Source: a virus
DNA: 43,962 nt
Strand: one strand, 5' to 3'
Virus record (IMG/VR): IMGVR_UViG_3300028840_002185
Location: 64,001-107,962 of that record
Part shown: positions 1 through 43,962 of the stretch, piece by piece
Position numbering within the stretch: the first letter of the stretch is position 1
Layout of the letters: each line of letters opens with the position of its first letter
Program-made: the position numbers and the translations under genes
The notes under the pieces: model-generated
What the model saw: only the letters and a program-made list of their open reading frames with translations
The model's database searches: none
Told to the model about the DNA's origin: nothing

Positions 1-1
1 G

Positions 2-346
2 CTTGGCAAACCTGATATGATTGGCAAATGGAGAACTTCAATCAGGGAATTGGGATTGTTTATTGATTCTGCTCCATTGCATTTTGCTTCCGATCAATCA
101 ATTTGGCAAGGCATTCGCAAAAGCCCAATGCCAGATGAAATAATTGAAACGATCTGCGGTGATTACCTTTCAATTGAAAACTATGGTGCATGGGATGATT
201 GGGCTTGCGATTTAGGTTTTGATATTGATTCAAAAGAGGATCGATTGAATGCTAAACTGGCATACAATACAATCCAGAAGCAATCAAACAAAGCTCAAAT
301 GTTTTTCAGATCTGATTGGGCCAATCTCTGCAATGAAAGTTATTAA
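2..346 (+). CDS. Conserved phage hypothetical protein, 5'-truncated
   Basis: The reading frame is open to the left edge of the window. No Shine-Dalgarno precedes the first ATG (base 17), so this is probably the C-terminal part of a longer gene. The segment EIIETICGDYLS followed by an acidic W/D-rich stretch resembles a recurrent family of unnamed phage proteins. I recognise no catalytic motif. The next gene starts 12 bases after its stop behind a GAGG ribosome site, so it is probably part of the same operon. The family resemblance is from memory. Confidence 0.7.
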   Translation, partial: LGKPDMIGKWRTSIRELGLFIDSAPLHFASDQSIWQGIRKSPMPDEIIETICGDYLSIENYGAWDDWACDLGFDIDSKEDRLNAKLAYNTIQKQSNKAQMFFRSDWANLCNESY

Positions 347-357
347 GAGGTAATTAA

Positions 358-705
358 ATGAATAGACAATCTATTATTGATCGACTAAATGAGATACGTT
401 CTGAATTACTGTCATTGGCAAATTCCATTCGAGAATTACCACCTAACCCTAATGTAGAACCTTTATCAGATAATGCGTTTGTCATTAAAATAAGTGAATT
501 AAATAAGCATTCAAACTTCACACCGTTCTATCATTCATTTGAAAATCAATACGCATTGATTGCTCAAATCATTGAAGATTGCGATCTAAATGATGCTTTA
601 GACAAACTTGACATTATCATAAAAAAGGGTAAACTATATCACAATAAGCAATTGATAACATTTCACCCTGAAGTAATTAAAAGTATTAAATCATTAATCA
701 ATTAG
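358..705 (+). CDS. Hypothetical protein, helical
   Basis: 115 residues, with AAGAGG upstream of the ATG. The N-terminal 30 residues look like an amphipathic helix (IIDRLNEIRSELLSLANSI). A second helical, acidic stretch follows in the middle, and the C-terminus is lysine-rich. No family is recognised. It sits in the rightward cluster of small genes. Confidence 0.75.
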   Translation: MNRQSIIDRLNEIRSELLSLANSIRELPPNPNVEPLSDNAFVIKISELNKHSNFTPFYHSFENQYALIAQIIEDCDLNDALDKLDIIIKKGKLYHNKQLITFHPEVIKSIKSLIN

Positions 706-719
706 AAAGGAGATCATTT

Positions 720-899
720 ATGGCAAAGTGTATGCAATCGATTAAAGACAAAGCAGAAGTCAAAAGAGTTTCCAATCAAGAAGCAAAATATCTGTATGCT
801 TCAGGCAATTGGAAGTATATCAGCAAATCTGATTACAATCGAGTCAAAGCAGGTTTTGTCAATGGCAATGGAGTTACTAACAATCAATCGAAAGGATAA
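720..899 (+). CDS. Small hypothetical protein (59 aa)
   Basis: The ATG at 720 lies 9 bases after GAAAGGAG, one of the best ribosome sites in the window. The product is basic, with several N-terminal lysines (MAKCMQSIKDKAEVKR) and a YLYASGNWKYISK core. The frame is uninterrupted to TAA at 897. Its stop is followed 2 bases later by the next ATG, and the AAAGGA at its 3' end serves as that gene's ribosome site. Function unknown. Confidence 0.65.
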   Translation: MAKCMQSIKDKAEVKRVSNQEAKYLYASGNWKYISKSDYNRVKAGFVNGNGVTNNQSKG

Positions 900-901
900 T
901 T

Positions 902-1054
902 ATGTATCAAATCATTGGAGTTTACAAAGGCAATCGGGAAGTCATCGATGAAACTGATTCAAAGCAAGATGCCGATTATCTTGTTTCAGAATATCGATTG
1001 GCTTATGGCAATGAATGGACAATTTATTCAATCAAAGTGAAAGGAGCTAATTAA
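902..1054 (+). CDS. Small hypothetical protein (50 aa)
   Basis: 50 residues beginning MYQIIGVYKGNREVID. The ATG follows AAAGGA at the end of the preceding gene. The pattern (an initial beta strand, an acidic turn DETDSKQDAD, a helix YLVSEYRLAYG and a final strand WTIYSIKVKG) fits a small alpha/beta domain like those in many phage proteins of unknown role. Its last codons contain the AAGGAG that serves the next gene, so translation is probably coupled. Confidence 0.65.
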   Translation: MYQIIGVYKGNREVIDETDSKQDADYLVSEYRLAYGNEWTIYSIKVKGAN

Positions 1055-1056
1055 TT

Positions 1057-1926
1057 ATGAACAAACATTTAAATTACAACAATCATCCTTATTCCTATTC
1101 AGATCCACAATCTTACAATCATTTGGCTGATTACCTATCAAAAGGCATTCGTAAAGCCAAAACTACTGATAGGCCAATTGCCAATAATACCAGAGTCATT
1201 CGCAGATCGGATGATTCAATTGCAATCAAACTTCATAATACCGATGTAATTACATTCTTTAAAAATGGTGAGATTCAATTGTTTACAGATGGTTGGAAAA
1301 CTGTAACAACAAAGGATCGAATCAATCGATTCCTGCCTTCTGGTATTGGTGTTTATTCCGAAAAACACATTTGGTATGTAACAATTGGTGATTGGCGATC
1401 AGGCAAAAAGTATTTGTTTGAAGATTTCATGATAATTGATTCTGATCGCAATGTATTTGACTTTGAACACAATCCAATTCCAGAACATTCAAAAGAAGCA
1501 GAAAAAGCTAAACGCAAGCAATTGCGCCAGATCGATAACTTCATTCGCAAAGGATTGAAACGATTAGGCAATGGTGAAATCAGTCAATCCCAGGGTGATT
1601 GTTGGATCTGTTCAATGAAGCAAGTTAATACAGGTGATTCAATGGAAGGCAACAATCAATACAGTTGCATTCAATCACATATCGATGAAGATTACTTTCA
1701 CTTCTCATTGGTAATGAATGCTGTCAAATCGGAATGCTATGATCCAGATGGAAATTTTGGCAATGACAAAATGACATTCGGATTGGCTCCAGTTGATAAG
1801 CATAATCTATCGGTATGGGCAAATGGGCCTGATTGTAGCAGTCATTCAACAATGGCTGCCGATATGACATTACAAAGACTTCAAAGAATTCTGAAGCAAT
1901 TCATTATGAAACAATTAGGCATTTAA
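1057..1926 (+). CDS. Conserved phage hypothetical protein (289 aa)
   Basis: The ATG follows AAGGAG by 11 bases. The first ~115 residues are a beta-rich module (TRVIRRSDDSIAIKLHNT, GWKTVTTKDRINRF) that I know from unnamed proteins of many tailed phages. Residues about 185-215 hold GDCWICSM, a later C and an H, followed by HIDEDYFHFSLV, which could be a small metal-binding or thiol site. No enzymatic assignment is possible. The gene is probably early, given its place among small genes upstream of replication. Confidence 0.8.
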   Translation: MNKHLNYNNHPYSYSDPQSYNHLADYLSKGIRKAKTTDRPIANNTRVIRRSDDSIAIKLHNTDVITFFKNGEIQLFTDGWKTVTTKDRINRFLPSGIGVYSEKHIWYVTIGDWRSGKKYLFEDFMIIDSDRNVFDFEHNPIPEHSKEAEKAKRKQLRQIDNFIRKGLKRLGNGEISQSQGDCWICSMKQVNTGDSMEGNNQYSCIQSHIDEDYFHFSLVMNAVKSECYDPDGNFGNDKMTFGLAPVDKHNLSVWANGPDCSSHSTMAADMTLQRLQRILKQFIMKQLGI

Positions 1927-1976
1927 TCACTAACAAACCCATCACAGCAAAATTAAACGAAAGGAGTCAATTAATT

Positions 1977-2786
1977 ATGGAACAACCAATCGAAACAATT
2001 AAATACAGGGGCTTTAACATTAACATTTATCCTGATTACGATCCGCATTTCAATCCAGTTGAAGATTGGGATATGTTTGGCAAAATGGTTTGTTGGCATT
2101 CACGTTATAATTTGGGCCATGAACAACCTAAATGTGATCCTGATGAATTCATGAAAGATCTGGCAATTGAAGCTGATCCAATCATTGAAGACAAAATCTA
2201 TTATTGGGATGAAGGTGCAGGTTGGGCAATGCTATCAAACAAATATCCATTTAATGATCCTGATGTAGAACCATATACTGCAATCAATCAATCCAACAAG
2301 CGAATTGACTCCCTGATCCAGAAAGCAATTGATAAACACTACATTATCCTACCTCTATACCTCTATGATCATTCCGGCATTACAATTAGTACAAGTCCAT
2401 TTTCCTGCCCTTGGGATAGTGGTCAAGTCGGAATCATTTATGTATCAATCAAAGACGTTCTCAAAGAATTCAATCGAAATAAAATGTCCAAAAAACTCCG
2501 CAAAAGGGCAATTGATCTATTGATGGGTGAAGTTAAAGTTTACGATCAATACCTTACTGGAGAAGTCTATGGTTTTATGATTGAACCTACCGATAAAAAC
2601 AAATCAATTGAATGTGATGATTCTTGTTGGGGCTTTTATGGTTACGATCATGAAAAGTCTGGATTGCTTGAACATGCCAAATCTTCAATTGATTGGGCAA
2701 TTAATAATTACAAGAAATCTGTCATTGCCAATCATAATAGACGATTGCAGATAAATTCATTTATGCAATGCTGTTGGGCCTATTAA
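1977..2786 (+). CDS. Conserved phage hypothetical protein (269 aa)
   Basis: Starts behind GAAAGGAG. The N-terminal segment (YRGFNINIYPDYD, DMFGKMVCWHSRYNLG) resembles a recurrent phage domain of unknown function. A central block from about residue 117 (HYIILPLYLYDHSGITI) followed by SCPWDSGQVGIIYV resembles another module often seen with it. The C-terminus holds CDDSCWGFYGYDH. No catalytic residues can be assigned. Confidence 0.8.
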   Translation: MEQPIETIKYRGFNINIYPDYDPHFNPVEDWDMFGKMVCWHSRYNLGHEQPKCDPDEFMKDLAIEADPIIEDKIYYWDEGAGWAMLSNKYPFNDPDVEPYTAINQSNKRIDSLIQKAIDKHYIILPLYLYDHSGITISTSPFSCPWDSGQVGIIYVSIKDVLKEFNRNKMSKKLRKRAIDLLMGEVKVYDQYLTGEVYGFMIEPTDKNKSIECDDSCWGFYGYDHEKSGLLEHAKSSIDWAINNYKKSVIANHNRRLQINSFMQCCWAY

Positions 2787-2788
2787 TC

Positions 2789-3073
2789 ATGAAAAAGAAT
2801 AAAGACGGATCAATCAGAAAACAAAAGGATCATTGCGTATTGCCTACCTGTTCCAAATGTTCAATTAGATTGCACAATGGTAATGCCTACAAAAGAACCA
2901 ATGGTCAATTCACTACCTATTGCAGAATTTGCAATACAGATGTGGCAATCATTAAGGCATGGCGCAATAAGGGATTTGGTGCAATTCAAGATCGTATCAT
3001 TCATTATGAACACATGATTGAATTGCTATTGGAAGCAACTGATCAATTAAAAGAAAGGAGATCAATTAAATGA
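2789..3073 (+). CDS. Small zinc-finger-like protein
   Basis: I chose the ATG at 2789 (MKKNKDG) rather than the in-frame ATG at 2768 inside the preceding gene, because it lies just past that gene's stop; no strong Shine-Dalgarno decides it. The ~94-residue product has CSKC and, about 25 residues later, CRIC, the arrangement of a treble-clef or zinc ribbon, followed by a helical C-terminus. It may bind nucleic acid, but no nuclease motif is visible. It overlaps the next gene by 4 bases (ATGA). Confidence 0.7.
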   Translation: MKKNKDGSIRKQKDHCVLPTCSKCSIRLHNGNAYKRTNGQFTTYCRICNTDVAIIKAWRNKGFGAIQDRIIHYEHMIELLLEATDQLKERRSIK

Positions 3074-3429
3074 CTTACAAAGAACTATTAGAGAAAATCG
3101 AAAATGGTGATTACGATGAATATGAAGATCGAATTGATGTTACAATTGAAATCAGCTTGATTGAGTATGGAATCATTCGCAATCCAGAGGACGGTGAATG
3201 CCTGTTCTATAAGGATAATCCAGAACCGGATGATGATGATCGAATTCAATTGTACAAATACGATGTTACAATTGAAGATGTTCAGGAATATCTTGAAAAT
3301 GATGCTGAAGATGGTTTCTTTCGATTCATTGGATCTGATCGTAACAAGGAAATTGAAAACCTTGACAATGAAAATCTGGCCCCCATTATTCATTCAATCA
3401 ATCAATGGGATGGATGGTTCAACTCATGA
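3070..3429 (+). CDS. Acidic hypothetical protein
   Basis: 119 residues, highly acidic (DYDEYEDRID, EPDDDDRIQLYKYD), behind GAAAGGAG. It ends WDGWFNS. Highly acidic small phage proteins sometimes mimic DNA or bind basic host proteins, but nothing specific supports that here. The stop overlaps the start of the next small gene (ATGA at 3426). Confidence 0.7.
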   Translation: MTYKELLEKIENGDYDEYEDRIDVTIEISLIEYGIIRNPEDGECLFYKDNPEPDDDDRIQLYKYDVTIEDVQEYLENDAEDGFFRFIGSDRNKEIENLDNENLAPIIHSINQWDGWFNS

Positions 3430-3530
3430 TACTAATCATAATACAGGCTTATTTAGGAGCATTTGCAATTGTAGGCAGTATAGTATTAGTCTATAAATTC
3501 CTACAATGGCTTGAATCAATTTTAAACTAA
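3426..3530 (+). CDS. 34-residue single-span membrane peptide
   Basis: An ATGA overlap with the preceding gene gives a 34-codon frame whose product is almost all one hydrophobic helix (ILIIIQAYLGAFAIVGSIVL), followed by a short polar tail. Start overlap, correct spacing to the next gene and a coherent membrane segment make it plausible as a real small gene. It is too short to classify. Confidence 0.5.
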   Translation: MILIIIQAYLGAFAIVGSIVLVYKFLQWLESILN

Positions 3531-3549
3531 TTAAAAGGAGATTACTTCT

Positions 3550-3819
3550 ATGCCTATTACATTAAAACAAGCCAAACAATTACGGTATGGTGACATTCTT
3601 TATCATCAATCAATTACCAATTCCGATGGAACTCCCCAAAGGTGGCGTGTCAATGGAATGCCTAAACTCTGGAAAACTGATCCCAAAAGAATCAAAGTAC
3701 CATTGAAGTATGGATTGTATGCCTATGGTGAATTGACCAATGGTACAATTGAAGGCAATCAATACACATTTGATTTGGTCGAATTTGAATTGAATGAAGC
3801 AATCATAAAAAAGAAATAA
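3550..3819 (+). CDS. Hypothetical protein, possible SH3-like barrel
   Basis: 89 residues behind AAAAGGAG. The sequence begins MPITLKQAKQLRYGDILYHQ and continues RWRVNGMPKLWK, with a C-terminal LVEFELNEA. This beta-rich layout with an early YGDILYH resembles small phage proteins with an SH3-like fold that I have seen annotated only as hypothetical. Moderate confidence that it is a gene, low for any function. Confidence 0.7.
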   Translation: MPITLKQAKQLRYGDILYHQSITNSDGTPQRWRVNGMPKLWKTDPKRIKVPLKYGLYAYGELTNGTIEGNQYTFDLVEFELNEAIIKKK

Positions 3820-3832
3820 GGAGAGAACACCT

Positions 3833-4093
3833 ATGAATAAACTTGCATATGATATTGATGAAATCCTGCAATTGGATGACGATCTAAATGATACCGCTTT
3901 ATTCCTTAATACAGAACTTGATTACAATTTATGCGATCACTATGGAATTACAATTGATGAACTTGATATAATTCCAATTGACAAATTGCGTGAATTGCGT
4001 ATCTATGCTTTGTTTGGCAATGATGAAGCATTGGATGAAGAAACAACCGATTTGGAATTGTTTCTTGAAGAAAACTTCCTTTATAAAACATAA
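3833..4093 (+). CDS. Small acidic hypothetical protein
   Basis: 86 residues, strongly acidic and leucine-rich (DIDEILQLDDDLND, DELDIIPIDKLREL), behind AAGGAGAG. Nothing recognisable beyond predicted helices. It belongs to the small-gene cluster. Confidence 0.65.
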   Translation: MNKLAYDIDEILQLDDDLNDTALFLNTELDYNLCDHYGITIDELDIIPIDKLRELRIYALFGNDEALDEETTDLELFLEENFLYKT

Positions 4094-4126
4094 TTCCATT
4101 TTACAATTAATTGAAAGGATAAATTT

Positions 4127-4375
4127 ATGGCATCTAATCCAGAACTTGATAGAATGCAAATGACAATTGAATTAGCAATTGAAAGAATCAGATTGCGAAT
4201 TAACATGCTGCCAACTGTATTTTCTGGATCAAAAGATGAAATAGATCCTGATACTGGATTACGAAAAGATTTTCTTCAATTGCGTAAACGTCAATCTTTA
4301 TTGATTGAAGTATCAACAAACCTAACAAAGCAGCATTTGGAAAATTACCAGAAAAATCGATTGAAAGGAGATTAA
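4127..4375 (+). CDS. Small helical hypothetical protein
   Basis: 82 residues with GAAAGGAT upstream. A long N-terminal helix (MQMTIELAIERIRLRI) is followed by a loop (GSKDEIDPDTG) and a second helix (LRKRQSLLIEVSTNLTKQ), so a helical hairpin is likely. Its 3' end carries the GAAAGGAG used by the next gene. Confidence 0.65.
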   Translation: MASNPELDRMQMTIELAIERIRLRINMLPTVFSGSKDEIDPDTGLRKDFLQLRKRQSLLIEVSTNLTKQHLENYQKNRLKGD

Positions 4376-4378
4376 TTA

Positions 4379-4615
4379 ATGAATTTATTTAAAATTAAAG
4401 TAATTAACATTTGTCAAAGGTGCTATCGGGAACTCAAATTTGAAGTCAAAATTGATGATTCAATTTCTGATTATGAGATTGAAGTCCAATCACCACTTTG
4501 CCCTGATTGCAAAAAGGCAGATATAGAAGAAGCAATTAAAAAAGAACGTAAAGCAATTGTTAATCGAGTTACTGAAGTATTAAATGGATCGGATCTGTTA
4601 AACAAATTCAATTAA
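4379..4615 (+). CDS. Small zinc-ribbon-like protein
   Basis: 78 residues with two Cys pairs, CQRC at about residues 12-15 and CPDC at about 41-44, separated by an acidic beta-like stretch. This is a typical four-Cys zinc ribbon. A helical lysine-rich C-terminus follows. The role is unknown; a zinc-ribbon adaptor binding nucleic acid or a host protein is possible. Confidence 0.65.
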   Translation: MNLFKIKVINICQRCYRELKFEVKIDDSISDYEIEVQSPLCPDCKKADIEEAIKKERKAIVNRVTEVLNGSDLLNKFN

Positions 4616-4634
4616 AAGAAAGGGGAATTAATCA

Positions 4635-5093
4635 ATGGCACATTTCTATGCAGACATTCAAGGCAATCGTGGTGAAGCAACCCGAATGGGAACAAAGCAA
4701 TCAGGAATTGGCGGTCACATTAGAGGATGGCATGTTGGGGCAAGGGTCAGCTTGCATTTCAATGAATTACTCGATTGTGACGTTTGCCATGTTCAAGCAA
4801 CTAAAGGATCAAGTGGTTATGGTTCTGAGCATTTGGCAGATATAATTGAAAAAGACAATGGCATTCAAATTCAATTAAATTCCAAATTGAATAAGTATCT
4901 TTCAGAATATGATTATGTTCAGATGAAAGAAGATATTGCTTCAATCATTTTCGATTACGAAGGGTATGCCAGTGGATCTGATATGATTGAATACGTCAGG
5001 CCACATGAAGAAGATTGCCATGCTCTTGCAGAACTCATTATGGACAAACTCAATTACAGGGTCATTCAATCGGAGGACGATGATGATAACTAA
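4635..5093 (+). CDS. Conserved phage hypothetical protein (152 aa)
   Basis: The N-terminus reads MAHFYADIQGNRGEATRMG, followed by KQSGIGGHIRGWHVGARVS. I know this pattern as a widespread unnamed phage family of small beta-rich proteins. The C-terminal half is helical and acidic. The start follows AAGGGGA. Its last 11 bases overlap the next gene. No enzymatic activity can be inferred. Confidence 0.8.
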   Translation: MAHFYADIQGNRGEATRMGTKQSGIGGHIRGWHVGARVSLHFNELLDCDVCHVQATKGSSGYGSEHLADIIEKDNGIQIQLNSKLNKYLSEYDYVQMKEDIASIIFDYEGYASGSDMIEYVRPHEEDCHALAELIMDKLNYRVIQSEDDDDN

Positions 5094-5328
5094 GTATGTC
5101 AAGAATCAAACAATCTATGAGATCAATTGGACTGAATTGTTTGATGGTGCAATCAAACGGTATATTAAAACACGTTATGGATTAACAGATCTAACAAAGG
5201 CCAGAATTCGGATTCTCAATCGATCTGGAGCAATGGTTGATCCTACTACCCTTCAGATTAAAATGCCTGAATTGATTGACGAGCAACGATTTACTCCAAA
5301 TGATCCAGACCTAATGAAAGGAGATTAA
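5083..5328 (+). CDS. Small hypothetical protein (81 aa)
   Basis: The start chosen is the ATG at 5083 (MITKYV), 6 bases after CGGAGG. The tandem ATG at 5080 is possible but too close to the ribosome site. The product has a basic central part (GAIKRYIKTRYGL) and a KARIRILNR strand. It overlaps the preceding gene by 11 bases, suggesting translational coupling. Function unknown. Confidence 0.65.
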   Translation: MITKYVKNQTIYEINWTELFDGAIKRYIKTRYGLTDLTKARIRILNRSGAMVDPTTLQIKMPELIDEQRFTPNDPDLMKGD

Positions 5329-5330
5329 TT

Positions 5331-5690
5331 ATGCCAAAGAAAATAATTCCAATTAGAATTGAAGTCTTTGATCCAAGAACATTAATCGACATAGGATGGT
5401 CACTTGAAAAAGTCGATGGAAACAAGTATCATTCAGGTGGTTATGAAATGGTTAGTCCAGATGGTGAATTTACAATCAAGCATACTGTTAGAATAGCAAG
5501 TGGTTATCGAATGGAATATGATTGTACTATCAATAATATTCCAATGTGGGCTAATGCAGAACTCTCAGATCAATTGAGAGATTTCATGCTCTCTTTAGGT
5601 CAACTGGAACATTCAATTAGATCCGATCAGTTTGACAAAAATAGATCTGATCTGTTAAATAAATTCACTTTTAAAAAATTGGAGAATTAA
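5331..5690 (+). CDS. Hypothetical protein (119 aa)
   Basis: Starts behind GAAAGGAG. The N-terminus is basic (MPKKIIPIRIEV). The middle is beta-rich and the C-terminus helical (QLRDFMLSLGQLEHSI). No family recognised. Confidence 0.7.
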   Translation: MPKKIIPIRIEVFDPRTLIDIGWSLEKVDGNKYHSGGYEMVSPDGEFTIKHTVRIASGYRMEYDCTINNIPMWANAELSDQLRDFMLSLGQLEHSIRSDQFDKNRSDLLNKFTFKKLEN

Positions 5691-5693
5691 TCA

Positions 5694-6206
5694 ATGATAA
5701 ATAAAAGAAAATTCGATGACAAATGGATCTTGGCAATGAAACCCTATTCCAACGTTAAAGGCGATAATCACCTTTGCATTGTATTCGCTTATTTGCCAAC
5801 AAACTCAATCACTCCATATGTAACATGGGTTTATAACAATCAGGATCAGGGATTCTTTTGGGGCCATTATCATAGACATATCAATGAAGCAATTCCTGAA
5901 TTCATGACCAGAGGAACCGGAACAGCAGTTTATGATGAAGCAATGATTAAATCCCATGATGCAATTGAATGTCACTATTGCAATTTTCTTGATCGGGAAG
6001 GTGGAGTTGAAGAATGTGATTCAGATCATGCTCAATTGATTTCTGTTTACCTTCATAAACCTGAAGGTGGAATTGAATGGATCACCGATCACTTTGATGG
6101 TAAAGATGCTGCCAGAATTATAAGATGGATCAGCAATCGATTTGAATTACCAGTAATTCATCAACCAGATGATCTTCATTACATTAAATTAAAACCAATT
6201 AATTGA
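5694..6206 (+). CDS. Hypothetical protein (170 aa)
   Basis: 170 residues behind TTGGAGA. Contains CHYCNFLDREGGVEEC and several His and Asp residues, which could bind a metal but match no motif I know. It ends HYIKLKPIN. The final YIKLK faintly resembles the basic-hydrophobic terminal peptides found downstream, but I do not count it among them. Confidence 0.7.
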   Translation: MINKRKFDDKWILAMKPYSNVKGDNHLCIVFAYLPTNSITPYVTWVYNNQDQGFFWGHYHRHINEAIPEFMTRGTGTAVYDEAMIKSHDAIECHYCNFLDREGGVEECDSDHAQLISVYLHKPEGGIEWITDHFDGKDAARIIRWISNRFELPVIHQPDDLHYIKLKPIN

Positions 6207-6218
6207 TAAGGAGAAGTC

Positions 6219-6395
6219 ATGTCGAATAAAAATAAACACGTTAATATCCGAATAACTGATACAGTCAATAAGCAAATCAATTCAATTCATAAGGAATTGG
6301 AAAAGGAAAGTGGATTGACATATTCCAGATCTCAAATCATATTTATGCTTATAATCAAAGGGATTGAAAAATATGTCGAAAATCGAATTTCTTAG
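6219..6395 (+). CDS. Putative small ribbon-helix-helix-like DNA-binding protein
   Basis: 58 residues behind AAGGAG. The layout is a basic N-terminus, one beta strand (HVNIRITD), a helix (TVNKQINSIHKELEKE), then TYSRSQIIFMLIIKGIEKY as a second helix. This is the order and length of a ribbon-helix-helix repressor. It is the last gene before the only consensus-like promoter I found, so it could regulate that promoter. The fold is inferred from the pattern only. Confidence 0.55.
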   Translation: MSNKNKHVNIRITDTVNKQINSIHKELEKESGLTYSRSQIIFMLIIKGIEKYVENRIS

Positions 6396-6419
6396 TTATA
6401 TCAACAGGTTTCAGAAGAC

Positions 6420-6448
6420 TTGACAAGCCTTTTATAATAGGTTATACT
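6420..6448 (+). promoter_or_regulatory. Sigma70-type promoter for the replication region
   Basis: TTGACA at 6420-6425, a spacer of exactly 17 bases, and TATACT at 6443-6448. The -35 box is perfect and the -10 box matches 5 of 6 consensus positions. Transcription would start near 6455, giving a leader of about 50 bases before the ATG at 6504. It lies in the longest gap of the left arm (6396-6503) and points into the replication genes. Recognition by host sigma70 is inferred from sequence. Confidence 0.75.
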
Positions 6449-6503
6449 GTTACTTGACCAAATGGCAAAAACCTATCTAAACCAAACGAAAGGAGATCAA
6501 TCA

Positions 6504-6986
6504 ATGAGCGAATGGCAGAAATACAATGATGAACTAAAACAATCAATCGAAGAACCTACCAAAAAAGATTTACTTCAGATGGATGAATTGCATTTAACCA
6601 TCTATGAATTGAATCAGGAGAAAATATCTCTTGAGCAATCACTCAAAGAAGTAAATGACAAACTGGAACAAAAGATCGAAAAAGTCAGACAATTACTTGA
6701 ATCCAAAAATCCCCCTAATTGGGCATGGAATTGGATCTTCAAAAAGACCTCAATTGCATGGAAACAAGAATTCATCAGTCGATTGGGTAAGGCTGAAGCC
6801 AATAAAATATCGGCTGAAGCAAAACAGAAAGAATATCCAAAGGTCGGCATTCGATTCGTTGATCCTAATCCTGAACTCATTCCCGAAACTCCAATCGATA
6901 AAGCCAAACGTAATGTCAAACGATTGGATCTCCCTGCACCCAAACTAACTCTTAAAGAACGTCTTGCTCAATTGAAGGGTAATTAA
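6504..6986 (+). CDS. Coiled-coil protein with recurring terminal peptides
   Basis: Start at ATG 6504, behind AAACGAAAGGAG; an in-frame ATG at 6462 lies too close to the promoter. The 160-residue product has a coiled coil at about residues 25-65 (heptads of L/I with E/K), a middle domain with PPNWAWNWIFKKT, and a C-terminus containing KRLDLPAPK and then LTLKERLAQLKGN. Both end motifs recur in other replication proteins of this phage. It is the first gene after the promoter. Function unknown; a scaffold or adaptor is my inference. Confidence 0.75.
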   Translation: MSEWQKYNDELKQSIEEPTKKDLLQMDELHLTIYELNQEKISLEQSLKEVNDKLEQKIEKVRQLLESKNPPNWAWNWIFKKTSIAWKQEFISRLGKAEANKISAEAKQKEYPKVGIRFVDPNPELIPETPIDKAKRNVKRLDLPAPKLTLKERLAQLKGN

Positions 6987-6990
6987 AATT

Positions 6991-8667
6991 GTGTTCATTA
7001 AATTGTCTTTATGGAAATGTTATCTCTATTCCCTTGCTCAAAGGTTTAGACGGTATCGAGCAATCAATACCAGTAAATATTATTGGGGATTTAATTGGGA
7101 TGACATTCATCTTTTACGATCAATGTGTTTTAAATATTTACCGAAAGGAGGGATTAAATTATTAAAGTGTGATCGATACGATCAATTGATCGATCAAGTG
7201 TTAGGAAGCAGAATGGTTATCGCAGATCCGAAAGAGATCGAATTAGCCAATCGGTTATTAATCATTAAACGTATTAATCCAAGGAGGTTACTCATGGAAT
7301 TAAAACAATTGAAAGAATTTGGAAAAGAAGTTGGATTGAAATTGGCTCAGATGAATAAAATGTCTGAAGAAGAATTAACTCTTGAGATCATTCGGAACGT
7401 TGAACCGAAAGTCCAGTATGCAAAAGAACTGGTCGCATGGTACAATGAATTGCCGGATGAATTGTTCGATCAAGCGGAAGCTCAATCTGGAGCAGAAACA
7501 ACAACAGAAGAATCAACTTCTGGTTCTATATCAGTTGCCGATGTAATTGAAGTAATCAATGGCTATACTAAAAAGGCTGAATTGATAGAGATCCTTGAAG
7601 ACAATGATGTTGCTGCTCTGTTTGAAGGTTTTGATCCTTCAGCCTATCGATTGCCTACGCAATTGAAAAAAGCAATGATCGAGCATTTGGAAAACCCTGT
7701 TACAGAAACCACATCTGATGATGGTTCTGCTGCCGTTACTGATGATCAATCGGCTGAAATCCTTGAACTGATCAATGAATGCGAGAACGAAGATCAATTG
7801 GTTGAAGTCTTCTCCGAATACCAAAATGTATTTGAAGATATGGACGTTCCCGATGATATTGATGAAGCAGCATTGCAGCAAATGATGATTAATCACGTCA
7901 ATTCAAAATCCCCCCAAGCAGAAGAAAAACCCCCTGCCAAAAAAATCATGACATTGCAAGAACGATTGGCTGCAAAGAAAGCAGCAGATGCCAAAGAGGA
8001 AACCAAAGCAACAAAAGGTAAAAAAGAATCACCTACATTTGATTGGTGGAATCCTGAAGCAGATGATTTCGATCCCGATGTTGCATTTGCCCAAGTAGAA
8101 CCAATGAAAATGCCTGAATTGCGTCAATTCGCCAAACATATCGGTCTATCAATTGGAGTTGGTGTAAAGAAAGACGATATTCTGGATCAGGTTGCTAACA
8201 AGATCGCTGAGTACGCTGAAGGTGTTTCTGAATCAACTGATGCAGGATCAATTGAACTTACTGCTGAATTGGTAAAAGATGCTGTCAAGGCCAAAGATCG
8301 TGAAGCATTAGTTGGAATGTGCGATCAATTGGGTATTGCCCTTAATGCCATTCAGAAACGATCTATTCCTGGCATGGAAAAGAAATTGATTGAAGCATTA
8401 GGTGATTCTAAACCTGCTGAGAAAGCTACATTGAAGTCCAGAACAGGTCGGGCCAAACTTGGTGCAAAAGCCGATGCCAAGGCAACCCCTTCTGCTGAAT
8501 CGGTATATGGATTAATGGAATCAATGGTATTGGAAGGCAAATCAACCGATGCAATTGTGAAAGCTGTCAGTCCTTTGTATAAAGAAAAAGGAAAATCTAT
8601 TATCTTTATCAAGAAGCGTGTTGAAAGCATGGTTCAGATTATCAAGATTGATAACGATATGGAATAG
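6991..8667 (+). CDS. Multi-domain SAP/HeH-like protein, possible two-start gene
   Basis: The open frame begins at a GTG (6991) and encodes up to 558 residues. An internal ATG at 7294 behind a near-perfect AAGGAGG could start a 457-residue form. The first 100 residues (YYWGFNWDDIHLLRSM onward) resemble an unnamed phage domain. After an acidic linker come two similar helical repeats (about 185-230 and 250-300), the motif MTLQERLAAKK, a SAP/HeH-like block (MPELRQFAKHIGLSIG), a further helical domain and a conserved C-terminal block (IIFIKKRVESMVQIIKID). SAP-like folds commonly bind DNA. It lies directly upstream of the polymerase and may be an assembly or DNA-binding hub. Function unproven. Confidence 0.7.
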   Translation: MFIKLSLWKCYLYSLAQRFRRYRAINTSKYYWGFNWDDIHLLRSMCFKYLPKGGIKLLKCDRYDQLIDQVLGSRMVIADPKEIELANRLLIIKRINPRRLLMELKQLKEFGKEVGLKLAQMNKMSEEELTLEIIRNVEPKVQYAKELVAWYNELPDELFDQAEAQSGAETTTEESTSGSISVADVIEVINGYTKKAELIEILEDNDVAALFEGFDPSAYRLPTQLKKAMIEHLENPVTETTSDDGSAAVTDDQSAEILELINECENEDQLVEVFSEYQNVFEDMDVPDDIDEAALQQMMINHVNSKSPQAEEKPPAKKIMTLQERLAAKKAADAKEETKATKGKKESPTFDWWNPEADDFDPDVAFAQVEPMKMPELRQFAKHIGLSIGVGVKKDDILDQVANKIAEYAEGVSESTDAGSIELTAELVKDAVKAKDREALVGMCDQLGIALNAIQKRSIPGMEKKLIEALGDSKPAEKATLKSRTGRAKLGAKADAKATPSAESVYGLMESMVLEGKSTDAIVKAVSPLYKEKGKSIIFIKKRVESMVQIIKIDNDME

Positions 8668-8705
8668 ACCTATCAATTATTAACTTTTAATTGATTAATT
8701 AATAA

Positions 8706-8733
8706 GCAGGGGTTAGGTAATTCTGACCCCTGC
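8706..8733 (+). terminator. Intergenic GC hairpin, no U-tract
   Basis: GCAGGGGT at 8706-8713 pairs perfectly with ACCCCTGC at 8726-8733. The inner bases extend the stem to about 12 pairs (two G-T wobbles) around a TAAT loop. No T-run follows (CTATTCA), so it may be an attenuator or an RNA-processing or stability element rather than a simple intrinsic terminator. It stands 18 bases before the polymerase start. Confidence 0.5.
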
Positions 8734-8751
8734 CTATTCAAAGGTGATATA

Positions 8752-10305
8752 ATGACATTCTATTATCCCCTACCTGAAGGTAAACAATCCTCAATTGTCT
8801 ACGATTGCGTTAAATGTGGTCGATGTGACAATCCTAAGATAGACACGCCTTACTTCCCTTCCGTTAAAGGAAACAATTACAATGGATTGGTTATATTAGG
8901 TCAACAGCCTACCAAAGAAGATGATATTAAATCAATTCCATTTTCAAATAAGAAAGCTCAATTGATTAGAAGTACAGCATGGAAAGAAGGAGTTAATTTA
9001 AAGAATCATGGTGCATTCACTTACGCATTGCAATGTCATTCAGCAAAGAAAGCATCTGACATTGAATATAAATGCTGTCGATCCAGAATGCGAGATGAAT
9101 TGATTGATCTCAGACCAAAGATAATTCTATGCTGTGGAGAGATGGCATTCAAGTCCTTATTCGATCTAAAGAATAAGATTGCCCCTACCAAACTCAGAGG
9201 TCGGTTAATCCCGAACTTTGAATTCAATTGTCTTGTATATACTCTTGACAATCCCAATGACATTTGGACTTATGATCGGCAATACGCATTTAAGAAAGAC
9301 GTTAAACGTGCATTGCATTTCTTTGCCAAGTACAATACCTATAAAAAGGTTGATGAATTCCTGAAGGGTAGAAAGATCCTTGAAGGAATTACAATTGAAG
9401 AAATCAAATGTAAAAAGGGTTTAATTGAAGCATTCAAACGCATAGGCCAATTAAAAAAAGTTGCAGTTGATTATGAAACAACCAATGTCAAACCTTATGA
9501 TCACTTTTTTGAGATTACCCATATACAATTTGGAACCGGATCATATGCTTGGGTGATTAATGAATCATTATGGAATAATGATCCTGAATGCTTGGACATA
9601 ATCAAACGATTCATGCGAACAATCCTAACAAATCCAGATGTAGAAAAGATCATTCAAAATGCTAAGTTTGAAGAAAACTGTTCTCGATGGTATTTCGATA
9701 TTAAAAAGATCTACAATGCAAATGATCCAATGATTGCAACTCATGTAATTGATGAACGTAGAGGTTGCACGTCATTGGACTTTCAAAACTTAACAAGGTT
9801 TGGAATTCCACCTTATTCAGATACAGTCAAAAGTTATCTACAAAAGAAAAACAAAAATGATAAAGTCAATCGCATTCGACAAGCACCATATGATGATCTA
9901 ATTAAATATGCAGGATTAGATGTGATCACTACCTATCACAATTGGGAATTGATCAGAAAGATCATGCCAATTGCTTACCCTAATTGTGAATACAATTATA
10001 AATTACTATTGAAAGGTCATCAAGTCTTCTCCAACATGACAAAGAGAGGAATTAAGATTGGTGAACAGGAATTAGAAAATCTGGAACAGGAATTAATTGA
10101 TAAGATGCAAAATGTATTGCAACAAATTGCTGAATTACCTGAGTTCATTCAATACAACAATTACCTGAAAGATAAAACCAATCTCAAAAAATCAACCTCT
10201 AAGGAATTAAAAACCTTAACCATCAAAATGAAAGGAGATAAAACATATGTTCAATCAACTGATAAAAGATCGAATAAACCAATTAGAAGAAAGCTATCAT
10301 TTTAA
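8752..10305 (+). CDS. UDG-like domain fused to 3'-5' exonuclease: N-half of split family-A DNA polymerase
   Basis: 517 residues. Residues 1-200 match family-4-like uracil-DNA glycosylase architecture: C19 and C22 (CVKC), LVILGQQPTKED in the place of motif A, C94 and C107 as the second cysteine pair of a likely Fe-S cluster, and PKIILCCGEMAF. Residues ~230-400 are a DnaQ-type proofreading domain: exo I VDYETT (D240, E242), exo II NAKFEEN, exo III YAGLDVITT. The end is the start of a polymerase thumb, and the frame then stops after SNKPIRRKLSF. Palm and fingers are in the gene at 10864. The UDG-polymerase fusion is known from SPO1-like phages; the split with a capped tail is unusual. Whether the UDG domain is catalytically active is unclear, since motif A is divergent. 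Confidence 0.9.
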   Translation: MTFYYPLPEGKQSSIVYDCVKCGRCDNPKIDTPYFPSVKGNNYNGLVILGQQPTKEDDIKSIPFSNKKAQLIRSTAWKEGVNLKNHGAFTYALQCHSAKKASDIEYKCCRSRMRDELIDLRPKIILCCGEMAFKSLFDLKNKIAPTKLRGRLIPNFEFNCLVYTLDNPNDIWTYDRQYAFKKDVKRALHFFAKYNTYKKVDEFLKGRKILEGITIEEIKCKKGLIEAFKRIGQLKKVAVDYETTNVKPYDHFFEITHIQFGTGSYAWVINESLWNNDPECLDIIKRFMRTILTNPDVEKIIQNAKFEENCSRWYFDIKKIYNANDPMIATHVIDERRGCTSLDFQNLTRFGIPPYSDTVKSYLQKKNKNDKVNRIRQAPYDDLIKYAGLDVITTYHNWELIRKIMPIAYPNCEYNYKLLLKGHQVFSNMTKRGIKIGEQELENLEQELIDKMQNVLQQIAELPEFIQYNNYLKDKTNLKKSTSKELKTLTIKMKGDKTYVQSTDKRSNKPIRRKLSF

Positions 10306-10861
10306 TCTTGAAGAATATTCATTTGAATACAAAGGCAAAAAAGCATTTATTAATAAACTATCTGATAACAAAAAACTTGTTTGGCCTTTCATGAATATAC
10401 GCAAACGATTAGGACATATTACTGATGAATTGCAAGGTAATATAATTCAAGGCCCAGAACAAACAAAGGAATTTACTTACCTTTCAATGCAAATCATTGG
10501 CAATATGCTTGATTCAGATAAAATGGGATCTGTTGAAAACTATATGGATCATATTTGGAAAGACTTTGATACAGCAGTTAAATCAGATGATTCAAAACCA
10601 TTGCAGGATTTTCTTATGATACTTGCAGACATAGTTACAATGATTGATTGTTGCTGTGAGATTGAATTATCATCAATGGATGACTTTCAAAGAGAAACCT
10701 TAATAGGTGCAAGTATGATTGAAACCCTTGATCCAGATATTGAAATTACAGGGGCAATTCAAGTGACTGAAGATGGATCTATAATTAAAATGACAACCAG
10801 TAAGAAAGAAGCAATTAATGATCTTAAAAGAATGCGTCCATTGAATAAAAAGGAAATTTAA
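10247..10861 (+). CDS. Unknown protein inserted between the polymerase halves
   Basis: 204 residues, starting behind AAAGGAG inside the last 59 bases of the preceding gene. It is mostly helical and acidic, with a CCCE cluster (TMIDCCCEIELSS) in the middle and a basic end (KKEAINDLKRMRPLNKK). It shows no HNH, GIY-YIG or LAGLIDADG motif, so it is not an obvious homing endonuclease that could explain the split. The stop is 2 bases before the palm gene. A polymerase accessory role is possible from position only. Confidence 0.75.
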   Translation: MFNQLIKDRINQLEESYHFNLEEYSFEYKGKKAFINKLSDNKKLVWPFMNIRKRLGHITDELQGNIIQGPEQTKEFTYLSMQIIGNMLDSDKMGSVENYMDHIWKDFDTAVKSDDSKPLQDFLMILADIVTMIDCCCEIELSSMDDFQRETLIGASMIETLDPDIEITGAIQVTEDGSIIKMTTSKKEAINDLKRMRPLNKKEI

Positions 10862-10863
10862 TC

Positions 10864-12087
10864 ATGATGACCCCTATTACAGAAGATGATTTCAATTTCA
10901 ATTTGAGATCCAATGTTCAAATGCAAGAATTCTTATATGAATTCCTTGAATTGGAACCAATTGAAGCAGCAAATGAAAAAACAGGTAATTTTAAAACAGA
11001 TGAAGCAACAATTACTCATTATGCTGAAAAAGAAGGAATCAAATTTTGTACATTGCTATTGCAATATCGTAAATTGCAAAAGGCATTGAATACCTATGTT
11101 GCAGACCTCAAAAGAAACATCTCTGAAGCAGATCAATCAGTCCATCATGAATTATGGTTAAATGTAGCTGAAACCTATCGATCAAGTAGTTCAGATCCTA
11201 ATCTACAGAATCAACCTAAACATGGTGATATACTCCCAGGTATGCCTTGGAAGATTATTCGGAAAGTCTTTGTTCGATTGGATGAAAACTGGCTATTGGC
11301 TGAATTTGATTATGATGGTGCAGAGGTCAAAGTTGCAGGTATGCTTGGCAATGATCCGGTTATGATTGATGACCTTAATAACGATCTCGATATGCATTCC
11401 CATTGGGCAATTAAATTATTTGGATTGAAAGGTTATTCATATGAACAGGTCAAAGAACAATTTGGTGAAAATGAAAGGTTCTTAGCTAAAAATAACTTTA
11501 CCTTTGCTAACTTTTTTGGAGCAGGATTTCAATCAATTGCAGACGAGATGCGTAAATCAGAATTCTATAAGACATTTGTTTATAATATTTACAATCAACG
11601 CAAAACCAAAACTGAAACATTTGATTCTTATTACTATAACTTTTCATTGAACCATATTAAGGATTGCCAAAATCAATTCTATGATAGATACAATATTTAT
11701 AAGGCATGGCAGGATTCTCTTGTTGACAAGTATTATAAAAAAGGATATGTAGACAATCCCTTTGGTTTCCGCAGGAGATTCCCTTTAACTCGCAACGAAA
11801 TAATTAATTATCCAATTCAATCTACTTCATTCCTATTGCTGCTCGACAGTTTGATTAGTATTGATGATGAATTGGAGAAAGGAGGTTTTCAATCACATTT
11901 AATTAATCAGATTCATGACTCTGGAAAGGCCAATTGCTTAAAGTATGAAGCAGGTGATCTAATCGATTTAGTCGATGATAAAATGACCAATAAACCTCAC
12001 CTACCCTGGACTACCAAAGTCAAAATGAAAACTGATTGGGAGTTTGGCAAAAACTGGCTTGATATGAAACGTGTAAAAATCAATTAA
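10864..12087 (+). CDS. C-half of split family-A DNA polymerase (palm and fingers)
   Basis: 407 residues, entering the PolA fold at the thumb/palm junction (FNLRSNVQMQEFL corresponds to the FNxxSxKQL region of Pol I). SSSSDPNLQNQP, motif A EFDYDGAEVKV (catalytic D149), O-helix motif B RFLAKNNFTFANFFGAG (R205, K209) and motif C QIHDSGK (catalytic D352) follow in order. Motif C has Ser in place of the usual Glu after the Asp. The protein ends in the usual KTDWEFGKNW element plus an added LDMKRVKIN tail. It must work with the exonuclease gene to form a full polymerase (inferred). No strong Shine-Dalgarno is seen, so it is probably translated by coupling to 10247-10861. Confidence 0.92.
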   Translation: MMTPITEDDFNFNLRSNVQMQEFLYEFLELEPIEAANEKTGNFKTDEATITHYAEKEGIKFCTLLLQYRKLQKALNTYVADLKRNISEADQSVHHELWLNVAETYRSSSSDPNLQNQPKHGDILPGMPWKIIRKVFVRLDENWLLAEFDYDGAEVKVAGMLGNDPVMIDDLNNDLDMHSHWAIKLFGLKGYSYEQVKEQFGENERFLAKNNFTFANFFGAGFQSIADEMRKSEFYKTFVYNIYNQRKTKTETFDSYYYNFSLNHIKDCQNQFYDRYNIYKAWQDSLVDKYYKKGYVDNPFGFRRRFPLTRNEIINYPIQSTSFLLLLDSLISIDDELEKGGFQSHLINQIHDSGKANCLKYEAGDLIDLVDDKMTNKPHLPWTTKVKMKTDWEFGKNWLDMKRVKIN

Positions 12088-12109
12088 ACCAAACGAAAGG
12101 AGTACAATT

Positions 12110-13615
12110 ATGAATTTAACATCTTATCAGAAAGCAGGTTATGGTATTGTCTTTGTTGAAACGTTAGAAATGAAACGTGCAATGAAGTCAATTGAGATTG
12201 ATAAACCCTTCCGCAAGAAACTCTGGAGTCCTATTCGTGGACTGATCAATGATTACTATAAGTTTAGTGACGATCAGGAAATGAATGCATTAGACATTCT
12301 ACGTCATAGTGTCGGTCAGCAACCCGATGGATCATTTGGCCCTGCTCCAAGCAATACTGCATATGTGCTTGAAAATTTCGATGAATTCATTGAACAATTC
12401 GATGTAGTCCAGACCATTCTTGACATTTACGATCTATTAAAAGCCAATCAAACAATGCTAATCATGGTCGGATCTAATTCTGCTGCAATCCCTTCCAAAA
12501 TCAAAGAATTCATTCCTGTTGAAGAATTCTCCCTTCCCAATGAAGATGACATTCGACAGATCGCAACATCTATTGCCGGAACTTCAATTGAAGCATTAGG
12601 TGACAAGTATGCATCTAAGTTTATTGTTGATGATTCAATTGTTGAAGCGTGTAAAGGCATGACATGGGAAGAAATTGAAAATGCCCTTGCCAAGTCTGCT
12701 GTTGAAACCAGATCATTTGATTTCAGGCATATTATGGATCGCAAAAAGCATATTATTAAACAGACAGGCTTTATGCAATTCATTGAACCTGAACCAATGG
12801 ATCAATTAGGTGGAATGAAACACTTCAAAGAGTACTGGCATCTCAGAACAGAACCTTTCCTTAATCCCGAATCAATCAAACCCAAAGTCAAAGCAATCCT
12901 CTGTGCCGGATTCCCTGGAACTGGAAAGACATTGGGAGCAAAGGTATTGGGATCTATTCTCAATTGGCCTATCCTTATGTTTGACATTGGTGCAATCAAA
13001 GAGGGCATTGTTGGTGAAACCGAAAAGAAAATGCGTAAAGCTACAATGACAATTGATTCAATAGGCAGAGCAGTTGTAGTAATGGATGAAATCGAAAAGT
13101 TCTTTGGCAATCAATCAGCAAATGGTGGAGTATCTGTATCTTCAAGTGGAGTTGATGAAGGTATGCTTGGTCATATGCTGACATGGATGCAGGAACGCAA
13201 GTCTGAAGGCATTCTTTACGGTACGGCAAACAATCTCGATGTATTGCCCCCTGAATTTAAAAGAGCAGGTGGACGTTGGGATACCATCTTCTTTGTCAAT
13301 CTTCCCAATGCCGATGAAATCAAAGAGATCATCAACATTCACAATAAGAAGTATCAATCAGAAGTTCCGATTCATAATCATTTCTGCAAGCAATTATATC
13401 AGGATGGATGGTCTGGAGCAGAGATTGAACAATTGGCAAAAGATTCTCACTACGAACCAATCGATCAGGTGATTGAAAATATTCCTGTGCTTTCTCGGTT
13501 CGACAAAGACAAATTTGAACGTACAAGAAAAATGGCTCAGATGTTTCGTTGGGCTAATGAAAAAGATGATAACCAAAAGGCAATGATCAAACCCCGAAAA
13601 CTTCAATTAAAATAA
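12110..13615 (+). CDS. Ycf46-like AAA+ ATPase
   Basis: 501 residues, behind AAACGAAAGGAG. The N-terminal ~230 residues resemble the N-domain of Ycf46-type proteins (YQKAGYGIVFVETLE). Then come Walker A GFPGTGKT (from residue 267), IKEGIVGETEKKMR, Walker B VVVMDEIEK (D326, E327), sensor 1 TAN and the arginine-finger region RAGGRWD, placing it near the FtsH/Cdc48 AAA clade. The C-terminus ends KPRKLQLK, one of the recurring tails. The next two genes are DUF1257 (Ycf35-like) and DUF2997, the partners this ATPase type keeps in cyanobacteria and some phages. Role unproven; a remodelling ATPase is likely. Confidence 0.9.
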   Translation: MNLTSYQKAGYGIVFVETLEMKRAMKSIEIDKPFRKKLWSPIRGLINDYYKFSDDQEMNALDILRHSVGQQPDGSFGPAPSNTAYVLENFDEFIEQFDVVQTILDIYDLLKANQTMLIMVGSNSAAIPSKIKEFIPVEEFSLPNEDDIRQIATSIAGTSIEALGDKYASKFIVDDSIVEACKGMTWEEIENALAKSAVETRSFDFRHIMDRKKHIIKQTGFMQFIEPEPMDQLGGMKHFKEYWHLRTEPFLNPESIKPKVKAILCAGFPGTGKTLGAKVLGSILNWPILMFDIGAIKEGIVGETEKKMRKATMTIDSIGRAVVVMDEIEKFFGNQSANGGVSVSSSGVDEGMLGHMLTWMQERKSEGILYGTANNLDVLPPEFKRAGGRWDTIFFVNLPNADEIKEIINIHNKKYQSEVPIHNHFCKQLYQDGWSGAEIEQLAKDSHYEPIDQVIENIPVLSRFDKDKFERTRKMAQMFRWANEKDDNQKAMIKPRKLQLK

Positions 13616-13631
13616 AGAAAGGAGAATAATT

Positions 13632-14072
13632 ATGAGTCATACAGAAGTTATAGACCTTGAAGTAACTGACCTGAAGTGCTTGGCAAACACTTGCAAACGA
13701 ATGGGAGGTCAATTGATCCTCAATCAAAACACTTACAAATGGTATGGTCGTTTTATGAATGACTACCCTCTGCCGGAAGGTTTATCTGAGCATGATCTTG
13801 GTAAGTGTGAACATGCAATCAAATTCCCTGGAATCAATTACGAAGTGGGAGTTGTCAAATCCAAAACCCAAAAAGGTGCTTATTCATTGATGTGGGATTT
13901 TTGGGATAAGTCATTGAAAAAGAAAATGGGTGGAGAACAGGCAATTGCATTTAAACAACATTACACGATGGAGAAAGGACGATTGGCTGCAAAGGCTAAA
14001 GGCAAACTGTGTCGTGAATCAGTAATCAAAACCGATCTTGGTGAAAAGCGTAGATTGGTAATCAACGTATAG
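13632..14072 (+). CDS. DUF1257 (Ycf35-like) protein
   Basis: 146 residues starting MSHTEVIDLEVTDLKCL. The MSH start, an early helix and G (CKRMGGQL), then DLGKCEHAIKFPG, YEVGVVK, LMWDFWD and a KQHYTME segment reproduce the order of conserved blocks in DUF1257/Ycf35. The C-terminus ends EKRRLVINV, close to the terminal peptides of neighbouring proteins. It sits between the Ycf46-like ATPase and DUF2997. The biochemical role of the family is unknown. Confidence 0.75.
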   Translation: MSHTEVIDLEVTDLKCLANTCKRMGGQLILNQNTYKWYGRFMNDYPLPEGLSEHDLGKCEHAIKFPGINYEVGVVKSKTQKGAYSLMWDFWDKSLKKKMGGEQAIAFKQHYTMEKGRLAAKAKGKLCRESVIKTDLGEKRRLVINV

Positions 14073-14086
14073 AAAGGAGAATAATT

Positions 14087-14296
14087 ATGGCAGCTAAAAA
14101 ACAAATTATAATTGAAGTTGATGAAAATGGCAAGATCCACTTTGAAACCGATGGATTCATTGGTCAAGATTGTATTACCGATGATGTAGTCAATTACGTC
14201 AAAGATCAATTGGGCAAAGGTCTTGGGCCAGAATTCAAGCCTATATTCTACAAAAAGAATCAAAAGAGAGTTGTTCACAAAAACCTTTGTGGGTAA
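14087..14296 (+). CDS. DUF2997-like small protein
   Basis: 69 residues behind GAAAGGAG. The pattern QIIIEVDENGKIHFETDGF, then GQDC and a late helix with LGKGLGPE, fits DUF2997: a beta hairpin with an acidic turn, GxxC and a helix. This family typically neighbours DUF1257, as it does here. The 3' end can form a small hairpin (CACAAA/TTTGTG) just before the next gene. Confidence 0.7.
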   Translation: MAAKKQIIIEVDENGKIHFETDGFIGQDCITDDVVNYVKDQLGKGLGPEFKPIFYKKNQKRVVHKNLCG

Positions 14297-14312
14297 TTAA
14301 TTGGTGATTGAT

Positions 14313-14828
14313 ATGACCGATGTTTATACAGTAATGCTATTACATCCAAATGGCAATCGATTTCTAATGGAAGGTGTTTTAGCTGAAATTGAGAACAAAC
14401 ATGATATGCTCACATTTGATACTGATATGGGCTATTCACAGAAATTTCCTAAAGCATCATGGTTAGAAATAAAATTAACATTCCAAACACCACAAGATCA
14501 TTCTCAAGTTGATGAATTGAGAAATATGATTGAATCTGAATTGATGTTTCTTTATTTCAAAGACGTTCATCCCAATCTGATTAAAGGGATAGTGACTGAT
14601 GTTTATTTAAGTAGTGGTTATGAAACAGAGATACATTTCAAAGGTAATTCGACCAATAAAACCTTTCATGAATACATTGAAGAAGTCACAGGTCAATTGA
14701 ACGAAGCATATCAATATCATTTTAAATCAAATTCAGATGAACTTTTGCATAATGCTCAATTTGACCAAAAATCAGAACCGGAACCTGAATTAAAAATTAC
14801 GGTTCTCAAACGTAAACTTAGCTTTTAA
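14313..14828 (+). CDS. Unknown protein ending in KRKLSF
   Basis: Start chosen at ATG 14313; a TTG at 14301 is in frame but has no better ribosome site. 171 residues, with an N-terminal beta domain (YTVMLLHPNGNRFLMEG), a middle helical part and a disordered acidic linker (EPEPELK) leading to the final LKRKLSF. A folded body plus flexible linker plus conserved end is what a docking peptide looks like. Function unknown. It lies directly after the AAA/DUF1257/DUF2997 trio and may belong to it. Confidence 0.75.
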   Translation: MTDVYTVMLLHPNGNRFLMEGVLAEIENKHDMLTFDTDMGYSQKFPKASWLEIKLTFQTPQDHSQVDELRNMIESELMFLYFKDVHPNLIKGIVTDVYLSSGYETEIHFKGNSTNKTFHEYIEEVTGQLNEAYQYHFKSNSDELLHNAQFDQKSEPEPELKITVLKRKLSF

Positions 14829-14851
14829 TCAAATGAAAGGAGTATAAAGTT

Positions 14852-15751
14852 ATGGCAAAAATATCTAAAAACAAAAGCAATGAAATTAACATTTTCGATC
14901 TTGGAACCTTACTTCAATTTGAAACCCATACTTGGCAAGCCAGGAATTCAATACCTAAATCAGTTAAAGAACGTATGACCAAAGAAACTGATTGGGTATC
15001 TGGCTACAGACGATTGATTAAAAAAGAACGTCTACAACCAATCAATTCTGTCATTACCTCAGTTCGGAACTACATTTGGGATGATATTTCTCTACCGTTT
15101 CCAATTAAATCCTGTCACTTCATCTCCAATGAGATCACAGAAGAAGCAGACATGAAACTGAGAGCATACAGCAAACAATTGAAAAAGGTTGTCAATGAGT
15201 TTGCAGGAGATTATGACAAATGGATTAAGGAATCGGAAAAAGCCTTAAAGAAAGATGGATTATTCGATAAGGAAGCATATCCGATGAATGTCAGAGAACG
15301 CTATTGGATTGAATGGAGATGGTTTGACATGACAATTCCTTCAGGTGTTACAGAGGAGATGTACAAAGTTGAATCCAATCGTATTCAGGCAATGATGGAT
15401 GAAACACGTCACAATTGCGTTCTCGCAATGAGAGAGGGTTTTAGTGAACTCGTTACTCATTTAACTGATACCTTATCCGGCAAGCTCGATGGTGAAAAAC
15501 GCAGAGTTAGACCTGAAGCATTGGAAAAGATCGACAAATTCTTTGAAACTTTTAAATACAAAAACATATTCAATGACAATCAATTGCAAGGTCTGGTTGT
15601 TCAAGCAAAAGATCTTCTGTCTGATGTGACTCCCAAGGAATTACGCAATGATAAGTCATTGACTAAGCTCATTCACAGCGGATTAAATGACATTACCAAA
15701 GAATTAGTTGAATCAACCGAAACCTATAAACGCAAACTATCTTTTGATTAG
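14852..15751 (+). CDS. DUF3150-like helical protein ending in KRKLSFD
   Basis: 299 residues behind GAAAGGAG. Mostly helical. It starts with a basic segment and a Trp-containing region (HTWQARNSIPKSVKERM), then repeated helices rich in E/K. The order of segments resembles DUF3150, a family that accompanies AAA+ ATPases in phages and plasmids. I hold this assignment loosely. The C-terminus ends TYKRKLSFD, nearly the same as the ends of 8752-10305 and 14313-14828. It probably works with the AAA cassette. Confidence 0.7.
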   Translation: MAKISKNKSNEINIFDLGTLLQFETHTWQARNSIPKSVKERMTKETDWVSGYRRLIKKERLQPINSVITSVRNYIWDDISLPFPIKSCHFISNEITEEADMKLRAYSKQLKKVVNEFAGDYDKWIKESEKALKKDGLFDKEAYPMNVRERYWIEWRWFDMTIPSGVTEEMYKVESNRIQAMMDETRHNCVLAMREGFSELVTHLTDTLSGKLDGEKRRVRPEALEKIDKFFETFKYKNIFNDNQLQGLVVQAKDLLSDVTPKELRNDKSLTKLIHSGLNDITKELVESTETYKRKLSFD

Positions 15752-15759
15752 GAGAACCT

Positions 15760-16200
15760 ATGTTTGATCCCGAATTTTCAGTTGATCGGTACAATCTTGA
15801 GCTTGAAGCGGAACGTCAATCAGAACTAATGCGTAAATGGACTAAAAGGCAAGCCCGATATAAGAACCTGTTAAAGAAAGCACAAAAGACTTTAGATATT
15901 CTGGAAGGCGAATTGTCTGAAGAATATAGACGTAACAAGAAAGACTACGGCATCCAAAAAGATACCGATCAAGTTATTTTTCGATTGATTAAAGGTGATC
16001 CTAAATATGAAAAACAATTTGATGAAGTCATGAAGTATCAAGTATTTTATGACGATGCTAAATCAGCAGTTGATTCAATTGTTGAGAAAGGATGGATGAT
16101 TAAAGAATTAGTTAAATTATGGTTGAATAATTATTATTCGACTCCAATTGTCAGAGAACGAGATGTTAAACCTAAACGTATTAATTTAAAGGAGGATTAA
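15760..16200 (+). CDS. Putative UvsY-like recombination mediator
   Basis: 146 residues, acidic N-terminus, then a long basic coiled coil (RKWTKRQARYKNLLKKAQ, LDILEGELSEEYRRNK) and a second helical half. The size, the coiled-coil layout and the location just before a gp32-like SSB and a UvsX-like recombinase are those of T4 UvsY, which loads UvsX on gp32-coated ssDNA. Identity is too low to see specific UvsY residues, so this is inferred from layout and context. The C-terminus KPKRINLKED is one of the recurring tails. Confidence 0.5.
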   Translation: MFDPEFSVDRYNLELEAERQSELMRKWTKRQARYKNLLKKAQKTLDILEGELSEEYRRNKKDYGIQKDTDQVIFRLIKGDPKYEKQFDEVMKYQVFYDDAKSAVDSIVEKGWMIKELVKLWLNNYYSTPIVRERDVKPKRINLKED

Positions 16201-16203
16201 ACT

Positions 16204-17436
16204 ATGTCTTCATTACAAGATCGATTGAAAAACCGCAACAAACTGACTACTGGTGGAACTGCAATTGGTGGTGGAAGCAAGCTCAGAGATAAGTTTGTCA
16301 AGCGTGATACAGGTACGCTTGAAAAGACTTACGATGAACGTGACAAGCAGACCAAAGCAGGATCAATGGGTAAATCCATTTGGAATCTGGAATTACTTAA
16401 ACAATATGGTATTGAAGAATGGCAACCCCACCAGACAGTCGGTGATCATTTCTTTGAAATAATGCCTGTATCATTCATTGCTCACGTTCCCTATCATTTT
16501 GAAACATGCGTTCATTTTGCTGTTGGATTCGCAAAGGATGCATTCATTTGCCCTCAATTATCTCACCGTAAACCCTGCTTCAGATGTGAAACTCAAGCCA
16601 AACTATATCGAAAGAAAGATGAATATCTTAATTCCGGTATGTCTGAAGACAAATTTAAAGATATTGCAAAGAAATATTATCCGCAGGATCGTATTCTTTA
16701 TCTCATTTGGGAACGTACTCAGGAACTAATGGGTGAAGAAGCTGCCAATTACATTTTAAAATTGTGGAATGCTCCAAAAGTTGCTGTTCATCAGGAAATC
16801 CAAAACAAAGTTAGAGATAAAATCAATCGAACCACATTGGATATTTCAGATGTTCATCCAGGTGGTGAAGGTCGTACAATTGCAATGGAAGTAACAAAGA
16901 GAAAAACTTCCAGAGGTACATTTCCTGGCTATAGTGCATTCGATCTACACAAAAGAGAGAATCCTATTCCAGACGAGATCTTAGAGCAATTAGATGTAAT
17001 CATTACTGATTCCCAGGAACAGGGTTTTAAAAACGCAATTGAAATGTTCCTGCATTATGCCGATTACGAAGAAATCAAAGAATCAATGGAAACAGAGGAA
17101 ATGGAAGAAGAAGATGCTTCAGATCAAGAAAAAGAAAATAAACCTTCATCCCTACGTCAGAGATTACGTCAAAAAGAAGAAGTAGAAAATGAAACAGCAA
17201 CAGGTTTACATGATTCTGGTCATTCAACTGTTGATGAAACTCTTGCTCAGATTGAAGCTGAATGCGCTGAACTTAAAGAGGAACTTTCCAAAATGTCTTC
17301 AATCAAATTTAAAGCATGGTGCAATAAGAATGATTATAAAGTCGCTTTAGAATTTGATAATCAATTAGAAGCAGTAGATGCAATCGTTGAAGACATTTAC
17401 GAAAAACTCATTGAAGACGCTGATATTAACATCTAA
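16204..17436 (+). CDS. gp32-like single-stranded DNA-binding protein
   Basis: 410 residues behind AAGGAGG. The N-terminus is basic and begins MSSLQDRLKNRNK. The core has a zinc-site pattern FICPQLSHRKPCFRC (C-x8-C-x2-C), followed by KKYYPQDRILYLIWER, as in gp32-type OB-fold SSBs of phages. A strongly acidic segment (EEMEEEDASDQEKE) and a second PSSLRQRLRQ motif follow, then an extra helical C-terminal domain ending EDADINI. Acidic C-terminal regions of SSBs recruit partners. It coats ssDNA in replication and recombination. Confidence 0.8.
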   Translation: MSSLQDRLKNRNKLTTGGTAIGGGSKLRDKFVKRDTGTLEKTYDERDKQTKAGSMGKSIWNLELLKQYGIEEWQPHQTVGDHFFEIMPVSFIAHVPYHFETCVHFAVGFAKDAFICPQLSHRKPCFRCETQAKLYRKKDEYLNSGMSEDKFKDIAKKYYPQDRILYLIWERTQELMGEEAANYILKLWNAPKVAVHQEIQNKVRDKINRTTLDISDVHPGGEGRTIAMEVTKRKTSRGTFPGYSAFDLHKRENPIPDEILEQLDVIITDSQEQGFKNAIEMFLHYADYEEIKESMETEEMEEEDASDQEKENKPSSLRQRLRQKEEVENETATGLHDSGHSTVDETLAQIEAECAELKEELSKMSSIKFKAWCNKNDYKVALEFDNQLEAVDAIVEDIYEKLIEDADINI

Positions 17437-17438
17437 CT

Positions 17439-17463
17439 GTTGGGGGTCTAATAGACCCCTAAC
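17439..17463 (+). terminator. Intergenic GC hairpin, no U-tract
   Basis: An 11-pair stem (GTTGGGGGTCT with AGACCCCTAAC, one G-T wobble) around an AAT loop, starting 3 bases after the SSB stop. No T-run follows (TTCCAATTAGG). It resembles the hairpin at 8706 in its GGGGT/ACCCC core and its place just upstream of a major gene. It could limit read-through, or protect or process the mRNA so that SSB is made in excess. Confidence 0.55.
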
Positions 17464-17483
17464 TTCCAATTAGGAGTATTAAA

Positions 17484-18605
17484 ATGGCAAGAGTTAAATT
17501 AAAATTAAAAGAACCAAGTCTACGTGAGCGATTGAAATCTTCTGAGCTATTGCCTGAAGTAGATCTTAAAAGACCATTAAATTTCATTGATTCTGGTAGT
17601 TGGATGATGAATTTAGCATTAACCAATAATGTTGATCAAGCATATCCAATTGGAAGGGTAGTTAATCCAATTGGTGATTTTTCTACTGGCAAAACATTGC
17701 TTGCTTGTGAAGCAGTTAATTCCGTATGGTATCTGGAACACATATTGAAAAAGAAAAAAGTCAAGATTTATTATGATGAACCAGAACACGCATTTGATTA
17801 TCGATTAGCTGCAAAATTCAATGTTCCACTACAACACATATATGGACTACGTGAAGATTTAAAAGGTTATAAGCCTACAAAGGGTGTAAAGCCTTTTCAG
17901 AGATCACGCACAGTTGAAGATCTTTACAATAACCTTCAAAAAATCAATAAAGAAGACACTGATTACGATGTTGTCCTATATGTACTTGATTCATTGGATT
18001 CATTGACAGATGCAAGAGAAATCAAGCATCTTGAGAAAAAAGGTATTGCTAAACAAGATATGGGAGGAGGTAAAGCCAGAGTGCTATCTCAATTGTTTCG
18101 TAATTCAATTGAGAAGGTACATAATTCAAATATCCTTTTACTTATCTTATCTCAGATCCGAATGAACGTTGGAGTGGTATTTGGAGATCCTAATACAAGA
18201 GCAGGGGGCAAAGCACTTGATCATTATGCTTCTCAGTTCTTTATGCTCAAAGAGATTGGTAAAATCACTACTAATGCCGGAATCAATCAAGGTATTGAAG
18301 TCAGAGTCAAAATTAAGAAAAACAAAACTGGCAGCAGATACAATGATGTTAATTTTAATATCCTGCATGGTTGGGGAATTGATAACTATGGATCTGCTGT
18401 AAATTTCCTTTGGGATAACAATCAATTTGAACGATCTGGCAATTATCTTATTTGGGAAGGCAAAAATATGTATCGAGCAGAATTGATAGAATTAGCTGCA
18501 AATAATGAAGATGTAGCTCAAAAATTAAAATGCCAATTACAAGACTGTTGGAATGAACTTATTTTAGAAGCTGAGATTGATCGAAAGCCTAAATGGGGGG
18601 TGTAA
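17484..18605 (+). CDS. UvsX/RecA-like recombinase
   Basis: 373 residues behind TTAGGAG. Walker A GDFSTGKT begins at about residue 64, Walker B YVLDSLDSL has D169, and GGKALDHYAS is the RecA/UvsX DNA-binding-loop signature region. LILSQIRMNVG corresponds to the post-Walker strand and loop L1 area. The N-terminus, MARVKLKLKEPSLRERLKS, combines both recurring peptides of this phage. It promotes strand exchange, with the gp32-like SSB and UvsY-like mediator just upstream. Confidence 0.9.
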   Translation: MARVKLKLKEPSLRERLKSSELLPEVDLKRPLNFIDSGSWMMNLALTNNVDQAYPIGRVVNPIGDFSTGKTLLACEAVNSVWYLEHILKKKKVKIYYDEPEHAFDYRLAAKFNVPLQHIYGLREDLKGYKPTKGVKPFQRSRTVEDLYNNLQKINKEDTDYDVVLYVLDSLDSLTDAREIKHLEKKGIAKQDMGGGKARVLSQLFRNSIEKVHNSNILLLILSQIRMNVGVVFGDPNTRAGGKALDHYASQFFMLKEIGKITTNAGINQGIEVRVKIKKNKTGSRYNDVNFNILHGWGIDNYGSAVNFLWDNNQFERSGNYLIWEGKNMYRAELIELAANNEDVAQKLKCQLQDCWNELILEAEIDRKPKWGV

Positions 18606-18606
18606 G

Positions 18607-19020
18607 TTGGATGAATTAGAAAAATTTTTTGAATTTTTTTTGAAAGCGGATTCTGAACAAAGAGAAGCAGTTTTTGGCAAAGTACCCAATTTTCGTGGGC
18701 TATTGAGAACCAATCAAGAATTCTCATTCATTAAACTAAATGATCTTATCAAATTATACATTTATCTTTTTTATAAAGATGAAATTGTTGCAGTTATTTT
18801 TGATCCTAAATTGGCAATTGAATATGTACCAAAGATCATGATGTTAAAGAGGGATAATTTGGATGCCTATTTCAAAGCAAAAATCTGTGACTTTATCATC
18901 GTTGATTTTGAAACGGTCAGTCAAGCAGAAGATTGGGTATTCTCATTTCCAACAAATGAAATCAGATATGAGATCTATCAGAACTCTAAAATGATTCGTA
19001 ACAATGAAGGTAAACAATGA
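18607..19020 (+). CDS. Hypothetical protein (137 aa)
   Basis: Starts at TTG 18607 behind GGGGGGTG; the ATG at 18611 is out of frame and stops at once. 137 residues beginning LDELEKFFEFFLKADSEQ, helical, with an alpha/beta end (CDFIIVDFETVSQAEDW). No family recognised. The TTG start with a purine-rich ribosome site suggests modest expression. Its stop overlaps the next ATG (ATGA). Confidence 0.65.
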   Translation: MDELEKFFEFFLKADSEQREAVFGKVPNFRGLLRTNQEFSFIKLNDLIKLYIYLFYKDEIVAVIFDPKLAIEYVPKIMMLKRDNLDAYFKAKICDFIIVDFETVSQAEDWVFSFPTNEIRYEIYQNSKMIRNNEGKQ

Positions 19021-19175
19021 ATTCATATGAATGCTTAGATTGTGGTGCATGTTGGGCAGCATTAAAAATGCCTAATGAATGTTTGCATTGTCCATCTAAA
19101 AACATAAAGCTATTCTGGAAGCCTGGAATGACAAGTGACAAACCAAAAAGAATTAAATTGAAAGTAAAGGAATAG
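19017..19175 (+). CDS. Small zinc-ribbon protein with KRIKLKVKE tail
   Basis: 52 residues, ATGA overlap with the preceding gene. CLDCGAC near the N-terminus and CLHC about 10 residues later form a compact zinc-ribbon pattern. After a short linker the protein ends DKPKRIKLKVKE, a clear case of the recurring basic-hydrophobic tail. A zinc ribbon attached to a docking tail suggests an adaptor. Confidence 0.65.
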   Translation: MNSYECLDCGACWAALKMPNECLHCPSKNIKLFWKPGMTSDKPKRIKLKVKE

Positions 19176-19177
19176 AA

Positions 19178-19828
19178 ATGGCTAAAGGTGGCGAATTTGA
19201 AAATGATATGTCTAAAGAATTCTCATTATATCTAACTCATATGAGAACTGAAGACGGTGTTAGACGTACTGAAGCATCAGGTGCAAAAGCAACAAGCAAA
19301 ACAAAGGCCAAACAGAAAATGATTCGGCCTGATATGTTTGGTGATATTACCTATTGTATTCCAGAAACTAAATACTGGTTTGATGTCTTTTCAATTGAAT
19401 GTAAAACAGGATATGCAAAGAAAACTAAATCAAAAAAGAAAGCAAGCACTACATTAACCATGTGGTCATTAATGGATTTAGTTGATTCCCAACAAAAAAT
19501 GGCAGTGTTTCATGAGTTTTGGAATCAATGTCTTACCGATGCAATTGAATCAGATCGGGAACCATTGCTTATCTTTCGCAGAAACAGAAGAACTCCCTGC
19601 ATTGCCATGCACAATGACATATTTGCAGGATTTATTGGTCGATTTGGTTATCCTACATTTAACTATATAAATATTAATGGAGAATTTTGTTATCTTCCTG
19701 TTACTATAATTAATTTAAGGATATTTTTTGATTGGACTGAAAATATAAGTCCATCGATAATTCAGAACTATATTATTAGACAACTAATGAAAAGAAAGGA
19801 GAATGCTTATGATCGGTGCAAGTTATAA
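19178..19828 (+). CDS. PD-(D/E)XK nuclease, Holliday-junction-resolvase-like
   Basis: 216 residues. GGEFENDMSKEFSLYL at the start supplies the helix with the first acidic residue, FGDITYC the Asp, and FSIECKTGY the ExK of a PD-(D/E)XK site. A Lys-rich loop (KKTKSKKKAS) follows. This order matches archaeal/phage Hjc-type resolvases and related nucleases. Placed after the recombinase, it may resolve recombination intermediates. The exact substrate is unknown. Confidence 0.75.
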   Translation: MAKGGEFENDMSKEFSLYLTHMRTEDGVRRTEASGAKATSKTKAKQKMIRPDMFGDITYCIPETKYWFDVFSIECKTGYAKKTKSKKKASTTLTMWSLMDLVDSQQKMAVFHEFWNQCLTDAIESDREPLLIFRRNRRTPCIAMHNDIFAGFIGRFGYPTFNYININGEFCYLPVTIINLRIFFDWTENISPSIIQNYIIRQLMKRKENAYDRCKL

Positions 19829-19991
19829 AATAAATGCGTGGGGGAATTATATAATTGTTTTATGGTTTGCAGCAATTGCTTGTCTATTTATTTCTTTATG
19901 GTATAGTTTCTATGAATTCAGGCAATTGGTAAGAGATATACAAAATTCTTATTACTATTTAAAACAAATATTGGAGGTAATTAATGGCTAA
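19809..19991 (+). CDS. Small single-span membrane protein
   Basis: Start at ATG 19809, 7 bases after AAAGGAG. 60 residues with one strong transmembrane segment (YIIVLWFAAIACLFISLW) and a helical, probably cytoplasmic, tail. It overlaps the preceding gene by 20 bases and the next by 8. It lacks features of a known holin. Function unknown. Confidence 0.6.
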   Translation: MIGASYKINAWGNYIIVLWFAAIACLFISLWYSFYEFRQLVRDIQNSYYYLKQILEVING

Positions 19992-20616
19992 GAGTAATCT
20001 CAAATGGATTTTTAACAATCATTCAACAGAAAGGTTCTTTGAGCGAACTGCTTTGAACGTTACTAAAAAGCAGATCGCCAAAGCAATAACTAATAATCAA
20101 ATAACATATTTTAAAAGAGTTAATGCTACTCGATCAATGGCTTATATTCATATTAATAAAGAAGTAATTAAAGCTGTTGTTCATAGAAAGAAAAATAAAA
20201 TCATTACAATCCTACCCTGGAAGTCTATATTCCAGTACACAGTTGAAATCAAAATATCAAAGTTTAATAATAAGATCTTCAGGGTAAACCTTTTTCCAGA
20301 TTGCTATCTTGAAACCAATAAGACTGAAGCAATGACTAAAATGTTTGAATGTCATGGCAAAGACCAGTATTTCAATAAGCCAGGATATACCAAAATGCAA
20401 TTCAATCATCCATTATTTGATAAAGTATTTGATATTGCCTGGGATTATTTTAAATCAACTAATGAAGATCATCTACATATAGTAAACGAAAGGAATGAAG
20501 GTAATGAAACGTTTGAAATTAAAGGAAAGGCCACAAAGATTAAAGCTCTCATTGAATACAGCACCTACGCAGAAGACCCCAACTCAGGAATCTACTCAAC
20601 AGCAGGAAGATTATGA
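19984..20616 (+). CDS. DUF4258-like protein (210 aa)
   Basis: Start behind TTGGAGG. The N-terminus (HSTERFFERTALNVTKKQI, then RSMAYIHINKEVIKAVVHR and IITILPW) has the order of DUF4258, a small RelE/BECR-like fold. An additional C-terminal ~120 residues (VEIKISKFNNKIF onward) are unrecognised. If the fold is right it could be an RNase-like or toxin-derived domain, but catalytic residues cannot be assigned. Confidence 0.65.
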   Translation: MAKSNLKWIFNNHSTERFFERTALNVTKKQIAKAITNNQITYFKRVNATRSMAYIHINKEVIKAVVHRKKNKIITILPWKSIFQYTVEIKISKFNNKIFRVNLFPDCYLETNKTEAMTKMFECHGKDQYFNKPGYTKMQFNHPLFDKVFDIAWDYFKSTNEDHLHIVNERNEGNETFEIKGKATKIKALIEYSTYAEDPNSGIYSTAGRL

Positions 20617-20866
20617 TATTGAAACTATTTTAAATGAATATCATAGGCAAACCAAAGAAAAATATATACCTCCCTTTGAATGGATTGAATTCAAAGAACA
20701 CCTTCCATTGGATAACGATGACTATATCTTAGTCTGGAATTCTAAATCCAAAGCTCTATCTGATAATAGATCTTTTGTATCTTTGCAGCATTATCTTTGG
20801 GCTAAATACAAAGGATACCCAACTGATGATACACATTGGATGCGAATAAAATTACCGGAGAATTAA
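20504..20866 (+). CDS. DUF551-like protein with MKRLKLKE head
   Basis: ATG at 20504, 9 bases after AAAGGA. The N-terminus reads MKRLKLKERPQRLKLSL, a double copy of the recurring basic-hydrophobic peptide, followed by a Thr/Gln-rich linker. The C-terminal half (FEWIEFKEHLP, DDYILVWN, DDTHWMRIKLPE) matches DUF551, a small phage domain. It overlaps the preceding gene by 113 bases in another frame, which is long for this genome. Confidence 0.7.
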   Translation: MKRLKLKERPQRLKLSLNTAPTQKTPTQESTQQQEDYDIETILNEYHRQTKEKYIPPFEWIEFKEHLPLDNDDYILVWNSKSKALSDNRSFVSLQHYLWAKYKGYPTDDTHWMRIKLPEN

Positions 20867-20868
20867 AT

Positions 20869-21051
20869 ATGACTGTAAAAATAAAAGGAAAATCACTTAA
20901 ACAAATGCCATATGAACATCAATTAATTGCTATTCTTACTAAAAAATTAGGTGGAGAGGTATCAATTAACCTTGAAAAAGAAGCAGAAAAAATTAAAAGT
21001 ATGATGATACAAGCAACTTCTCAAGGAAAAATATTAATTAAGGCAGAATAA
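20869..21051 (+). CDS. Small hypothetical protein (60 aa)
   Basis: Start at ATG 20869 behind CCGGAG. 60 residues: MTVKIKGKSLKQMPYEHQ, then helical EKEAEKIKSMMIQ and KILIKAE. Its stop overlaps the start of the Rad50-like gene by one base (TAATG), so it is probably translationally coupled and may be an accessory to it. Confidence 0.6.
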   Translation: MTVKIKGKSLKQMPYEHQLIAILTKKLGGEVSINLEKEAEKIKSMMIQATSQGKILIKAE

Positions 21052-22124
21052 TGTACTTTACAGAACTCAAAGTCAAAGGGTTTGGTCAGCATATTGAAAA
21101 GGTAATTAAGTTTACCCCAGGATTAAATGTACTGGTCGGTGAATCAGAAGTTGGAAAGACCATGCTAATTAGAGCATTATATCTTTTAATTGAGAACTCA
21201 CCAAGAGGGGGAGAAAAATTATATCAATCATGGTTTACCGATAATCCCTTATCTATCCAATTAAAAGATGATCAAGGTAATGCCATTAAACGCAAAAAAA
21301 ATAAGTATTATCTCAATGGTGGTGATCCTCTTAAAGCCTTTGGTACTGGTGTTCCTGAACCTATAAGGGAATTGTTTAATTTCAAAGAAATCAATTGGCA
21401 GAAACAATTGCATCCACATTACCTGTTATTCTCTACTGGTGGATCAGCAGGTAAGATCCTAAACAATGCAACTGGAATGGCTGTTCAAGAATTATTAGTC
21501 AATGAGATAAAATCAAATTTATCTGATTCAAAGTCTGAAATTAAAAGACTTAAAAAAAATAATGATGAATACCAACAAACCCTTGAAAGGCTAAAAAATG
21601 TAACACGTTTCAGAATGAAGGCAGAAGCAATCATTAACATGAAACAAGATGCAATTGAGATTGGAAAAAAATCTGACCGATTAGAAAATATATTAATTCA
21701 ATTAGAGGAGATTAATGAAATAAAAAATTCTTATAGAAAGGTGGAGAAACACATGGAGACTTTAAATCAAATACTGGAGGACTATAAAGAGGTTGATGTT
21801 TACAAGGCAATGATTAATAAGTTAATTGGGATCTTAAATAAAGTAAATTCGATTGAAATCTTTGATCATACAAAGGTAGTTGATTACTTACAAAGCCTAC
21901 AAAGGCTTGAAAGGCTAAATTCTGAATTAACTACAGCAAAAACCATAATCAATCTACTTGAAAAATATATTCTGGAAGTCAAAGAACAAAAAGAATTTCA
22001 ACAAAAATATCTTGCAGAAATGAAACAAATCGAGAAAGATCTTGAAGATACATTTTATAAATTAGGTTACTGTCCATTCTGTAATAGGGAGATTAAAGAT
22101 GGAGATACTTGTTGTAGGGGATAG
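21051..22124 (+). CDS. N-half of split Rad50/SbcC (gp46-like) ATPase
   Basis: 357 residues. Walker A GESEVGKT at residues 30-37 follows the typical SMC start (ELKVKGFGQH). A lobe with INWQKQLHPHYLL and a long coiled coil (about 160-335) follow. The chain ends at a zinc-hook motif, GYCPFCNREI (C341, C344), with only DGDTCCRG after it. An intact Rad50 would return through a second coiled-coil arm to the signature and Walker B; these are in 24392-24985. The start of the Mre11-like gene lies inside the hook codons. Confidence 0.88.
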   Translation: MYFTELKVKGFGQHIEKVIKFTPGLNVLVGESEVGKTMLIRALYLLIENSPRGGEKLYQSWFTDNPLSIQLKDDQGNAIKRKKNKYYLNGGDPLKAFGTGVPEPIRELFNFKEINWQKQLHPHYLLFSTGGSAGKILNNATGMAVQELLVNEIKSNLSDSKSEIKRLKKNNDEYQQTLERLKNVTRFRMKAEAIINMKQDAIEIGKKSDRLENILIQLEEINEIKNSYRKVEKHMETLNQILEDYKEVDVYKAMINKLIGILNKVNSIEIFDHTKVVDYLQSLQRLERLNSELTTAKTIINLLEKYILEVKEQKEFQQKYLAEMKQIEKDLEDTFYKLGYCPFCNREIKDGDTCCRG

Positions 22125-23040
22125 TCATCTATCTGGACGTAACCCTGTTGCACGTAAAGATGATCTTGTAGAAGTCCAATTTAATAAATGGGAATTAGTT
22201 GTCAGCATTGCCAATAATTATGATGTTCCCATTATTCATACTGGAGATATATTTAACGTAGCTGTCATTGCAAATTCATTGCTCTCCAGATTCGGAGATA
22301 TAATTAGTAAGCTAAACAATCCATTGTACTTTGTGTGGGGCAATCACGATCTCATGTATCATAATTTAGATCTATGGGATCGTACATCTCTTGGAGTCCT
22401 ATGGATGAACAATGACAAAGTTAGACATATCTCACAATTTTGGGAAGATTATAGTATCTGGTGGGCATGGTACGATTGGGGAGCAGACAATATTCAATGG
22501 TTCGGGGATGCTCCAGAACTATTCTTAGCACATAAAGCAATTGTTAATAACAAGCAGACAGGTGCTAACTCATGGATACTTGATGACAAAGACTTTTGCT
22601 TACCTGTTACTGATCTCCCAATTGATTTTAAATTAGCTATCTGTGGTCATTGGCACAAACAATACCAATTTAAATACAAGAATACAAAGATCATTAATCC
22701 TGGGCCAATGATAAGGAGAACCGTAGAGGAATGGTTCATACCCTCAATTCAATTAGTAAGTCTTGACACATTAATGGTTAAGCACATCAAAGTATCTGAC
22801 CTTGATCCAGAGCAAGTATTATCCAGAACTCACATTGAGCAAAACATAGAAACTATAACAGAGAACGTTGTCAAATTCATTGAACAACTGAAGAACGTAA
22901 ATGTAAAACATAAGAAATCATATCTTAAAACTTTAATTTATAATCTTGATCAACATGAATTACCTCTAAAGGTAGAGAACCTGATTCGGAAGATGATTGC
23001 TGATCTAATTGAGAAAGGAGCTATCGATGAAAGTGTATGA
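22099..23040 (+). CDS. Mre11/SbcD (gp47-like) nuclease
   Basis: 313 residues. All metallophosphoesterase motifs are present: GDSH (D8, H10), TGDIF (D50), GNHD (N82, H83, D84), LAHK (H145) and GHWH (H184, H186). With the split Rad50 it should process DNA ends for recombination. It starts 26 bases before the stop of the Rad50 N-half, behind AGGGAG. After residue ~220 the capping region is short compared with SbcD. Confidence 0.9.
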   Translation: MEILVVGDSHLSGRNPVARKDDLVEVQFNKWELVVSIANNYDVPIIHTGDIFNVAVIANSLLSRFGDIISKLNNPLYFVWGNHDLMYHNLDLWDRTSLGVLWMNNDKVRHISQFWEDYSIWWAWYDWGADNIQWFGDAPELFLAHKAIVNNKQTGANSWILDDKDFCLPVTDLPIDFKLAICGHWHKQYQFKYKNTKIINPGPMIRRTVEEWFIPSIQLVSLDTLMVKHIKVSDLDPEQVLSRTHIEQNIETITENVVKFIEQLKNVNVKHKKSYLKTLIYNLDQHELPLKVENLIRKMIADLIEKGAIDESV

Positions 23041-23356
23041 TGAAATGATTCACGCAGTAGAAGGTGTCAGAATGCAATGTATCAAATGGAGAGATATGAT
23101 CTGGAACATCTATTGTAATGATAGATTCAAACCTAATGATTTTACAGTTAAGGTACATTGTGAGATCTGTGGGCCTGAAGTCTTTGTACCTAAAGTATTT
23201 GAGTATAGAAGTCATAGGATCTGCACTTCATGTCTGACTCGATTCGTTGAGATGATGCAAACAGCAATGTTGCATGATTGTGGTCGTGATCGACATGAAA
23301 GGGCTAATCTGGAGCAAAGGTTAATTGCAATTGAGACTAAAATAAAAGGAGAATAA
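23027..23356 (+). CDS. Zinc-finger-like hypothetical protein
   Basis: ATG at 23027 behind AAAGGAG, overlapping the nuclease gene by 14 bases. 109 residues with CEICG and, about 25 residues later, CTSC, a treble-clef-like pair, and a helical C-terminus. It lies inside the Mre11/Rad50 gene block. Function unknown. Confidence 0.65.
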   Translation: MKVYDEMIHAVEGVRMQCIKWRDMIWNIYCNDRFKPNDFTVKVHCEICGPEVFVPKVFEYRSHRICTSCLTRFVEMMQTAMLHDCGRDRHERANLEQRLIAIETKIKGE

Positions 23357-23361
23357 TAATA

Positions 23362-24093
23362 ATGAACTTTGAACCTGTACAAATTGTAGCCAATGATTTA
23401 AATGATGTCTATTTCACATTGATTAATCACCTATGGAACTATGGACGTAAGTACAAGATTGACACTGGATCATTTGCCGGAGCATCCAGATTGGAATTTG
23501 ATTTCTGTTCTGGTTTCATTCGTTTTCCTCACTCCAGACCACTATCTCCAATTATGCCTGAAGGTATTCCACCTACAGTTACCGATGAAGAATTGGAACT
23601 CAAGTATTTTCCTAACTATTTAATGAATCCTGAATTAGAACCAATGGAACATTATAAATATAGTTCATGGATCAATGGTACTGATCATTATAAAGAGTTT
23701 GATCTCATTGCTGAGACTCCCTTAGAATGGGTTATTCGTCATTTTAAAGAAAAAGGATATGGGAACAACCATTGCTACATTAACGTTGGAAATGTGGACT
23801 CTGGATTCAATTATGATATAGCCTATGAGAATGAAGGTGAACGTAGAACGTCACCCTGTCTTAGAGGTATCGATTTCAAAATCAAAGATCATTATCTAAT
23901 AATGAGTGTTATCTTTAGATCCTGGGATCTCTATGCAGGATTTCCTGAAAACATGGGAGGATTTACTCTATTAAATGAATATATCTGTGATCAATTAGAT
24001 GATGTTCAGCCTGGGCCTTTGGCTTTTACATCTGCCGGATTGCATTGCTATGATTACCAGATAGAACCTATTATGGGCATACTCAGGAAGTAA
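23362..24093 (+). CDS. Thymidylate-synthase-superfamily enzyme
   Basis: 243 residues. SPC (C166) is followed exactly 20 residues later by RSWD (R186, S187, D189), then PENMGG (N197) and GLHCY (H228, Y230). E. coli ThyA has C146, R166/S167/D169, N177 and H207/Y209 with almost the same spacing. The His next to the catalytic Cys is Leu here. N197 sits where Asn selects dUMP and Asp selects dCMP, so dUMP is the more likely substrate, for methylation or hydroxymethylation. The N-terminal third is divergent. Its place inside the Rad50 block is odd. Confidence 0.8.
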   Translation: MNFEPVQIVANDLNDVYFTLINHLWNYGRKYKIDTGSFAGASRLEFDFCSGFIRFPHSRPLSPIMPEGIPPTVTDEELELKYFPNYLMNPELEPMEHYKYSSWINGTDHYKEFDLIAETPLEWVIRHFKEKGYGNNHCYINVGNVDSGFNYDIAYENEGERRTSPCLRGIDFKIKDHYLIMSVIFRSWDLYAGFPENMGGFTLLNEYICDQLDDVQPGPLAFTSAGLHCYDYQIEPIMGILRK

Positions 24094-24141
24094 ACTTGAA
24101 TGAATTAAAATTTTATTTTTAAATTTTTTGTGGAGTAAAAA

Positions 24142-24402
24142 ATGGATTTAACACAATTAAAAATTTCAAAAATGAGAAATATTCTCACCGAACTGAGCAA
24201 CAAAAATCAGAAAGCAATTGCTCAAGAAGAAATACTTCTAAAACAGTTAAAAGAAGAATTTGAAGTAGACAATTTAGAAGATGGATATGAGCTATATGAA
24301 CAATTCGTACAGGAAAAAGGAGAGATGGAAAAAAAGGTTGCAAACCAAACTGATACATTATATGATCAGTTGATTGGGGAGGGGTTACTTGATGAATCCT
24401 AA
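24142..24402 (+). CDS. Small coiled-coil protein next to the Rad50 C-half
   Basis: 86 residues behind TGGAG. Almost entirely predicted coiled coil (LSNKNQKAIAQEEILLKQL, EQFVQEKGEMEKKVANQ), ending GEGLLDES. Its last 11 bases overlap the Rad50 C-half, implying coupled translation. It could supply part of the second coiled-coil arm missing from the split Rad50. That is inference from position and composition. Confidence 0.65.
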   Translation: MDLTQLKISKMRNILTELSNKNQKAIAQEEILLKQLKEEFEVDNLEDGYELYEQFVQEKGEMEKKVANQTDTLYDQLIGEGLLDES

Positions 24403-24985
24403 CCCAACAAAGATTTCCCAACTGTATGAAATCATTACAGTTCTGGAGACTGAGCTACAAATCGCTCAAAATTCCCTGAGATCAAATAGGCTCAAAATTG
24501 CCAGAGAAAAATCCCTGATTGAATCATTGGAAATGGCGAAGGCTTACCTGATTAAAGTAGGGGATCAGGCGAGAAAGGAGGTTAAAAATTTCATTGAGGA
24601 CACCGTGACTTTTGCTATCCAATCAGTCTACGGTGAGAAGTATAAGTTTGTTGCTCAGTTCAATTATGACAAACGAGATCAGTTTGAAGTACAATGGTTC
24701 ATCGATAGAGAAGGAATACTTCTTGAACCACGCAAAGATACAATATCGGGAGGGCTAACAGATGCAACAGCATTCTCTATTAGATTGGTTATACATGCGT
24801 TAGAAGAACCGGAACCTGCACCTATCCTTATTATGGATGAACCTTTTAAAAACACATCAAAAAAATATATTCCTTTGGTCTCACAAATGGTCAAAGAAAT
24901 CTGTGATATGTTACACCTTCAAATTATCATGTGTAGTCATACGGACGAGCTAATTGAACAAGCAGACAATATCATCTATCTATAG
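24392..24985 (+). CDS. C-half of split Rad50/SbcC ATPase
   Basis: Start at ATG 24392 behind GGGGAGGGG. 197 residues: a short coiled coil (about 10-50), then the ABC signature TISGGLTDATAFS (S119-G121), Walker B PILIMDEPFKN (D149, E150) and the H-loop CSHTDELIE. There is no Walker A and no zinc hook, so it is exactly the complement of 21051-22124. With that protein it should form one composite ATPase site per subunit pair. Confidence 0.88.
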   Translation: MNPNPTKISQLYEIITVLETELQIAQNSLRSNRLKIAREKSLIESLEMAKAYLIKVGDQARKEVKNFIEDTVTFAIQSVYGEKYKFVAQFNYDKRDQFEVQWFIDREGILLEPRKDTISGGLTDATAFSIRLVIHALEEPEPAPILIMDEPFKNTSKKYIPLVSQMVKEICDMLHLQIIMCSHTDELIEQADNIIYL

Positions 24986-25026
24986 ATAAAAAATGAAAAT
25001 GGTACGTTACCTGAAAGGATTAGAGG

Positions 25027-25806
25027 ATGAACAAACCAAAAGTTATTCAGCCAGGAAACTATGGTGGCATTATTGTCAATACTGCTTGGAATAAATTGGC
25101 ATTAAAATTTAAACCAATGGATTTTTTTTGTACTCAAGGAGCAGGTTTCATTGGTTGGGGAATCAGACAGATAACTAAAAATTTGTCATCAGATAGAGAA
25201 TGCGAATTTAATCATGCAGGACTTTTGCCCGAAGGAAATGAGTGTACACTTGAAGCATTGTGGCACGTTGAAACTAAAAATCTATTAGAACATTATGAAG
25301 GATCTAAAGTATTAATTGGTCGTTATAATAAAATGAATCAAGAGTCAGCAAAATTAGCTCTTGATGGAATCAAAAGACATATTGATCAATCCTACCCTAA
25401 AAGAAGACTATTCTTCCATCTCTTAAATCTTGCACATCATATCCATTGGATTGATGCTGTAGTTTGTTCAGAACTTGTTGCTAAAGCTCTATACCATGCC
25501 GGAGCAAGGCATCATAAGTATTGGGGAGTCACACCAGACAATCTTGCCGATGAAATCGAGCATGAATTAAATGAAGAACGTACAGGTGCAAAATACGATA
25601 TTATTTACAAAGGTAAGTTTCCTTGGATGCTATATAAATTCTGTCCACATTGCAAAACCATTGATTTAGTTGATATTGTAATAAATCGTTGTGTTCATTG
25701 TATGAAACATTATCTGGATGATATTGCTATTCCAGATCGGGATTTGCAAAATAGAATAAAGGATTATAATCGAAAAAAAATAGAATACATTGGCAGTATT
25801 CATTAA
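25027..25806 (+). CDS. Permuted NlpC/P60 (YiiX-like) papain-fold protein with zinc ribbon
   Basis: 259 residues. PMDFFCTQGAGFIGWGIR followed by FNHAGLL (H63) and later VVCSELVAKAL (C147) is the permuted papain-like arrangement, His before Cys, of YiiX/LRAT-related proteins. After ~200 residues come CPHC and CVHC, a zinc ribbon not usual in the family. It lacks a signal peptide, so it probably acts in the cytoplasm on a protein, lipid or amide substrate. It sits between the Rad50 genes and the reductase, away from lysis genes. Confidence 0.75.
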   Translation: MNKPKVIQPGNYGGIIVNTAWNKLALKFKPMDFFCTQGAGFIGWGIRQITKNLSSDRECEFNHAGLLPEGNECTLEALWHVETKNLLEHYEGSKVLIGRYNKMNQESAKLALDGIKRHIDQSYPKRRLFFHLLNLAHHIHWIDAVVCSELVAKALYHAGARHHKYWGVTPDNLADEIEHELNEERTGAKYDIIYKGKFPWMLYKFCPHCKTIDLVDIVINRCVHCMKHYLDDIAIPDRDLQNRIKDYNRKKIEYIGSIH

Positions 25807-25831
25807 TTCATAGTGGTATAAGGAGAACATC

Positions 25832-26341
25832 ATGTACTGTAAGAACTTCTGTGCCACTATGTCTACTCATGCTTGTATAAGAAGACAAAAGTGGTCTCAA
25901 ATAAATTGTAATAAAATTGAGTCCGTTTACGACAACTCCTTGATCTCATGCATATCATGTGAACAAGGCAGAGAGATCAAGAAAAACCCCGACTGTAGTT
26001 TAGATCGGGATTTTTATTTGTTAAAAAATAATCACTTAAAAGTTATCAGAGAAAGAGGATGGATATTCAAAGATCCAATTGCAGAAGAATCATTAGATGA
26101 TAACTTTGATTATACTAAAATCAAATTAATGAAAAGGAGTAAAGAAAATGGCAGACATACAATCCTTGAAAGTGATCAAAGAGAACGAATTACTCGATTT
26201 ATTAGAAAACACAGGCATAATGCAGGAACTAAACAGAACAGTTCTCAATCCTCTCGGATTACACCTAAAAATAAACTCAGCTTACGAATTAGAGCTATCC
26301 AAAACAGAAAATCCAGAGGGAGTAATTCTTCACACCATTGA
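25832..26341 (+). CDS. Cys-rich protein overlapping the next gene by 194 bases
   Basis: Behind AAGGAG. The first ~100 residues look real: CKNFC, HAC, INC, CISC and a late C suggest a zinc-binding domain, then an acidic-hydrophobic segment (DDNFDYTKIKLMKRSK). The last ~65 residues run inside the next gene in another frame, and are basic and Ser/Arg-rich. Either the gene truly overlaps, or a frameshift has removed an earlier stop. The KIKLMKRSK segment, just before the overlap, resembles the recurring tails. Confidence 0.5.
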   Translation: MYCKNFCATMSTHACIRRQKWSQINCNKIESVYDNSLISCISCEQGREIKKNPDCSLDRDFYLLKNNHLKVIRERGWIFKDPIAEESLDDNFDYTKIKLMKRSKENGRHTILESDQRERITRFIRKHRHNAGTKQNSSQSSRITPKNKLSLRIRAIQNRKSRGSNSSHH

Positions 26342-26768
26342 CAAATTTCGATTACAAGTCTATAACAAATTCAGATTTAAAAAACATCATGAAAGGCATC
26401 AAAAATTAGGATATATCATACAGACCAATGATATGATCCGCAAAGATAAACTGGCAGAAAACAAAGACCTAAACCTATCCACACCTGAAAGTCTCAAATT
26501 AAGAAAACTGTTAAGTTGTATCGATGAAGCTGCCTATCAAATTAAAAAACGCTTCATGGAAAACTCACCTAAAAAAGATGGAGAATTAGACATTCCTTTT
26601 GGTGAAGTGTACAAAGGTATGGAATTTGATATATCTCAAGGTAATTTCATTGATGCTATTTCCAAACTAATTTTAATTCAATATCAAGAGCCAATTGAAA
26701 TTGAATTAAACAAAATCAAAAAGTCTAAGGCAGAACAAGACAAGGTATTTAAAAAGGAGAAAAAATAA
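26148..26768 (+). CDS. Hypothetical helical protein (206 aa)
   Basis: Behind AAAAGGAG. Mostly helical with an acidic N-terminus (KENELLDLLENTG), a basic middle (YNKFRFKKHHERHQK) and a very basic end (KKSKAEQDKVFKKEKK). The first 65 codons overlap the preceding gene and use more C-ending codons than the rest. It lies immediately before the reductase (start 2 bases after its stop). Function unknown. Confidence 0.7.
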   Translation: MADIQSLKVIKENELLDLLENTGIMQELNRTVLNPLGLHLKINSAYELELSKTENPEGVILHTIDKFRLQVYNKFRFKKHHERHQKLGYIIQTNDMIRKDKLAENKDLNLSTPESLKLRKLLSCIDEAAYQIKKRFMENSPKKDGELDIPFGEVYKGMEFDISQGNFIDAISKLILIQYQEPIEIELNKIKKSKAEQDKVFKKEKK

Positions 26769-26769
26769 A

Positions 26770-29145
26770 ATGGCAGACAGAAACCCCAAAACCCCCAAGT
26801 ATTCGGACAATGCAATTGCAATCTACAAACGACTATACTTTGATAAACTAAAAAATGAAATCAATCCAATTGATACACATGAACGTATTGCTAATTTTGT
26901 TGGTGAATCTCCAGAAGAATGCGATATGTTCTTTGACCTGCTTCATAAAAAGATTTTCAGACCCAACTCCCCTTGTATGATCAATGCCGGAAGTGAATCA
27001 AAAAACCCTCACGATAGAGCATTGTCTGCCTGTTATGTCCTGGGCCTTGAGGATTCAATGGACTCCATTATTGATATGTGGGGAGTATGCGCTAAGATCT
27101 ATGCATCTGGAGCAGGATCAGGCATACCAATCACTAATCTAAGAGAGAAAGGTGCATTGATTTCAACAGGTGGTCAAGCATCTGGCCCATTAGCTTATCT
27201 TAATGTTGTCGATATGCTATCCAATACCGTTAGATCTGGTGGCAAGACCAGACGTGCAGCTAACATGGGTGTCTTTAAATACAATCATCCTGATGTACTC
27301 GACATTCTTGATGCTAAATTAAATGGTGCTATTCAAACATTTAATCTATCAATGAGTGTCGATAATAAATTCATGGAATCAATTAGTGGAAATAGAAATA
27401 AGCCAGTTCATTTGTATAGTCCAAGCCAAGGTAAGCTAAAAACAACTATAAATTCACAAGACATTTGGAAAAGAGCTATCAAAAATGCATGGACAAACGG
27501 TGATCCTGGCTTATTCTTTTTCGATACTGTAAATAATATGAATCCATTTCCTTCATTAGGCCCAATTGATTGTACCAATCCCTGTGGTGAAGTTCCTCTC
27601 CCTCCTTGGTCAGTATGTAACATTGGATCAATTAACGTTTCCTATTTTGTTAGAAACACTCCAGGCATGGCAGATCCAGAATTCAAACCTTACTTTCAAT
27701 GGGATCTATTCAGAGAAGCAGTTCAACAATGTTTCTTATTTCTTGACAGAGTAATAGATAAGCAAGACTATATTCATCCACGCTTCATGAAAAATGCAAA
27801 AGATTGGAGACCTGTGGGTTTAGGTATCATGGGCTTTGCCGATGCCTTAATTAAATTAGATCTTGCTTATGATTCTGATCAAGCAATGCAATTGTTAAAT
27901 GATATATGTCATGAATTAACAAAACAATGTATTATTAAATCATTAGAGATGGCAAAAGATCCTGATGAATGGGCAATTCAAGTTCCGGCAGATGATATGA
28001 CTCATTTCAGAACTCTATTAAAATATTATTTAAAAGATTCTGCTGAAATAGGATTAGATTCATTTGATGAATATGGTATTCATAATTCTAACTGGACAAT
28101 GATAGCTCCAACAGGATCAACTTCAATGTCTGCCGATTGTTCCTATGCTTGGGAACCATTGATGGCCTTAGTATGGGAGAAACCTCTTGTTGAATCTGAT
28201 GAAGTTCTTAAAATAATCCACCCACAATTTGAAAAAGATCTGGATAGTTGGATTGAATGTGATCAAGTAAAACTTGGAAGAACTAAAAAAAGCATCATAG
28301 AAGATATTATTAATAACAATGGATCAATTCAAAATATAGATTACCTTCCTAAAGTTATGAAAAATTTATATAAAGTAGCTCATGATATTGATCCTGTCCG
28401 TAAAGTCAGAATGCAAGCAGCAGGTCAGCATTATATATCAATGGCTATATCGTCAACCACTAACCTCCCTAATCATGCTACTGTAGAAGACGTTGAACAA
28501 ATCTACTTAACTGCATGGGAATATGGACTGAAAGGAATAACAGTATTCAGAGATGGATGCAGAGATAATCAAATTGTACAATTTGGAAAACAAAAAAAGA
28601 AAAGAAGATCAACAGATAAACTCACAGAAAGACCAATCAAAAGAAATGGATCTACTGTGGAAATCAAAACCCCTCATGGTAAATTCTTTGTTACTGTCAA
28701 TTTCCATGAAGACAAACCAATTGAAATGTTCTTCAGCGTTGGAAAGCAAGGAGGACTTGTTAATGTGGTTATTGATGCATTAGCAAGGATCTGTTCCAAA
28801 GGACTTCAGGCAGGTATGACTATGGAATGGATCGTTGATACTCTTGAAGGTCTTAAAGGTGATCAACCTTTCTGGTTTAAAATTTCTGATAGTGAAGAAA
28901 AATCAACGCAAGCCCAATCAATTGTAGATGCTTTATCTAAGGTATTATCTTATCATTTTACAAGTAATTTATTATCAACTCAAATACCATATGATCGTGA
29001 CGCATTTGATGAAGCTATCTATTCTACTGCTTGTGAACCAGAGCAGTTTGAACGTTGTCCTGAATGTGGTAAAAAAGCATTAACTCATTCAACAGGCTGT
29101 AGAGGAGGAGAATGTTTAGCATGTGGTTTTACTAATTGCAGTTAG
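26770..29145 (+). CDS. nrdJ: Class II (adenosylcobalamin-dependent) ribonucleotide reductase
   Basis: 791 residues. SACYVLGLEDS carries the N-terminal redox Cys, NPCGEVPL the active-site Cys and Glu, and VCNIGSINV the second redox Cys. APTGSTSMSADCSYAWEP and FRDGCRDNQIV are typical of NrdJ. A TSCPD-like C-terminal domain (TPHGKFFVTVNF) and a terminal zinc ribbon/redox tail (CPECGKK, GCRGGECLACGFTNC) follow. No nrdB-like radical subunit is nearby, as expected for class II. It makes dNTPs without oxygen, using cobalamin from the host. Confidence 0.93.
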   Translation: MADRNPKTPKYSDNAIAIYKRLYFDKLKNEINPIDTHERIANFVGESPEECDMFFDLLHKKIFRPNSPCMINAGSESKNPHDRALSACYVLGLEDSMDSIIDMWGVCAKIYASGAGSGIPITNLREKGALISTGGQASGPLAYLNVVDMLSNTVRSGGKTRRAANMGVFKYNHPDVLDILDAKLNGAIQTFNLSMSVDNKFMESISGNRNKPVHLYSPSQGKLKTTINSQDIWKRAIKNAWTNGDPGLFFFDTVNNMNPFPSLGPIDCTNPCGEVPLPPWSVCNIGSINVSYFVRNTPGMADPEFKPYFQWDLFREAVQQCFLFLDRVIDKQDYIHPRFMKNAKDWRPVGLGIMGFADALIKLDLAYDSDQAMQLLNDICHELTKQCIIKSLEMAKDPDEWAIQVPADDMTHFRTLLKYYLKDSAEIGLDSFDEYGIHNSNWTMIAPTGSTSMSADCSYAWEPLMALVWEKPLVESDEVLKIIHPQFEKDLDSWIECDQVKLGRTKKSIIEDIINNNGSIQNIDYLPKVMKNLYKVAHDIDPVRKVRMQAAGQHYISMAISSTTNLPNHATVEDVEQIYLTAWEYGLKGITVFRDGCRDNQIVQFGKQKKKRRSTDKLTERPIKRNGSTVEIKTPHGKFFVTVNFHEDKPIEMFFSVGKQGGLVNVVIDALARICSKGLQAGMTMEWIVDTLEGLKGDQPFWFKISDSEEKSTQAQSIVDALSKVLSYHFTSNLLSTQIPYDRDAFDEAIYSTACEPEQFERCPECGKKALTHSTGCRGGECLACGFTNCS

Positions 29146-29157
29146 AAAGGAGGACAC

Positions 29158-29586
29158 ATGGCAAGAATGAGATTAGAAGTTAAAGAGATTGAAACACCAG
29201 AAACCAAAACAAAACATATTGTACCTAAAATGAGAGGTAAATCTGGATACGTTGCTCAACATGATCCGGCAATGTATCCACTATTAAAAGATAATAGATG
29301 TGACGATGAAAAGTTTTCAAGAGTAGATAAGTTTTGGGTAAATCATTATTACTTAATAGGTACTGAATGGTTATGTGAAAAGATCTTTTATCCCTCCAGT
29401 TATGGTTTTGAACAAATTGAAAAAGAAAACATAAAAAGTTTTAAAGATTTATATAATAGATTAATCAAAGAAGGAATTGGCCTTTGGGGAGAACGACCTG
29501 TTCCTAATATTGAAAAACCTGTTGAACGTATTCAATTAGAATGCAAACCAAAAGTAAAGAGAGTGAGGTTAGAATGCAAAGAATAA
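29158..29586 (+). CDS. Unknown protein with recurring peptides at both ends
   Basis: 142 residues behind GAAAGGAGG. It begins MARMRLEVKEIETPE and ends VERIQLECKPKVKRVRLECKE, so the basic-hydrophobic peptide occurs once at the N-terminus and twice at the C-terminus. The middle ~90 residues are a compact, aromatic-rich domain (FWVNHYYLIGTEWLC). Three copies on one small protein would make it a bridge or competitor for the hypothetical hub. No family recognised. Confidence 0.75.
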   Translation: MARMRLEVKEIETPETKTKHIVPKMRGKSGYVAQHDPAMYPLLKDNRCDDEKFSRVDKFWVNHYYLIGTEWLCEKIFYPSSYGFEQIEKENIKSFKDLYNRLIKEGIGLWGERPVPNIEKPVERIQLECKPKVKRVRLECKE

Positions 29587-30467
29587 GTTTAACTCCAGAT
29601 CTGTCAGATCAGACCACTCTGATAGTTGATGGAAGGTACATTGCCTATCGATCTATGTTCAGCAATCAAGGCAAGCTATCATATAATGGTAGAGATACTG
29701 GAATGATCTATACGTTCTTTAGAACTTTACAATCCCTTGCTAATAAGTATGAAGTCAATAATACCGTCATTATGTTTGATGTAACCAAATCAAATGAAGG
29801 TGTCCGTAGACAAGAGTATGAAGGATACAAAGTCAGAGAACTAAAGCTCAATCCAAATCCCAAAGAGATAGCTCAACGTAAACAATTTGAATTAGATTAT
29901 CATGATCTAATGGTAGTAACTGATAAATTAGGTTTTGCTATTTATACCCTGCCAGGATATGAAGCTGATGATTCCATTGCCTTATTCTGTAAACAGTTTG
30001 GTGGTAAGAAAATAATTGCTACTAAAGATGAAGATATGTATCAGTTAATCAATGAAGATACTATGGTTGCTGATCCTTCCAGTAACAAAAAGAAAGATCT
30101 CAAATGGTTCATGCGAGAATATGGTATTCCACCTGAAAAATGGGTTGAGTATAAAGCCATTGCAGGTTGTAAATCTGATACCGTTCCAGGCATTCCAGGC
30201 ATGGGCCATAAGAGAACACTTGAATATCTCTCTGGTAAATCTCCTAAATATGAGAAGACAATTGAAAAGAATAAGGCATTATATATGTTGTGTCATAATC
30301 TTGTTGTTCTTCCTCACCCTTCATTGAATGGTCATAAAATAAAATGGAAACAAACAAAACTTAATGAAGATGATTTCATTGGTTTTTGTCAATCCTATGG
30401 TTTTAATTCATTCTTAAACGAAATTCATAACTTTTATATCTTTATGGAAGGAGGTAAAGTCTGGTGA
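29574..30467 (+). CDS. 5'-3' exonuclease / flap endonuclease (T4 RNase H-like)
   Basis: ATG at 29574, overlapping the preceding gene by 13 bases. 297 residues: IVDGRYIAYRS, FDVTKSNEGVRRQEYEGYK (helical arch), GYEADDSIALF (metal site), ATKDEDMYQLI, and GCKSDTVPGIPGMGHK (helix-three-turn-helix). These are all the FEN/PolI-N signatures. It should remove RNA primers and flaps, which the split polymerase lacks. The N-terminus MQRISLTPD weakly resembles the recurring peptide. The stop overlaps the next GTG start. Confidence 0.9.
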   Translation: MQRISLTPDLSDQTTLIVDGRYIAYRSMFSNQGKLSYNGRDTGMIYTFFRTLQSLANKYEVNNTVIMFDVTKSNEGVRRQEYEGYKVRELKLNPNPKEIAQRKQFELDYHDLMVVTDKLGFAIYTLPGYEADDSIALFCKQFGGKKIIATKDEDMYQLINEDTMVADPSSNKKKDLKWFMREYGIPPEKWVEYKAIAGCKSDTVPGIPGMGHKRTLEYLSGKSPKYEKTIEKNKALYMLCHNLVVLPHPSLNGHKIKWKQTKLNEDDFIGFCQSYGFNSFLNEIHNFYIFMEGGKVW

Positions 30468-31162
30468 AAAATGATCACTTATCAGAAAAAGTCTATGGTG
30501 TTAAATACTATGAAAGATGTAAAGACAAAGGTATTGATTATGCTTTTTATGGTAACTGGCAAAAACAATACGCTAAAATGGTTGTCTTTGTTTCTGGTAT
30601 TTACAAAATAGAAATTGCAGAAAAAACTTTACTCGATGTAGGTACTGCCTGTGGTGCTAATCTTAGAGCATTCAAAGAAACAGAAATATTTTCAAAAGTT
30701 ATTGGTATTGATGTTAGCAAATACTTAGTTGAATTAGGCAATAAAGTTAATGAATTTAAAGAAGGAGAATTGGTTGTAGATAATTGTACCACAATGGAAA
30801 AAATACAAGATGAAACAATTGATTTTATTCATTGCTCACAATTATTTGAACATCTCAGATACAATGAAGTTAAAAATACAATAGATCAAATGTACAGAGT
30901 AATGAAAAATGGAGCTATCGGCTTTGTTACTCTCAATGCAATTAAAGCAGGACAAACTGAAGAAGATGTTACAAGTCAAGATGAAACCCATGTATGCGTA
31001 ATGCCTGAAGAACAATGGCACAAAACGTTTGATAGACGTTTTCAAGTCAGAAAAGATACAGAGAAATTAATGATGAAAGCTAAATTTTATCCTGGGGATA
31101 ATGGTAAAAACTTTTATCAGAACTATTATGATGATTGGAGTACATTTATATTTACTAAATAG
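30464..31162 (+). CDS. Class I SAM-dependent methyltransferase, copy 1
   Basis: GTG start (GTGA overlap), behind AAGGAGG. 232 residues. Motif I LLDVGTACGANLRA, an acidic residue at the end of the next strand (IGIDVSKY), DFIHCSQLFEHL at motif IV and a class I C-terminal half. It shares with 33948-34670 the entry FYGNWQK, the loop after motif I and a FYxNY-x-W ending, so the two are paralogues. Substrate unknown; no DNA-methylase NPPY/DPPY motif, so a small molecule, lipid or protein is more likely than DNA. Confidence 0.85.
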   Translation: MKNDHLSEKVYGVKYYERCKDKGIDYAFYGNWQKQYAKMVVFVSGIYKIEIAEKTLLDVGTACGANLRAFKETEIFSKVIGIDVSKYLVELGNKVNEFKEGELVVDNCTTMEKIQDETIDFIHCSQLFEHLRYNEVKNTIDQMYRVMKNGAIGFVTLNAIKAGQTEEDVTSQDETHVCVMPEEQWHKTFDRRFQVRKDTEKLMMKAKFYPGDNGKNFYQNYYDDWSTFIFTK

Positions 31163-31184
31163 CTGACCTAATCGGAGCGTAATA

Positions 31185-32576
31185 ATGGTGGATCTTGACT
31201 TTAATAATCATTTCCTTAATCAGATAATATATCATTCTATAAGAAACGATGACTTTCTAAAAGCAATACGGCATGTTGTGCCTATTGAAACCTACAAAAC
31301 AAAGGATCGTAAACTCTTAATGGATATGGTATATGGGTATTTCGATGATTACAAAGAAGCCCCAAAGGAAAATTTCTATGATCTGTTTAAGGAACGTGAA
31401 GATAGCTTAGATGAAGACCTTCAAAAGAAGTGTCTTAATATGTTTAACCTTTTAAATGAAATCACAGGATCTAATAGCACCTATATATTAACCAGAATTG
31501 AAGATGCTATTTATCATTTCCAATTAGAAGAAGCCAGTATTGATTTTGCATCCTTTATTAAAAAACAAAATTATGATAGTGCTGTAGCTACCATACTCAA
31601 AGCAATTAAATCACCAAGGGTAGTTGAAGAACCTTATTACAACTACTTTAATGATAAAACATTCATTGAAGAAAGGATCAGAGAAAAGCGATATGTAATG
31701 GTCACACAAATACCTATGCTCGATGAAATTATAGGTGGATTTCAAAGGAAATGGTTAGTCACCTGTCTTGGAGCTACCAAAGTAGGAAAGACATGGATGC
31801 TGATTGAACTGGCATTAGCTGCTGTATGGCAGGGATTAAATGTTCTATTTGTTTCCTTAGAGATGGGTAAATCACAGATCGATGAACGATTAGATATGTC
31901 TGTAGGCTTTATGACTTCTAATCCTAATGGTGAAGCTGAATTATTGCGTAAAGTAGGAGATGACTATATTAAAGTAACAGAGAATACAGATACCATCTAT
32001 GATATTGATAAAGTTATCAAGGCAAGAAACAGATACAGTAAAATATCTGGTGGTAATCTTGAAGTGGTTGCATTCAACAGAGGTCGTTTAAATTATCGTG
32101 ACATTGATCGCATACTTGACGAACTGGAGGAGAAAAAAGGTTTCTATGCTGATGTACTGGTTGTCGATTACTTAGGGATCATGAAAGAAACAGTTGAAGG
32201 TCAGAATAAAAAAGAAAGGATCTCAGAAAACAGTATTGGTTTAAAAGAGATTGCCGGAGTAAGAAACATGGCTTGCATCTCAGCTATGCAGGGTAATAGA
32301 AAAGCAATGTCTGCAAAGGTATTCAAATCGAATCTGGTTGCTGATGATATTGATACAATATTCAATTCAGATCTGGTAATGGCTGTCTGTCAAACTGATA
32401 TGGAAGAAAAAGAGGGCAAGGCAAGAGTTTACATTGCTAACTACAGACATGGAAAACAGCATGGTTCTGTAGGTATCTACCGTGATCTGTCTATTGGTCA
32501 ATTCCATATTGATACCTTTGAAATAAAAGAAGTTAAAACAGAAGAAGAAAATAAGGAAGCAGGTCTTGATTATTGA
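31185..32576 (+). CDS. DnaB-like replicative helicase
   Basis: 463 residues behind CGGAGCG. After a ~170-residue N-terminal helical domain comes a RecA-fold ATPase: Walker A GATKVGKT (from residue ~196), VLFVSLEMGKSQIDERL (DnaB H1a-like), VLVVDYLGIM (Walker B), SAMQGNRKAMSAK and ANYRHGKQHG. It should unwind the fork with the primase 2 kb downstream. The insertion of TDTIYDIDKVIKAR is longer than usual. Confidence 0.85.
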   Translation: MVDLDFNNHFLNQIIYHSIRNDDFLKAIRHVVPIETYKTKDRKLLMDMVYGYFDDYKEAPKENFYDLFKEREDSLDEDLQKKCLNMFNLLNEITGSNSTYILTRIEDAIYHFQLEEASIDFASFIKKQNYDSAVATILKAIKSPRVVEEPYYNYFNDKTFIEERIREKRYVMVTQIPMLDEIIGGFQRKWLVTCLGATKVGKTWMLIELALAAVWQGLNVLFVSLEMGKSQIDERLDMSVGFMTSNPNGEAELLRKVGDDYIKVTENTDTIYDIDKVIKARNRYSKISGGNLEVVAFNRGRLNYRDIDRILDELEEKKGFYADVLVVDYLGIMKETVEGQNKKERISENSIGLKEIAGVRNMACISAMQGNRKAMSAKVFKSNLVADDIDTIFNSDLVMAVCQTDMEEKEGKARVYIANYRHGKQHGSVGIYRDLSIGQFHIDTFEIKEVKTEEENKEAGLDY

Positions 32577-33936
32577 AATAGAACAATACGATGCTCACAA
32601 ATGTCGGTTGCATAATCGTAGGCAGCAACAAATCATTTGGAAAATCTTATCATGGTATGATTCAGGTATAGACAAACAAAAATCTATCCTGCAATGCATT
32701 GGTAGAACTGGTTGCTATTTTCCAATTGGTTTATTAACACACGTCTATAAACAGCTAAAGATACTTGGTCACACATTAGAATATACCTATCTTGACTTTC
32801 CTGAAATTAAACATAAGCTAATCCCTAAACTTCCTGGGATTAAGTTTGAACCATATCAGCATAAGATCCTGGCAAAGGTAGGGCCAAAGAAAAGAGGTAT
32901 TGCTGTTGCCCCTACCGGATCTGGAAAGTCGGTTGTCATTGGTGGTATGGTCAATAAGCTCAGAGTTCCAGAAACAATTATCATTACACCTACCAAAACT
33001 ATATTCAATCAATTAGTTGCTGATTTCCATAAATGGTTTCCTGATAAGACTATAGGACAAATGGGAGATGGTAAAAAAGACATGGGAGATATTACTATAG
33101 GTCTTTTTCAAACTCTCAGAGAAATTAACTGGAACAAAAGCAAAGCTCAATTAGTTATTGTAGATGAAGCTCACCGTATATCTAACTCACATATTAAAAT
33201 CCTGTCTAAATTAAGATGGGCTAATTACAGATACGGTTTGACAGCTACACCACACGATGAAAAGAACTTTGAGAAATGGGCCAGAATGATAGGTTGCCTT
33301 GGCCCAATCCTTTATGAAGCTGAAGAAAAAGAGGTTGAGGTTAGAGTTGTTCCTGTTGAAGTATATATGATTCACTTCCATACTGCTAAAAAACATACTC
33401 CCTATCAGAAATGCTTACGTGAAGATGTGTTATTTAATAAGAGCAGAAACAAAAAACTCCTTGGTGCAGCCAAAACACTATCTTTAGATCATGGTAAAAA
33501 CTGTCTATTTCTTATAGACGAAATCGAACAAGGTAAAAAAATAACTCAAATAGCTGATAAGATGGGATTGCATTATGAATTTGCTCATGGCAACAATCCC
33601 AAAGAAACAAATGAATTAATAAAAATAAATCTAAATAATGGTACAACCAAATTAGTCATTGCCACTCAGGTATTCGGGTTAGGCACTAACATTCCTAATG
33701 TCGATTGCGTTGTAATGGGATCAGTCAGAAAAAGCTATATTGATACTATTCAAAAGATAGGTCGTGGACGTAGACGAGTTGAAGGTAAAGACAAACTCAT
33801 TGTTATTGATAGTATTGACAGGGTTTCCGGCAGAAATAGGTTCTGCGGATATTTCTATGGCTACTCATTAGAAAGAATCAAGCATTATAAAAGCAAGAAA
33901 TGGGAAGTCAAACGTTTATTAACTTCAAAGTTATAG
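32566..33936 (+). CDS. SF2 helicase, UvsW-like
   Basis: TTG start at 32566 overlapping the DnaB-like gene by 11 bases. 456 residues. An N-terminal extension of ~95 residues precedes the Q-like region, Walker A APTGSGKS (K121), VDEAH box, TATPHDE motif, then the second RecA domain with TQVFGLGTNIP and IQKIGRGRRR (motif VI). UvsW of T4 remodels branched recombination intermediates and D-loops. With UvsX and gp46/47-like genes nearby, that role is likely. Confidence 0.85.
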   Translation: MIIEIEQYDAHKCRLHNRRQQQIIWKILSWYDSGIDKQKSILQCIGRTGCYFPIGLLTHVYKQLKILGHTLEYTYLDFPEIKHKLIPKLPGIKFEPYQHKILAKVGPKKRGIAVAPTGSGKSVVIGGMVNKLRVPETIIITPTKTIFNQLVADFHKWFPDKTIGQMGDGKKDMGDITIGLFQTLREINWNKSKAQLVIVDEAHRISNSHIKILSKLRWANYRYGLTATPHDEKNFEKWARMIGCLGPILYEAEEKEVEVRVVPVEVYMIHFHTAKKHTPYQKCLREDVLFNKSRNKKLLGAAKTLSLDHGKNCLFLIDEIEQGKKITQIADKMGLHYEFAHGNNPKETNELIKINLNNGTTKLVIATQVFGLGTNIPNVDCVVMGSVRKSYIDTIQKIGRGRRRVEGKDKLIVIDSIDRVSGRNRFCGYFYGYSLERIKHYKSKKWEVKRLLTSKL

Positions 33937-33947
33937 GAGGATTTATC

Positions 33948-34670
33948 ATGAACAAAGATGTTGAAAGTTATGAAAAAGAGTATGTTGATATGAATCTGGC
34001 AAGGGGTCTGGATTTAACTTTTTATGGTAACTGGCAAAAAGATTTTGGAAAATTGATAATCGAAATATCCGATCTTGAAGCTAATATTGGCAAAGCATGG
34101 GTTTCAATTCTTGATATTGGTTGTGCTACTGGTCTTAATCTCAGGGCCATAGATGAACTGAATATCTTTAAAGAAATCTATGGTACTGACATTTCTAATT
34201 ACATGATCAATTCCATGATCCCTGAAATGTATGCCGATCACAAATGGAATGCAGAAAAGGTTGATTTCTTTTGTACCCCCTCTCATGATCTATCCATGAT
34301 TGCCGACAATAGCATTGATCTTATTACCTGTACTCATGTTTTTGAACATATAAAATCTGAAGAATTATTAGAAAAAACATTAAATGAACTCAAGCGTATT
34401 CTTCACAAAGAGGGCAAAATCATAATCATACTTCCCACAAGCAAAACTGAAGATCAGGATCTTAGTGGAAGAACTGACATATCCCCTTTCCATATATTGA
34501 TTCATTCTGTTAGTTGGTGGAGCAAAACATTTGCAAAATATTTTAAATCAGAATCATTCAAAGCACGTCAACTATTTAAAAAATCAGAGCTAAAACCTGA
34601 CAGATCAAAAGATAAAACTTTTTATGAAAATTATCCTGCATGGAACATCTTTAGGTTAATTCATAAATAA
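33948..34670 (+). CDS. Class I SAM-dependent methyltransferase, copy 2
   Basis: ATG at 33948 behind ATAGGAGG. 240 residues with motif I ILDIGCATGLNLRA, the acidic GTDISNY after the next strand, LITCTHVFEHI and a bacterial class I C-terminal half. Paralogous to 30464-31162 (same FYGNWQK segment, motif I block and FYENYPAW ending) but diverged. One methyltransferase lies on each side of the helicase pair. The stop and next start share bases (TAATG). Confidence 0.85.
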   Translation: MNKDVESYEKEYVDMNLARGLDLTFYGNWQKDFGKLIIEISDLEANIGKAWVSILDIGCATGLNLRAIDELNIFKEIYGTDISNYMINSMIPEMYADHKWNAEKVDFFCTPSHDLSMIADNSIDLITCTHVFEHIKSEELLEKTLNELKRILHKEGKIIIILPTSKTEDQDLSGRTDISPFHILIHSVSWWSKTFAKYFKSESFKARQLFKKSELKPDRSKDKTFYENYPAWNIFRLIHK

Positions 34671-35647
34671 TGATTAGCAATCCATTATTACAAAAAGCAA
34701 TTGATGTTTTCGATGTTCTGTCCTTTCTGGATGAATATCGTGTCGATTATCTCATGGAAGGGAAGAACATCGGCAGAGGTTTTGTCGGTGTTCGCCCCTG
34801 TCCTGGGTGTGGAGATGCACGTAACCATTGGGGTATTCATATAGACAAAAAATTTGGATCTTGTTTTAAATGCAAAACCTATATGAATACTGTAGCATTA
34901 GTTAAATACTATGCCAGATTCAAGACCTATGATGAAGCTAAAGAATTTTTAATAGATCGATATGATGAAGGTGATTATGACTTAGTTACCAGAGTCACCG
35001 ACATTATAAAAATGGAGAATAAAAAGACCCCTTATAATCCTCCAAAAAAAGATCCCCTTCCCTACGATACTTATCCAATAACACATAAAGTTTTAACACG
35101 TAATCACTACTTGCGAGATTTTTTCAAAAAACGCAAATTATATCTGTGGCATGTCAATCGATATGATCTACAATTAGGTGGTGTTCATAGTGAATGGCAA
35201 GGATACATAATCTTTCCTGTGTACCTGAGAGATAAAATTGTCACATGGCAAGCAAGACAGGTACTCACAAAAAGGTATCACAATCCACCTAATCTTGGTA
35301 GTTATATTCACAATGAAGATGGAGTGATACCAGGAAAACCCTTAATACTGGTTGAGGGTTTCTTAGATATGATTAGAATTGATTCTTATCTAAAAATTTA
35401 TTATAATAATAAAATGGCAGTAACAACAGGGTTTGCAAAGATGATCTCTCATAAGCAGATTCAAAGAATAATCAGTTGCAAGCCTTCAAAGTTAATTGTC
35501 ATGTATGATAATGATTCATGGTTCGATTATGATCGAGTTAAAAAAGAAGTTCCTATTGATGTAGACTTTACTATATTACCCAAAGGAAAAGATCCTAATG
35601 ATTTAAACTGGTCAGAACTTCACACATTATTCAAGGAGGTAACATGA
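34670..35647 (+). CDS. DnaG-like DNA primase
   Basis: 325 residues. An N-terminal zinc site CPGC then CFKC ~20 residues later (residues ~44-68). A TOPRIM-like core includes LILVEGFLDMI (Glu) and KLIVMYDNDSW (DxD-like pair). The length is short, with no DnaB-binding C-terminal domain. Start shares the A of the preceding stop. It should make primers for the DnaB-like helicase fork. Confidence 0.85.
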   Translation: MISNPLLQKAIDVFDVLSFLDEYRVDYLMEGKNIGRGFVGVRPCPGCGDARNHWGIHIDKKFGSCFKCKTYMNTVALVKYYARFKTYDEAKEFLIDRYDEGDYDLVTRVTDIIKMENKKTPYNPPKKDPLPYDTYPITHKVLTRNHYLRDFFKKRKLYLWHVNRYDLQLGGVHSEWQGYIIFPVYLRDKIVTWQARQVLTKRYHNPPNLGSYIHNEDGVIPGKPLILVEGFLDMIRIDSYLKIYYNNKMAVTTGFAKMISHKQIQRIISCKPSKLIVMYDNDSWFDYDRVKKEVPIDVDFTILPKGKDPNDLNWSELHTLFKEVT

Positions 35648-36090
35648 AAATATTTACACCCTCTTACATCATTTTGCATCATTCATTTACAAAAGACAGC
35701 AAAACAGTATCATGGCAACCTATCCGTGAATATCATTTATCATTAGGATGGCAAGACATAGGATACCATTATGGTATCGAGATGGTAAATGATAAGTTTG
35801 AGATCCTTGTAGGTCGTTTTGAAGGTACAGTAGGGGCGCATACCAAAGGTCTTAATGGTCTTTCAATTGGGATCTGTTGTGTAGGTAATTTCGATAATGA
35901 ACCTCCAGATATGGCCCAATGGAATATCCTGCTTGAATTGTGTGAAAATATCTGCCGGAGATACAATTTACCAGTACAAAATGTAAAGGGGCATAGAGAG
36001 TATGCCCCTTATAAAAGCTGCCCAGGAAATGCATTTGATCTAACTGCATTCAGGAATCAATTGCAGGATATATTAATTGGTATTCCTTAA
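35644..36090 (+). CDS. N-acetylmuramoyl-L-alanine amidase (endolysin, T7 lysozyme-like)
   Basis: 148 residues behind AAGGAGG, overlapping the primase by 4 bases. IILHHS (H12/H13), GYHYGIE, VGAHTKG, GHREY (H117) and SCPG (C126) are the zinc ligands and active-site pattern of amidase_2/T7 lysozyme. There is no signal peptide and no cell-wall-binding domain, as for a Gram-negative phage endolysin. It is the last rightward gene and converges on a leftward holin-like gene with 1 base between stops. Confidence 0.9.
   Translation: MKIFTPSYIILHHSFTKDSKTVSWQPIREYHLSLGWQDIGYHYGIEMVNDKFEILVGRFEGTVGAHTKGLNGLSIGICCVGNFDNEPPDMAQWNILLELCENICRRYNLPVQNVKGHREYAPYKSCPGNAFDLTAFRNQLQDILIGIP
35986..36010 (-). terminator. 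Intrinsic terminator for leftward genes, inside the amidase gene
   Basis: A perfect 10-bp stem (AAGGGGCATA with TATGCCCCTT) around a 5-base loop. On the minus strand the hairpin is followed by TTTACATTTT, a U-rich tract. On the plus strand no U-tract follows. So it is a rho-independent-type terminator for the leftward operon, about 82 bases past its last stop, placed within codons of the endolysin's catalytic GHREY region. Confidence 0.65.
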
Positions 36091-36091
36091 C

Positions 36092-36442
36092 CTAAACTGT
36101 AGGTGGCTGTAATTCTTTTGTAGAGGATTTAGTTTTTCTAAATTCCTCCAATAATTTTAATTCCTGCGGATCAATTGCCTGAACATAATAGGGAACTGAT
36201 TTCTTTTTAATCAAAACAGATCTGTTCTTTTCTACTTTATGACCTATTCCCCAAATAGCAAATGCTCCGGCAAATCCATCAAGGGCAATACCAATGAATC
36301 TGATCCAAGGTGCAAAAGAATCATTTGGTACGCCTTCAGCTAATCCAATTAAGGTTGTACCAATTGCTGCGAGAAATGAAGCTGTTCGGGTTTTCCATCC
36401 TGTCATAGGGTTTGGTTTTGTCGGTGGCTGTATAGATGCCAT
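36092..36442 (-). CDS. Holin-like membrane protein
   Basis: Start at 36442 behind AAAGGAGG. 116 residues with two hydrophobic segments: TASFLAAIGTTLIGLAEG and IGIALDGFAGAFAIWGIG, separated by VPNDSFAPW, then a charged GHKVEKN and C-terminal tail. This two-span pattern after a GWKT start and before GHKxEK is common in phage lysis-region proteins, often called holin-like. It starts within the lipoprotein gene (107-base overlap). Confidence 0.65.
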   Translation of the reverse strand: MASIQPPTKPNPMTGWKTRTASFLAAIGTTLIGLAEGVPNDSFAPWIRFIGIALDGFAGAFAIWGIGHKVEKNRSVLIKKKSVPYYVQAIDPQELKLLEEFRKTKSSTKELQPPTV

Positions 36443-36938
36443 TTCTATCCTCCTTTGCAATGAATAATAGTTTCTTGGCATGTGACCATCCTGCTTTAAG
36501 CATACAGTTATCGTAATCATTGATCAGAATGCCAACTCTAAAGTAACCAATACGAGTACTCAAAATAGACATAGCTAAAGATAGCTTTTCACCCCACTCC
36601 TCCTTTGATACCATATAAGACACTAATTGATCAAAAGTTAAGTTGGGATAATTGGCATTATAAAATACAGCTATTTTATCAAGGTACTCAGCAATCCATT
36701 CCTTATCTGCAACATCAGCAATCATCATAATTCTGGTTGTATCAATCAGACCATAATAAACTTCATTTAAAGGAATATTATATTGAGCCTGAATCTTTAG
36801 CAACACCGAATCCGGTTTTGCTGCTGCATATTCTTCACACAAAGTCGGTGGAATCGGTGGCGCACCAGTTGTAAAGTTTCCATCAACAGCACAAGCAATA
36901 ATGGGAATACACGCTAATAAAATAATTAATTTTTTCAT
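36336..36938 (-). CDS. Phage lipoprotein
   Basis: Start chosen at 36938 (MKKLIILLACIP), 7 bases after GGAGG; the ATG at 36944 is too close to it. 200 residues with a signal peptide and lipobox IIAC at about residue 15-18. The mature part is helical and soluble (LNEVYYGLIDTTRIMMIAD), with no clear spanin features (no second TM, not proline-rich overall). It may be an outer-membrane lipoprotein active in lysis, or a superinfection factor. Its 3' third overlaps the holin-like gene. Confidence 0.7.
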   Translation of the reverse strand: MKKLIILLACIPIIACAVDGNFTTGAPPIPPTLCEEYAAAKPDSVLLKIQAQYNIPLNEVYYGLIDTTRIMMIADVADKEWIAEYLDKIAVFYNANYPNLTFDQLVSYMVSKEEWGEKLSLAMSILSTRIGYFRVGILINDYDNCMLKAGWSHAKKLLFIAKEDRNGIYTATDKTKPYDRMENPNSFISRSNWYNLNWIS

Positions 36939-37768
36939 AACCATACCTCCATAGATTTAATTTGGTTGAAAATAGTTCCAGATTTATATCCTAAAACTGG
37001 AACAGTTATAATATGTTTCGGCAGAAAGTTATTATGCTTCTTTTGATTCTCTAAGCCGATTATATAATCAACACCTAATAAAGCTGAAGCAAGATAAATT
37101 GGCCCTGAATCCACCCCAATAAAGAATCTACATTTCCCTATTTCCTCAATCATCTTACTGAGGTCAGCTTTTTCATATCTCAATGAACAGTCTGGAGTCA
37201 AACATTCCATTGAATCCGCTTCTATAAAATCAGGATACTCGTCAGCAAAACCAGGTGTCATATGACATTCAAAAGGTTCATACCCTGCTTCAATTATCTC
37301 ATTCCAAATTTTTTCAGCTACTTCAACAGGACAGAACTTCTTATGCATTCCAGTATGACCAAACAGATGAACACCTACTCTTTTAGAATCCTTTACCCTA
37401 TGCTTATTAGTCATTTGATAAGGTTTCCAAGTGAATTCATTCATACCTAACTCATAGTAAGCACAAATATAAGGCTTTGCAGGTTCATCTGATATATCTA
37501 TAGGTATAGATGTGTTCTTTGGATCTGGATAAAGAATCCTATAAATATATTGCCATTTTCTTTTATCAAATGACTTGTCAATATTTAAGATCCCAGGATA
37601 AATATATTCAAACTGACGTTTAGAACTTGATCCAAGAGTAGGACGCATACCTGATTGCTCAATAAATTCATGCCAAACAGGAATAAAGTTAATAAGATCT
37701 CCTAAACCATGATCAAAAGTAAATAATGATCTACCTCTAATTCTCTGAATTTCTTTAATCGGTTTCAT
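36935..37768 (-). CDS. GT9/heptosyltransferase-like glycosyltransferase
   Basis: 277 residues. FDHGLGDLINFIPVW resembles the N-terminal GxGDxxxxxP loop of ADP-heptose transferases. VGVHLFGHTGMHKKFCP corresponds to the middle of the fold, and FFIGVDSGPIYLASALL is the nucleotide-sugar-binding DSGPxHLA signature of GT9. It may modify host LPS or glycosylate a virion protein. Its end overlaps the lipoprotein start by 4 bases. Confidence 0.7.
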   Translation of the reverse strand: MKPIKEIQRIRGRSLFTFDHGLGDLINFIPVWHEFIEQSGMRPTLGSSSKRQFEYIYPGILNIDKSFDKRKWQYIYRILYPDPKNTSIPIDISDEPAKPYICAYYELGMNEFTWKPYQMTNKHRVKDSKRVGVHLFGHTGMHKKFCPVEVAEKIWNEIIEAGYEPFECHMTPGFADEYPDFIEADSMECLTPDCSLRYEKADLSKMIEEIGKCRFFIGVDSGPIYLASALLGVDYIIGLENQKKHNNFLPKHIITVPVLGYKSGTIFNQIKSMEVWL

Positions 37769-37777
37769 GCTTCCCCA

Positions 37778-38620
37778 CTATAACAGCTTACTTAGATAAC
37801 CTTCCGTTTCAACAATAGAATAAAAATTATAACCATAGGGTAACGGGATACTGTTTGTATATTCTCCTTTACAAGTAAAAAATTTTAATCGTGGCATTAC
37901 ATCATGTCCAGTACAGGCAATCCAATAACCATTTTCATTCTTATCCTCAATAACTCCTCTTGGATAACCACTACCTGTATAAATAATACTTCTACCGAAA
38001 TGAAATAAACCTCTGCCAGATTCAAGAAAGCAAAGTTCATCATTTCTATTAAAAAATAATGAATTGGGTTGATTTATATTAGAATAGATCTTACGATTAT
38101 TAGAAGATAACTCAATGATTGCACCATTATCAAAGTTTCCATCTCTCCATCCTTCACCATAAAATGATGCATACCATCTATTTTTCCAATTTACAAAAGA
38201 ATTGAAATGAAGATCTCCACCAAACTCATAATGTTTTACATCTCTAATTATATTGGTGGTTGACGGACTAATTACAACCTGATTCATGGAATTAGTTCCG
38301 GCTGATACTACATAGAACCTACCCCTGAATACAGATTTCATATTGTAAACATTTTCTGATTTAAAAAACTTACTTATATTATGATGTTCTGTGACAACAT
38401 CAATAACTAATAATTTATCTTTCTTACTATTAGTTAATACAGAAGCAATTAGATAATCACCTGAATAATTTAAACCTTTGGTTCCTATGAAATCATTTGC
38501 ATTTACTATTTTAGATTCTAACCATTTTACTTCATCTGTTTCTGTATTAACCATTAACAATAAATTATTTTGATCGACAACCTTTTGATCCACATTAACA
38601 CAACTCAGAATTAACCGCAT
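37778..38620 (-). CDS. Beta-propeller-like protein
   Basis: 280 residues of repeated short strands (NLLLMVNTETDEVKWLES, DYLIASVLTNSKKDKLLVID, GRFYVVSAGTNSMNQVVIS, NRWYASFYGEGWRDG). LHFNSFVNWKNRWYASF resembles the DUF4915/TIGR03032-type propeller. It begins just upstream of the glycosyltransferase gene, 10 bases apart. Candidate roles: sugar-binding partner of the glycosyltransferase or virion component. Confidence 0.6.
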   Translation of the reverse strand: MRLILSCVNVDQKVVDQNNLLLMVNTETDEVKWLESKIVNANDFIGTKGLNYSGDYLIASVLTNSKKDKLLVIDVVTEHHNISKFFKSENVYNMKSVFRGRFYVVSAGTNSMNQVVISPSTTNIIRDVKHYEFGGDLHFNSFVNWKNRWYASFYGEGWRDGNFDNGAIIELSSNNRKIYSNINQPNSLFFNRNDELCFLESGRGLFHFGRSIIYTGSGYPRGVIEDKNENGYWIACTGHDVMPRLKFFTCKGEYTNSIPLPYGYNFYSIVETEGYLSKLL

Positions 38621-38632
38621 TTTACCAAACCT

Positions 38633-39181
38633 TTACTTATTATTTTTTGTTTGTATTAATACCTGCCGTACAACCATTTGAACCATTTCAGCAGTTTCTT
38701 CTCTACGATCCCTTGCTAAGATTGTTTTCATTTGAGTCATAAGCTCTATCAATTGTTTATTCATTGCTGTTATTTCATGTCTGGTCTCCTCTCTTTTCAT
38801 ATCAGCATCATTAACAATTCCTTTTAACTCAAGAGTAATTGTATCGAGCTTTCGACAAAAGTTTTCCTGAAATATTTTTTGTTGACCATGACATTCATCT
38901 CTTACAGATAAACACATAGGTATAGTTTGAAATTTAACTTGATTATTAGAATCAAATAAATGTTTCCTCCCGACTAACTCCTTGTTATCTAATTTTTGTA
39001 ATTTATTAAAAGCATCATCAACACGTCTTTCAAGCAATGGTATCTTTCCTTTCAAAACAACAAGAATAGCTACCACAAAACTAATTGTTGCAAGAAGTAT
39101 AGGCCAATAATCTCTTATAAAATGAGCTATTACATGACCATTTTCTGCTACTTCATTTAACATATTAGGATCAGAGGGCAT
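38633..39181 (-). CDS. Membrane-anchored coiled-coil protein
   Basis: 182 residues behind AAAGGAGA. One transmembrane segment at about 26-43 (WPILLATISFVVAILVVL) followed by RRVDDAFNKLQKL and a long coiled coil (LKGIVNDADMKREETR, NKQLIELMTQMKTIL). C-terminal basic. Could be an i-spanin-like or holin-associated factor, but a virion role is equally possible. Confidence 0.65.
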   Translation of the reverse strand: MPSDPNMLNEVAENGHVIAHFIRDYWPILLATISFVVAILVVLKGKIPLLERRVDDAFNKLQKLDNKELVGRKHLFDSNNQVKFQTIPMCLSVRDECHGQQKIFQENFCRKLDTITLELKGIVNDADMKREETRHEITAMNKQLIELMTQMKTILARDRREETAEMVQMVVRQVLIQTKNNK

Positions 39182-39198
39182 ATTAAAATGTCTCCTTT

Positions 39199-40257
39199 TT
39201 AATTTACTTCCACTCCAAATTCACAGGCATTAATTTTAGCCTTAGTCCATATATTTGAATCGGAAGGATCATCTTCCCAAATAGTTTGATTTCTAAAATA
39301 TGAATCAGACAACGACTGAGCAGTAGTTTCTTCATAGTCTGCTCCTCCGGTTCTAAGAAATCCTTTCAATTTTCTATTATCCGTTCCAGCAGTACGTTGT
39401 GATACATTATTTAATTGCACTCCAAAGATTGCCAAGTCATCAAGATCCGTTGGAACATTTTCATATGCATAAGAATCTTTATTTCCATCTACTGCCCCTT
39501 CAACATAATCTGAATCATCAAATGCAGATTCGTCAATGCATTGATAATTACTTCCTGCGGAGGGAGTTAATTGAGAATAATTTCCTGCTCCATTGGGATT
39601 AACAGCATCGATCCTAACATCTCCTAAGAAATCATTATTCTTTGATCCAGTTGTATCTAAGATATAAATGTCATCGTAATTAACATCAACAAATTGTTTA
39701 CCCTGAAATAATACATTAGCAATTCTATTTGCAATTGCTAAAGATGGTCGAGTATCTTTATTACTAAATGAATGAAGACTTTGTTCATCTAATTTTAATT
39801 CACCCAATCCTTCAGTACTATGACACTTCCATTTTAATTCTACATAGTACCATCTCTTACGATCAAGAGTAAAATCAGAAATATATTCCACCACAGATTG
39901 AGTACTTGGCTGTCTAAAAAGAACAAGATTAAGATTACTATTAACTCTTAATAAACCTGAAATTTGATAACCACTTGGCTCATAAAATTCAACCAAGTCT
40001 ATTTCATTTCCTGTATAATCAAATTTAAAAGCAAAACCTATAATTAATACTTGACTATCAAATTGAAATTGGTTATCCCATCTAAATTCAAAATTAGATA
40101 AAGTATTTCTTGAAAAACCTCTGATACCATTTCCATTTCTTCCACCAGTTGCATCAATGGTAACACCTGATGCTGAAGCATAATAACTATAGCCCCAAAA
40201 TTTACTTAAATCAGCTATATTATATCCTTCAAAACCATCAAAAAATAAGAGTGCCAT
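39199..40257 (-). CDS. LamG-like phage appendage protein, type A copy 1
   Basis: 352 residues. Begins MALLFFDGFEGYN, a hallmark of a phage structural family with a concanavalin/LamG-like beta-sandwich (GFAFKF, WYYVELKWKC, DDIYILD). The C-terminal third (FLGDVRIDAVNPNGAGN, SQLTPSAGSNYQC, SDSNIWTKAKINACEFG) is nearly the same as in 40257-41303. Probably a tail or head appendage for surface binding. Its start shares bases with the preceding stop (TAATG). Confidence 0.75.
   Translation of the reverse strand: MALLFFDGFEGYNIADLSKFWGYSYYASASGVTIDATGGRNGNGIRGFSRNTLSNFEFRWDNQFQFDSQVLIIGFAFKFDYTGNEIDLVEFYEPSGYQISGLLRVNSNLNLVLFRQPSTQSVVEYISDFTLDRKRWYYVELKWKCHSTEGLGELKLDEQSLHSFSNKDTRPSLAIANRIANVLFQGKQFVDVNYDDIYILDTTGSKNNDFLGDVRIDAVNPNGAGNYSQLTPSAGSNYQCIDESAFDDSDYVEGAVDGNKDSYAYENVPTDLDDLAIFGVQLNNVSQRTAGTDNRKLKGFLRTGGADYEETTAQSLSDSYFRNQTIWEDDPSDSNIWTKAKINACEFGVEVN
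39473..39516 (-). repeat. 44-base perfect match in the type A pair, copy 1
   Basis: Identical to 40534-40577. It codes for the GNKDSY/EGAVDG region of the conserved C-terminal domain of both type A proteins. Confidence 0.85.
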
Positions 40258-41303
40258 TATGTATTTACCTCCATACCAAATTCACAAGCATTGATTTTTG
40301 CTTTAGTCCAATCATTTGAATCACTTGGATCTGCTTCCCATACTACGTCACTAATATGAAATTCTTCTGACAATGATTGGGCAGTAGTTTCTTCATAGTC
40401 AGTAGATCCAGTTCTCAAAAATCCTTTTATTTTTCTATTATCTGATCCGGCAGTACGTTTTGATATATTACTTAACTTAATACCAAAGATACCTGCATCG
40501 TCTAAATCGGTGGGAACATCAGCATAATTATAGGAATCTTTATTTCCATCTACTGCCCCTTCAACATAATCTGAATCGTCAAAAGAAGTTTCATCAACGC
40601 ACTCATAATTATTTCCTGCGGAGGGAGTTAATTGGGAATAATTTCCTGCACTACTTGGATAAATAGCGTCTACTCTCACATCTCCTAAGAAGTCATTATT
40701 TACTGATCCTGAATCATCAAGCAAATAAACATCATCAATTGCAATTGCTTCCCATGCACCAACTTGTATTCTAAATTTTGTTATATAATTAGATCCACCA
40801 TAAGGAAGGTTATCACCTGTCCAATCGCATACTTGTTGTTCATTTATTCTTCCTATTATTCTGCCGGAAGATGAATCAATATATGATTTCATTTCAATAT
40901 AATACCATGTATTTACTAAAAGTGGCTCAGTATGCGTATAAATTGCACTAAGGCTTGTTGAATACCTTCTTTTAAATTCTAATTGTAAAGAACCATTAAC
41001 TCCAACGGCAGTAGCTCCATCAGGCCATCCTGGTACAATTAATTGACATATTTCATCAACACTATGAGCAGATATTAATTTAAAAGCAAATCCAATAGTA
41101 ATATAAGCACCAGTTGTATCAAAATTAAGAGTACGTTCAAATAATGCTTCTGAATCTGCACTATAAACAGTATTAAGACAATTTCCTCCATTACGACCTA
41201 CATTACTTATATAGGCAAAATTATCAAAATAAGCATAATTCCAATACTTTGAAGCATTTGCTTTATCATAACCTTCAAAACCATCTATGAATCGCAATGT
41301 CAT
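40257..41303 (-). CDS. LamG-like phage appendage protein, type A copy 2
   Basis: 348 residues starting MTLRFIDGFEGYDKA. Same plan as the neighbour: variable LamG-like body, conserved C-terminal domain (FLGDVRVDAIYPSSAGN, DWTKAKINACEFGMEV). The pair shares a 44-base perfect DNA match (39473-39516 and 40534-40577). Start behind AAAGGAT. Confidence 0.75.
   Translation of the reverse strand: MTLRFIDGFEGYDKANASKYWNYAYFDNFAYISNVGRNGGNCLNTVYSADSEALFERTLNFDTTGAYITIGFAFKLISAHSVDEICQLIVPGWPDGATAVGVNGSLQLEFKRRYSTSLSAIYTHTEPLLVNTWYYIEMKSYIDSSSGRIIGRINEQQVCDWTGDNLPYGGSNYITKFRIQVGAWEAIAIDDVYLLDDSGSVNNDFLGDVRVDAIYPSSAGNYSQLTPSAGNNYECVDETSFDDSDYVEGAVDGNKDSYNYADVPTDLDDAGIFGIKLSNISKRTAGSDNRKIKGFLRTGSTDYEETTAQSLSEEFHISDVVWEADPSDSNDWTKAKINACEFGMEVNT
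40534..40577 (-). repeat. 44-base perfect match in the type A pair, copy 2
   Basis: Identical to 39473-39516, in the second type A appendage gene. Confidence 0.85.
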
Positions 41304-41320
41304 TTTTTTTATCCTTTTTT

Positions 41321-42202
41321 TTATCCTTCAATAATTGTCAAATAGACATTTTGCAAGAAAGCATCAGCAAAGTATCCAGACAACACAGTAAATTTACTCA
41401 CCAGTACTTCTAATTGAGCTTCATTATTTTTTGTTTCAGCTACCATATAAGTCCAAAACTCGTCAGCAGTTAAGCCCAACGTTTCGTCTGATCCTACCTG
41501 AACAAATGCATCTCCATCCCAATACCATCCTCTAAAAGTATTATTATTTTTAGTTACCTTTAATTTGGTATCGGTAATTGAAGTTGGAGTACGATATACT
41601 GTTTCTGATCCACCATCTGCTGTTCTGACAACAAAATTATTACCATTCACATTGTCATATTCTCTATTGATTTCAAAATAAGATCCTGAATTAAGATCTG
41701 TTCTGACACCAAATTTCCAATTATCCTGATCATAGTTTTCAGAAACATTTATATCAGCATAACTTGCAAAATCTCCACCTGTCAATTTCTTGAGCTTTAC
41801 CTTATCTGTAGGACTACCACTATTAACAAGAAATTCTAATTCATTAGATTGAATTTCTGGAGTACCTGCTTGTACAGACCAGACAGAAGAATCGGGAGGA
41901 TCACCATTATCTCCAATAAAGGTATTTTCTGAAATAGGATTTTTAGATAATACCTGAATAAACTGTTGTGCAACCTGAAGATTATTATTGGCAGGATCAT
42001 TATTAGAAATGACTTGAACAAATTGCTGTGCAACCTGAAGCCAGTTTACAGTTTCTAATACTTCTACAGCAACCTGAGATACCCTTGTATTGGGATTTGC
42101 ATCAGTTTCTAATACTTCTACAGCAACCTGAGATACCCTTGTATTGGGATTTGCATCAGTTTCTAATACCTCAACTGCTACTTGTGAATTTCTAACAGCC
42201 AT
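41321..42202 (-). CDS. Repeat-headed fibre-like structural protein
   Basis: 293 residues. The N-terminus has three copies of SQVAVEVLET, each separated by DANPNTRV where present, then two of LQVAQQF(V/I)QV(I/L)S. Such strand repeats are typical of phage fibre adaptors. A LamG-like domain follows (NTFIGDNGDPPDSSVWSV, WKFGVRTDLNSGS, FRGWYWDGDAF). It lies between the two pairs of LamG paralogues. An attachment or adaptor role is inferred. Confidence 0.7.
   Translation of the reverse strand: MAVRNSQVAVEVLETDANPNTRVSQVAVEVLETDANPNTRVSQVAVEVLETVNWLQVAQQFVQVISNNDPANNNLQVAQQFIQVLSKNPISENTFIGDNGDPPDSSVWSVQAGTPEIQSNELEFLVNSGSPTDKVKLKKLTGGDFASYADINVSENYDQDNWKFGVRTDLNSGSYFEINREYDNVNGNNFVVRTADGGSETVYRTPTSITDTKLKVTKNNNTFRGWYWDGDAFVQVGSDETLGLTADEFWTYMVAETKNNEAQLEVLVSKFTVLSGYFADAFLQNVYLTIIEG
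42051..42158 (-). repeat. Two perfect 54-bp tandem repeats with a degenerate third
   Basis: Bases 42051-42104 and 42105-42158 are identical. A partial, diverged third copy begins at 42159. Each unit encodes an 18-residue SQVAVEVLET-type repeat of the protein at 41321-42202. The perfect identity indicates recent duplication, and the number of repeats is likely to vary between relatives. Confidence 0.9.
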
Positions 42203-42224
42203 TTTCTTATCTCCTAACTAATTA

Positions 42225-43238
42225 TTAGGTAGTGATTTCTAAACCGAACTCTGCTGCTTCTAATTTGGTTTGAGTCCAGGGATTTGAATCGTCTGGATCT
42301 GTTTCCCAAATATGATGTTCATATAAATAATCAGAAGTTATTAGTGGTGACTCAGTTCCATCATAATCAACACTATTAGATCGGCATATGGGTGTTATCT
42401 TTCTTGTTCCGGCCTGATCCAATCTACAATCTAAAGCTAATTGAACTCCTTCAACAGTTCCCAATGCTCCAGTTGTGATACCAAATAAAGACTTATGATT
42501 CAAAGTATCTGAGTAAATGTAATCTGTGTCTTCATTTGACTTCGCTTCATCAACACATTCATAATCATTTGATCCAGTTGATCTGGTAAAGTCAGAGGAG
42601 TTACCATCTGAATCCGGTTGAAATTCTCTTACATGACAATCACCATGAAAACTTGAATCATCTATATAAAAATCATCCACATAAGTATCATATGAAGCAT
42701 GAATACCTCTAATCATTACTTGATCAACATAAGCAGATCCAATTTTAGTATCTTGAGAAGTTAAATTAATTATTGTGGTTCCATTTAAATGAACTTCTAC
42801 CGAACCAGTTGTGTCGTGTATAACTACTTTTGCTTCAATGTAAAACCATCTGTTACTCGAAAACACATTATTACTACTGGAACCAAGAAGTGAATCAGAA
42901 CCATTATAAACATCAAAACCAAAATTAGTATTTGCATGAATTTTTACTTGATCAACACCAGTTTCATCTAAAAATCTTATAAAAGGATAAGTTGAACTAT
43001 ATGTGGGTGATAATGCATTATAATATTTAAAAGCAAATCCCAAAACTAATTGGGTCTTACTTACAAGACTTAAATTCTTCCGCAAATAATAAACTGAACT
43101 ATCCAAACGCATCCCATTAGTACCAAATCTTCCATAAGCAGTACTTGGTGTTAAATTAGGAGCAGTAGTCCATCTATTTTTTACTGAAGCAGAATTATAT
43201 GCATAAAGACCAAAACCATCCATGAATAATAAAGCCAT
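42225..43238 (-). CDS. LamG-like phage appendage protein, type B copy 1
   Basis: 337 residues beginning MALLFMDGFGLYAYN, with a LamG-like body (LVLGFAFKYYN, RWFYIEAKVV, YVDDFYIDD) and a C-terminal domain (FQPDSDGNSSDFTRSTG, WTQTKLEAAEFGLEITT) almost identical to the following gene. Start behind TTAGGAGAT. Confidence 0.75.
   Translation of the reverse strand: MALLFMDGFGLYAYNSASVKNRWTTAPNLTPSTAYGRFGTNGMRLDSSVYYLRKNLSLVSKTQLVLGFAFKYYNALSPTYSSTYPFIRFLDETGVDQVKIHANTNFGFDVYNGSDSLLGSSSNNVFSSNRWFYIEAKVVIHDTTGSVEVHLNGTTIINLTSQDTKIGSAYVDQVMIRGIHASYDTYVDDFYIDDSSFHGDCHVREFQPDSDGNSSDFTRSTGSNDYECVDEAKSNEDTDYIYSDTLNHKSLFGITTGALGTVEGVQLALDCRLDQAGTRKITPICRSNSVDYDGTESPLITSDYLYEHHIWETDPDDSNPWTQTKLEAAEFGLEITT
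42493..42614 (-). repeat. Dispersed near-identical DNA in the type B paralogue pair, copy 1
   Basis: Two perfect matches to the neighbouring gene: 47 bases (42493-42539 against 43529-43575) and 38 bases (42577-42614 against 43613-43650). They fall in the conserved C-terminal domain, whereas the N-terminal parts differ. The identity is higher than the protein needs, suggesting recent duplication or gene conversion. Confidence 0.85.
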
Positions 43239-43260
43239 TTTATTATCTCCTAATTAATTA

Positions 43261-43962
43261 CTAAGTAGTGATTTCTAAACCAAATTCTGCTGCTTCAAGT
43301 TTAGTCTGTGTCCAGGGATTAGAATCGTCTGGATCTGTTTCCCAAATACTTGTCTCATATTTATAATTTGCAGCCAAAGCAGGTGATTCAATACCATCAT
43401 AATCAACGCTGTTGGATCTACATATTGGAGTTATTTTTCTTGTTCCGGCCTGATCTATTCTACAATCACAATTTACTTGAACTCCACTTACCGTTCCTAA
43501 TGCTCCAGTAGTTATTCCAAATATTGATTTATGATTCAAAGTATCTGAGTAAATGTAATCTGTGTCTTCATTTGATCCTTCTTCATCGACACATTCATAG
43601 TCATTAGATCCGGTTGATCTGGTAAAGTCAGAGGAGTTACCATCTGAATCAGGGCGAAAAGTTTTAACGTGAACATTACCTTGAAAATTTGTATCATCTA
43701 CATAAAAATCATCCCAAATGTTATAAGCTATTCCATTAATACCATATAATTTAAACCTATCAGCATAAGCAGATCCATATTTGGTATCCTTAGAAGTTAA
43801 ATTCAATATTGTTGCTTCATCAAGACGTATTTCTACCGAACCAGTTGTGTCATGTATAACTGTCTTTACCTCAAAATAATGCCAACGGGAATTTTGATAA
43901 ACACTACTTGCACTTGATCCAAGAAGTGTACCTGCTCCATTATATACAACAAAACCAAATGA
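43261..43962 (-). CDS. LamG-like phage appendage protein, type B copy 2, 5'-truncated by window edge
   Basis: The frame is open from the right edge (43962); its first visible residues SFGFVVYNGAGTLLGSS match the middle of the neighbouring paralogue, so the start lies outside. C-terminal domain KTFRPDSDGNSSDFTRS to EFGLEITT is nearly identical to the preceding gene. Same structural family. Confidence 0.75.
   Translation of the reverse strand, partial: SFGFVVYNGAGTLLGSSASSVYQNSRWHYFEVKTVIHDTTGSVEIRLDEATILNLTSKDTKYGSAYADRFKLYGINGIAYNIWDDFYVDDTNFQGNVHVKTFRPDSDGNSSDFTRSTGSNDYECVDEEGSNEDTDYIYSDTLNHKSIFGITTGALGTVSGVQVNCDCRIDQAGTRKITPICRSNSVDYDGIESPALAANYKYETSIWETDPDDSNPWTQTKLEAAEFGLEITT
43529..43650 (-). 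repeat. Dispersed near-identical DNA in the type B paralogue pair, copy 2
   Basis: Partner of the copy at 42493-42614, with the same 47- and 38-base perfect blocks. Could serve as substrate for recombination between tail-protein genes by the phage's own UvsX/Mre11-Rad50 set. Confidence 0.85.

What the first reader, a model, noticed from the sequence alone, without database searches (positions are those of the whole stretch)
8752..12087. Family-A DNA polymerase split at the thumb/palm junction with an unrelated gene between the halves
The first gene ends in the thumb; the second opens at the FNLRSN element and holds motifs A, B and C. A 204-codon ORF with its own ribosome site lies between and shows no homing-endonuclease motif. 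Both polymerase pieces end in the shared docking-type peptide (RRKLSF and KRVKIN), as if they were held together by a third protein. Split family-A polymerases are known in a few phages, but a capped split point is not something I know to be described.
Basis: partly seen in the sequence, partly recalled or inferred. Interest (0 to 1): 0.78.

Follow-up and report, generated by a model that had tools for sequence, protein, structure and literature searches.

The report
Thumb-split phage DNA polymerase, conserved intervening gene
In a lineage of uncultured phages the replicative DNA polymerase is made as two separate proteins, broken at the tip of its 'thumb', and in the window's own branch a third conserved gene of unknown function lies in the break; this is the spot where other polymerases attach the factor that keeps them on DNA, so it may be a natural self-assembling polymerase.

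Summary
Gene N (8752-10305: UDG-like domain, 3'-5' exonuclease, first thumb helix) and gene C (10864-12087: rest of thumb, palm, fingers) are one family-A polymerase cut at the thumb tip. Gene M (10247-10861, 204 aa, no family or fold match) lies between. It is no assembly error. Eleven sampled phages form one supported clade with the same cut, nested among relatives with intact, uninterrupted thumbs. Nine of them, including the window's phage, have M. The two other members have different genes in the gap, so the cut need not depend on M. N ends in a real conserved peptide (KPIRRKLSF), shared with other replication-cluster proteins; its codons change synonymously in N while changing M. C's end (KRVKIN) is not conserved, so 'both halves capped' is only half right. 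The cut aligns with Taq residue 481, where a thioredoxin-binding processivity domain has been engineered in. None of 11 clade records shows the clamp or clamp loader found in most relatives. Best reading: an obligate two-chain polymerase with a thumb assembled between chains and N docked by its tail, M being a probable accessory. A split polA with an unknown ORF was reported before (MEP401), at another site. Function is untested.

The parts
8752..10305 (+). Gene N: N-terminal polymerase piece (517 aa): UDG-like domain, DEDDy-type 3'-5' exonuclease, first long thumb helix, basic linker and conserved tail
   Evidence: Pfam UDG 7e-10 and DNA_pol_A_exo1 3.4e-18; phrog_17 positions 478-885; 57-66% identity to orthologs
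10276..10302 (+). Conserved tail of N, KPIRRKLSF (short docking-type peptide)
   Evidence: RK..F core kept across relatives after a hypervariable linker; 4 of 4 variable nucleotide columns synonymous in N, 3 of 4 non-synonymous in M; same hexamer at the C-termini of two other proteins
10231..10237 (+). Shine-Dalgarno AAAGGAG of M, lying inside gene N
   Evidence: conserved in relatives, where it encodes N's MKGD
10247..10305 (+). 59-nt overlap of N and M (M in the +1 frame)
   Evidence: 44-89 nt in the close relatives, no overlap in L041
10247..10861 (+). Gene M: 204 aa, helical with a beta hairpin, no known family; fast-evolving (32-43% identity within the close relatives, 19% to L041) but kept at this place
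   Evidence: No Pfam or PHROG family; AlphaFold model with core pLDDT about 90 and no Foldseek match at E<=0.001; profile finds it only at this locus of the clade
10850..10855 (+). Shine-Dalgarno AAGGAA of C, inside the end of M
10864..12087 (+). Gene C: C-terminal polymerase piece (407 aa): starts at the thumb-tip turn (DFNFNLRSN), rest of thumb, palm, fingers; motifs A, B, C
   Evidence: Pfam DNA_pol_A 4.5e-49; residue 11 aligns with Taq residue 481
12110..13615 (+). AAA ATPase immediately downstream of C, in the part of the cluster where relatives have a clamp loader; ends in a related peptide (KPRKLQLK)
   Evidence: Pfam AAA 8.8e-18; orthologs end KPRKLKL[KN]
14301..14828 (+). Fast-evolving protein ending in the same peptide (VLKRKLSF)
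   Evidence: KRKLTF kept at the end of its orthologs
14852..15751 (+). Conserved protein of unknown function ending in the same peptide (TYKRKLSFD)
   Evidence: no Pfam or PHROG match

Best explanation
This phage makes its replicative family-A polymerase as two chains that reassemble without a covalent bond. The cut lies in the turn at the tip of the thumb, so the two long antiparallel helices that form the thumb's stalk come from different chains, the first from N and the second from C; their pairing, with the exonuclease-palm contact, would rebuild the enzyme. N, M and C are translationally coupled in order. The free end of N was turned into a docking tail: a basic linker and a [K/R][K/R]-x-[L/I]-x-[F/L] peptide that several other proteins of this replication/recombination cluster also carry, so N, and with it the polymerase, would be tethered to a shared hub. 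The clade has no detectable clamp or clamp loader, and the break sits where T7-type polymerases carry their thioredoxin-binding processivity loop. So the tail and, in the M-bearing branch, protein M probably form a thumb-mounted accessory that supplies or replaces processivity. SHOWN: split, position, conservation, single origin in the sample, intact relatives, tail constraint, no clamp or loader match in the records searched. INFERRED: translational coupling, reassembly, docking, hub, M's role in processivity.
For: Complementary domains and adjoining profile positions. Catalytic residues kept in both halves: exo D240, E242, Y386, D390; pol D149, R205, K209, H351, D352. Thumb split in every thumb-clade member in which both halves are seen. 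Thumb-split rows form one clade (SH-aLRT 100) beside intact L101; intact relatives have an uninterrupted thumb. The cut maps to Taq 481, and the T3 thioredoxin-binding domain was placed in Taq by deleting 480-485 (PMC4215692). T7 and human mitochondrial polymerases bind processivity factors through thumb insertions (PMC7699545). Tail: strict [KR][KR]KL[ST]F occurs in 3 ORFs of the genome, all at the C-terminus; synonymous-only change in N within the overlap; related tails where M does not overlap (L041; L144 and L145). Clamp loader PF13177: 0 of 11 thumb-clade records against 20 of 23 relatives. Clamp (L045 protein or profile A7): 0 of 11 against 14 of 18 relatives tested.
Against: L144 and L145 have the split without M. 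L101, the nearest intact relative, also lacks a detectable clamp and has only a short clamp-loader-like ORF, so the clamp's absence does not track M. The absence is by sequence profile on partly incomplete contigs; a divergent clamp cannot be excluded (L044's record has a loader but no clamp match, and L068's clamp was found only with the profile). M's fold gives no hint of function. No complex could be modelled, and the N model was too poor to use (pLDDT 46).
Confidence: 0.55

Rival explanations
1. M is cargo. The thumb tip was broken once, probably by a mobile intron, intein or free-standing insertion, and the gap has since held whatever gene lands there; M is translated from the operon but has nothing to do with the polymerase.
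For: Gap contents differ in L144 (five small ORFs) and L145 (PAPS-reductase-like gene plus a 119-aa ORF); L067, a more distant relative, also has a PAPS-reductase-like gene between its exo and pol genes; the lineage carries inteins and group I introns in its pol and AAA genes.
Against: In 9 members M is kept at exactly this place, tightly abutting or overlapping its neighbours, across 52-85% polymerase identity, and nowhere else in the records searched.
Confidence: 0.3
2. The halves do not reassemble: N works as a separate UDG-exonuclease factor and C as an exonuclease-free polymerase.
For: Related phages encode UDG-exo and complete-thumb polymerase as two clean genes, so free exo chains are tolerated in this lineage.
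Against: Here N keeps the first thumb helix and C starts after it, so neither piece is a complete domain set; both pieces and the cut are conserved together.
Confidence: 0.08
3. The genes are joined after transcription or translation (intron containing M, or trans-splicing) into one normal polymerase.
For: Group I introns and inteins occur in pol and AAA genes of sister phages.
Against: No intron family match in the window or in 10000-11100; no splicing-domain match in N, M or C; N's own C-terminus is constrained as protein; gap genes and lengths differ between members.
Confidence: 0.03
4. Sequencing or assembly artefact.
For: None found.
Against: The same arrangement in several independent contigs with indels and divergence.
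Confidence: 0.01

Closest known systems
Methylophilales phage MEP401/MEP402 split family-A polymerase (PMC10580990; OP830906)
   Different: Cut lies after the thumb, just before motif A (gp13 ends ..LSRYGE, gp15 starts MILNADAKALEW); gp14 is 77 aa and a search of the phage collection with M found no match; gp13 includes the whole thumb
UDG-exo | polymerase two-gene split in the related phages (L044, L045, L050 and others)
   Same: Related UDG-exo-pol polymerase encoded in two genes
   Different: Cut before the thumb at a domain boundary, no M; on the tree a separate subclade from the thumb-split one
T7/T3 DNA polymerase with thioredoxin-binding domain
   Same: An addition at the same turn of the thumb; replisome without a sliding clamp (T7: general knowledge)
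   Different: One chain with an inserted loop that binds host thioredoxin; here the chain is open, and phage-encoded M and a tail are present
Human mitochondrial DNA polymerase (thumb insertion binding its accessory subunit)
   Same: Processivity factor attached through a thumb insertion (PMC7699545)
   Different: Continuous chain; no sequence relation found
Split polymerase B with intein in phage MIJ3 (PMC6892783)
   Same: A phage polymerase in two genes with a gene between
   Different: Family B, with a split intein and an HNH gene at the break; nothing of the kind here

Membership tests
Family-A DNA polymerase | DNA_pol_A domain with motifs A, B and C | tested here: met
   PF00476 4.5e-49; D149, R205, K209, H351, D352 invariant. 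Motif C reads HDS, not HDE
Family-A DNA polymerase | 3'-5' exonuclease motifs (D-x-E, Y...D) | tested here: met
   PF01612 3.4e-18; D240, E242, Y386, D390 invariant; the ExoII acidic residue is E (KFE) rather than D
Intron- or intein-split polymerase gene | Group I/II intron core or intein splicing domain at the break | tested here: not met
   No Rfam intron in the window or at 10000-11100; no intein Pfam match in N, M or C, although the same libraries do find them in L144 and L145
Homing-endonuclease insertion | HNH, GIY-YIG or LAGLIDADG domain in the intervening gene | tested here: not met
   M matches no Pfam or PHROG family and no PDB or BFVD fold at E<=0.001
T7-type thumb processivity module (works like) | Extra element at the thumb-tip turn between the two thumb helices | tested here: met
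   Junction at Taq 481; the T3 thioredoxin-binding domain took the place of Taq 480-485 (PMC4215692). In position only: the extra element here is a chain break and a separate gene
T7-type thumb processivity module (works like) | Element binds a partner and raises processivity | not testable with these tools
   Needs biochemistry
Clamp-dependent phage replicase | Phage-encoded sliding clamp and clamp loader | tested here: not met
   PF00712, PF02916, PF13177 and clamp profile A7 all negative in G000, while PF13177 and the clamp queries match most relatives; the record may be incomplete
Active uracil-DNA glycosylase | Catalytic GEAPG..ED and HPS-type motifs | tested here: not met
   Reads GQQPTKEDD and NPND in N; UDG fold only

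The most novel reading that the evidence does not exclude
A naturally three-part family-A replicase: exo/thumb half, palm half and a dedicated phage-encoded protein M that mounts on the opened thumb tip and takes the place of a lost sliding clamp, with the half-enzyme tethered to a shared replisome hub by a KRKLSF tail.
Probability: 0.28. Interest if true: 0.78.

Novelty: new variant of a known kind. Interest (0 to 1): 0.56.

Why it matters
It would be a natural experiment in opening a polymerase at the point where processivity factors attach, and a case in which a phage lineage apparently did without its clamp and loader. It gives concrete targets: a two-chain family-A polymerase, an unclassified accessory protein and a recurring replisome docking peptide. 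If the halves do reassemble, a naturally split polymerase is also a usable tool.

Tried and rejected
Artefact (rejected by relatives). Intron or intein at the split (Rfam, Pfam; rejected). Homing endonuclease (rejected). M as a severed polymerase part: the thumb is complete from N plus C when set against intact relatives, and M matches no polymerase region, so M is extra. A 'shared tail on both halves': rejected for C. A conserved docking peptide at the end of M: considered, but its last residues are forced by C's Shine-Dalgarno, so not claimed. M homolog in L144 (171-aa ORF): looked similar by eye, hhalign gave no support. MEP401 gp14 as an M relative: M finds nothing in the phages collection, and that split site differs. 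AlphaFold of N: too poor, not used. Scan of bacterial genomes found nothing. Literature searches for a thumb-split family-A polymerase found none.

Full report
WHAT IS THERE. The window is bases 64001-107962 of a 107,962-base virus record. Gene N (8752-10305, 517 aa) matches the UDG superfamily and the family-A 3'-5' exonuclease and runs into the thumb; gene C (10864-12087, 407 aa) matches DNA_pol_A from profile position 29 to its end. On phrog_17 N ends at position 885 and C begins at 897, so together they make one polymerase. Gene M (10247-10861, 204 aa) matches no Pfam or PHROG family. N and M overlap by 59 nt in different frames; the Shine-Dalgarno of M lies in N, and that of C in the end of M.

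NOT AN ARTEFACT. Relatives in IMG/VR with 69-85% identity in C show the same three-gene order wherever both sides are present. L041 (55% over the palm) keeps it, with an M only 19% identical. The M profile built with these sequences recognises L041 and the fragment in L042 (both were in the profile, so this is not independent). Better evidence for L041's M is its place, its matching pattern of segments and its shared end; I count both as M-bearing. No match to M was found in the annotated phage collection or elsewhere in the 12 records searched.

WHERE THE CUT IS. C residue 11 aligns with Taq residue 481. This is the turn between the two halves of the thumb; the T3 thioredoxin-binding domain was put into Taq by deleting residues 480-485, raising processivity 20-50 times (PMC4215692). 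T7 and human mitochondrial polymerases bind their processivity factors through thumb insertions (PMC7699545). Intact relatives run straight through this turn (e.g. L101, L072).

HISTORY. In a tree of the C region (71 rows, quick method) the thumb-split polymerases form one clade of 11 (SH-aLRT 100) beside the intact L101 (90). Nine of them carry M (92); the other two, L144 and L145, have the same cut (C starts MLFNIQSGPQMQEFLY or MIFNIASPVQMQQFLF) with other genes in the gap: five small ORFs, or a PAPS-reductase-like gene plus a 119-aa ORF. A different split, UDG-exo | complete-thumb polymerase, occurs in another subclade. So the thumb cut arose once in this sample and is at least as old as M's place in it; whether M came later or was lost in the two cannot be told. 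Inteins and group I introns sit in pol and AAA genes of L144 and L145, so an invading element is a plausible first cause of the cut, but none is visible in the window.

THE TAILS. N's last residues (KPIRRKLSF; KIKRKIQF in L006 and L008) follow a hypervariable linker. The strict pattern [KR][KR]KL[ST]F occurs in three ORFs of the genome, all at the C-terminus: N, 14301-14828 and 14852-15751; the last two keep KRKLTF in orthologs, and related peptides end the AAA protein and the UvsY-like protein. Because N's tail overlaps M's conserved LEESYHF, the frames had to be separated: among five close relatives all four variable columns in the last eight codons are synonymous in N and three are non-synonymous in M. 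That is few sites, but related tails also occur where M does not overlap (L041 PIKRHRLQV; L144 GKRKFLF; L145 KPKRISL). C's end is not conserved, so the statement that both pieces are capped is not upheld.

CONTEXT. Many relatives have a beta-clamp-like gene upstream of N and a clamp loader downstream of the polymerase. The loader family PF13177 was found in 20 of 23 related records and in none of 11 thumb-split records. A clamp was found in 14 of 18 relatives tested and in none of the 11. T4-type clamp PF02916 was absent too (that control family hardly rings in the control genomes, so this adds little). L101, intact and without M, also lacks both and has a 101-aa ORF that looks by eye like a loader's ends without the ATPase core (no Pfam match), so loss of the clamp may precede the split. 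Contigs may be incomplete; I treat the absence as suggestive.

HOW IT PROBABLY WORKS. The thumb stalk is two long helices; here the first belongs to N and the second to C, so the chains should pair there and through the exonuclease-palm contact (inference from family-A structures; not modelled). Catalytic residues are conserved in both halves, so an active enzyme is expected. N's tail probably docks on a common partner of this cluster. M, a helical protein of unmatched fold, is kept exactly at the break in nine members and may bind the opened tip; its absence in two members shows that it is not indispensable for a split enzyme, and cargo remains a live rival.

NOVELTY. Split family-A polymerases with an unknown ORF in the gap are known: in MEP401 and MEP402 the authors left the ORF unexplained (PMC10580990), but there the cut is before motif A, after the whole thumb. 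I found no description of a cut at the thumb tip (the library is partial). I file it as a new variant of a known kind.

Noticed in passing
L145:3364-5589 and L145:7587-7884: The C-pol gene carries an intein (Pfam Intein_splicing 5e-11), and the AAA gene of the same phage is interrupted by a group I intron (Rfam 89 bits).
   Followed up: partly
L144:4798-5162: Group I intron (Rfam 70 bits) in C-pol at nearly the same site (before PKHGD) as the intein in L145; the AAA gene of L144 has an intein with an HNH domain at its P-loop.
   Followed up: partly
L101:5997-6302: 101-aa ORF that looks like a clamp loader reduced to its two ends, in the nearest intact relative; no Pfam match, judged by eye.
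   Followed up: partly
L145:2029-3006 and L067:2757-3665: PAPS-reductase-like genes sit between the two polymerase genes; the one in L145 ends in the same kind of basic peptide (KPKRISLRSK) as its N-pol.
   Followed up: partly
window 17484-18605: The UvsX/RecA-like protein carries a related basic peptide (ARVKLKLKE; MKRINLKS in relatives) at its N-terminus instead of its C-terminus.
   Followed up: no
window 11914-11922 and 9658-9672: Polymerase motif C reads HDS instead of the usual HDE, and the ExoII acidic residue is E instead of D, throughout the close relatives.
   Followed up: partly
L094:3441-5921 and L108:4605-7220: Polymerase ORFs about 370-400 aa longer than their neighbours' in the tree; possible inteins.
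   Followed up: no
L128:3624-5894 and 6062-8368: Two adjacent family-A polymerase genes in one contig.
   Followed up: no
window 39199-43806 (- strand): Several neighbouring genes with shared domains and repeated segments, apparently paralogous structural proteins.
   Followed up: no
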